This document shows positions 1 through 64,000 of a stretch of DNA of 64,000 bases, piece after piece. The stretch comes from Pempheris klunzingeri (Eukaryota; Chordata; Actinopteri; Acropomatiformes; Pempheridae). The stretch is from the NCBI RefSeq assembly GCF_042242105.1, contig NC_092013.1, positions 5,368,730 to 5,432,729 of the forward strand, in the 5' to 3' direction. The position numbers and the translations under genes were made by a program. Every line of letters begins with the position of its first letter. The stretch's first letter is position 1. The notes beneath the pieces are model-generated. The model saw nothing but the letters and a program-made list of their open reading frames with translations. It did not search any database and was not told where the DNA came from.

Positions 1-48
1 AAAGCAAGTTGGAAAAGCCAAATGAGACAATTCAAACCAGACATTGTC

Positions 49-54
49 TTTATT
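49..54 (-). terminator. Probable poly(A) signal of Mx copy A
   Basis: TTTATT on the plus strand reads AATAAA on the minus strand, about 345 nt beyond the stop codon of Mx A. The same context recurs downstream of copy B at 8581-8586. The 3' UTR of A therefore fills about 1-398, and the window starts just past the gene end. Confidence 0.6.
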
Positions 55-398
55 GCCGCACATATATATGTAAACATGAATTGGAGTCATTTGAATTCGG
101 TATTTATATATTAAGGAACAATTTCCTTTTTGTCTAAAGTGGTCGAAAGTATTGTTACAGCATTCATAGTCTTTTGAGGGAATGATGTCTTAAACTATGA
201 TGAATTTTACTGTGTAACATTTTGCAGTAAGTAACTTTTTAACTTTAACTTGCTGCTGCATCTTAAGCGAATGTGTCACTTCTACACAGAAAGCAGTAAG
301 AAAAATAAAAAAAGGTATAACAATCCTACAACTACTCTTATTATGCATTTGACGAATGGATGGTACAGTAGATTCGTGCTGCGAGGCCTTCGTCTCCT

Positions 399-3300
399 CT
401 AAAACTCCACCAGGTATGTGCGGGCCTTCATGAGGCGTTTGAGGCGACTCTGCAAAGCAGCCCTCTTGCTGCCAATGTCAAGATCCTCCCTCAGCAAGAA
501 CTCTGAATTCTCTTTGTCCTGCATCACCTGCAGCATCTCCCTCTGCAGTTGGGCGGCAAACTCCTGCAACATCTGGTAGCGGATCACCAGCGGGATCTGG
601 TCAGTCAGACGCTGGCTGGCAATCTGAAGGAGGAAAGAAAACGTCAAGTTTGAGAGACGAGAGTCGCTGTTCATTGCCTCTGTTCACAAATCATCCGTTT
701 AAATTAAAACTTACTTTGTAATATGATTTAAGGTGGAGCGTCAGCTCCTGAAGTGTTGCATGATTATCCATTCTGTACACAAAACCAAGTATTTGGGGAT
801 GTTGTATACGCCTGTCTTCCTCCTCCTCCTCCCTCTTTCTCTCACTCAAACTGTTGCTGTAGGTCCTGTCCTGAGCGTAAACAAGCAGCTCCATCTTGAA
901 CTGAGTTCTCAGCGTGGATTCAGCAGTGATCTCTTTTTGTTGCTTAATGGATTCGATCTTTCCCTGGAAAATAAGATTCTGGTCAGTGTGGACACTGCAG
1001 AAAAATTATACATATTAAATGTTAAGAGCCAAAAAATACTGATAACGATTATCAAATCATCAGTATGTCACTATCAAACTCTTAGAAGATGGCTACCTTG
1101 GCAGTTTTCATGAGGTTCGGAAATCCAATGAAGCTACACTGAGCCAACTGGATGAACACCTTCCTAACAGCATCTGGAGGAAACGGAAATACAACAAGAT
1201 ACAGAGGCTTTGTTTCCACTTCACTGGTGTTTGTATGATAATACAGGAAAGTGTGATCAGTACAGACACCTTAAACCTGCCATATATCCAATCATATACC
1301 TCCTATGTCCTTGAGTCTCTTCACAGCTGGTTCTTCCAGCAGTTTGATCTGCTCCTTGACCATCACCTCAAAGGTCTTGTAGTTGATGAAGCCAGGCAGT
1401 TCCCTCCCACGGTACATCTCTTCATACTTCTCCACCTCTCTCTCAATCCTCTCGTTAACTGCAACACACAAATATATTTCAGAGTCCTGCTGTTTGACAG
1501 CTGTAGACCAGATCCAAATGATCCACTCACAGTTTTGTCCTGAGTGGTCCAGGTGGGCATTCCACTTCCCAAACTCTTTTCTGAGGGTAGAAAAGATGTT
1601 GAGCTTCTCTCCACACTTGAGTTCCTCTCCTGTAGTCAGACTGATGGCATCCTGAATGAATGCTGTCACTTTCTGCAGCACACACATCACAGCACAAACA
1701 AATATTTAAGATTCATACACGTCTTTATAGGCGGGTAAATATTGTGTCCTGTGGGGGAGCTCACGTCAATGAGGAATAGGAGTCTCTCAGCTGCCTCAGA
1801 TGGGGGTCCATCGCCATATCTGTCCAGCTCCGCATGAGTCTGTGCTAGTTTCTCCTCTATCTGTTCTTCCAGTCGAGGCAGAGACCTCTGCAGATCACAC
1901 AAGAGTCAAAACTTTAACATCAGAGGCAAATATTCATATTTTATACAGTAAATCATTGAGATGAATTAATAAAAAACATTTACCTCGATGTGATGCACCA
2001 GCTCAAGTGTGAGTTTCTCAGCCAGTTTAGGAACAGTAGCGAGGCCTTCATCATAGAGAGAGCTACAGCAAGAATAAAAAGCTAGTGAGCCCATGCTGCA
2101 CAACCTCTCACACACTTTCACACTCACAGTTTGTATAATTGCCAAAAAGGAATTCACTTACTGGAAATTGACATGGTCACTGAAGAAGGCTTTCTCTCTT
2201 TCTGTTGCTTCAGTGAGCGTCACCTTCTCTGTGATCTCCTTCTGACCCCGACACTTGACGATCATGTAGCCCTTCTTCAGGTGGATGACCTCATTATGGA
2301 CAATGTCCACCACCGTCTCTTCTGTGCCTTTGTCCACCAGATCAGGCTTGGTCAAGATACCTGAGAGAGAAAGACAGACAGTGAGCTATCTGAAGGTCGA
2401 TACCTGAGCCGATTGGTCCTTTTCTGAAATCAGCTGTTTACCCAGAGTCCTCTCTCCTTCAGGATCCACCTCCTGGGCCATCTTCAAAGCCTCGGTGGTT
2501 GCTATGTCCACGTTGCATGGAACAACCACCAAGCTGATGGTTTCTTGTTTTTTGATGAACTTCTGGATCAGTCTCTTTATCTGAAAATAGGAATTTATAT
2601 TGGACATGAAGTTTTAAGTTGTTCAACTATCGGCAGAGCTTAAGTGTCTTTCTGTTCTCATAAGATGTGAACTAAAAGTCTATAGCTTTGCTCGGTGAGA
2701 TTGGAGAGGCCAATGTGGGAGGCCATTCAAGAGATGTTGTGGTGGTGGGAAACACAGAGGAATAACTTTGACCTCAGCATTGATGCTTTTCCTTGGAATA
2801 ACTTTCTACCAGAGAAACTGTCCCTGTGTAGTGTAGAATAAACACACCTGGTCTCCAATGTTCTCTGGTTGTCCCTTTACAGCCACCCTGGCGATGCCGG
2901 GCAGGTCAATGAGCGTCAGATCTGGAACATCAGGAGAGGCGATCTCCAGACTGATGAGGTCATCACTGATCCCCACCCCGACCCCGGCCATTTCGTCCTG
3001 AGCTGGAGAGACAGAGGACGTAATGTAAAATGATTACAAAGAAACAAAAGTCTGTTGCTCCTTCATTACTTGGCTTTTGACAATGATATTTAAGAAGACT
3101 CTGTACTAGACCTTCTCTTATCTTTTTCTCCACATCTGCAGGATCATCTATGTCTTCCTCACAGGACTGGTAGCTTATCTTTCCGTACCACTCCTCTCCT
3201 TCTTTCTTTCTCTTCATCTTCAGTTCGAGAGGGCATCTTGTCACAATGCCTGAAATGAATGTACAGTAAATAACAAGAGAGAGGGACAATTCAAAGTGAA

Positions 3301-4503
3301 TTCCAGTGTGCTTGGTGAAACAATGAAAAGCAGTAGGCTACCCCAAGTAACTGAGATATTATCTTCATAAATATGGGATCAATATTACATCTTCAAAATA
3401 CGTTTCACGCATAATGACAAATCCATGACCCAAATGTATCGGGGACATTTTCTGTAGTGCAGCTATATATGTATAGCTGGTAAACACTATGCTAAACAGT
3501 AGCATTTTAACATTATGAGTATGCTAGTATGACTGCAGACACATCGTTTGTTGTTGTAAAAGAAAATAAAGTCCAAAGTCTAAGAATGTGGCTATACTGA
3601 ATGGGTGTAATCACTTTTAGGTATGGTTTGGTGACATTTTGTTCAACTTGGTGCTTTTCAAGCATACAAAGCCCTTAACTGAACAATCCCTCTTTCTTTT
3701 ATCAGTAATTTTTTTGGCCATTAGCACCAGCAGAGAGATGACAACAAACAAGGGAGAGAGAGAGAGATGCAACCAGCATCCTCAGCTCAACTCCAACCAG
3801 GGATGTTGTGAATTTGTGGTCATAATGCCTAAGCCATGGGGGCCTACAGGTTGGCACAGTGTTCTCAATTACAGTAGAGCATGTGCTGTTAAAACCAGAA
3901 GTACAGGTTTTGAGAGTTTCATCCCCCGGGGTGATTATGAAGTTGTGCTCACAGTAATCAAAAATTACACAGGCAGATGGATTAAGTAAAGCTTGCAACA
4001 CTGTGGAGCACTCATGAGATTTATCTATTTATTTATTTGTTTTAATACCTGTATTGGCCAACAGTCAAACACTGACACCACATGAACAAACAAAAGCAGG
4101 GATCGCAACAGCAAAAGAAATTACATCTCAGCTCACCAATCACGTACAGAAAACCCAGCTTATGAAGATGTCACTCAACAGTTTGACAGCTTTTCTGTTT
4201 TTAATATATTGGATTGATGAGATGTAGCCTATTGTTTGACTTCATATTAAAAAAAAATAAGGTTAGTGATTGGATATCCTAATTATTCTCTTATTATGAC
4301 TATGATTATGACCCACCGCTTCCTCTGGGCAGAGCCACCCCTGACAGCGCCTCCAGCACGGAGCTCTTCCCCGAGCTTTGGTCTCCAATCACGGCGATAG
4401 CAGGCAGCGCCAAGTCCTTCTCCACACCCAGAGAGCGAAGAGAGTCGATGAGGTCGATGCAGGGACGCACCTTCTCCTCATACTGCTGGTTCAGACTGTT
4501 CAT
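399..4503 (-). CDS. mx: Mx GTPase, copy A (12 coding exons, 623 aa)
   Basis: Interferon-induced dynamin-family GTPase; the family self-assembles and blocks virus replication. Coding exons, read 5' to 3' on the minus strand: 4317-4503, 3112-3249, 2848-3002, 2442-2580, 2162-2360, 1984-2062, 1765-1887, 1531-1672, 1300-1458, 1097-1173, 715-963, 399-623. All junctions are GT-AG and the frame stays open to TAG at 399-401, giving 623 aa, normal for fish Mx. Visible motifs are P-loop GDQSSGKS (residues 40-47), dynamin signature LPRGSGIVT (58-66), DLPG (141-144) and TKPD (210-213). The middle/stalk region follows, with an acidic L4 loop at about 506-536 ([10 protein letters not shown]), and the GED ends in YLVEF. 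The start was chosen because ATG lies in GCCGCCACCATG directly after a 5'-UTR splice acceptor (TTCTTCATCACAG). Copy A is nearly identical to copy B in exons 2-12. The residue spanning exons 5/6 is His, where C and D have Arg. Confidence 0.95.
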
Positions 4504-4593
4504 GGTGGCGGCTTCTGTCTCCTGTGATGAAGAAAAAAGAATAAACCCGCAGAGAAAAGTTCTGCTCACTGACTTTAGTGCGTGTTGAGTCCA

Positions 4594-4614
4594 CAGCAGC
4601 AGCAGCAGCAGCAG
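4594..4614 (-). repeat. (CAG)7 trinucleotide run in the Mx A 5' region
   Basis: Seven perfect CAG units on the plus strand (CTG on the gene strand), about 90 bp upstream of the ATG and probably within the 5' UTR or core promoter. The matching places upstream of C and D have only one or two units, so the run is specific to copy A. Confidence 0.8.
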
Positions 4615-4653
4615 CTCCTCTCAGCCTGGTGGTGACAGAAACAATGAAAGTTT

Positions 4654-4679
4654 AGTTTCATTTAAGTTTCATTTCTTTC
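4654..4679 (-). promoter_or_regulatory. ISRE-like element of Mx A
   Basis: Two AGTTTC cores (4654-4659 and 4665-4670), followed by ATTTCTTTC, give on the gene strand GAAA repeats of the type bound by IRFs/ISGF3 (GAAAGAAATGAAACT). The block lies about 150-175 bp upstream of the ATG and just upstream of the likely non-coding first exon. Binding is inferred from motif and position only. Confidence 0.6.
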
Positions 4680-4779
4680 ACTGTTGATGAGAAAAACATG
4701 CGGATGTAAGGTCGTTAAGTCTACCAGGAAGAAAACAACAACATATACCTGCCAATACCTCCGATAGTCTCCCTATTGC

Positions 4780-7700
4780 TAATCTTTGTAGATCATTGTA
4801 GACCCAAACGTAATTATAACTCCTTTGAAAGTCTTACTCTTAGTTTTTCACACCCAACCTGGAAAACACTAAAACCAGTGTTGGTTGTCACAGTATACCG
4901 CCCTCCTGGCCCGTACTCTGAATTCTTAACTAAGTTTTCAGAGTTTTTATCAGATTTAGTCCTTAGTGTGGACAAAGTGATTATAATAGGTGATTGTAAT
5001 ATTCATGTGGACAATGATAATGATGGTCTCAGCACTGCTTTTGTCTCACTATTGGACTCAATTGGCTTCTCCCAGAGTGTAAACTAACCAACTCACTGTT
5101 TTAACCACACTCGTGACCTTGTTTTGGCTTATGGTGTTGAAATTGAACAGTTAACAGTCTTTCCACACAACTCTATTCTATCGGACCATTACCTGATAGC
5201 ATTTGATTTCTTGTTACTAGACTATGCACTATATGACAGAAAGGTCCTCACTAGATGCTTATCTGATAGTGGTGTTGCCAAATTTAAGGAAGTGATTCCT
5301 TTAGCATTTCAGCCTGTGTGTCCCTGTGCTGTGGATGACCCCCATGTTAATCTTAGCCCCTCCCAAATTGATTACCTGGTCGATAGTGCTGCAGGTTCAC
5401 TGCGAATGACACTAGACTCTATCGCCCCTCTAAAAAAGAAGATAATTAAACAAAAGAGACAAGCTCCCTGGTATAACTCCCAGACACGCTAGCTTAAGCA
5501 ATATTCACGCAAACTTGAAAGGATATGGCGTGCCACCAAATTGGAAAACTCCCGTTTAATCTGGCAAGATAGTCTGAAAACCTATCGAAAGGCCCTCTGT
5601 AATGCCAGAGCCACCTACTACTCCTCATTAATAGAAGAAAATAAAAGCAACCCTAGATTTCTGTTCAGCACAATAGCCAGGCTGGCAAAAAGCCAGAACT
5701 CTATTGATCCTTGTGTTCCTTTAGAGCTCAGTAGCAACAACTTCATGAGCTGATTTAATGATAAAATTCTGACTATTAGAGACAAAATTCCTCACCTCCT
5801 GCCCTCAACAGGGTCTGATCCAACTTTAAACCTAAGAACCATATGAACAGCTGTTAGACTGGATGTGTATATGGACTGTTTTTCTCCAATTGATTTTTCT
5901 GAATTGGCTTCAATATTCTCCTCATCCATGTCTGCTAGACCCCATTCCTACTGGGCTACTTAAGGAGGTCCTGCCCCTAATTAACACGTCCTTACTAGAT
6001 ATGATCAATCAGTCTCTACTAACAGGCTATGTACCACAGTCCTTTACAATAGCAGTCATTAAACCTCTCCTGAAAAAGCCTACTCTTGATTCAGGTGTGT
6101 TAGCTAACTATAGACCTATATCCAACCTTCCCTTTTTCTCCAGGATCCTGGAGAAAGTCGTAGCTAATCAGCTGTGTAATTTTCTAAATTCTAATAGTCT
6201 ATTTGAAGATTTTCAGTCAGGTTTTAGAGCGAACCACAGCACAGAGACAGCACTGGTGAAGGTTACAAACGACCTCCTTATGGCATCAGACAGAGGACTT
6301 CTCTCTGTCCTGGTCTTGTTAGACCTGAGTGCTGCTTTCGACACCATCGACCATCACATCCTGTTACAGAGACTGGAACAGTTCATTGGTATAAAAGGAA
6401 CTGCATTAAGCTGGTTTAAGTCCTATTTATTAGATCGATTTCAGTTTGTACATATTAATAACGAATCCTCTGTCCACACTAAAGTTAGACATGGAGTTCC
6501 ACAAGGCTCAGTGCTTGGACCAATACTTTTTATCTTATATATGCTTCCTCTTGGTAATATTATCAGGAAGCACTCCATTAATTTCCACTGTTATGCAGAT
6601 GATACACAATTATATTTATCAATAAAGCCAGATGAACCCAATCAGTTGGTTAAACTTCAAATCTGCCTTAAGGACATAAAGTCCTGGATGAGCAGCAACT
6701 TTCTGCTTCTAAATTCAGATAAAACTTAAGTTATTTTGCTTGGCCCCAGACACCTCAGAGACACCCTTTCTACCAACATAACTGCTCTGGATGGCATTGC
6801 TCTGGCCTCCAGCTCCACTGTGAGGAATCTGGGAGTCTTATTTGATCAAGATTTGTCCTTTAACTCCCACATTAAACAGCTTTCTAGAACTGCCTTTTTC
6901 CATCTACGTAATATTGCCAAAATCAGGCCCATCATATCCACTGATGATGCAGAAAAATTAGTGCATGCATTTGTCACTTCTAGGTTGGACTATTGTAACT
7001 CATTATCATCAGGCTGCCCCAATAAGTCGTTAAAGACTCTCCAGCTGGTCCAGAACGCTGCTGCTCGTGTTCTGACAAGAACTAAAAGAAGAGACCACAT
7101 TTCTCCTGTACTGGCTTCTCTTCATTGGCTCTTCAAAATCCTTCTCCTCACCTACAAGGTTCTTAAGGGTCAGTCTCCATCATATCTTAAAGAACTCATA
7201 GTACCGTAATACCCCACTAGAGCACTGTGCTCCCAGACTGCAGGCCTACTGGTGGTTCCAGGCTCCTCTCCTGTGGAATCTCCTTCCAGTCTGGGTTCGG
7301 GGGGCAGACACCCTCTCTACAAGAGTAGACTAAAAACCTTCCTTTTTGATAAGGCATATAGTTAAGGGCTGGATCAGGCCTTGGACCAGCCCCTAGTTAT
7401 GCTGCTATAGGCTCAGACTGCCGGGGGACTCCTATGATGCACTGGGCTCCTCTATTCTCTATCCTCCTCTTCCTCTCCATCTTCATGCCTCATGTCCCTT
7501 TAATGTCTGTTACTAACTTGGTATCTTCCCTGGAGCCTTTCTGTGCTTTTCTCATCTCTCAGCTTCCTGTGGATCCTGGTCCTGGTCCTGCTGATGTGGT
7601 TCTCCGCTTCATGAATCACTGCTGCGGATCGTCGGCCACTCGTCACATTTTTCAATAATACTATACTGCTAATCTTTTAGTCACACTCCTATTGTTAGTG

Positions 7701-8034
7701 CTATAGTCACTGTTAGTATGTTGGTTGCTGTTTGTGTTGTCTCTCTCCCTGTCTGTCTCTCTCTCTCTCTGTCCAACCTCCACCCAACACGGACCCCTAC
7801 AGAAGCCGCCCACATTGAGCCTGGGTCTGTTCGAGGTTTCTTCCCGTTAAAGGGGAGTTCTTCCTCCACTGTTGCTCAATATAACATCTGATGCTGCTCA
7901 TGTGGGAATTCTTGAATCCTTAATTTTGAATTCCTGAATCGTTGGGTCTCTCTCTCTCTCAATTAAAAGAGTTTGGTCTAGACCTGCTCTTTATGTAAAG
8001 CGTCTTGAGATAACGCTGTTGTGTATTGGCGCTA

Positions 8035-8065
<31 letters not shown>
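4780..8065 (+). mobile_element. L2/Maui-like LINE, 5'-truncated, dead
   Basis: Non-LTR retrotransposon lying between Mx A and Mx B, on the opposite strand to Mx. It enters within the C-terminal part of the APE endonuclease (TVYRPPGPYSEF, IIGDCNIHVD). It continues through the RT motifs [20 protein letters not shown] and YADDTQLY to the C-terminal domain. The 3' end has the GTTTCTTCC and ATAAATAAAGATTGATTGAT tail typical of fish L2 elements. The left junction is placed by comparison with the copy C upstream region, which continues CCCTATTGCTAA without the LINE. In-frame stops and a frameshift make it inactive. Confidence 0.88.
4785..7363 (+). pseudogene. Broken ORF2 (endonuclease/reverse transcriptase) of the L2-like LINE
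   Basis: Readable pieces are 4776-5087, 5124-5492 and 5541-5753 in one frame, interrupted by TAA, TAG and TGA stops. After a frameshift the ORF resumes at 5863-6729 and 6736-7209 in a second frame, interrupted by a TAA at 6727-6729 inside an otherwise continuous DKT-x-VILLGP motif. Another stop at 7207-7209 precedes the usual terminal segment, which remains recognisable (LKTFLFDKAYS) to about 7363. The RT core is intact apart from these stops. No sign of host function. Confidence 0.85.
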
Positions 8066-8535
8066 CTGCTGCGGTTCTCTGGCTTCATGAATCACTAATA
8101 TGATGATAAAATGATATAACTCATAAATTCTGTTCCAAGGTTTCCAGGCTGACAAGGATTTCATGATGGGCGCACAACATTATATATCCATCACTGATGT
8201 GATTACTGGGCTGGAAGTCAGGACTAAATCAACTTTGTCTTTACGTCACTGAGATGCTGCCTCTGCATCTGTGGAGGCAGCCATATTGTTAATGGCACGA
8301 TAGAATATCTTGCGTAGTTTTTTAAGCAAGTACTTTTTAAAAAACTATTTCTTCTGTGAAACCACAGGGGGGAGCTACAGTACTTTTTATATATACATAG
8401 TTGATGTACTAATGATGAGTTGTATAATTTTCTTAAAGTCACTGGTTATTAATGTTCACATCCATAATTTTTTTTAGGGGCAAAATTACAACATTTAGTT
8501 TAAGAAGAAGAGATCCACTATCCTCACCTGCAAAA
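8066..8535. other. Intergenic sequence between the LINE and the Mx B 3' end
   Basis: AT-rich sequence with no coding exon or recognised repeat. From about 8535 on, the sequence matches positions 1-120 of the window closely, marking the shared 3' UTR of copies A and B. Confidence 0.6.
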
Positions 8536-8580
8536 GCAAGTTGGAAAAGCCAAATGAGACAATTCAAACCAGACATTGTC

Positions 8581-8586
8581 TTTATT
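8581..8586 (-). terminator. Probable poly(A) signal of Mx copy B
   Basis: AATAAA on the minus strand, about 410 nt after the stop codon, in the same context as the site at 49-54. Confidence 0.6.
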
Positions 8587-8993
8587 GCCGCACATATATA
8601 TGTAAACATGAATTGGAGTCATTTGAATTCAGTATTTATATATTAAGGAACAATTTCCTTTTTGTCTAAAGTGGTGCAGTCAAAGTATTCATTTATAGTC
8701 ATTTATAGTCTTTTGTGGGAATGATGTCTTAAACTATGATGAATTCTGCTGTGTAACATTTGGCAATAAGTTACTTTTTTAACAGGAGTGCGTGTCACAG
8801 TACATTTGAAATAAGTCGCCATGCACTGACATTGGTCTGTTGTTGCTGCTGCATCTTAAGCAAATATGTCACTTCTACACAGAAAGTAGTAAGAAAAATA
8901 AAAAAACTACTACTAACTAATAAAAACTACTCTTATTATGCTTTTGACGAATGGATGGTACAGTAGATTCGTGCTGCGAGGCCTTCGTCTCCT

Positions 8994-11243
8994 CTAAAAC
9001 TCCACCAGGTATGCGCGGGCCTTCATGAGGCGTTTGAGGCGACTCTGCAAAGCAGCCCTCTTGCTGCCAATGTCAAGATCCTCCCTCAGCAAGAACTCTG
9101 AATTCTCTTTGTCCTGCATCACCTGCAGCATCTCCCTCTGCAGCTGGGTGGCAAACTCCTGCAACATCTGGTAGCGGATCACCAGCGGGATCTGGTCAGC
9201 CAGACGCTGGCTGGCAATCTGAAGGAGGAAAGAGAACGTCAAGTTTGAGAGACGAGAGTCGCTGTTCATTGCCTCTGATCACAAATCATCCGTTTAAATT
9301 GAAACTTACTTTGTAATATGATTTAAGGTGGAGCATCAGCTCCTGAAGTGTTGCATGATTATCCACTCTGTACACAATACTAAGTATTTGGGGATGTTGT
9401 ATACGTTTCGGCTTGTCTTCCTCCTCCTCCTCCTCCCTCTTTCTCTCACTCAAACTGTTGCTGTAGGTCCTGTCCTGAGAGTAAACAAGCAGCTCCATCT
9501 TGAACTGAGTTCTCAGCGTGGATTCAGCAGTGATCTCTTTTTGTTGCTTAATGGATTCAATCTTTGCCTGGAAAATAAGATTATGGTCAGTGTGGACACT
9601 GCAGAAAAATTATACATATTAAATGTTGAGAGCCAAAAAATACTGATAACGATTATCAAATCATCTGCATGTCACTATCAAACTCTTAGAAGATGGCTAC
9701 CTTGGCGGTTTTCATGAGGTTTGGAAATCCAATGAAGCTACACTGAGCCAACTGGATGAACACCCTCCTAACAGCATCTGGAGGAAACAGAAATACAACA
9801 AGATACAGAGGCTTTGTTTCCACTTCACTGGTGTTTGTATGATAATACAGGAAAGTGTGATCAGTACAGACACCTTAAACCTGCCATATATCCAATCATA
9901 TACCTCCTATGTCCTTGAGTCTCTTCACAGCTGGTTCTTCCAGCTGTTTGATCTGCTCCTTGACCATCACCTCAAAGGTCTTGTAGTTGATGAAGCCAGG
10001 CAGTTCCCTCCCACGGTACATCTCTTCATACTTCTCCACCTCTCTCTCAATCTTCTTGTTAACTGCAACACACAAATATATTTCAGGGTCCTGCTGTTGG
10101 ACAGCTGTAGACCAGATCCAAATGATCCACTCACAGTTTTGTCCTGAGTGGTCCAGGTGGGCATTCCACTTCCCAAACTCTTTTCTGAGGGTAGAAAAGA
10201 TGTTGAGCTTCTCTCCACACTTGAGCTCCTCTCCTGTAGTCAGACTGATGGCATCCTGAGTGAATGCTGTCACTTTCTGCAGCACACACATCACAGCACA
10301 AACAAATATTTAAGATTCATACACGTCTTTATAGGCGGGTAAATATTGTGTCCTGTGGGGGAGCTCACGTCAATGAGGAATAGGAGTCTCTCAGCTGCCT
10401 CAGATGGGGGTCCATTGCCATATCTGTCCAGCTCCGCATGAGTCTGTGCTAGTTTCTCCTCTATCTGTTCTTCCAGTCGAGGCAGAGACCTCTGCAGATC
10501 ACACAAGAGTCAAAACTTTAACAAAAGTTAAATATATATATACACTACTCACAAAAAGTTAGGGATATTCGGCTTTCGGGAGAAATTTCAGGATGAACCT
10601 AAAATGCATTCTAACCTTTCCAGGTGAACTTAATGTGACCTTCTCTAAACCTTTGAATGCACATGTCCAACTGTTCAGTGTTTCAGTACTTTTTGCACAA
10701 GTTGCTGTTCTCTAACAAGAAGCTTAACAGCAACATTCACAACAGGTTTGATCCATGAATCCACCAATACATTTCCTGCTTCAGTTAGAATTGGTATTTA
10801 AACAGTCCTCCTCATCCTGCTGTTCACATTCTGACATCATGAGACCAAGACGACACCTAACAGTTGATCAGCAGCACCTCAACACTGGAGGCTTCAAACA
10901 GGAAGTCCTCAGACGGAGGTGTTCACTGAGCTTAGAGGGTCACAGAGTGTCATCAGGAGGTTGGAACAGTGATACAGAGACTGGAAGAGTCACAGAAAGG
11001 AGAGGAGTGGACGTCCTTTGGCCACATCCCAATTTATTGAGGCACCGAAATTTTTTTGTTGTGGTATACCTACCACTGTTGTTAGATTTTCTTTCAATAA
11101 ATTGTTTAAAATGAATAAAATTACCATTGCATGCTTCTACTTAAATGCCCTACTTTCATGATATAATATCACTGTAGCATTCACTTTTTACATTTTCCAT
11201 GAATTTCACCTGAAAGTCGAATATCCCTAACTTTTTGTGAGTA

Positions 11244-11302
<59 letters not shown>

Positions 11303-14300
11303 CAAATATTCATATCATATTTTATACAGTAAATCATTGAGATGAATTAATAAAAACCATTTACCTCGATGTGATGCACCAGCTCAAGTGTGAGTTTCTC
11401 AGCCAGTTTAGGAACAGTAGCGAGGCCTTCATCATAGAGAGAGCTACAGCAAGAATAAAAAGCTAGTGAGCCCATGCTGCACAACCTCTCACACACTTTG
11501 ACACTCACAGTTTGTATAATTGCCAAAAAGGAATTCACTTACTGGAAATTGACATGGTCACTGAAGAAGGCTTTCTCTCTTTCTGTTGCTTCAGTGAGCG
11601 TCACCTTCTCTGTGATCTCCTTCTGACCCCGACACTTGACGATCATGTAGCCCTTCTTCAGGTGGATGACCTCATTATGGACAATGTCCACCACCGTCTC
11701 TTCTGTGCCTTTGTCCACCAGATCAGGCTTGGTCAAGATACCTGAGAGAGAGAAAGACAGACAGTGAGCTATCTGAAGGTCGATACCTGAGCCGATTGGT
11801 CCTTTTCTGAAATCAGCTGTTTACCCAGAGTCCTCTCTCCTTCAGGATCCACCTCCTGGGCCATCTTCAAAGCCTCTGTGGTTGCTATGTCCACGTTGCA
11901 TGGAACAACCACCAAGCTGATGGTTTCTTGTTTATTGATGAACTTCTGGATCAGCCTCTTTATCTGAAAATAGGAATTTATATTGGACATGAAGTTTTAA
12001 GTTGTTCAACTATCGGCAGAGCTTAAGTGTCTTTCTGTTCTCATAAGATGTGAACTAAAAGTCTATAGCTTTGCTCTGTGAGATTCAGCATTGATGCTTT
12101 TCCTTGGAATAACTTTCTACCAGAGAAACTGTCCCTGTGTAGTGTAGAATAAACACACCTGGTCTCCAATGTTCTCTGGTTGTCCCTTTACAGCCACCCT
12201 GGCGATGCCGGGCAGGTCAATGAGCGTCAGATCTGGAACATCAGGAGAGGCGATCTCCAGACTGATGAGGTCATCACAGATCCCCACCCCGACCCCGGCC
12301 ATTTCGTCCTGAGCTGGAGAGACAGAGGACGTAATGTAAAATGATTACAAAGAAACAAAAGTCTGTTGCTCCTTCATTACTTGGCTTTTGACAATGATAT
12401 TTAAGAAGACTCTGTACTAGACCTTCTCTTATCTTTTTCTCCACATCTGCAGGATCATCTATGTCTTCCTCACAGGACTGGTAGCTTATCTTTCCGTACC
12501 ACTCCTCTCCTTCTTTCTTTCTCTTCATCTTCAGTTCGAGAGGGCATCTTGTCACAATGCCTGAAATGAATGTACAGTAAATAACAAGAGAGAGGGACAA
12601 TTCAAAGTGAATTCCAGTGTGCTTGGTGAAAAGTGGTGAAAGTTTTGTTACTTTCACCACTACTTTGTCATCAGTTATTGTGCAGATCAACTGATCACTT
12701 TCATACATTTCATATTCACTGAATGAGCGGTGGTGTAACCCGGGGCACGTCAGCGTCAAAGAACAGCGCTGCACCAAGGATGTTGAACTGCTGGCAGTCG
12801 GCCTGCGGCCATACTGCCTGCCGAGGGAGTTTTCACATGTCATTGCGTTGACTGTGTTCATCCCCCCCTCGGCCAACGCGGCTGCCGCCTACGAGATCAT
12901 CCACAGTGTTGTGTCCCAGCTGCAGACATCCCACCCCCAGTCCCTCATCCTCATATCAGGAGACTTTAATCATGCATCGCTGTCTACCACTCTCCCCAAA
13001 TTCCGCCAGTATGTGGACTGCTTCACAAGAGACAATAAAACCCTGGACTTACTGTATGCAAACACCAAGGAGGCATACAGTTCATCACCCCTCCCCCCGC
13101 TGGGCCGCTCAGATCACAACCTGGTGAGACTGCAGCCCATTTACATACCTTTGGTGAAGAAACAACCCCCCACCAAAAGGTATGTGAAGAAGTGGTCTAA
13201 GGAGGCCACTGAGGCGCTGCAGGACTGTTTTCACACCACTGACTGGGATGTGCTGTGCAGCCCCCACGGAGAGGACATCGACACTCTGACACACTGCATC
13301 ACAGACTATATCAATTTCTGTGTGGAGAACACCGTACCCACCAGGAAAGTACGGTGCTTCTCCAATAACAAACCCTGGGTGACCTCAGAACTGAAGGCCC
13401 TGCTGAAGGAGAAGAAGAGGGTCTTCAGATCTGGGGACAAGGAGGAGCTGAGGAGGGTGCAGAAGGAGCTGAAGAAGAAGATCTGGGAGTGCAAGGCCAG
13501 CTACAGGACCAAGATGGAGAGCCACTTGCAGACTAACAATGTAAGGGCAGTCTGGAGAGGACTGAAGACCACCAACCGTTTCCGGTTCCAAAGACAACGC
13601 ACCCCAGGGAGCCCCACCACTTCAGACCTGTGGCCCTCACTTCTCACCTGATGAAGACCATGGAGAGGATCATCCTCAAAAACCTCCGCTCCCTGGTGAG
13701 CCCACATCTGGATCCACTGCAGTTTGCCTACCAACCGAGCACTGGAGAGGATGATGCAGTCATCTACCTGCTTCACAGATCCCTGACTCACCTGGAGAAC
13801 ACCGGCAGCACTGTGAGGGTCATGTTCTTTGACTTCTCCAGTGCATTCAACACCATCCAGCCGTCACTACTCAGGGTGAAGCTGGAAAGAGCGGGAGTGG
13901 ACTGTCACCTGGCTGCATGGACAACAGACTACCTCACCAACAGACCGCAGTACGTGAGGCTCCAGGACTGTGTGTCTGACATGGTGGTCTGCAGCACAGG
14001 GACCCCACAGGGGACAGTACTCTCCCCCTTCCTCTTCACCCTGTACACCTCGGACTTCAGTTACAACTCTGGGAACTGTCACCTCCAGAAATTCTCCGAC
14101 GACACAGCCATTGTAGGGTCTGTGTCGTCGGAGAGGGGACGAACAGGAGTACCGGGAAGTCGTCACCAACTTCGTTGACTGGTGTGAGCTAAACCATCTT
14201 CAGCTCAACACCAGCAAGACAAAGGAGATGGTGATTGACTTCCGCAGGAAGACATCCCAGACTGCACCGGTGAACATCCAGGGACTGGACATTGAGAGGG

Positions 14301-15703
14301 TGGAGACCCTCAAATACCTGGGTGTTCACCTCAACAACAAACTGGACTGGTCTCACAACACAGACGTCCTGTACAAGAAGGGCCAAAGTCGTCTCCACTT
14401 GCTGAGGAGACTGAGGTCCTTTGGAGTGTGCAGGACTCTGCTCAGGACTTTTTATGACTCTGTGGTGGCGTCTGCAGTCCTCTATGCAGTGGTCTGCTGG
14501 GGAGGAGGGAGCACGGAGAGGGACAGAAAGAGACTGAACAGGCTGGTCAGGAGGGCCGCTTCTGTCCTGGACTGCTCCCTGGACTCCATAGAGGAGGTGA
14601 GTGAGAGGAGGACACTAACAAAACTCAAGTCCATCATGGACAACCCCTCTCACCCCCTGCATGGGACTGTGGGGGCCCTCAGCAGCTCTTTCAGCAGCAG
14701 GCTGAGGCACCCACCCTGCAAGAAGGAACGCTACCGCAGGTCATTTCTCCCATCAGCCATCAGACTCTATAACACCAGCATCACTGGCTGATGTTAATAT
14801 ACTGCCTACCATCCATGTCATTCCATTCCTGTCTAAAGTGTAAATATCCTATGGTGTAAATATTTATTTCATTTCATCACAACCATATATTTATATCTAT
14901 ATTTATATTTATTTTTGCTATTTTTGTCTTTTCTATTGCTTTGTTTTTTTCACTCTCCCTGTTTATATTGTTGCTGCTGTAACAAGAAAATTTCCCCCTA
15001 TGGGGGATCAAATAAAGAAAGTCTAAAGTCTAAGTCTAAAGTCTAAAGTCTAAAGTCTAATGTTGATCCATGTCTGCTGTAGGTATCAGATGACACAAAG
15101 CGCCTTTATAAAGCAATAGTGCGTCTTCCTCCCCTTGACCAAAATCAATTAAAGCAGCTTCAAATATTGTGTGATAAAGATGGTCTTGACCTACGGCACT
15201 CGTGAGATTTATCTATTTATTTATTTGTTTTAACACCTTTATTGGCCAACAGTCAAACGTCGACACCACACCCCATGAACATGCAAAAGCAGGGATCGCA
15301 ACAGCAAAATAAGTTACATCTCAGCTCACCAATCAGGTACAGAAAAACCAGCTTATGAAGATGAAGTCACACTGGGTACATATGGTCAGCTTTTCTGTTT
15401 TTTATATATTGGATTGATGAGATGTAGCCTATTGTTTGACTTCATATTTAAAAAGAACAAGGTTAGTGATTGGATATCCTAATTATTCTCTTATTATGAC
15501 TATGATTATGACCCACCGCTTCCTCTGGGCAGAGCCACCCCTGACAGCGCCTCCAGCACGGAGCTCTTCCCCGAGCTTTGGTCTCCAATCACGGCGATAG
15601 CAGGCAGCGCCAAGTCCTTCTCCACACCCAGAGAGCGAAGAGAGTCGATGAGGTCGATGCAGGGACGCACCTTCTCCTCATACTGCTGGTTCAGACTGTT
15701 CAT
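8994..15703 (-). CDS. mx: Mx GTPase, copy B (12 coding exons, 626 aa)
   Basis: Same 12-exon structure as copy A. Exons: 15517-15703, 12423-12560, 12159-12313, 11825-11963, 11543-11741, 11365-11443, 10369-10491, 10135-10276, 9904-10062, 9701-9777, 9310-9567, 8994-9218. The total of 1881 nt gives 626 aa plus stop, with frame and GT-AG sites preserved. P-loop [12 protein letters not shown] and TKPD are intact. Exon 11 is 9 nt longer than in A, so the L4 loop reads [13 protein letters not shown]. Intron 1 is enlarged by a Rex1-like LINE (12722-15057) and intron 6 by a Tc1/mariner-like element (10543-11246), but no exon is hit. Exons 2-12 and the 3' UTR are almost the same as A, while the upstream region matches D. 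Substitutions relative to A are few, for example Cys for Ser in GISDDL. Probably functional and interferon-inducible. Confidence 0.95.
10543..11246. mobile_element. Non-autonomous Tc1/mariner-like element in intron 6 of Mx B
   Basis: About 704 bp bounded by inverted repeats: it opens CACTACTCACAAAAAGTTAG and closes with the complement, ending TTTTTGTGAGTAGTG. Both ends abut TA dinucleotides, the Tc1/mariner target. Inside, plus-strand coding traces such as [10 protein letters not shown] at about 10970-11005 look like the helix-turn-helix/linker region of a Tc1-type transposase. The rest of the transposase is missing, so the element is an internally deleted passenger. The equivalent introns of A and C lack it. 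Confidence 0.82.
11247..11300. repeat. (TA)n microsatellite beside the Tc1-like element
   Basis: 54 bp of pure TA directly at the right end of the element. It probably grew from the TA target site. Confidence 0.95.
12722..15057 (+). mobile_element. Rex1-like LINE, 5'-truncated, in intron 1 of Mx B
   Basis: Non-LTR retrotransposon inserted antisense to Mx B. It contains an endonuclease part ([20 protein letters not shown]) and RT motifs ([20 protein letters not shown], and FSDDTAI in place of the usual F/YADD). The C-terminal domain includes [18 protein letters not shown] and [12 protein letters not shown]. The end is AATAAAGAAAGTCTAAAGTC followed by (TCTAAAG)n. The junctions come from comparison with intron 1 of copy C, which lacks the element. 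The family call (Rex1/Babar, CR1-jockey group) rests on recalled motif similarity. Confidence 0.82.
12734..14791 (+). pseudogene. Broken ORF2 of the Rex1-like LINE
   Basis: The endonuclease/linker segment at 12848-13651 is preceded in another frame by an earlier part from about 12734. The RT starts in a different frame at 13630, and the linker runs directly into LMKTMERI, so an internal segment is missing. The frame shifts again near 14120-14230 just after the SDD motif, and 14228-14791 finishes the C-terminal domain. Several frameshifts and an internal deletion make it non-autonomous. Confidence 0.8.
15083..15205 (+). other. Unrecognised 41-codon exon-like ORF in Mx B intron 1
   Basis: Open frame antisense to Mx, beginning after CTGCTGTAG (a good splice-acceptor shape) with [19 protein letters not shown] and ending RHSTGA-side at a TGA stop. 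The same 123 bp is present unchanged in intron 1 of copy C (21239-21361) and absent from A. I do not recognise the product. It could be a relic of a captured exon or part of an unknown repeat. Confidence 0.35.
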
Positions 15704-15859
15704 GGTGGCGGCTTCTGTCTCCTGTGAAGAAATGGGCTTTAAAAAAAGAATAAACCCGCAGAGAAACGTCCTGCTCACTGACTTTAGTGAGTGTTGATCA
15801 GACTGCAGGCTGCAGGGACGGAGCTTGTAGCCGGTCACAGAAAACTATAAGCGAAGTTT

Positions 15860-15889
15860 AGTTTCGTTTCCTTGAGTTTCGTTTCTTTT
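15860..15889 (-). promoter_or_regulatory. Tandem ISRE-like elements of Mx B
   Basis: Two copies of AGTTTCGTTTC separated by a few bases give GAAACGAAACT on the gene strand, repeated, at about 157-186 bp upstream of the ATG. This is the cleanest interferon-response block in the cluster and is shared in part with copy D. Confidence 0.7.
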
Positions 15890-17186
15890 GTTGCATGAGG
15901 TGCCAAACACAAAGGAAAGGAAAGTCATGTACAGGAAACACAGAGATAGAGTTACTAGTGATGGGCAAAAAAAAAAACATTCTGAAATATATGATTTACA
16001 TTTGATAAAGACTAAATTCACCAGCACCAGCCCTCTAGGATACTGGTTTAAAAATGTTAATGGTAGCCATATTAACTAGGCTTTAATAATTGTAAATTTC
16101 CCCATCATCTTATCTCATCTTAATGTTATTCATTTCAATTTGCATCTCATCTATATTTACCACCAACCTGTAGTGTGTTCTCTCCTTTGTCCACAGCAAA
16201 CATCTAGTTCAGTTGTTATTTCTTAGAATAAAAACTCACTTTATTTTCAGGAGCAAAAGGTTTAATTTCACTGTCAAATCAGTGTAAATGTGCAATAGAT
16301 GTTTGAAGTTTCCACACCACACTTGTAAAGTTGTAAAGTTGTATGCTGGGCCAAGAGTGGCTTGCAAAACCACTTGTGATGTCACAAAATCCAAGATATT
16401 GATCCCAGATTTAAGGTGACCACAGAGGAACTTTCCCATTTCAGCAGACGAATGTGAAAACAGCCTTCTAGTGTCAAAGTCAGCACCACACATCATCCTG
16501 CACAGTGAAGGTCAAACATCAGAGCAGCAATATGAGATAATACTGCTAATAACATTCTTTTAAATTACTGCTTCAACCATCAGTAGTTGAAACTAACTGT
16601 ACGTTAAGTCACATTCTACACTTGCATTCAATTTTGAGGTCGGCTACTTGTACTTTACTTGAGTACATCTGCTTTATACTTTATTCTACATTGAAATATT
16701 GTAATTTATACTCCACTGGACATATTTGACAGCTGTAGTAGTTCAAGATGTCACAGGCAAAAATATACGGCCATTTTACATGATGTCCATCAGTATATGA
16801 AGTCTTTTCTCACACTGCAATGAACTGAAATAGCCATTCACCAAACTTTTAAACACCCATAACTCAACTCTGCTTCAACTGTTTTCTTAATTGTTGTTCT
16901 TTTATAGAGTAAAAACATGGGGGTACTGTTAATACTGCTAAAAGCACAAGATTTGGTCACATTCTTATTAAATACACGTTTTCTAACTTAAAGCTGTTTG
17001 AGCTCTGCAAGCTTTGAGCCCCTCAACTGATGTTTACTGAAGAATACAAGACAAATACAGCTATATGACCATTTGTGATAACGCCTGCAGAAGCTTTCAA
17101 ATGAACAGCAGTCAGTTTTTGCAAAGTAAGAAGACATCTGAATATGATTACAGTAAAAACTAAAGACACAGGGTTGAAAAGGACAA
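15890..17186. other. Intergenic sequence between Mx B and Mx C
   Basis: No exon found. About 16020-16360 is homologous to 31780-32110 upstream of copy D (shared CCCTCTAGGATACTGG and following sequence), so B and D share an upstream duplicated segment. Around 16640-16720 is AT-rich sequence of the TACTTTACTTGAGTA type common in fish interspersed repeats. The rest shows nothing recognisable. Confidence 0.6.
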
Positions 17187-17192
17187 TTTATT
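17187..17192 (-). terminator. Candidate poly(A) signal downstream of Mx C
   Basis: AATAAA on the minus strand, about 570 nt beyond the stop codon. The 3' flank of C does not match that of A or B, so it is judged only by motif and position. Confidence 0.4.
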
Positions 17193-20100
17193 CCTCATTT
17201 GAATGAACACAGTTCCCTACAACACCTATAAAAACTTCCCAAAGTGTGAACACATCTTGCAGATCTTTCCTTCTGCCCGCTCCTGTTTCTGCAGCCATGG
17301 ACTGCACTCAGTTTTTACAAAAGAGCAAAGAGTGTTGTAGTAAAAACAAAGTAGGAACAAACCTTCAGAGGCTCCATGTTGGTAGACCTGCAGACCAGAC
17401 TCATAAACGAGTCGGACAGGACAGAGGAGTTGTTTTGCTTCAAAGTTTTGCGAGTGCAGCATCATGTACATTAAAAACCACTCATGAATACCAGCAAGGT
17501 AATCTTCCCAGTTTTGTCCTTATCCCTTAAGACTGAGCATCACCATTTTTTAATGGCAACAATTACTAATTTCTAGTTTTGGGAGCAAGTTCTGATATGA
17601 GGACATGTTCACATATTCTGATTTAGCTGTCACCCCAAATATATAACTTGTACATATTGATTCTACATTCAAGACCAATTGTGGCAAACAATATACCCAC
17701 TTATCCATAAATGCGTGTGACAGGTTAAAAAACGAAATCATGCTGCTAGGCCTTGACGTTTAGAAGTCCACTAGGTATGCCTGGGCCTCTGTGAGGCGTT
17801 TGAGGCGACTCTGCAAGGCTGTCCTCTTGCTGTCAATGGAAGAACTCTCCTTCAGCAAGGAAGTCAAATTCATTGTATTTTGCAGCTCCTGCAGTATCTC
17901 CTTCTGCAGCTGGACGGCAAACTCCTGCAACATCTGGTAGCGGATCACCAGCGGGATCTGGTCAGCCAGACGCTGCCTGGCAATCTGAGGGTGGAAAAAG
18001 AACGTCAAGTCAAGACAAGTTTGAGAGATGAAGGCTGTTGTTAAAAATCATAGCTTGCTGTTGTTGCCTTGCCGCCATTGCACTTGTTCACAAATCATCC
18101 GTCTAAATTAAAACTTACTTTGTAATATGATTTGTAGTGCAGCATCAGCTCCTGAAGTGTTGCATGATTATCCACTCTGTTCACAATACTAAGTATTTGG
18201 GGATGTTGTATACGTTTCGGCCTGTCTTCCTCCTCCTCCTCCCCCCTCTTTCTCTTATTCAAACTGTTGCTGTAGGTCCTGTCCTGAGAGTAAACAAGCA
18301 GCTCCATCTTGAACTGAGTTCTCAGCGTGGATTCAGCAGTGATCTCTTTTTGTTGCTGAATGGATTCAATCTTTGCCTGGAAAATAAGATTCTGGTCAGT
18401 GTGGACACTGCAGAAAAATTATACATATTAAACGTTGAGAGCCAAAAAATACTGATAACAATTATCAAATCATCAGTATGTCACTATCAAACTCTTAGAA
18501 GATGGCTACCTTGGCGGTTTTAATGAGGTTTGGAAATCCAATGAAGCTACACTGAGCCAACTGGATGAACACCTTCCTAACAGCATCTGGAGGAAACAGA
18601 AATACAACAAGATACAGAGGCTTTGTTTCCACTTCACTGGTGTTTGTATGATAATATAGGAAAGTGTGACCAGTACAGACACCTTAAACCTGCCATATAT
18701 CCAATCATATACCTCCTATGTCCTTGAGTCTCTTCACAGCTGGTTCTTCCAGCTGTTTGATCTGCTCCTTGACCATCACCTCAAAGGTCTTGTAGTTGAT
18801 GAAGCCAGGCAGTTCCCTCCCACGGTACATCTCTTCATACTTCTCCACCTCTCTCTCAATCCTCTTGTTAACTGCAACACACAAATATATTTCAGAGTCC
18901 TGCTGTTGGACAGCTGTAGACCAGATCCAAATGATCCACTCACAGTTTTGTCCTGAGTGGTCCAGGTGGGCATTCCACTTCCCAAACTCTTTTCTGAGGG
19001 TAGAAAAGATGTTGAGCTCCTCTCCACACTTGAGTTCCTCTCCTGTAGTCAGACTGATGGCATCCTGAGTGAATGCTGTCACTTTCTGCAGCACAAATGG
19101 TTGTTATATTATATTTAAGGACAAATTCATATTGTTGGCGAGTGTTTGTCTTTGTAAATATGTACATTTAGAGTTGAGTAGAGGATGTAGAGTGAGGGAG
19201 CTTACATTAGTGAGGAAGACGAACCTCTCAGCTGCCTCAGATGGGGGTCTATTGCCACATTTCTCCAGTTCTGCATGAGTCTGTGCTAGTTTCTCCTCTA
19301 TCTGCTGTTCCAGTCGAGGCAGAGACCTCTGCAGATCACACAAGAATCAAAAGTTTAACACCTAAGGTGGCTAATCATATTTTATACAGTAAATCATTGA
19401 CATTAATTAATAAAAAACATTTACCTCGATGTGATGCACCAGCTCAAGTGTGAGTTTCTCAGCCAGTTTAGGAACAGTAGTGAGGCCTTCATCATAGAGA
19501 GAGCTACAGCAAGAATAAAAAGCTAGTGAGCCCATGCTGCACAACCTCTCACACACTTTGACACTCACAGTTTGTATAATTGCCAAAAAGTAATGAACTC
19601 ACCGGAAATGCACATGGTCACTGAAGAAGGCTTTCTCTCTTCTTATTGCTTCAGTGAGCGTCACCTTCTCTGTGATCTCCTTCTGACCCCGACACTTGAC
19701 GATCATGTAGCCCTTCTTCAGGTGGATGACCTCATTATGGACAATGTCCACCACCGTCTCTTCTGTGCCTTTGTCCACCAGATCAGGCTTGGTCAAGATA
19801 CCTGAGAGAGAGGAAGACAGACAGTGAGCTATCTGAAGGTCGATACCTGAGCCGATTGGTCCTTTTCTGAAATCAGCTGTTTACCCAGAGTCCTCTCTCC
19901 TTCAGGATCCACCTCCTGGGCCATCCTCAAAGCCTCTGAGGTTGCTATGTCCACGTTGCATGGAACAACCACCAAGATGATTGTTTTTTGTTTATTGATG
20001 AACTTCTGGATCAGCCTCTTTATCTGAAAATATACATTTATATTGTTCACTTAGTTATAAGTTGTCAACAACAGTGCTTAAAACGGGACAGTAATTCTCC

Positions 20101-20667
20101 CCCAATAAAAATGAACACATATTTCAATCAGCCTACTTTCTGCCTAACTACACCTGCCAACTGCCCCAAAGTGCATCTTCTCACAACACAAGACCAAGTG
20201 CCATCCAGTACCATTATATTTGAGAGAAGAACTCAGCAGCACTACATGTAAGAGGAAAAATAAGCATTTTTAAGAAGTTGTCCTTATGGAAACTGCTGAC
20301 AGCTTGTTTTGGGGAACAAACACACCTGGTCTCCAATGTTCTCTGGTTGTCCCTTTACAGCCACCCTGGCGATGCCGGGCAGGTCAATGAGCATCAGATC
20401 TGGAACATCAGGAGAGGCGATCTCCAGACTGATGAGGTCATCACTGATCCCCACCCCGACCCCGGCCATTTCGTCCTGAGCTGGAGAGACAGAGGACGTA
20501 ATGTAAAATGATTACAAAGAAACAAAAGTCTGTTGCTCCTTCATTACTTGGCTTTTGACAGTGACATTTAAGAAGACTCTGTACTAGACCTTCTCTTATC
20601 TTTTTCTCCACATCTGCAGGATCATCTATGTCTTCCTCACAGGACTGGTAGCTTATCTTTCCGTACC

Positions 20668-20675
20668 ACTCTCCT
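20668..20675 (-). other. 2-bp insertion breaking Mx C
   Basis: Here the sequence reads GTACCACTCTCCTCTCC, where A, B and D read GTACCACTCCTCTCC. The additional CT shifts the frame, and the first stop in the new frame is TAA at 20653-20655. Confidence 0.9.
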
Positions 20676-21238
20676 CTCCTTCTTTCTTTCTCTTCATCTT
20701 CAGTTTGAGAGGGCATCTTGTCACAATGCCTGAAATGAATGTACAGTAAATAACAAGAGAGAGGGACAATTCAAAGTGAATTCCAGTGTGCTTGGTGAAA
20801 AGTGGTGAAAGTTTTGTTACTGTCATCAGTTATTGTGCAGATCAACTGATCAATTTCATACATTTCACATTCACTGGGAGCACTACATTGAATTTTGTGA
20901 GGAAAAGAATTTGTAGGATTTTTTTTTTTGCCTTGTGGAATTGATTAATTGCTGTAGCCTACAGGTTGGAACAATGATCTAATTTACACCAGAGCATGTG
21001 CTGTTAAAACCAGAAGTACAGGTTTGATTATGAAGTCGTGCTCATCAAAAATTACACAGGCAGATGGATTAAGTAAAGCTTGCAACACTGTGGAGCAACA
21101 GGATACACCCGTTTCAAAGATATAGGATTGGAGGAGACCAAAACAGAGCTAAAAGGGAAAAAAAATACAGGACTTTTCATCAAATAGCCAGAAATGCAAC
21201 TGTAAATGAACGCTAATGTTGATCCATGTCTGCTGTAG

Positions 21239-21361
21239 GTATCAGATGACACAAAGCGCCTTTATAAAGCAATAGTGCGTCTTCCTCCCCTTGACCAAAA
21301 TCAATTAAAGCAGCTTCAAATATTGTGTGATAAAGATGGTCTTGACCTACGGCACTCGTGA
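21239..21361 (+). other. Second copy of the 41-codon exon-like ORF, in Mx C intron 1
   Basis: Identical by eye to 15083-15205, with the same CTGCTGTAG acceptor-like lead-in and TGA stop. In intron 1 of A the segment is missing: the sequence runs directly from GTGGAGCA to CTCATGAGATTTATC. Confidence 0.35.
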
Positions 21362-22032
21362 GATTTATCTATTTATTTATTTGTTTTAACACCTTTATTG
21401 GCCAACAGTCAAACGTCGACACCACACCCCATGAACATGCAAAAGCAGGGATCGCAACAGCAAAATAAATTACATCTCAGCTCACCAATCAGGTACAGAA
21501 AAACCAGTTTATGAAGATGAAGTCACACTGGGTACATATGGTCAGCTTTTCTGTTTTTTATATATTGGACTGATGAGATGTAGCCTATTGTTTGACTTCA
21601 TATTTAAAAAAAATAAGGTTAGTGATTGGATATCCTAATTATTCTCTTATTATGACTATGATTATGACCCACCGCTTCCTCTGGGCAGAGCCACCCCTGA
21701 CAGCGCCTCCAGCACGGAGCTCTTCCCCGAGCTTTGGTCTCCAATCACGGCGATAGTAGGCAGCGCCAAGTCCTTCTTCACACCCAGAGAGTCAAGAGAG
21801 TCGATGAGGTCGACGAAGTCATCGAGGTCGATGCAGGGACGCACCTTCTCCTCATACTGCTGGTTCTGACTGTTCATGGTGGCGGCTTCTGTCTCCTGTG
21901 AAGAAATGGGCTTTAAAAAAAGAATAAACCCGCAGAGAAACGTCCTGCTCACTGACTTTAGTGAGTGTTGCAGCTCCTCTCAGCCTGGTGGTGACAGAAA
22001 AAATGAAAGTTTAGGTAGGTGTCTTTTCCTAG

Positions 22033-22046
22033 TGTTTCATTTCCTT
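22033..22046 (-). promoter_or_regulatory. Degraded ISRE of Mx C
   Basis: Aligned to copy A's upstream block, the AGTTTC cores have been altered. Only GTGTTTCATTTCC remains and the first core is lost. Weak interferon response is inferred. Confidence 0.45.
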
Positions 22047-22149
22047 CGCTGTTGATGAGAAAAACGCGGATGTAAGGTCGTTAAGTCTACCAGGAAGAAA
22101 ACAACACATACCTGCCAATACCTCCAACAGTCTCCCTATTGCTAACCTT

Positions 22150-25100
22150 TTCTGCCCCCATTGTGGTTAACTACAGTTTAAATTTAGTGTTGCCAACTAA
22201 AGTAAAAGCAAAAATGTGAAAACATTTCTTTACAAGTAAAATAATACATTTAAAATTCTGCACAAGTATTATCAGTAAAAAATACAACCAACTCATTCTG
22301 CAGTGACATGTTGTCAGGGGCAGTTTTGCAGTAAAAGTAGTTTGCTCATTATATTTTCAATCATTAGATTATTAATTATTGCATGACATGAACGACTTTA
22401 ATAAATGAAGCCTACATGAATACATTTTGCATGATTTATTACTATTAGCGATGAATTTAATCATTAGAATGAAGTCATTTTACTGTCACATTCTTGTATG
22501 TATTCTCTTTATCTGTGGTGTAAGGTTATATTGTATAATTTCCCATAAGTATAACATCAACAGATAGTTATTATTGTTATTATTGTTGTTGGGCAAAATA
22601 TTCTACAATGTATTATTTACATTTGATTCAGCTGTAACCACTACCATCTTGTTTTTTTTACTTTGAACCCCAGAGCTTTAATTGTAAAAAGATTGTAATG
22701 GTAGCTATATCAAATTAAATGACATCATTAAAGGCAATTTAATAAGATAATATTATCATTTATATTTGCATCTCAAGTATATTTACCATTAACCTGTTAA
22801 ATAAAAGTTTCTACATCTTGTGAAAAACTGTGTGTCGGCTCATGACCGACTTGTAAGACTAGTAGCGATGTCACAAAATCCTGAATTAAATCGTCGTCTT
22901 TAAAAAAAAAAAAAAAGGACAGAATATGGGAAATTAATTGATATAGAAGTTTTGTAGGGGTGATATAATTTGCTTGATCAGTTTATTGATCATATTTAAT
23001 ACATTTGCTCAGACTGTTCACGATGGTGACGACAACATTACAGGACACATCCTGTAAAAATAGGCCTTAAAAAATACAGGGAAAATGCTGATAGTGAATA
23101 TGCAGCACCACAGTGAACTACAATAATAATATCTGTTGTGGTCCCTGGATTTTCTCCCAGTGTGTTTACTTCACTGTTTACTAGAGGAGGCCATTTATGT
23201 AACCTTCATGACAAAACTGTGCATCAGAAGTTTGTTTATTTTATTAATAACTTTATCTGTCTGTTATAAAGGTTGCATTCAAAGGTTGAGTCACATTCCT
23301 TATTTCATAGACTGCTGTGTCAGACTAACTTTGCTGCTGTCAGGACGAACAAGCTCACCAAATACATTATACTGCTGTGACAGAGGATCTTTTTATGTTG
23401 GTTCTATAAAGTTTTAAAAGTCTGGTCACACCAATGTTCTTCAACAACATAGTAGGTTAGTAACTCCCCATGTTGAAAACCTGTCAATCAGTTTTTTGAA
23501 ATCGTTTTTTTGGTCGTAGCCAACTGCAGTGCAGCCAAACACACCTCCACTCAGGATCACCACCAACAATAAGAAGGGCAAAACAACAAAGCTCTTCAAG
23601 TCTGCCTGCTGGCTATATGATCACTGCGCTCTGAACCAAAACTCCAAGCGACTGAAGCAGTTATCCAGTCAAAAGCACAGCAAACAAGCAGCAGCAACCA
23701 CAGATGATCTAACAAAGGAGATGACCACTACACTCAAAACAGAGACCACTGGATACACACAAAAACTTGGCCACATTTAGCTCACCTCACAGACTTTTAT
23801 CCCAGACAATTGCAAACTAGAAGCTTCACCCTGGAACAGGAGCCTGGAGCATTTAACTGCTTCCTTCCCAGCCCGGCCGGGGGCACCTCTTTGGAAGATC
23901 TGGGCAGAGCTATAGAGACAAGAGAGGAAGAGAAAAGGTCTTCCTCTCTCCCACCCACACCCAACACAAAAAATCCATAGCAATCCAATACAAGACACTG
24001 GGGAGTTTGGTCATGGGGCACCACCTGCAGCATGACCAAACATTAAGGTGGGAAAAAAAGCTACTGCCATATAGGCACAAGACACAATGAGTCATATAAA
24101 TTAGGATAACAGTGACTAACCCTTTGGTCAGTCTCGCAAAGGTATTCATGGCATTTAGGCATTTGGTTGTGCAAGAAAACTGAGGAAAGCACTTTCTCAC
24201 CTCTTTCACCACCTTGTTTGTGTCCCCTTATGTTCTCCAGATAGATGAGCATCAGGTTGATCATAATGTTGACCAGAATTATGTTTTTATTATATTATTA
24301 TATATATTTATTATATTTTACTCTGCTCTCTGCCTCCTTTTACATCTTGTCACGGAAACAGAAAGAGCCAAATGGGAATATGAAACAAAGTTTAACTGTG
24401 CTAATGTCCTCCCAACACCTCAGACCAAATGTCAAGGTCATGTTAGAAAATAAATATACAGCTGAGAACAACTGCTCACAAGGATTAATTAAAAATGTAT
24501 GCTGAAATAAAGAGAGAGCCACACAGAAAGCTGAAAGTTAGTTAGGTCACAAATTCTACTCATTTTAAAGGTCATATTTGTATTTGGAGGCCCTACTAGA
24601 ACATGTTTACATGGTTTAATATTCAAAATATACCTTATTTTTCTCATAGATGACGTGGCTGTTTACAGCCTCTGCAGGGACAATCTGCTGAAGGGCCAGA
24701 GGAGGTCACATGATCAACAGATCCCCTTATGACATCATTAGAGGAGTCATCTAAACAGCACATTTTCACACACATTTCCTAAAAGATGGAACATGAGAAA
24801 AAGATAGAGGACGGTCTTCCCTCACTTTTTGGTCTGCAGGCACACCAGGGATACATTTATGACATTTATGACATTTAAGACATTAACAGTAATTCTGGGT
24901 AAGTTTTTAAATATAGGTATTCAACATTTTAATATTAGCAATGAATTAAGAGTAGACTGCAGTCTAACTTTACTAATAACATAAACATCAGGCAGGTTTA
25001 TGTGCCGTTAACAAATAGCCTGTTGGATAAAGTCATAATGTGTTTGTCACAAAAGTTCCTCTCAAAAAATTATAAAAAAAAAAAAAATCTAAATCTTGTA

Positions 25101-25189
25101 TTTTAGGCCTTATCAAGTCAGTGTGTATTTGGAGCATCCATTAAGGGACTTCAATAAAATCAAACACAGGATGATACAAGAGAAGAGGT
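22150..25189. other. Intergenic sequence between Mx C and Mx D
   Basis: AT-rich with no convincing exon. Poly(A) of 13-14 bases at about 22901-22915. The segment 24560-24770 (CATGTTTACATGGTTTAAT, then GAGGAGTCATCTAAACAGC) has the look of a fish interspersed repeat, but I cannot define its ends. Open frames here have no domain or codon pattern worth calling. Confidence 0.5.
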
Positions 25190-25195
25190 TTTATT
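25190..25195 (-). terminator. Candidate poly(A) signal of Mx D
   Basis: AATAAA on the minus strand, about 475 nt past the stop codon at 25668-25670. No other AATAAA on that strand stands out in between. Confidence 0.45.
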
Positions 25196-25667
25196 TGAGA
25201 GGTTATAAACTAAATCTCAATCACACGCTCTCAGGAACACTTCACAGCTTTCATTATAAATGCTATTTGCTACAGCAATGCTTTTGAAGAATGACTTATG
25301 AAAATGTATGAGGCTGAATATATAAAATATGTGGCTTCACACAGACACTCACAGTTTATATCAACCAAAACCAAAACTCTACTACTACTCTACGAAAACA
25401 ACAAAAACAGAAGGAACAATAACAAACAGCTCAGTTTTTTCTTTTCTGTTTTGGACCTTATACATTGGATATGTTGCTTGTCTTCCAGGAAATACGAACA
25501 CAGAATAGAAAACCCTAAAATGTCATCAGATGTGGTTAGAAAATCTGACAATACAACAAAATGACTTATAATAAAATAAATGGCTGATTAAGTTAGTATT
25601 TACCAGCTGACGAGGGCCGGCTGGTTAGTACTAACTTTCACACAGGAGGGTGAGGTGTCACCTGGGC

Positions 25668-28600
25668 CTAGCGTACTCTTTTCTCTCTTCTGCCTTTAGA
25701 AGAGTTGACGTACATCATTTCAGGTTGCAGGATGGGGGTCAGTGGCTGGAAGTTCGCCACATGGAGGCTGCCACCCTCGGCTCCAGCCTCTCGTATCACC
25801 TGTTTTGTGCTGAAGTTGTATATGTTAAGACTAAAGTTAGTCACCAGAGTGCGTGCCGTTGACAGGCGCTCGTGGCGCATGTGAAGGAAGAGTCTCTCGT
25901 TTTTTACGCGAGAGTCTTCATGAAGCAGGAGCTCGGCTTTCTCCTTGTCCTGAAGCATCTGCAGCATCTCCCTGTGCAGCTGGGCGGCAGACTCCTGCAA
26001 CAGCTGGTAGCGGATCACCAGGGGGATCTGGTCAGCCAGACGCTGCCCGGCAATCTGGGGTTTGTAGAGGAGAGTAAGTGTGTAACTAAAAGCTACTTTC
26101 TGTGTCTGTATCTGTATTCTGTATCAGTATAGTAGATTTTACTGATAATTGTCTACTCAGCTTCAATTCCTGCCTTACTTTAAATGCACTTTAACCCCTT
26201 GAAGGTCCTCAGAAATAATCACGTTAAAGATCCTTACACACATAAATGTGTATGCATAAAAACAAGCCATAAAAATGTTAAAAATCTTTCTTTTTTTTAC
26301 ATTTTTTTTTAAATAGTTTTTTAGACCAGCATCAGCCCTAATCATACATATCAAATTTTAATTAGTTTTTTAAAAAATTAACCCTTAAATTGCCATGTTT
26401 TTGTCATGATGCGCATCATTTTATGGTCTAAAATACACAAAAAATACATGAAAAAAATTGAGAACTCTGAAAAATTCACCATCTTGCAAAATTATAAGCA
26501 ATATGCATGAAAAACTGATAAAATATGCTAAAAATAAAAATCATAACACACTAGAAAGTGCTGAAGACCCTCAAAGGGTTAAAATAACGACTGTCTCGGG
26601 ACATTTGTTGTTACTTTCCAATGGTCTAAATCAGCCAAATAGTTACTTCTATATCTTAGTGGCTGCCTTATCATAACATATTACTGTATTTGACGGCAAA
26701 AACATGAGCAAACGTTGAATGTCTGAATGTTATTCACTGCAACTTTAGATTAGCTAACCAGCTGGTAATGCTTCCCAGCAGAAAAGAGGGTTAACCTGTT
26801 TGATTTCAATAGAAAAAGAATGTAGTCACAAACAAATCTCTTTTCATGCTTAACACAGCAGGCAACCGGAAACAAATTACAGTAGATCTTGAAAACTATA
26901 GAACTGAAATTCTTTCCCACTGTCTCTACTGTCTCTAAAATGTGTGTGCTGAATTATAAAATGGACATTGTGTATATTACGCTTACTTGGTAGTAGGATT
27001 TAAGGTGTTTGATCATCTCTTTCAGGGTGGACCCGGTGTCATTATTGCTCACAGTGGTGGCGACTTTCTGTACTGGTACAGCAGCACCAAAGCTTAACCC
27101 AGACGGCTGTTCCACCTCCCTCTTCCGCTTCCCTAACTTCTTGCTGTACGTGGTGTCTTGAGTGTAAACAATCAGCTCCATCTTAAACTGAGTCCTCAGC
27201 GTGGACTCTGCAGTACTCTCCCTCTCCTTGCTGATGGCTTCGATCTTCATCTAAAGGACATAAATATTTGTCAGTAAATATTCAGCAATGTTTCCTATCC
27301 AGCACCAATGGATGATGGAAGTGATACCGTAGCTGCTCGGATGAGGTTAGGAAATCCAACGAGGCTTTTCTGCGCCACCTTCAGCAACTCTCTCTTCACA
27401 AGTTCTATAAAAGAAAATACAAATCAGACATGCAACGGGAGAAATGCATATTCAGCGTAGCACCGCGATGAGACATGCCTGTTATTTCCTTGAGTTTCAT
27501 GATTGCGGGCTCCTCCAGCAGTTTGATCTGCTCCTTGACCATGTCCTCAAAGGTCTTGTAGTTGATGAAGCCCGGCAGTTCTCTCCCTCGGTACTTTCGT
27601 TCATACTGAGCCACCTCTTTCTCAATATTCCAGTTGACTGTAATAGTGATGAATTTGAGAAAGAAAAAGTAGACATTAAGTAGGTTGATGCTGATGAGTG
27701 GTTATTACTGCAGCCTGGGGCAAAACTTAAACTTAAGTAGATAAATGTAGATGTATTTTACTGCTTTTTTACATCATGGCTAGGGGACTACAGATGAAAA
27801 CTAGCCTTCTGGCTAATTCTGGCTTTTTTAACCATGTGTAATCATGTGTTTTATGAAATTGTATTGTCCCCTTTCAAATAAACTAAACTGAAACTGAAAT
27901 AAAAGATCATTACTTAATATTTGACAGTGTAAAATAGTTTGCATTTTTCATAGCAAGAGAAAAATCTGTCTTACTCAGCCGTTAACTTTACATGTTTTTG
28001 CAGTAAAGAAGCCACAGAAAAGATCAAGATATCAAAAATAAAGTCGTTGATGCACTTACATGATACTCCAGAGCGCTCTATGATATCTTGCCATGCAGCA
28101 AACTCTTTTCTGAGTATGGAAAAGAGATTGAGCCTTGCTCCAAATTTGAGATCCTCCCCTGTGGTGAGGCTGATGGCATCCTTTGTAAAGGCAGTCACTC
28201 TCTAAAATATAACAGGTTCGGATAAAAAAAAAGAAGGGAAATTAGTCTTTTCAGAAGCTCAAATCACTCAAATCACAGTTGCAGGGCTCTGAAAGCATCA
28301 AAAAGTCTCACGTCAATGAGGAAACCGAGTCTGTCGGTTGCGTCAGATGGGGGTTCAGTGCCATATCTGTCCAGCTCTACCAGAGTCTTTGTTAGTTTCT
28401 TCTCTATCTGCTCTTCCAGTCGAGGCAGAGATTTCTACAAATCACACATGGGTCAACCTTTGACTCCTGACGTGGGTAAAGTAATCTGAAGTGAACTGTT
28501 GATGTGAAGCACTGAGAAATACTCACCTTGATGTGATGCACCAGCTCAAGGGTGAGATTTTCTGCCAGTTTAGGAACAGTAGCACGGCCTTCATCATAGA

Positions 28601-30534
28601 GAGAGCTACAGCAATAAAAAGTTAGTGAGTATGTGTGACACAATCTGTCAAACTGCAAATCTTTGTTTACATCATTACCAAAAGGAATGAACTCACCGGA
28701 AATGCACATGGTCACTGAAGAAGGCTTTCTCTCTTTCTGTTGCTTCAGTGAGCGTCACCTTCTCTGTGATCTCCTTCTGACCCCGACACTTGACGATCAT
28801 GTAGCCCTTCTTCAGGTGGATGACCTCATTATGGACAATGTCCACCACCGTGTCTTCTGTGCCTTTGTCCACCAGATCAGGCTTGGTCAAGATACCTGAG
28901 AGAGAGAAAGACAAACAGACAGTGAGCTATCTGAAGGTCGATACCTGAGCCGATTGGTCCTTTTCTAAAATCAGCTGTTTACCCAGAGTCCTCTCTCCTT
29001 CAGGATCCACCTCCTGGGCCATCTTCAAAGCCTCGGTGGTTGCTATGTCCACGTTGCATGGAACAACCACCAAGCTGATGGTTTCTTGTTTTTTGATGAA
29101 CTTCTGGATCAGCCTCTTTATCTGAAAATAGGAATTTATATTGGACATGAAGTTTTAAGTTGTTCAACTATCGGCAGAGCTTAAGTGTCTTTCCGTTCTC
29201 ATAAGATGTGAACTAAAAGTCTTTAGCTTTTTTAGACAGAGGAATAACTTTGACCTCAGCACTGATGCTTTTCCTTGGAATAACTGTCCCTGTGTAGTGT
29301 AGAATAAACACACCTGGTCTCCAATGTTCTCTGGTTGTCCCTTTACAGCCACCCTGGCGATGCCGGGCAGGTCAATGAGCGTCAGATCTGGAACATCAGG
29401 AGAGGCGATCTCCAGACTGATGAGGTCTTCACTGATCCCCACCCCATCCCCGGCCAATATAATTTGAGCTGGAGAGAGAGGACGTACGATTTAAAACAAA
29501 TTTACAAAGAAGTGCTCACAAGGGTTCAGACTCATCAGGGTTTGTCACAGTGCTCATTAAAGCCAAACTAGATGGCGCTGTTTCATCATGTTGATGTCAA
29601 ACATTTGGCGTGATTTATATCCGGCCATGTTGTGTAAGACGCACAAAACAGTGAGGTGAGAAGGAAGTTTGTATTTTTTAAAGTAATTTCTCTTGTCGCT
29701 GTTATTTTTTTGTAATAAAGTCTTTGTTTAATTAATGTTTAGTTTAATGTTCATTTCATTCGGCATTTCATAATCAAACAAATCATCATGATTCACATTC
29801 ATTGTTTAAATTGTTAGACAAATACACTTCATTTTAAAACTGATTTAGTGTCTCTTCACGAATAATCTACTCGAATAACACAAATGAACTATTTTGGACT
29901 CAAAGGTGACAAGCTTGCACCCCTCACAGCAAACAAAACTAACTTTAATGCCCTCCAATTACTGGATCTTGACAGCGCCGCTGAAGTGTACCCTACCTTC
30001 TTTAATCTTTGTCTCCACATCCGCAGGATGACCGATGTCTTCCTCGCACCCTTTGTAGCTTATCTTTCCGTACCACTCCTCTCCTTCCTTCTGTCTCTTC
30101 ATCTTCAGTTCGAGAGGACATCTCGTCACAATGCCTGAATCAATGCAGAGTGACAAATTAGACAGGGAGGAATTTAAAATAAGCTAAATATATCTGCAGG
30201 CTTAAATGTTTGACAAGGCTCATCAGATGGAATAACTCATCTGATTCATGACTTTTCATTTATAAGTCTAATCTCTTTAATTCTATACTGTATGTGAACA
30301 TGTAACTGCTAATTATATGGTCAATATCATAGGTTCATTATTGGGTCTTTGAATAAATATTTATCAGGCTGCTGTGACTCCAGGCAGCAGGTTATGATGT
30401 TTTTCATTTTTATTTTATTTTATTTTATTCCTTCGTAACAAAGGCGTTTTAGAACATTTGTGATATTTTCAAATGAACTATGAACCCATTGTTGGTTTGT
30501 GTTATTTTATGCTGCAGAAGTCAGTCCATAACTT

Positions 30535-30586
<52 letters not shown>

Positions 30587-31206
30587 CCCTTAATCCTAAA
30601 AGGAAAAAAGAGAGACGAGCAGTGAAACGCAAGCTTGATGTTTTACGCCTTTAGTTGATTTAAAGTGATAACTGAATAGACAACCTTGATGTATGTTGAT
30701 TGATGTATTTTTTAGCTAAAACACACAAAAATGGTGGTTCTTCAGTGGTTCTTTGGGGGGGTCGAGGTCCTATATCTCACTACTGCCATACCAGAAGCCC
30801 CTATATGGTTATTTAAAGGTTCTCTACTGGTTCTTCAAGTTTGTTTAATTTAGTTGCAGAAAGATTTTCAGTTGCCACATTTGCTGTGTTGCACCTTTAA
30901 TGCTGCAACAGGTACTATAAAGGTGGTTCCCTCGTGATTATGAGCCAAAGATATGTTTTTTTTTTTGTGTTTGCTCATTGTGTATTTTAAAAGCACAGAG
31001 TGTTTTGTGAATGACCCACCGCTTCCTCTGGGCAGAGCCACCCCTGACAGCGCCTCCAGCACGGAGCTCTTCCCCGAGCTTTGGTCTCCAATCACGGCGA
31101 TAGCAGGCAGCGCCAAGTCCTTCTCCACACCGAGAGAGCGAAGAGAGTCGATGAGGTCGATGCAGGGACGCACCTTCTCCTCATACTGCTGGTTCAGACT
31201 GTTCAT
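25668..31206 (-). CDS. mx: Divergent Mx GTPase, copy D (12 coding exons, 682 aa, C-terminal extension)
   Basis: Exons: 31020-31206, 29997-30134, 29314-29468, 28983-29121, 28697-28895, 28527-28605, 28312-28434, 28060-28201, 27479-27637, 27328-27404, 26987-27250, 25668-26054. Exons 1-10 have the same lengths as in A, and the frame is open over 2049 nt (682 aa). P-loop [21 protein letters not shown] and TKPD are intact. The L4 region differs fully from A-C: no glutamate run, but [11 protein letters not shown] and a Ser/Thr/Val-rich loop, with a KRKR patch at 507-510. The GED is followed by a 54-residue tail (629-682) ending GRREKRVR. The exon 9 donor is GC instead of GT (27478-27477). Exon 1 and exons 3-5 closely match A-C, whereas exon 2 and exons 6-12 are divergent. 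Probably a functional paralog with different target or location. Confidence 0.92.
30537..30578. repeat. (TC)n microsatellite in Mx D intron 1
   Basis: 42 bp of pure CT dinucleotide. Confidence 0.95.
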
Positions 31207-31400
31207 GGTGGCGGCTTCTGTCTCCTGTGATGAAATGGGCTTAAAAAAAAAAAAAAGGAATAAACCCGCAGAGAAACGTCCTGCTCACTGACTTTAGTGA
31301 GTGTTGAGTCCACAGCAGCTCCTCTCGGCCTGGTGATCAGACTGCAGGCTGCAGGGACGGAGCTTGGAGAAAAAAACACAGAAAACTGGAAGCGAAGTTT

Positions 31401-31426
31401 AGTTTCGTTTCCTTGAGTTTCTTTTG
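31401..31426 (-). promoter_or_regulatory. ISRE-like elements of Mx D
   Basis: AGTTTCGTTTCC followed by GAGTTTCTTTT, matching copy B except that a GTTTC unit is missing in the second element. It lies about 195-220 bp upstream of the ATG, behind the same GCAGGGACGGAGCTTG leader as B. Confidence 0.65.
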
Positions 31427-31565
31427 TTGCATAAGGCCCAAACAAAAAGGAAAGGAAATTAATGTACAGGAAACACAGAGATAGAGTTACTAGTGATGGG
31501 CAAAAAAAAACCCATTCTGAAATATATGATTTACATTTGATAAAGACTAAATTCACCAGCACCAG

Positions 31566-31773
31566 CAGTAATGAATGGATGACACTGGGAGTGATGCATC
31601 TTGAAGCTTCACAAACTTTGATACCATGTAAGTGTTATGGGTAATGGTTATGTAGGCAGAGAGAGAGAGAGAGAGAGAGAGGGGAATACATGGCGGTTCA
31701 GTAAAGGCACAACAAAGAGTCACGGAGTCGGAGTAATTCATTTTATGTCCGTAAGCGGAGTCTACAGACATTA
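31566..31773. mobile_element. Insertion upstream of Mx D, flanked by CACCAG
   Basis: The copy B upstream region reads CACCAGCACCAGCCCTCTAGG without interruption. In D about 208 bp is inserted between two CACCAG copies (31560-31565 and 31774-31779), as expected for a target duplication. It carries a (GA)n run at 31658-31681. No coding sequence or clear long inverted repeats, so the element class is unknown. Confidence 0.55.
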
Positions 31774-31779
31774 CACCAG

Positions 31780-33160
31780 CCCTCTAGGATACTGGTTTAA
31801 AAATGTTATTGGTAGCCATATTAACTAGGCTTTAATAATTGTAAATTTCCCCATCATCTTATCTCATCTTAATGTTATTCATTTCAATTTGCATCTCATC
31901 TATATTCACCACCAACCTGTAGTGTGTTCAATTCTTTGTCCACAGCAAACATCTAGTTCAGTTCCTAGGAAAAGAAAGTCACTTTATTTTCAGGAGCAAT
32001 AGGTTTCATTTCACTGTCAAATCAGTGTAAATGTGCAATAGATGTTTGAAGTTTCCACACCACACTTATGTATAAAGTTGTATGCTGGGTCAAGACTGGC
32101 TTGCAACACTACTTGCTGTTGGTGCAGATGTAAAGTCACGAAGTCATCTACCAGGAAAAAGTAACTTAATGAGATCCAGTCAGAGAAATATGAAATATTC
32201 CACAATGTATGTTTTACTTTTGATAAAAGGGACTGTAAAGGGATTTTAAAATCCTGCCAGCAGGTTCCAACTTTGTAATCTGAGGCAGAAATGTATTTGT
32301 GCAAACTTCCAAATATAAAAGCAGCCTCTGTCCACGTCCTCTAGGTTATTGGTACACTAACAATTCACTCGTGTGGTATTTTGCTTTAACTGCAGCAGCC
32401 AGCACAGACTGTAGGAAATGATCCCGCCTCATGGTATAGATGCACTGTGGCCACAAGATGTCCTCATTACCACAGTCATTTTGTTTCGCTGTGCTTTCTC
32501 AAGCTGTTATTTTGTACAGTACATCACTGCGACTCTTACTATTAACAATAATATCTTCTCTGACAGTAGCTGTCTTGCATTTGGTGACACTGTTCCTTAT
32601 ACTTGTGTCTGCTGGACACGTAATTATTATTTGGTTGATTTGGAAGTTGCTCAGTTATCAAACAATTCAGGAGGATTTGTGACGGCATTCCACCGTTCCA
32701 TTCTCACAACTAGAGAGTGATTCATCAGTTTATTTTCTAGTGGGAGTATTTCTGTCAAGGAAGCACATTTGACCCGAGAAGTTAATCTGACAAAGCTGAG
32801 ACAACTGTACTTTCTCTTGCACGGCTTTTGGGAAAGTATCTGCAACAACAAAGCATCTTAACTGCGTGCATTAGTTGGACACTGATGACTTGTGTACATA
32901 AAGGCTGGTCTTGTCAACAGCACGTTGCTCACTGTACCTGACAGACTCTCATGAAGCAGACTGTCCCTGCGTCTGTGGAAACCAAGGCAACAGCTCAAAG
33001 GTCAGAGGTCATCCAGTTTTCAGGGCAAAGCGACTGCAAAACATCAGGTGTGCAAGAAACCCACTACATTTTTACAGTTACATGAGGATTTCTACCCGTA
33101 TCAGACAAAGAGATCTGAGCAGAAACATGACAAACGTGTCATTTATGGGCAAATTTGTGC
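31780..33160. other. Intergenic sequence between Mx D and the synpr 3' end
   Basis: The part to about 32110 matches the region upstream of Mx B. The remainder has no gene that I can support; the open frame at 32418-32720 has no recognisable domain. Confidence 0.55.
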
Positions 33161-33163
33161 ATC

Positions 33164-34592
33164 TTTATTAGCATGAATGCCTGTAAAATATCCACACTCA
33201 TGAACTAATTGCCAGTGCCATTATATGGACCCATACACATTTATCATGGACTATTATACACACATGGGTGTTCAATCTGCTTTATTACACTGATGCAAAC
33301 CACATGCTGAGGAGGTCAAGAAACAGGGTTGCACAAGTCATATCAATGTAAACAAACAGCAACCGAGCATTACCCTTTGAATATTACTCTACATGAACTG
33401 CACAGATTTTTTAGAGTTGTACAAACCTGAATTGTGATTTTAAAGCCAACAAAAGCTCGTTGTTATTGTTATTTATGTACAGAGGAGCCCGCTATTCACT
33501 TTTTCATGGATTATCACTGTGGTACTGATGTGCTTTTTTTTTTTTGCTGGGCTTTAGCAGTTTAAAAGGGTGCTCTGGACATGCTTTAGGGAGGTATAAC
33601 GTATTTTCATAGTCTCCCGGTGGTCTGAGGACAGCATAGAAAACAGTCACAGTAATTTGTAGCAGGAGCGGCCACTTGTAAACAGCGAGGGAGACAATCT
33701 CCCCCTATACGTGATTCAAATCAAACAACTGTGTGACGGCGTCTGTGCCGATGCAACTAAGAGGAGGAAACCATGGAGACAGAAACAACATGCTGCAATG
33801 ATTCATACTGCACTTTTTTCTTGCGCAAACCCAGTATTACGTATTTTGCAGTATGCAGTTATTGCTTTAAGACTTTCTGACATGATCAATGTCAGACGTG
33901 AGTTGGAATAAATTTGAAATTCTGCTTCAGTTATATTGTCAGTCAGTCTGAATTAAAAATACCCGTTGTCCAAATATAGTGCCTGGTAGATTAGAAAAGA
34001 ACGCACATGTAATAATACTGATCTAAATAAACTCTCTGTTATGAGTCAGGGCAGTGAGATTATTGTAAACTTTCAGAGATAAAACGCATGTTTGTATTTT
34101 CTTTACGTATTAGTTTGACAGAGAGCATATTAGCACACAAACAACATCATGCACTTAGTCACCATTTTAGAAACTTGAGAATTATACAAACATAGAGCAC
34201 TTTTTCTTTCCACGACAGCGCAAACCGGTTTGAAAGAGACATCCAGTCGTAACGGTGAATGTCAATTACCGAGCACAGAGAGAGGAACTGTCACTTATGT
34301 GTTTCAAACTACAAGAAATACGACATTCAGCAAACAACACCGCTCACAAAAAAGGAGTAAAAGACTATATCTAATAATTCTGTACAACACCCAACAATAC
34401 TTGGGTGTACTTTGACACCATTTTGTTGCCTTTTTTAGGACCATCTTTTTTGTTTTTTTGCACAGACATATTGATGACAAACTGAGCAGAGGATGGAAGT
34501 TAATCCTTAACATTCCTCCTCCTTCTCTCACCCCCTGATTACCCTGGTTTAAAATGCAGAAGTGCCGCCGCTCACAAGAGGAAAAGGCACGG
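33164..34592 (-). other. synpr: Likely long 3' UTR of synpr
   Basis: Non-coding sequence downstream of the synpr stop codon. AATAAA on the minus strand occurs at 33164-33169 and 33281-33286, either of which could end the transcript. The extent is inferred from these signals only. Confidence 0.4.
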
Positions 34593-40688
<6,096 letters not shown>

Positions 40689-40791
40689 TGAAGAAGGGAA
40701 GATCTAATCCAGCTGTGTTATGCTACAGGTCTCCCAGAGGCGTTGTGATGGTGAAACAGGAGCTGGAGGAGGCTGCCTGAGGAAAGCACAG

Positions 40792-40823
<32 letters not shown>

Positions 40824-40850
40824 CTGATGTAGTATGAATGTCTACCACAA
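40689..40850 (-). promoter_or_regulatory. synpr: Probable promoter of the short synpr isoform
   Basis: Sequence immediately upstream of the MCMVIFAP first exon, containing a (TG)15 run at 40793-40822. Promoter activity is inferred from the alternative first exon; no core element is convincing. Confidence 0.35.
40793..40822. repeat. (TG)n microsatellite
   Basis: 30 bp of TG just upstream of the short synpr first exon. Confidence 0.95.
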
Positions 40851-43769
40851 CCTATCTTATGTCTTTTCATTCCTCCACCATTCTGCTTTGCTTCACATCT
40901 GTGATTATCATGAGGATGGAGGAAATAGCAAGATGGAGATGTTATTGAATTAAAGGTTCCCCGTGGAGCTTTTGATCACTAGTGGCGCTATGGAGCTGTG
41001 TTTCTGCAGTATAAGTGGCCCCCTGTTTTGTTTATGTGGCAGTGCATTATTCTGCCAATGGTTTCACTCTATTCCACTGATAAATAGGTGGCAATAACCA
41101 CCTGCTGGAAATCAGTGACTGCAGTTCCACTACTTTTAGCGGTAAATTGTAATCTAACTAATTACTTTTTAGGCAACTACAATTGCTGAAATTTAAATGG
41201 GCTAGTTACTCGTTTATGATCTAATGTCACCCAGCCTAAGCCTCGAGTTTAGTCCCTCGAATGTCCCTCCCTGCGGGGACAATCATCTTTGTGCCAGCTC
41301 ATGGTAGCCAAGGTACAGTGCTCACTCTCTGGTGCAACACCGGAGAAGAAGTGACTTAAAGGTGACACTCTATTTCCTCCTTTTCCCACTGTAGCTACAT
41401 GTTTCTGGGCACTTCCGTGTCAACAGTTGGTGTCGTTTGCCGCTCAGGAGCAGTTGTCTTGTCCCACACTGTACCGCAGCACTAAAATAATATGTGTGCA
41501 TAATAATCCAATATAATGCAAAAGCTACTTTCCATAGTAAGTCAGTCATTCTATATGCAGTAACTGATAAAGTAATTAAATTACTAATTTTCAGTAACTT
41601 GCACAACTCTGGTGATTTCACACCAAGGCGTGTTGGAACAAACGTACGGAAGTAGAAAACGTGGATGTAAGTGTGGCACGATTGCAAAGCTCTGCAAATG
41701 CTTTCTGAGGAATAAAAAATGCATTTTAACACGAGCTAGAGCTGAGGCATACTCACAATGTATTTTGGTGACACTGAATGTAAACAAAACTTCTGTTCGA
41801 CAAGGAAACTTGAATAATTAGTAAAATGGATCTAAAGTGACAAAAAGTAATCAGGATGTGGTTTGCATTGGTCTTCACAGAAAAAGTGAAATAAAGAAAG
41901 ATGCTCTACAGAATAATGTATATTTGCTGTACAGTACAGAAAATGATCGAATATGCCCAAGAGGGCTAATTCTACCCTGTAAGCAGCATTTTAACGTAGT
42001 TTAATCTTTAATAGTGCATCATGTTTTCTAAAATGATCACGTTTTGTCTGTCAAGAAACTACAGCTGTCAATAGAAAGAGTATAAAGTATAAAGTATAAA
42101 GTTCATCATTTCCTCATAAGATTTAGTTTAGAGTATCTTTATACTGTACTTACTAACAGTAAATGAGCAAATGTACTTTCCACTACTGATAAACGATGGT
42201 GACAGATTAGTTATGAAATCATGAATCCACTACAGGGATATCTTCTAAAAAGCAGGGAAAACTTTAATGAGCTCAAACTATTGCACAGAACGGATCACTG
42301 ACAGCAGACTAATTAGGTGTCTCTTTGCTCAAACTGAACCTGCAGTGAACACAAACAGTAGAATAATTAAAGCTTTAATTTGAAAACTAATGAGACTCTG
42401 GCCCCATATTTTTTTTTACTAAATTAGTCATTAGTTTCTGACAACGATACCGGACTGCACGTTCCTGCTTACTCAAATAATGTCTTTGACATGAATGATT
42501 AATCATCCTCGCAGCTACAAAAACATGATTGAAAAACGCTTAATTGCAAGTCAGGAAGTGGTGAGTAGATTAATTATGGACACATGATACAAACAGATCA
42601 TTTTTTAGTTTAATGTGTATAAAGCCATCAATTTGTTCTTCATGTAATGAGTCAGAGTGCAAAGCAGCGGGTAAAGCCAAGCTGTAGAAGAGTTACTACG
42701 GATGCTACGGCTCAGGTTGTTAAGTCTGTTTGTGTTCTTACACACTGTTACGCTTCAATGGAAACCACTTCTGGTAGCACTCTCTCTAGATGTGAGGACG
42801 CTCATTAACACAACTGAACGTCTAACCCTACATCTCACCTTAAAATCAAGTCTTAATCCTCAAACGGCCCGGAGAAGTTGTGAGGACCAGCCAAGTTGCA
42901 GGAATGTTAACAAATTTTAACTACACAAAGACACACACTCCTCATATCTGTATTTTTAATATCTAAAAACCCACATTACAAAACTGTGCACTCCTCTCTG
43001 AATACTACAATTGAGAAAATGCCTTTTATTGAGTGAGTTACTCAAAATAAATAAAATCACTTCCCACACTTGCAGTCCCTTCCACTGCTGTGATTAAATT
43101 AAGTTGTTGCCTCAGCCTCCTACTCCAACAAAACTGTGGCCCAAGGGGACGTCATTATGGAGCTGTGTGAAGAGAAGTTTTGCCTTGGCTTTGCCTGCCT
43201 CATTTGACAAACTGAAGAGAAATGATTAACTCTTCTGTCACCTCTCTGCTGAACGATAAAAGGGGATAAAATATGAAAATGTTTGTTGGTTTTATTATGT
43301 GTTTTGATAAATCCAGTATTTCCACAGTCTGTGTCTTGGTTCTAAGCAGCAGAACTATAACTCACACATCTTTAGCAGCGCTGGTAGCCATTTTCAGTCT
43401 TCTAGCCACTGTTCACTGTGTATTTTCACATTTTTCTTTCTGGCTTCGGTTGACTAATGAACCAGTCTGTGGTTGTAACCAGCCACCTCTGAATTTTAAA
43501 TGTTGGTTTCCCCCCAAGGCAAAAATGTTCTTATCCCAGGTAGTCCATATACATGTGTGAAATTGCTGCTGGGTAAATTAAAAAAATACATATTATGTTT
43601 GGATTTCCACCTAAAGTTTGCACTGAGAAGAGTATGTGGTGGAGCTGCGGAGTAATGAACGTAGCGCTGAGGTTACAATGGGACTAGGATAGCCTTTACT
43701 GAGGCAAACCCACTACACTAAAAATGCTTGTTTTTGCAGATTGTTATTCTAAGTGTCTGACAACATAAC

Positions 43770-44300
43770 AGACATAGATCCTTTATGCTTAACCAGAAAC
43801 AGCCATTATCTATTATTACTCATCGCTCGGTGCAGAGTCACCAGACCTCATTGGGAAAAACAGTAGTTTTACTTCACCGATCATGAGAGTTACTGGACTA
43901 GTTGCTGTGACTTTGGTATTTTAACTTGGAAACACCAAAGTCACACAATAAAAGCAACAAACTAACTGATCAAGGCAGCAGTAGACCAGCAACTCCCTTG
44001 ATCTGCAAAGTACAATTCCTGTTTTATTCAATGATGTCTGATGGCTAAAAGGTCTAAAACTGTTGGGATGTAATGTTGTCAGACACTTCAAATAAGAATC
44101 TGAGCATATCAATGGCAAGCACGTTTAATGGATGTACTAATGGGTGACTGGTACGGTTGCCCCCTACATTGCAATCATTACAGGCCGTCTGTAGGCAGCT
44201 GCTAGTTGAGGAAATCTCCTGAACCAATTTTTGCACCTACCAGTCATTTCAAACCTAACATATGCAAAAACACAGGTTTAAAAATACTGGAGTTATCCTT
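43770..44300. repeat. Dispersed repeat with internal palindrome, copy 2 (synpr long intron)
   Basis: Second member of the repeat at 36250-36880. The palindrome at 43907-43944 (GTGACTTTGG against CCAAAGTCAC) is conserved with a shorter loop. Confidence 0.65.
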
Positions 44301-44411
44301 TAAAACTGAAAGACTGGAACCAAAGTCAGGATCAGACAGATATAGAGGCCTCTCTTTATAATCAACAAACAGGAAAATACATAATCACAGACACGCACAT
44401 CCAACCCCCTA

Positions 44412-44437
44412 ACACACACACACACACACACACACAC
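44412..44437. repeat. (AC)n microsatellite
   Basis: 26 bp of pure AC dinucleotide in the synpr intron. Confidence 0.93.
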
Positions 44438-46643
44438 CCTCTGCCCTTAATATGCTCACTCTCTCAGCCCAGTTTTCCATATAAAGCTCCTTTAGCCTCA
44501 AGAGCTCTAACAACCATGATCACCATAATCAGACCTGACGCCTGGTTAGCATGAGCCTCCCCTCTCCCATATTAGAGACAGCTGGACGTGCGGCTTGCCA
44601 GCAGCTGAGGGGGAGATATCTCTTTAGCTTGAATGCCCCTCTGCCTCTGGGGGGCGCTATTTAATAAGAATCTACATTATCAGACCATTCAGCCGCACTT
44701 CTCACACTCATCCTGGCAATGTCTGTGAGCATGTTCTTGAAGTGGATAGAGATTAAGCGCGTGCATGCTTGTCTCAAGCACGCGTTTGCATTCATAATGT
44801 ATAAATATGCATTAAACAGGTCAGTGTGCACCATGATATGTGCAACAAATGTGGGGAAGCAATATTTCTACGCACTAATGAGCATGCTGTGTACAGATGA
44901 TATGTTGAGCTAAACTGAATCTGACAGATGTCCCTGTACACAAAAATAACATGTCACCGTAGAGTGCTTCATCGGGGTTATGTTCTCTGGGTCATATTTT
45001 GGTGAACATATGATACTGCTATGCAGACGACACCCTGCTGTTTATCTCACAGAGCTGCTGCCTCCAGTTTGGTTACTAGCATTGTTGTCAGACTGGGATG
45101 TTGATTCTCTGGAGGTACTAACACCTGTATCACGTTACAGGAGCAGGACTGCTTTGAGATTTTAGCATAGGTTTTCTTGCTTGATCCTTTTTCCATCTCT
45201 CTTGGTTGCTCTTAACTATTATTGTTATTTTATTACCATTGCTGATAGTTGATTAATTTTATTTTGATTATAATGAAATTTGTATCACTGTATCTATATT
45301 ATTACTATTCAGTTCTCTAAATACACGTCTGGCTAGCATGATCAGTCATAGTAATCACCACATTGCCACTGGAAACATGACCGCCACTTCAACAGCACAT
45401 AGGTTTTAATCCCAAGCTAAAGGTTTTACATCAGCCATACAGAAATGACACACTTGTGAGCCTATTTCTGGTAATAAGGATATGATGCACTACAAAGAAA
45501 CCACAGCTTCATCACAGCTTGCTCTGTGGCTGATGGCAACATGGCTTATCAGATTTTTTTTTAGGGAGGAAGATGGAGGTTCTGGTAGAAAGAAAGGCTT
45601 TTAACTTTGCATTTGGTTTGCATTTCAGAAGAGAATATGTTTTCACCAATTAGATTCCCTTGGCCCATTTATGGAGTAAGTACTATCACTTTTCTCTGCT
45701 TATTGGCCTGTTTGTCAAATCAAATTATTCTCTATTATATCACCTCGGTGAACACTGCATCAGACCAGGCCACACTGGTAGAAATACAGAAATACAGAGG
45801 AACATGTGGTTTGTACTGATTTTTGATCTGCACACATTTTCTTGAAGAAGCAAAACAGCACTGATGTGACATATTTTAAGAGGTTATGAACATGGTAGCC
45901 ATAAAACTCATCTCATGAGGCCTGAAAGCACACCATCACACTTTCGGGGGGTTTACGCCACCTTGTGGCTGAATGCCGACTTTTAGTTTTGGATGAACCT
46001 CTCTATGTGGAGTACCTTCAGGTGCACTGACAACTTATTTCTGATGAATAGCTTAGACTGCTTCAAAACCAGCGTATCATTAAGTGAAGATGAGCCTAAT
46101 TAATGCTCGGGGGCGAACATTTTGTTGAACATTTTGAACTGTTTGTTTTGAACCTGCTCAGAAGGGCATAGATTAATCTGGGTCACAGAGGGCTGAGCTA
46201 GGTTTGGCTGGGTTAGGTCAGCCCAGATCAAAGCCGAGGCAAAGCCTGTATGGTGAAACCAGGCCTCACATTTCCACTTGTTTCCCGCAGCTTCAGGCCT
46301 CAGGTGGAGACTGAATGCTGCTTACCTGGCTGTCATGGTGCACAGCTGCATCCTCTGCAGGGAATCCCTCTGCAGAAGTGTTTTCAGTCATTCACTCTCT
46401 TCAGCTTCGGTCGGTTTTGAGGCAGGATAATCCACAAAGAAACACACAGAAATAAGTCTGCACACACACTAATCAGATTCAAATATGCAGTGAAATCATA
46501 TGCAGCTGAAAGAACTGATGAATACTGTACATGCAGACTGTGGCATGTGCTTATCTGAACAAACAAATGGTAGAGGAAAAGTGACCAGAAGAGCAAGAGA
46601 ATAAATACTCCCTCCTAATTATCACAAACACCCCAGATAAGCA

Positions 46644-46704
46644 TCTCTCTCTCTCTCTCTCTCTCCCTCCCGCTCTGCATGTTGATATACTCTCTCTCTC
46701 TCTT
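46644..46704. repeat. (TC)n microsatellite pair
   Basis: Two CT runs at 46644-46665 and 46691-46704 separated by CCCTCCCGCTCTGCATG. Confidence 0.85.
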
Positions 46705-46882
46705 GCAGCTGCTGCCTCTCCCTGTGATTTTCGGCTCGGGTTTAGCCCCTCTCATTTCTGGCCTGGGCCTTTGAACAGGAGAGCGTGGCATTGTGGAAGG
46801 AGGGCGGGTGCTAAGCCCTGCGCCCCCGTGTGTTTATCTGCCTCTCCCAGCTGGGCTCCTCAGGGAACAAGAGATAGAGAGG

Positions 46883-46885
<3 letters not shown>

Positions 46886-46917
<32 letters not shown>
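46886..46917. repeat. (AG)n microsatellite
   Basis: 32 bp AG run followed by a purine-rich tract to about 46980. Confidence 0.93.
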
Positions 46918-46920
<3 letters not shown>

Positions 46921-47689
46921 GGGAAGGGGGGGAGGAAGCAACAGAGAGAGACAGATACAGAGAGAGGAAGAAAGAGAAGCCAGGGTACAGGAATGAAAAC
47001 CGTCTGTAAAGCAAACGAAGCACTGAAACATCTCCCTGTTTGCCCACTTCTCTACTGACCTACATGGCACTGAGGTGATGTCAAGACCAGGATGTGGTCT
47101 CAAACCAATGTAAGGTGTATTTGCTATTCAATCAAGATTGAGAAAAGAATATAATATTTTGATATTATCAACATTTAGTCGGATGGATGAGAGTGCAAAG
47201 AGTCTGTCTGAGGAAACTTAAAAATGTAGCTTGAGCAGGCTCAAATGAAGACATGAATGAAGAAGAGTGGAAGAGCGGTGGCTGGCTGAGGATTATGAAA
47301 CTGATCCACAGGCTTCAGGCTACCAGCAATGAGACCTACAGTCCAATACACACAGCGTCCATTATGGAAAACGAAGAGTGTGCGGAAAGAAGATGAACCA
47401 GGCAGAAAAACAATGGGGAAAGTAATGAGGGCAGAAAGACAGCAAATATTTAAGATATGGCAGCTCAGTAAAATGAAGAACATTTGCCTGTGAGATAAAT
47501 AAAGTGAGATGGATGACAAGAGGAGACGGAGGAGCTACTCAAACAAGAGGACGTGATACGAGTGGCAGAGAAGGCGATGGAGGTAGCGGTGAGTGGGGAG
47601 GTGAGGATCACGTTAAGTGGCAGACGAGCTAAAAGGTGCATTCACTGATGAGCTGCACTTGACATTTTCGCAAACCTCCTCGCAGATGC

Positions 47690-47690
<1 letters not shown>

Positions 47691-47723
<33 letters not shown>

Positions 47724-47727
47724 CACA
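47691..47727. repeat. (AC)n microsatellite
   Basis: 37 bp AC run with one GC interruption. Confidence 0.93.
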
Positions 47728-50130
47728 GACCGTCCACCTGCTCTATTCAAGTCAATAGAAATCGTTGAGGTGTCAAGTAGCTGCCTCAGGAGGGGAAAAA
47801 CGCGTCAGATGTTCAGCCCCTCTCCCTGCGTGACTAGGAGGGAGAAAAAAAATCTAGGACACTCTTCATGAAAACAGAAAGAAAGAAAGAGAAAGACGAT
47901 ACAGGGAGTGAGACAGGGATGGAAAGGGCGGCATATCTCTGCCAAATTGGTTCTCCTCTACCATAATCTTAAATCAAACTACTCTAAAAACTACACAGCC
48001 GAACTGTAGAGTGTGGAGTGTGTGGTCTGAATAGGGAGAAATCAGGCTTAAACTTTCGGAAAAGTCACTGTTAGACCCTTTTAAGTTGCTACCTGATATT
48101 TAAATTAAGACCATTTTAAAATAATGAAATAAAATGTGGTATAATCATAGGGCTCAGGCATATGTAGCAAAGGATATTTGAGCTTTAAGCACCTCAAGGA
48201 TACAGCTGCAGTGAGTGTCTCGTGGTCATCACAGTTTTAGTGTCAAACTTAAAAAGAATTCTGCTATTTTTCATCGTGGGCGTTCAGCTCACAATCTGAG
48301 CTGTTGGTGTTGAAAACTCTGTTCTACAGCTACAATGGAAGCAAACATACATACAACATACTACTGGGAGAAAGCAAGTATACATACAGCCCCTGAATGA
48401 GCCCCTGGATTACATTTTGCAGCTACCTGCATAGGGAACTACATCCAGGGCAACTGGCTGGCTAACCAAACCAAATCTAAACACGCCGGTTTGTTCACGC
48501 GTCATGGGTCACTGTGGGTCACTAAGGAAATTCAAGAACAAGAAGCGCAAGGAGTCGGAGTCTCCACAGCCTGTAAATCCTTTAAATGTGTCTGAAGAAA
48601 CAACAAGATGCAAGATAAAACTGAGCCACAGAGACTCCACTTAAAGGCCTCAGCCCAGGTAAGAGACGAGAGATAAGTAAGAGTAACACATTTTGGATCT
48701 GATGGCCAATAATTGACAGACCATGTGATCATATTGCTAAACTGTACATCTCCAAATTCAAAAATCAGGTAAAAAAAGAGCAAAAAAAAGCTCCTTGAGT
48801 CATCCCAGGGTGTATTGTTTGTTTGCACTTAAAGTTTGTTTGTGCAAAAAACAGAGGGAGGAACATTTAAACTAACCACAAAGCACGTGAGGTAATAAAT
48901 TAGTGTATGTGCTTCATGTTATTGCTTCTCTTCTGCTCCGGTGCACGTAGCTGTTTTTTCATCGGTGATCTTAATTCGTGTAATATATAACTGCATGTAC
49001 AGTAGTAAGATGTGCAATAATAAACCTAAATGCCTGTATATGTTTACATTTATCATGTGTGTTCATCCCTGTGTGTTCCTACAGCATTTCCATTCAGTTT
49101 TCTGTCCATGTTTGTGTGTGCATGGCTGCATGTGAGCCTCAGAGTGTCTAACCTCCGTGTGTGTGTTTATGGACCTAGATACGAGCAAACAGTGTGCATG
49201 TACGTCGATGCAGAGCAAAAATCTCTCTCTCCACTCAGGCTGAAGCATTAGCCACAGTCCACAAAGACACACAAACACACACAGTCTCACTTGATCTCAC
49301 TGCTGCGGCCCGCCAGTGTGAAAACATGAGCAATTTTACGCCAGCTAGTTAAGTACAAAACAAAACGACAACGCAGATCAGAAAGGGAAGCACGGTGGGG
49401 CGAGCAGACAGAACAACATCTAAATTCAATTTTGACATATGAGAGATAAGGGATATCACCCAAACTGACATACTAGTGCTGAGATATAGATATACTCCAG
49501 TTCTTTAAATTCACTTTTGTTGCTTCATCTCCCAAAATAAGTTTCCTTTTAGATTTGTCAATGAACCGAAATGATACTTTACTTTCAAATTGGACAGAAT
49601 AAATACAACACACCTTGTCAGTTTACAAAGGGTGTGTCCTCCTCATCAAACACACGCGATTATGCTCTGATGAGTTCGATCTTGGCCGCTACATTACTGA
49701 GACAAACCCAACTACTTCACCGACTACCGAAGTTACACAAAGACGCGATGACCACAAGCCTTCATGTGAAAGGCTGTCTGAGCTTTGCTTCACAAGCAGC
49801 ACCACAGAACAAAATCAGTAGCTCATTTAGCGGCGGCTAATCCCTTCCTGCACGGGGACCGCTTTGTGCCCTGCATAGCCCAGATTCATCTTTCCCACTA
49901 TCTCTCTGCTCCCTCTCCCGCTGTAAGCTTGACCGACCACAGGCAGGCAGAAAATCTCCATTTATTTTTGTAATTGTGTCCCTTCTTGGTGCTCCTCTTC
50001 TCCCTATGGGGTTTCCATGGCTACTTAGTCAGGTGACCTAGCTGGAACCCGGCCCTTGTGCCCTGCGGGGACCGTCACTGCACATATTAAGCTGGGGGCA
50101 CCCAACAGAAATGTAACACAACCCCACTGA

Positions 50131-50134
<4 letters not shown>

Positions 50135-50199
<65 letters not shown>
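50135..50199. repeat. (GT)n microsatellite
   Basis: 65 bp uninterrupted GT run, the longest perfect dinucleotide repeat in the window. Confidence 0.97.
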
Positions 50200-50200
<1 letters not shown>

Positions 50201-50991
50201 ACCCATGTGTGTTTCTGTATTTGTATATGGTGCTGGGTTTATATGTGCGAATAGGAAATGTCCTCATTTGAGCCTAAAGATGGGGAAAATCACCCAAGGT
50301 CATGTCAGTCCCTGTGTCTGACTTCTAAAGGAATATTAAAGGACCAGGTGAAAGATCAGGTTTGGATTTGGGGCCATATTAGTAAGAGAAGTGTGTGTCC
50401 AATGTGTGTGTCCATAATAAACACCCTTAAAGTGTATCTGTATTACTACAATACACTGATGCCATTGTTCAGCATTCAGATTGACCGATAGCTGTTGACC
50501 AATCGGAGTTTATTAGTGGGGATAAAGAACAGGGATGTCCCTCAAGAGGAGAACAACACTACTGTCATGAAAAACAGCAACAGAAAAATGGTGACAAAAT
50601 TTAATTAAGGATGTGGATTTACAATTAGTTGTTAAAAACCTCTTAAATAAACACATTAGTGTGAAAATGATGTTAAACGTTAGCACATCTGTCATCTGAA
50701 AATGTTGTTCGCTACAGTCAGTGCAAAACAAAACACCCCCCCGGGATGCATATAATTTTTTAATGCTATCATTTGACAAAGCACATAAAAATTGCATTTA
50801 GTGTTCATTAAAAGTGGGTCACTAATAAAATCTCTTTAAAATGCATAAACAAAAAAAAAAAATCATCTTCACTCTAATTCAACAAGTGATTTTCCCAGTT
50901 TTGGTTTAATCTGAGTTAATTATAACAATCTTGGTGTATCGTAATATTCATACAGTGACATTTGTTTTGTTTTATTCTGTTGTCCGTGTAC

Positions 50992-50995
<4 letters not shown>

Positions 50996-51047
<52 letters not shown>
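50996..51047. repeat. (GT)n microsatellite
   Basis: 52 bp uninterrupted GT run in the synpr intron. Confidence 0.96.
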
Positions 51048-51050
<3 letters not shown>

Positions 51051-53454
51051 ACGTGTCCACCTATAGGAGAAGACAGGCTAACCTTTCCCTGCCTGAGTCA
51101 CAGATGGTGGACCACCGTCTCAGGGTCGAGAGGGAGACAGAGGTCCAGCACTGACCTGATGGGTCAAGAAAAGGCCACATCACATCCGGAAGCTCATTAG
51201 ATATCACGGCCAACAACCCCGGCCAGCCCGAGGATCACGCCATTACTGTAAAGTCATCCAGATATGGTTATAAACTGGCAAAAGTGTTTTTTGTAGTATG
51301 TAAATGAGACAATTTGTTTTATTTTAATGCTTAATCTGAAAGATATTTATCAAGAAATAAACACCTGTAATCAACAGTGTAGTAGATGTAGTTCACATAA
51401 TGACTCTAATAGGTAATATGACCCTCATCTAGTGACTTAAGGAACTGTACCAATGGTGAACAGGGTAAATATTTTAACTTATAGATATCACCATGTAACT
51501 TCCCCTCTTGGTTACTTACATAAACACAATTATTTTTTATATTACAAGTTTTCTGCATACATTTCCAGATCAGAAATCTGAATATTGGATAAAGTCAGGT
51601 TCAAAATTCTTGTTTTACAGCCATAAAAACAATTTTCACCATATTTCTAGAGAATGAAATGTTATATAAATCAGGCTATGAATGATACATGAACAAACCC
51701 TTCTGTAAAAACGTTCAGAAGATAAATAGGAATGAAACTGGAAAGTTTGGCATTTGTAAGTGCTGCTGAAGTGCAGATTTCTGGCTCACAGTTTGAGAAA
51801 AACTAATTTTTTGGGGAAAAAAAGGCCTTTAAAGATATGAATTCAGAAGAAATCTACAGATGCGAGCAAAGAAAGTGCAGTAAAATAAACAGCTAAATGA
51901 GCATTTTGAACGTTTTCTTTCTGCTAGTCTGGAGGGAGGAGGCGTGCTATAGAAGCAAAATAGACGAAAAGCTACGCAGAGAATTAAAGAACGAAGAAAA
52001 TATTCACATCTGCAGAGTACAATAAGTGGAAAAAAAAAACTATGACCTGTTCCTGATGCTAAACGATGCGTCAGGGAGTCACTAAAATTAACAGAGAAAT
52101 TATCGTTCTCTTTCTAACCAAACCCTTGATTAAAAAAGTCAGCACCAAATTACTGGGGTAATGCTACTATGAAAGAAGCCAATGCACAGAGGAATTAAAA
52201 CAGTCACGTATCTACAGAGTGTTTGTCGGGTCTTTATTGGGAGGCCAGTAGAAACTGCATCTACATTACAGACTAGATTTTCACTCCTGCTACAAGTCTC
52301 GCTGCAGATGCACCAAATTTATTTAACTTTGGTCACTTGAGAGCAGCCCAATAATCACAACACTGACATAATATCTTATAAATTTGGTCTGACAACATGT
52401 AAGCACAAGTTTGCTTATTTCCACTTATTCAGCGGACTCAAAGTAACTTCAGTGCTCATATGGAGTCACGTTTCTGGCCACCTGATAGTTGTAAGTCCAA
52501 TATTCACTCTCCTGTCAACTCTGTGTTGTGTCTCCACCAACTCTTGAGGGAAATACTTGTCTCTATAACTAATAAGTCATGTTTACCAGCTAGTCACAAA
52601 CACTCTCATGGGACTTGGTAGAAGGGTGGAGTAAGGGACGAGGAAAACCTATTCTGGATCTGACTCACAAACACCGGTGTCTATGGCAAAATGAATACTG
52701 CGATGTGACTAAACACAGAACAAAACATTTTTGACATAATTCTCATAGTTTTGGACATACAGTACATCCAGACATATTTGTGCTGTGCTTGTAGATTTGC
52801 ACATCATGGAAGACTTGACTATTGGCCCCGGCGGAGGTCTGCGCTCCCCAAGTGTCCTTCCATTTTAATTAGCCTTTCAAACAGTCGCATAAGTGACATC
52901 CAGAAGAGGTTTTTGATGAAAAAGAGTTTTCAGAATGTTTGTTCAAATGTTGCACGTTGCAACATCCAGCGTTAGCAGAATTAAAGTACAGATTTAAAGT
53001 TCAAAATCTTCTTTACCAGGTAAATATCAACACAAGTCCTAGCAATAAAGCATCAAGTACTACAGTGAGCTTTCTCAGAGCTGAGTGATGTAAAGTAGAA
53101 ATGTAATGACATGAGACATTAGACAGTATGAATATGACTGACAGATATCAGTGTTGACAGATGCAGAGAAATTTCTGTTTGAAGTTTTAATTGGCGCTCT
53201 GGTTTACCTGCATAACCCAAACAGATGTCATTACGCGGAAATGTTTGTTTAAATGGACACTACAAGGCCAACATCCTCTCTCTAAGCGCCTCTAAGTGTA
53301 ATTTTCTCCTCAGCCTCACGTTCTCTTGTCAGAAAGAATTGAGTGATTTCAGTGCTGAAAAACAGATCTTTGACCTGGCAAGTCTCTTGTGATATCTGTC
53401 AGCAGCTGTCGCCAAACTCTCTGCATCTCCCTGCTTCCACTTGTTTTTCCTTTG

Positions 53455-53474
53455 GTGTGTGTGTGTGTGTGTGT
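53455..53474. repeat. (GT)n microsatellite
   Basis: 20 bp GT run. Confidence 0.85.
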
Positions 53475-54004
53475 TCACATGTTTATCATGAACATCTGTC
53501 AAAAGCTACTCTATAAAACATTACCATGGTTGTAGGTCAATGAGGTAATAACACCACCGTGACAGACAGAGAGAGAAAGAGAGAGAAAGAAAGACGAAGT
53601 GACACAGAAAGAACTGGGATTACTTTTTTTGCTTTTCCTAAGAAACGAAACATCTGATTTTGCCAAACCGGCTCTATTAAAAATCTGTTTAATCTGTGTT
53701 TTACTCATGTGAGGCTTTGCTGTATTTGCATAACTAGAGAATAATTCTGTCCCATCTCACTCAAGTTCCCAGTGAAAATAAATAGCGTTCATTTATCCTT
53801 GTGTTGGGAGATTAGGGCTCCACTCTTAATCTGCAATTTTACAATACAGAAGACGCCTGCATTAATCAGAGTAAGTATTTGATTTCATGCTTTCTTAAGA
53901 TGAACCTAATAATAGGTAACACATGACACATTTGACTCTAGGAGCATTTGTAAGTGATACATATACAGTTTTCTTGTTTACCAGTTTGACTTTCCTTCCT
54001 CATC

Positions 54005-54060
54005 TCAGTGGTTAGCACTATCGCCTCACACCAAGAAGGGTCCTGGTTCAAAATGAGGCC
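54005..54060 (+). repeat. tRNA-like SINE fragment
   Basis: AGTGGTTAGCACTATCGCCT resembles an A box and GGTCCTGGTTCAAA a B box, in the spacing of a tRNA-derived SINE head. Sequences of this kind are common in fish genomes. No complete cloverleaf or 3' tail could be drawn, so it is called a fragment and not a tRNA gene. Confidence 0.45.
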
Positions 54061-54455
54061 TTTCCGTGTGGTTTTGCTCCAAAATATCCCGGATACAGCC
54101 GCTGCCATCTTGGGCCAGGGATACCATTTGGAGCCATGGATATTTCACCCCCTTTTTTTTTTTTTATATAGCAACAAATGACAAGCTGAATCCAAAACTG
54201 ATTTAAAAAAACTGAACACTTGAACATACATCAACATGGTAAGAACTACCAAAAATGAAATGAAATTTTTTGACCAGTACGATGACCTATACTGCACCCA
54301 GACACCAGAAGGCAATCGAGATGTTTTGGCTTCACTTTTTGGGGGGGCTGCCATGTCGCCCATCTTTACAGTATATATGGCCTTCAGACCAGGGTGTAGC
54401 CCGCCTCTTTCCAAGGTCAGTTGGAACCAACTCCAGCCATTTGCACCATCTAGAC

Positions 54456-55016
54456 CAGGGGTGCCCACACTTTTTCCACTCGTGAGCTACTTTTCAAAAT
54501 GATCTACCTATACTGAGTATACTTTATATATACAATATATGTTGGTGTACACTGCATAACTGCAACTAATATAACCCTTGGTGGTATTACACATAAAAAT
54601 TGACAGCAGTAATGCACATGGGTGAGAAACAGTAATGTAACCATCAATATTGCACACAAGTGACAAGAGTAATTGGAACATTCAATACTTTTATGGTCAC
54701 TACCTTACTCTGATGACCTGCACTGAATGGAGTCAAATATCCCTTCCTATCCTATTCCCCATCCCAGAGTATCCCTTCTTTAGTAGATATAGACTGGAAG
54801 GCTAAGTCACTTCACTCACTGGAGTTTTGCGGTAGCTAGCGCGTTTGACCGCGTGCATGTCCCTGCCCGCGACCCGTAGCAGAGAAGAGATCTCAGACTT
54901 GCCGCCCTGTACGTCAATCAAGTCGCAAACGCGACTTTTTTTTATTTATTTATTTTTTTCCAATGTCACGCGATCTACCCGCACTACTTCCACGATCGAC
55001 GTATTGGGCACCCCTG
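54456..55016. mobile_element. Non-autonomous hAT element (MITE) with 8-bp target duplication
   Basis: 561 bp with terminal inverted repeats CAGGGGTGCCCA at the left and TGGGCACCCCTG at the right. The flanking 8-bp duplication is ATCTAGAC (54448-54455 and 55017-55024). An 8-bp duplication and CAGGGGTG ends identify the hAT superfamily. No transposase frame inside. Subterminal AGCTACTTTTCAAAATGATC at the left and CGCGATCTACCCGCACTACT at the right share the GATCTACC motif. Confidence 0.9.
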
Positions 55017-55915
55017 ATCTAGACATACTGTAAGTGGTGTCTTTAGCCACAGTCTTTTAGCAGGATATTGTGTATTTATCGAGTAAATCTGAAAGCCTTT
55101 TACAGGTGTTTTGAGACAGCATTTTTAACTGATGCATACTTGCAACATTAGCATTAGCTTACACTAGCTAGATGAGAATATATACACTATCATGTCAGAC
55201 GACTCTGTGATTATGATCACTGGCCACACTCCAGCACCACCAACCTCTTTTACCTATCCCCTTTCTATGTTTATATATAATTTTATATGAATTATTTTTT
55301 CACTGAAAGTAGAACAAATATGCTATATTGTGATACCTATCCTTATCTGGATACAGCATGATCTTCATATGAGACTTTGGTCACATAGCAACAGTAACTA
55401 AGGGGGCAGGACTTGGCAAACGATCACATGGTGACACTTCCTGGTCTAGATTTCACATACTTTCATCAGTTCATCTTACATTTAAGTAAATACTATATAG
55501 TCAGGCCCAAACAATAATTCAAACCCCTGTGACAAGACTTATTTTGCACACACACAAACATAAACTGTACTCTGCCCATCCTGAGGCGGAACTAAACTGG
55601 TGTACACTTAAGTACAGAGGGTGACATCATAGGACAGTGGGTCAGTCCCGGGGTTTGAATGAGAGGAGGACCATTATTCATAAATTAGACTCATGATGGA
55701 CTCATTCGTTGTGACTCATCAGCCTCAGAGTTTTGTTGCAGTGCAGGAAGCCTCTGAGTTGATACAGTCCTGCTAAAAAAAGCCCTGTGTTGAGATGATA
55801 CAACAGCCATGACGATGCACCAGCGCATAAGAAAATGCATGTATATCATTTGCATCATGTGCTCAATCAACTGTACAGTTTTGCTCTCTTTTTTTTTTCC
55901 CTCCATCTCTCTTTC

Positions 55916-55920
<5 letters not shown>

Positions 55921-55968
<48 letters not shown>
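55921..55968. repeat. (CA)n microsatellite
   Basis: 48 bp CA run preceded by a pyrimidine-rich tract. Confidence 0.96.
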
Positions 55969-55970
<2 letters not shown>

Positions 55971-56140
55971 CAAAGACTCACACACATGCTCACACACACA
56001 TGCAGTGAAGAGTTTGGGCACATCTCAAAGGACAGCTTCTGCATGAGTTGGTCCACGGTGGAGAGGAGGGGACCTTACAGCTGTTTGGAGCAGAATATGC
56101 CAACCACTGACAGTGTGCCAAACAGGCCAAGAGCCTCCAT

Positions 56141-56141
<1 letters not shown>

Positions 56142-56189
<48 letters not shown>
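56142..56189. repeat. (CA)n microsatellite
   Basis: 48 bp CA run, 170 bp from the previous one. Confidence 0.96.
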
Positions 56190-56192
<3 letters not shown>

Positions 56193-56967
56193 CAAGCAGA
56201 AAAACCATCCTCTAGAATCTCCTGCAGACATGGCTGATTATGAATTTGCTGTATCCTTGTGCAGACCCAGTACTGACTGGAGATGTAGGAAACCTTCCAA
56301 TCTACTGCAACTATCTTGACTAAAGTTAACATAACCTTTAAACAACCTTCTGTTTGTCCACATGACCAGTCAGTTGTACAGTCAAGGGTTCATCAGTACC
56401 GACGTAAATGTCAATCGCTGCCTAAACCACAGCCTGAGGGCATGTAAACAAACCAAACTGACAGACATGTGTTTTTACTGGTGTCATAATGTGGGAAGAA
56501 ATTTCCTGCAGGGCTTTTGATAATGAAGCATGTTTAAAATGAAGTGGCTGACATTGTTTTTGTGGTAACTCTTCACAATTAATTGTCATGTCTGCAGTCA
56601 GGTCTGAAAAGCCTCGTCCAGAATCCCAAAGCATTATATCCAGGTTGGATGATTCTGCACCTGACAATTTATGTCCAAAGCCAACATCTAACGCCAGTGC
56701 AGGAAGTGGTGAAACCTTTATGCGACAAGGTGTAACCCTATCCCTGACCCTTAACCCTAATCCTACCATGACCGTAGTTTAACAGCCATAACCATGACCA
56801 TCTTTCACTTGATGTAACCATACTGTAGTTGTAATGAAAGACAGAATTTTAAAAACGTTGTCAGAAAATCACAGTATCAGGACCAATACCACTACCCTTA
56901 TAGTGATAACGAGAGCAATACTTCATTTACTTCATGCTTAATGAGTTGCTTCATCATGTTACTCATA

Positions 56968-57260
56968 CATAGACTGTATATTAGGGGTGGACCTCGCCGC
57001 CGTGATGTCACCCACTGGTTTGTGGATTGCTGTTTTGAAAACTTGAGTTTGGCTTTATGGCCGTCACCATCTTGGTTTGTTGGAATCAAAGTGACATGAG
57101 TAGTCACGAGGTGGTCCTAAAGCATGTCGTCTATTTTATTCTAAATGGGACCAAAATTTACTAAGCAAACGTCACGCTGTGTTGAAGAACTCATAAACTT
57201 CCTTACAATCAGACTTCTTATTGGAGCCGGTGGAGTCGCCCCCCCCCGGTTGCCTTTGGA
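56968..57260. repeat. Fish interspersed repeat, copy 1
   Basis: Contains GTGATGTCACCCACTGGTTT, GGATTGCTGTTTTGAAAACT and TTGAGTTTGGC, then TGGGACCAAAATTTACTAAG and a GGAGTCGCCCCC end. Part of it recurs at 61930-62010. It matches my recollection of a widespread teleost repeat; the class is not assigned. Confidence 0.6.
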
Positions 57261-57937
57261 AAGAGTGCAGGTTTTTAGGCTCTTCAGCATCAGTTTCACT
57301 TTTCATATCCCGAAGCTACGTCCACTTCTTTGACACAGTTGATGCACTGTTTGGGTTGTAGCTGTTGTGGTAGAGGGCCTGTCATAAGTTGCACTAACTC
57401 AAAGAACACATGCGGTGATTGGCTGAGAGCAAAACCCTACAAAGGGTCATTTTTTCTAGATCTGAGTAGAAAAAGGACTGAATGCAGGTGAGGTTTTAAG
57501 TTGTAAGTATATGTGTGTGTCCAAAATGATACATATATATACATAACATATAAACCTTGATTAATTTGGGCTATTAGTTTTATATTTCTAATCTTTTTAA
57601 GTTAGTTTCAGTCCCCTTTTCTTGTATCGTAGGACTTCTCTCAATTTGTTTGTAAAGTAGCTACATGGATAGGGAGAGGAGACTCTTAGCTTTGAACCTT
57701 TAGGGCCATTTAGGAGGACTCCTTGTAGTACGATAAAATACTCACTCAATGAGAGACAAATATAAACAGTCCTAATGCGTGCCCGACGTGCTCTGAAAAA
57801 CTACATCAGCTGCTTCATCTCTACCTGTCGGAGTCTCCTGAGGCTGGAGCGGAGCGGAGCTGGAGTCTGAGACTAATCATGGGCCAAATGAGGGCAAATA
57901 ATATAGTTACATCATTTGGACTCCAGATGGAGGCAGT

Positions 57938-57957
57938 AAAAAAAAAAAAAAAAAAAA
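57938..57957. repeat. Poly(A) run
   Basis: 20 A residues on the plus strand. Confidence 0.9.
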
Positions 57958-58236
57958 GTGAGATAATTTTGAGACCAACTGAGGCTTCACGGAGATCCCT
58001 TTCCTCTCTGGTATTAGAGAGGGACAGCGTAACAACAACTACACCGCTGTTGGTGCTGCAGAACAAATCAGAATACCTGGGTCATAATTTGAATTGTTTG
58101 CATTTTTATAAGCCCACTGGCCAGCAGAGAAGTTGGAAAAGTTTCCCTGTTTTCAGTTGCGGGCAAAGGCACAGCAAGGAAAAGGTCACTTTTATAATAG
58201 TGTCATGAAGGTGTGGTGGCAGCCTGCCCTCCTCAG

Positions 58237-58240
<4 letters not shown>

Positions 58241-58293
<53 letters not shown>
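58241..58293. repeat. (GT)n microsatellite
   Basis: 53 bp GT run. Confidence 0.96.
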
Positions 58294-58297
<4 letters not shown>

Positions 58298-59373
58298 CGC
58301 TGTGATTACGTCCTAGGGAATGCTACCAGGTGATCCTTGGATGAATATGTCACCGGATGTCCCTAAACCTCCCACACACACATAAAGCAGCAATAAGACA
58401 CAAGGAGGCAGCTATTTCAGAGTGCTATCTTCACCATACAGATGGTGCTTTGGATCATCTGCTTGTTCTTTGGCTCTGGCCCACAAATATCACAGTGAAT
58501 CTGGTCACACACACATCTACAGCCGAAAGGGACGCACTGGGGCCCTCACCTCGCTGATAGACATCTGCCTTATCTCAGCTAAAATGTCACGTGTCTGATA
58601 AAAGCCAGTTGGAGTGAGGTTCTCTCCCTTTGCATGTTTTTATTTGATTTTTTTTTTATGGGCCAGCGTGTGCTTCTGCTGCTTTAGGATTCTCGGCACA
58701 TTTGATGGCATTTATAAAAGTGGGAAAGACAAGCTCACACACAGTCTCACATCCTATCTGTGCACAAGCTGAATACCCTCATGGCTACAGTAATTTCTCT
58801 AAACTCACATCAAAGAAAATCACTTATCTCTTCTTGCCTTTAGGCTCCTCTGCACTGTACAATAAACACCAGAGAGTACAAACCAGCACCCAGACAGAGG
58901 GAGGTAGTAAAGCTTTGATTCAGTCAGAGCTAGGACACCCCGTTCTTATTGTTGATTCCTGTTATATCATTTCACTTGGAGTAAAATAGGGCATTTTTTT
59001 TTTGTGGATTGGTGCAAAACGCACAGGGTTGGCACAACGCATCCAAATTACGCATAATTGAAAAGCTACACAGCGGGCTTCCCCTGGCATGTAGTTCTCA
59101 CGGAGCTAAAAATCCTTACATAAACTTGAGCCATTTAGTCACGGTGAAACGGATCACAGCCGAAATGATCGCGCCTCACCGCGCGGAAGTGACAAAGCAT
59201 CACTATTCCCGCACCTAAAGCCGACTGATGTTATAAAGTTCACCAGAGAGAAATGCGGGAATTTCTGAAGTCAACAGCAGATGTTTACTCTGTGTGGGAA
59301 AAGCACAGACGCTCATCGCAGCCTACATAATTCACTGATATATCACTGCATAATTAAGTTGCTGCATGCACAC

Positions 59374-59396
59374 AAAAAAAAAAAAAAAAAAAAAAA
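59374..59396. repeat. Poly(A) run beside synpr exon
   Basis: About 23 A residues on the plus strand, 22 bp inside the intron after the donor of the 22-codon synpr exon, so a T-run on the transcript strand. Confidence 0.9.
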
Positions 59397-59417
59397 CACA
59401 ATAAAGTTCCAACTCAC

Positions 59418-59637
59418 CCATTCCAAAACACGGATAAATCCCAGAGGTAATTTAAGCACTTGAAATGTCCCCGCAGATGCGAGCTGCACAAGGACACAGA
59501 GGGAGGGTGAGAGCTTTCTTATTTCTATCATCAATTAACGACACGTTGGCCAATTTAACAGATAATCACACGCATTTCCAACTCAAATAAATGATCCTGA
59601 CATTCGTTGATTTACTCACCTGGTCAGCGGTGTCCAT
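59418..59637 (-). CDS. synpr: Alternative 5' exons of synaptoporin, long isoform
   Basis: Exon 59620-59637 encodes MDTADQ and ends CAG|GTGAGT. Exon 59418-59483, after the acceptor TTGTGCAG, encodes 22 residues (LASAGTFQVLKLPLGFIRVLEW) and ends TGG|GTGAGT. Both are in phase 0 and can join the common exon at 37599 (LFAIFAF), giving 852 nt and 283 aa. The mammalian long form likewise begins MDPVSQLASAGTF as I recall it, so these are real coding exons and not chance. The intron to the common exon is about 21.8 kb and contains the short-form first exon. Confidence 0.9.
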
Positions 59638-59850
59638 TTCAGCAGCGGGCTACTTTCTTTCCTACTTGTTTGATTGGATGTAAACAATCTCAAACGGCAA
59701 GCCAAGACCCGATTGATGCGTCTGTCGCGCCTACAGTCAGTGGCTCTCGGCTCCGATCCCGAATGCGCCCGGAAAAACCCGAGTCCTCCTCGGGGTTTTT
59801 CTATTGGGGGGATGTAGTTTGCCATGGAGACAGGCAGGGATAGGACCCTG
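59638..59850 (-). promoter_or_regulatory. synpr: Probable promoter/5' UTR of the long synpr isoform
   Basis: Locally GC-richer, CpG-containing stretch (GTCTGTCGCGCC, CTCGGCTCCGATCCCG, GCGCCCGGAAAAACCCG) in otherwise AT-rich sequence, directly upstream of the MDTADQ start codon. No TATA box seen. The call rests on composition and position. Confidence 0.55.
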
Positions 59851-60748
59851 CAAAGAGGAGTGACGCCTTCAATTTTGTCATTGGAGGGGACTGATTTGTT
59901 ATTTTATCAATCTGGGTCGTTAATTTTGTCTGTTATGTCCAATTAAAGTTAAAATAAATTAAATCATGCTTTTGTCCTGAGCAACAATATTTACTGTGTA
60001 TATATATATATATTAATATATGGGTGTGTGTTTCTGCCTATACTATCCTGATAAATGTAGCCAAACTAGACTGACCAAATGGACAAAAATAATGTGTTAA
60101 TAGTGTTTAATCCATACAGAAACAGAAATTAAAACAATAATTAGAAGTTATGAGTTAACTACATGTTGCCAAACAACAGCCATCCCTTCGACTTCCTGGG
60201 TTGTTATCATCACAATAGGAAATATATAAAATATAAAGTCCCCCTAAAAATCACAAGTTGTTAAAGTAATTGTTTTCATATTCCTGCTTGTCTACGGATT
60301 AAACAAATGAGACACCATATTTAAATTCTTGAGCATCAATGCTAATAGGCCTGTTTTTGGCCATTGGACAGGACAGAGCCATGCAAGCTGTGTCTAGTCT
60401 CCATGCTAAAGTTAGCCTCACTGTCTCCTAGTTCTAGCTCCATATTTAGCGCGCAGACATGAGAGTGGCTTCAACCTTATCAGCTGATTCGCGGCGAGAA
60501 GATGAATAAACGTATTTCCTAACAGTCAGAGTATTACTATATAACTCTATGAGGTGTTTTCTGTGTAGCTTCACTGGCAGCTCCACTTGTTGGCTCCCAA
60601 ACTTTAGAATAATGATGTAAAAACAGCAAAAACAGTTATGAAATAAGCCACAACATTTACCCCACTGGAAACGTGACTCACTTTGTGGAGACTTGCATTA
60701 CGCAATCTGTAACAGCCAGGAACAAGCCAGGCTCCATTCATGCATGCT
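59851..60748. other. Sequence upstream of the long synpr promoter
   Basis: No coding exon. A segment at about 60395-60475 (AAAGTTAGCCTCACTGTCTC, GTTCTAGCTCCATATTTAGC, GACATGAGAGTGGC) resembles a common teleost interspersed repeat. Confidence 0.45.
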
Positions 60749-60761
60749 CACACACACACAC

Positions 60762-60808
<47 letters not shown>
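60749..60808. repeat. (CA)n microsatellite
   Basis: 60 bp CA run with one GC interruption. Confidence 0.95.
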
Positions 60809-60809
<1 letters not shown>

Positions 60810-60914
60810 CAACACATACACACACATGTGCGAATACAGGTGACTGTGTTTGGTGATCCTTGACTGTCTGAATGCTGTTTTTATCAAGGTCTACTGCAAG
60901 AGCTGGGGTACTGG

Positions 60915-60984
60915 AAGAGAGAGGGAGAGAGAGAGAGAGAAAGAGAGAGGGGGGGGGGGGCGAGAGAGGGAGAGAGAGAGAGAG
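60915..60984. repeat. (GA)n tract with poly(G) core
   Basis: GA repeats on both sides of a run of 12 G (60949-60960), purine-only over about 45 bases. Confidence 0.92.
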
Positions 60985-61148
60985 CCTGAATCTCTCTGCG
61001 CTCAAGATGATGGAGAGCGAGGGGGGCTTCCCTGAGTCTGCTGCACTGATGACAATTTCTGTGCAAACTGCTCTGACAGCGTGGCTAATTTTACAACATC
61101 TCTCCTATCGTTCCTTCACTTTTACGCTTTCATTTTCTCCCTCCACTG

Positions 61149-61171
61149 CCCCCCCCCCCCCCCAACCAGTG

Positions 61172-61210
<39 letters not shown>
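61149..61210. repeat. Poly(C) followed by (AC)n
   Basis: 15 C residues at 61149-61163, then a 35 bp AC run at 61176-61210. Confidence 0.93.
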
Positions 61211-61212
<2 letters not shown>

Positions 61213-61929
61213 CGTGCCTGAAGGGCTCTGTCCATGCGATTAGTGAATCGTTGGATCTGATTGGCTAATATTTTCACCACAGGAAATCAAAAGGATCTGA
61301 GCAAGAAGAGCGGAGTCTCTCATGTGCATTTCATCCTTTTAGTTAGAATCTGTTTCAGATAATGAGCCGAGGCACACTGGCGCTCATGGAGGCCTGTCGT
61401 TTGACCGTACAGTCTGAGATCACTGAAATATGCTTACAATTGACTGTATTACACCTGATGTGGCTTTGTGCCAGACTGACAGTTTTTCCGGTGTGATTGT
61501 ATCCTAAAGTAAAGAAATGGGGCCCACATTTTGCAACCATGTTTCACCAAGCTGGTACAGCATGATCATGTTAGCGTTTTTTTTTTCTAAATAGTCTTTC
61601 GGTAAGTTATTCCCAGGAAAAGTCTTACGCTCATGGAAGGTGATACATGAGGCTTGAATGGTGATAGCCACCCTGGATAAACAAAGACAAGATTCATCAA
61701 AAAATTCATGGATAGGAAATCTATGGAAAATAGAAGTCATGGTGCTGGACACGCTTGTCAGACGCACAGTGCAAAAACACAAATAAAACTGCACTGAGTA
61801 GAATAAATGAGTAGCCGTGAGTAGTAGCAAGTGGAACGATGCAGTATGGAGAAATAACAACAAGGTTCTGCTTACAGGTGTTTGCTTATAAATAAAAACG
61901 TATTCCTGGCCATAGATTATTTATAGAAA

Positions 61930-62010
61930 ACTGGACGTGGTCACCATGATGTCACCTGCTGGTTTGTGGACCGCCATTTTGAAGCCTTGAGTTTGGCTTT
62001 ATGAGCATTG
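61930..62010. repeat. Fish interspersed repeat, copy 2 (fragment)
   Basis: ATGATGTCACCTGCTGGTTT, GACCGCCATTTTGAAGCCTT and GAGTTTGGCTTTATG align with 57000-57060. Confidence 0.6.
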
Positions 62011-62954
62011 ATAAAATAAAAATAAAATAAAATAAATAAATGTAATGTAACAGAAACCCAAGCAGAGGAAGATCAGCAAACTGACTCAGAAATATCAGTT
62101 ACATAGCAACACATAAAGCTAACTAACATTAGCCACTTGTAGCTACGAGCCTACGAGCCGCTACGAGTGTGCTGAATGCAGCAAGGGTGTATTTTTATTG
62201 CTGATGACTCAAACATGTAATTTGTCAGAAGATGATTGTGTTAATCGTTGCTCATTTACAAACGGTGCATATCAGCGTGTTTCCTAATTGTCAAACTATT
62301 CCTTTATAACGTGTGTCTTAGAGGAAGCAGCTAGCTTGGTCCTGTCCAAAGGTAACCAGAGCCTCTGTAGCTCACTACATAACATTTTGGATCTCTTACA
62401 TGTTTGTTCTCAGTCTTTGTGCTAAGCTAAGCTAAGCTAACTAAGCTAGCTCCATACCTAACAAAGAGACCCTTAAACAGTTTCAGACCAAAATGATTTA
62501 CAGCTTTAAGTAATTATCAATCTGTTGCCTTTGGCTCTTTGTCCTGCACAAGACTATTTGGTTGTGTGAAGCTCTTGTCACCGTCATCAGCGCCCACGGT
62601 GAAGAGCTGCTGCCACAGTTTGAAGCATGCTGGGAGATCACAATCTACCAATAGTCACAAATCACCTGAAGGGACACCAGATGTAGCCAGTCATCTCTCA
62701 CTATGTTACTGTAATATTTGGAGTAGAGTTTGGAAATATAAGTAGTTGCCAGCTGCGCATTTGGTTGCAAAATCAACTCCCTATTTCCTACCTGTCCCAA
62801 ACTAGACTGTAGCCTGTGTATACGTGTTCAGCCTTAATCTTCTTGCTCTAAGGGGGAAACAGAGAACAACCCATCACACACACTGACAGGTGTCTAAACG
62901 CATTTCGAGAAGCTGAGAAACCGTGCACTGCACACCTGGGTACAGTAAAGCCAT

Positions 62955-62978
62955 TGTGTGTGTGTGTGTGTGTGTGTA
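62955..62978. repeat. (GT)n microsatellite
   Basis: 24 bp GT run. Confidence 0.9.
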
Positions 62979-63297
62979 GAAAAGAGAGACAGAGCACAAG
63001 AGGAAGTAGAGCAGTAAATAATAAGCTGGGAGAAAGATGCAAGATATGACTGTGTACATGTACCTCTGCAGGACATGCATGCGTCCTCGTGGCACAGATC
63101 AGTGTATCAAAACAACACCCCGTAGGTGAGCCTGATAATGACTCCAATGAGCCTGTGAATGGTACAACACGGTGTAATAGCACCCGTCTAGTTATGTGTT
63201 GCATGAATGGCCCCCGTGGAGGAAACCAGAGCAGATGGAGGTACAGTAAGCAGGTAGCGACTGAGCAAAGGAGAAAAGCGGCAAGAAAAAGAGGAGC

Positions 63298-63319
63298 GAG
63301 AGAGAGAGAGAGAGAGAGA
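63298..63319. repeat. (GA)n microsatellite
   Basis: 22 bp GA run within a purine-rich region. Confidence 0.88.
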
Positions 63320-64000
63320 CAGCAGAGCAACAGTAGGAACAATCACCATTCTTCTCCTCTGCTTAAGCCTCTTTCATATTGCGACACACAGAGGAATTAT
63401 AGCGCAGAGACTAGGTCAGCCACTTATCCATCTCATCCAACAATGCAACACGCCGCAACTCCACAGCAATTACTGCTCGGCTGGAACTGCTGCCAGAGCA
63501 CGTCCACATCTTCTGGTGCTGATGCAGTTTCAAGTGCAGTAATAACAATGAATAATGTGTTGGAGAAGAGGTAGGAGTGTTCAAAAACATCCATGGCTTT
63601 CAAACAGCAATGCAGAGTTTTTGTTTCGCTGGTCATTAGAGAGCATGAAGAGATGGAGGGATGCTTCGTGTTAGAATAAAGATAACAAATCTAACATGAC
63701 AATTTTACTTTCGATAAAAACTGTGAAGCAGATTTAGGTTAAACGCAAGCAAAAACATGACATTTTCGACAGAGGTTCAGGCAAACCAGATCGTGGTCTG
63801 CTCATTCTCTGCAGAGAAATGTCACAGTCAACCGAATTTGGATGGATTCATGCATTTCACACTCACTTGTTAATTAAACCTATCCTCATATGCCTGTGAC
63901 AGCACAAAGCAATGAAACATGATTAGATACCGAAACAAAAGGGGAGCTTTGGAAATGTTTCTGGGTAAAATGGCATTAGCCCTGGTCTCATTCTGCACCA

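Follow-up and report, generated by a model that had tools for sequence, protein, structure and literature searches.

A mosaic Mx paralog of Pempheris klunzingeri with a 54-codon C-terminal extension

Results

The Mx cluster and the gene model of Mx D

The window, by which we mean the whole 64-kb stretch of contig NC_092013.1 of Pempheris klunzingeri that was analysed, numbered from its first letter, contains four Mx genes, A, B, C and D, all on the minus strand. Mx A (about 4503-399) and Mx B (15703-8994) have complete frames of 623 and 626 amino acids, Mx C (21877-17760) stops after LVDF, and Mx D (31206..25668) was rebuilt from its splice sites as a 12-exon gene whose spliced frame of 682 codons is free of internal stops. 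Exon 2 of Mx C (20590-20729, minus strand) has two bases more than in A, B and D, which shift the frame, and its exon 1 has 18 extra bases; Mx C may be a pseudogene or carry a sequence error. The window also holds two retrotransposon-like frames on the plus strand. One (5836-6726, between A and B) matches a reverse transcriptase (PF00078), and the other (12695-13648, in intron 1 of B) has a weak endonuclease match that falls below the cut-off. Beyond the cluster, a minus-strand exon (35632-35976) gave a MARVEL-domain match just below the Pfam cut-off and a neighbouring frame (34596-34919) gave no Pfam match; we take the two to belong to a synaptophysin-type gene.

The whole Mx D protein matches Dynamin_N (E=1.6e-49), Dynamin_M (E=4.7e-80) and the GED (E=2.5e-19, residues 540-627) in Pfam. 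The same search found no PH domain, two other GTPase families stayed below the cut-off, and no proline-rich region was seen when the protein was judged by eye. The product has the tripartite GTP-binding motif, including TKPD, as well as the signature LPRGSGIVTR (the definitions of both motifs, the second as LPRG(S/K)GIVTR, follow the available part of PMC3522624). When exon 12 was compared with the PDB, seven of the eight matches were entries named Mx1 or Mx2, and the eighth, a Tektin with an E-value of 1.2, was set aside as chance. Over exons 6-12, the comparison of Mx D with A gives dN and dS of about 0.27 and 0.65 (a ratio of ~0.42), and this value below 1 suggests constraint. On these features Mx D is probably a functional, if divergent, Mx paralog.

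Upstream of the gene there is a 14-mer, AAGGAAACGAAACT, at 31401..31414 on the minus strand, 208 nt before the ATG. The identical 14-mer stands at 15860-15873 (minus strand), 170 nt before the ATG of Mx B, and neither A nor C has a match that comes within less than one point of it, the top score in each being one lower; the 14-mer is ISRE-like. A candidate poly(A) signal, AATAAA, lies at 25190..25195 (minus strand), 472 nt after the stop of Mx D, and a 48-base inverted repeat with a 75% self-match (25590-25637) starts about 30 bases past the stop, in the presumed 3' UTR. The donor of intron 9 in Mx D is GC (CAG|GCATGT; 27473-27478, minus strand), the sole non-GT donor among the 44 introns modelled in the four genes.

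Mosaic structure of Mx D

The kinship of Mx D to its neighbours varies from exon to exon, with exons 1 and 3-5 close to A and B and exons 6-12 mostly not. Exon 1 (31020..31206, with the ATG at 31206), where the GTPase-domain half starts, is 99.5% identical to A and B. Exon 2 (29997..30134) is 88% identical to A, exon 3 (29314..29468) 98% over 143 of its 155 nt, exon 4 (28983..29121) 99%, and exon 5 (28697..28895), in which Dynamin_M begins, 98%. From there on, exons 6-11 match A at 78-91% where they can be aligned: 91% in exon 6 (28527..28605), 85% over 120 nt in exon 7 (28312..28434), 79% over 101 of 142 nt in exon 8 (28060..28201), 85% over 144 nt in exon 9 (27479..27637, followed by the GC donor), 80% over 40 of 77 nt in exon 10 (27328..27404) and 78% over 138 of 264 nt in exon 11 (26987..27250), which includes loop L4. 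All of these exons are on the minus strand. The synonymous divergence between D and A follows the same division, at 0.085 for exons 1-5 versus 0.65 for exons 6-12.

The introns can be read in the same way. Introns 3 and 4 of Mx D are 96-99% identical to those of A and B over aligned columns, against 74% in the shuffled control, and introns 5-7 are 68-81% identical to those of A, where the shuffled control is again 74%. The corresponding figure for intron 3 of Mx C is only 81%. Introns 2, 8 and 11 and intron 6 of B were left out of this comparison because their lengths are very unequal and their identities are inflated by gaps. Further upstream, an identity of 89-91% to B extends over one stretch of 352 bases and over another of 562 bases that takes in exon 1.

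A second change of kinship falls inside exon 12 (25668..26054, minus strand), which encodes the end of the GED, the C-terminal extension and the TAG stop (25670-25668). The identity to A is 89% up to about position 25940 and 51% after it. The best of the 57 split points scanned has a p-value of about 2e-10, before any correction for their number; with the boundary placed slightly further on, dS is 0.29 ahead of it and 1.79 behind it. The stretch of ~36 codons that ends the GED region (25833..25940, minus strand) is strongly diverged, with 51% nucleotide identity to A in codon register. The original prediction was that a changed C-terminus beside the GED could alter oligomerisation, and the change turns out to be broader than was then described, taking in this part of the GED region as well as the added residues.

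Judged by these identities, Mx D is a mosaic in which exons 1 and 3-5 and introns 3-4 are A/B-like and most of the rest is old. The simplest account is repeated gene conversion over exon 1 with its upstream sequence and over exons 3-5 with introns 3-4, perhaps also over the start of exon 12. On this account the 3' end stayed old and divergent, as did L4 and much of the stalk. The tail would then be part of an old segment that conversion has not touched. Another way to arrive at such a pattern is for the GED end and the tail of Mx D to have been recombined together from a lost or distant Mx lineage, so that the tail would be an inherited domain instead of a read-through. The sharpness of the homology break in exon 12 and the near-saturated dS behind it agree with this. 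However, among the best candidates scored in the assembly there was no copy of exon 12 beyond the four in this cluster and no more than one tail, and conversion of the upstream part by A or B produces the same break without any donor. We regard a foreign 3' end as very unlikely and prefer gene conversion. The tail itself tells us no more than the mosaic structure around it does.

Position of the extension and state of the stop codon

The extension of Mx D runs from 25832 to 25671 on the minus strand (25671..25832) and has 54 codons, residues 629-682, with no counterpart in A, B or C. It begins with SLNIYNF, ends with GRREKRVR and is closed by the TAG at 25670..25668. The sequence bears out the original prediction of an extension of this length and ending. 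Of the coordinates first given for it, 25668..25830, the end at 25668 is correct when the stop is counted, and the exact start of the tail is 25832. The other three genes stop just after the GED, as had been predicted from VEF and VDF: the stop follows directly after LVEF in A and B and after LVDF in C, with GAG TTT TAG in the first two and GAC TTC TAA in the third. At the same place Mx D reads AAC TTT AGT CTT, so the TAG is one base out of frame exactly as had been claimed.

The closeness of this TAG raises the question of whether a single base in the T run is wrong, either as a sequence or assembly error or as a private allele, in which case the real Mx D would end at F628. The run is shortened precisely at the paralogous stop, with TTTTAG in A and B and TTTAG in D, only a single copy of the Mx D locus was found in the assembly, and the 2-nt frameshift in exon 2 of Mx C implies that real decay or errors do occur in this cluster. 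The other 628 codons of Mx D are nevertheless frame-perfect, and the codon content of the tail itself is coding-like (see below). Additionally, the flank of Mx D at this place matches A and B at only about 50%, so that the stop it once had may have been something other than TTTTAG, and C has TTCTAA there. We think that an error or private allele is unlikely, but a one-base loss at the former stop, be it real or a product of the assembly, is still a serious competitor.

The tail could also be lost at the RNA level, if mature transcripts spliced it out or swapped it for a further 3' exon. Downstream of the stop there are an acceptor-like site (25389) and three donor-like sites (25661, 25352 and 25245). 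In exon 12, before or within the tail, no donor scores above 4; two of the real donors of Mx D score as little as 3.6 and 4.0 in the same model, so that the tail might contain a weak one. The modelled A, B and C genes all terminate in exon 12, which also speaks against such splicing, and we give it hardly any credence.

Relatives of the tail

The tail has no relatives that we could find. Its local alignment scores against the 3' flanks of A, B and C were 21-22, within the range of shuffles (of the flank of A, only about 400 nt fall inside the window), and the best other match in the window by tblastn had an E-value of 0.17. A blastn search of the window with exon 12 and its 3' flank found the last exons of the three other Mx genes, up to the break in the middle of exon 12; what remained was one self-match, the inverted repeat at 25590-25637 (E 0.004), and matches of E 0.046 or worse. 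No second copy of the tail appeared in the 646 Mb assembly, by DNA or by protein, among the best candidates scored. A mobile element was considered and rejected on these searches, in which the tail found only itself. There was no match in Pfam to the tail, alone or within the whole of Mx D, none in phage records by tblastn, and none was confirmed among the 77 pattern matches in prokaryote contigs and 16 in viral contigs. A full-text literature search (titles and abstract openings among the matches listed, with subscription papers mostly outside its scope) returned no long C-terminal extension in a fish Mx.

Against the PDB, the tail alone matched 23 TAL-effector chains with E-values of 0.0004-0.003, but no stretch of them passed alone and we consider this an artefact of summed repeats; two further matches, at E 1 and 1.7, were taken as chance. 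The seven Mx matches to exon 12 all end by query residue 77, which is the first residue of the tail and the end of the GED, and the longest chain matched, of 662 amino acids, aligns to its residue 660. These solved Mx proteins, which are mammalian, lack the tail, and with them as the outgroup it is probably derived in Mx D, a gain.

The basic C-terminal end

The last nine residues of the protein, KGRREKRVR (residues 674-682; 25671..25697, minus strand), are dense in basic residues. When the tail was shuffled, 0.34% of the products had at least five basic residues in the last ten, a criterion that was picked with the sequence already in view. The pattern K-[KR]-x-[KR] is matched in 4.3% of the shuffles, and it is a loose one, since KRQK at residue 75 of Mx D matches it too. 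No bipartite nuclear localisation signal, defined as two basic residues, a spacer of 10-12 and at least three basic residues of five, occurs in the tail, and the sole match in Mx D starts at residue 299. The mean hydropathy of the first 42 residues of the tail does not mark disorder.

Possible nuclear targeting had been proposed from this end together with KRKR in L4. The motif is indeed at residues 507-510, in exon 11, and the dense basic end stands as a cue. The KRKR part had to be dropped as a mark of Mx D, because C has NKRKRGEEE at the same place (A and B have ERKREEE). The terminal basic cluster is a candidate import signal, but the nuclear reading is weak and we would put it at less than an even chance. 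One precedent, mouse Mx1, has a C-terminal import signal in its last 19 residues that the available part of PMC7939456 calls weak and unable by itself to move other proteins such as MxA; according to the same text, mouse Mx1 without the signal is cytoplasmic and loses its anti-influenza activity. Chicken Mx forced into the nucleus showed no gain in activity against influenza (PMC2922328, available in part). With a mouse signal that is weak on other proteins and a chicken Mx that gains nothing, a basic tip need not alter function.

Open frame and coding signal in the tail

That 54 codons stay open after a stop is unremarkable. Of 8770 noncoding windows of 162 nt, 610 were free of stops, and two of the nine post-stop frames of A, B and C stay open longer than the tail of Mx D (68 codons behind A and 69 behind C). 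The codon content is therefore the more telling property, and we scored it in three ways, in all of which the windows overlap, so that the counts are not independent.

In the first test, whose test regions overlapped its training regions, the tail scored 0.20 per codon, compared with a mean of -0.42 (sd 0.26) for noncoding stop-free windows and 0.30 (sd 0.16) for the body of Mx D. Its score was reached by 1% of the 610 stop-free windows and by 1% of tail shuffles. In the second test, which was corrected for composition and in which one 4-kb stretch was counted twice, frame 0 of the tail scored 0.07, as opposed to about -0.30 for the two remaining frames; the value of frame 0 was reached by 0.95% of 12702 windows, by 7.6% of the 816 stop-free ones and by 0.07% of tail shuffles. 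In the third test the regions used for training and for testing were kept apart, and no stretch was counted twice. There the codon score of the tail was 0.21, that of the noncoding stop-free windows was -0.40 (sd 0.21), and none of the 391 stop-free windows (of 6910) reached the tail with either score. This last test is a little more favourable to the tail than the first two, but it does not shift our odds, since the outcome varies with the choice of regions. Taken together, the codon content suggests moderate coding support, the strength of which is set by the control regions, as the 7.6% of the 816 stop-free windows that match the tail makes plain. The GC-rich stretch continues for about 60 nt past the stop of Mx D, after which the GC content is 25-35% in six of seven bins.

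These results bear on one of the two main rivals of a functional tail (the other is the one-base error discussed above), a recent and functionless stop loss in which Mx D simply reads into its 3' UTR and gains a neutral, perhaps degraded, tail with an accidental basic end. The absence of relatives in the searches described above (window, best candidates scored in the assembly, Pfam, phage, prokaryote and viral contigs) would be expected of such a tail, frames just as long stand open behind A and C, and the basic motifs are loose. Yet the codon content of the tail is closer to coding sequence than to most noncoding windows, and the rarity of so dense a basic end in shuffles, post hoc as that test is, does not sit easily with accident. 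We consider a functionless tail possible but doubtful.

Discussion

Our preferred explanation, to which we give about an even chance, is that Mx D is a functional old paralog whose 5' half has been kept by gene conversion and which has a derived C-terminal extension of 54 residues, arisen by stop loss and possibly shifting the site of action of the protein. Conversion would keep exon 1 and the block made up of exons 3-5 and introns 3-4, which between them contain most of the GTPase-domain coding sequence, nearly identical to the neighbouring genes. The stalk, the L4 loop and the 3' end would meanwhile be free to diverge on their own, and the divergence itself can be seen in the sequence. At the unconverted 3' end the usual stop would then have been lost and former 3' sequence, probably UTR, would have joined the frame.

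Solved Mx structures have at their C-terminal end helix three of the bundle signalling element, which lies beside the GTPase domain. The tail, if it is translated, would hang from this end as a linker with a basic tip, presumably exposed. An oligomer of Mx D would in this way present a multivalent basic patch, which could bind weakly to importin, RNA or an acidic membrane, and such a patch may shift where Mx D acts. Nuclear import would be one option for such a shift and not the default.

A more far-reaching possibility, which we find decidedly unlikely, is that the D lineage represents an old percomorph class of Mx in which a conserved, basic-tipped tail sends the protein to the nucleus or to nucleic acid, with conversion refreshing the GTPase half while the effector end is protected. 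If this were true, the cluster would combine a common motor with two different types of address tag.

Mx D is a variant within a well-known family and, as it stands, a modest finding. What makes the gene useful is that the antiviral range of Mx can depend on cellular location, as the available part of PMC7939456 describes for mouse Mx1. A single paralog with a gain at its C-terminus, in a cluster whose GTPase exons have been equalised by conversion, could therefore serve as a natural test of the role of the C-terminal end in localisation and virus range.

Comparison with known systems

Teleosts have one to ten Mx proteins per species, by the part of PMC13030082 that is available, and Mx D is like them in LPRGSGIVTR, TKPD, Dynamin_N, Dynamin_M and the GED; here the genes form a tandem cluster with 12 exons each. 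At 682 amino acids Mx D is longer than CiMx1 (635) and CiMx3 (630) of grass carp, than the rohu protein (631 in the accessible portion of its source) and than its neighbours A and B, the extra length being the C-terminal tail. Two Mx proteins of the giant salamander, of 671 and 703 amino acids (PMC9405346, partial text), can be likened to Mx D by total length only.

The basic residues at the extreme C-terminus recall mouse Mx1, with the difference that the mouse signal is made up of its last 19 residues (in the available text of PMC7939456), whereas Mx D has them at the tip of an added tail, so that the likeness is one of sequence only. Predicted nuclear localisation signals have also been described, in the parts of PMC3522624 and PMC6408538 that are available, for several fish Mx proteins, namely grass carp CiMx1 and CiMx3, Atlantic halibut, rainbow trout Mx2 and channel catfish. 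They share basic motifs with Mx D, but the grass carp motif is bipartite and the tail of Mx D has no such motif.

The nearest parallel to the mosaic structure is in mammals, where gene conversion between MxA and MxB covers the BSE-GTPase exons and reaches into introns (PMC4687636, as far as its text is available). In both cases GTPase-side exons have been homogenised between paralogs, to judge from the sequences here, and other segments have separate histories. The fish cluster differs from the mammalian pair in its four tandem genes, and also in that exon 12 opens with another short stretch that looks homogenised.
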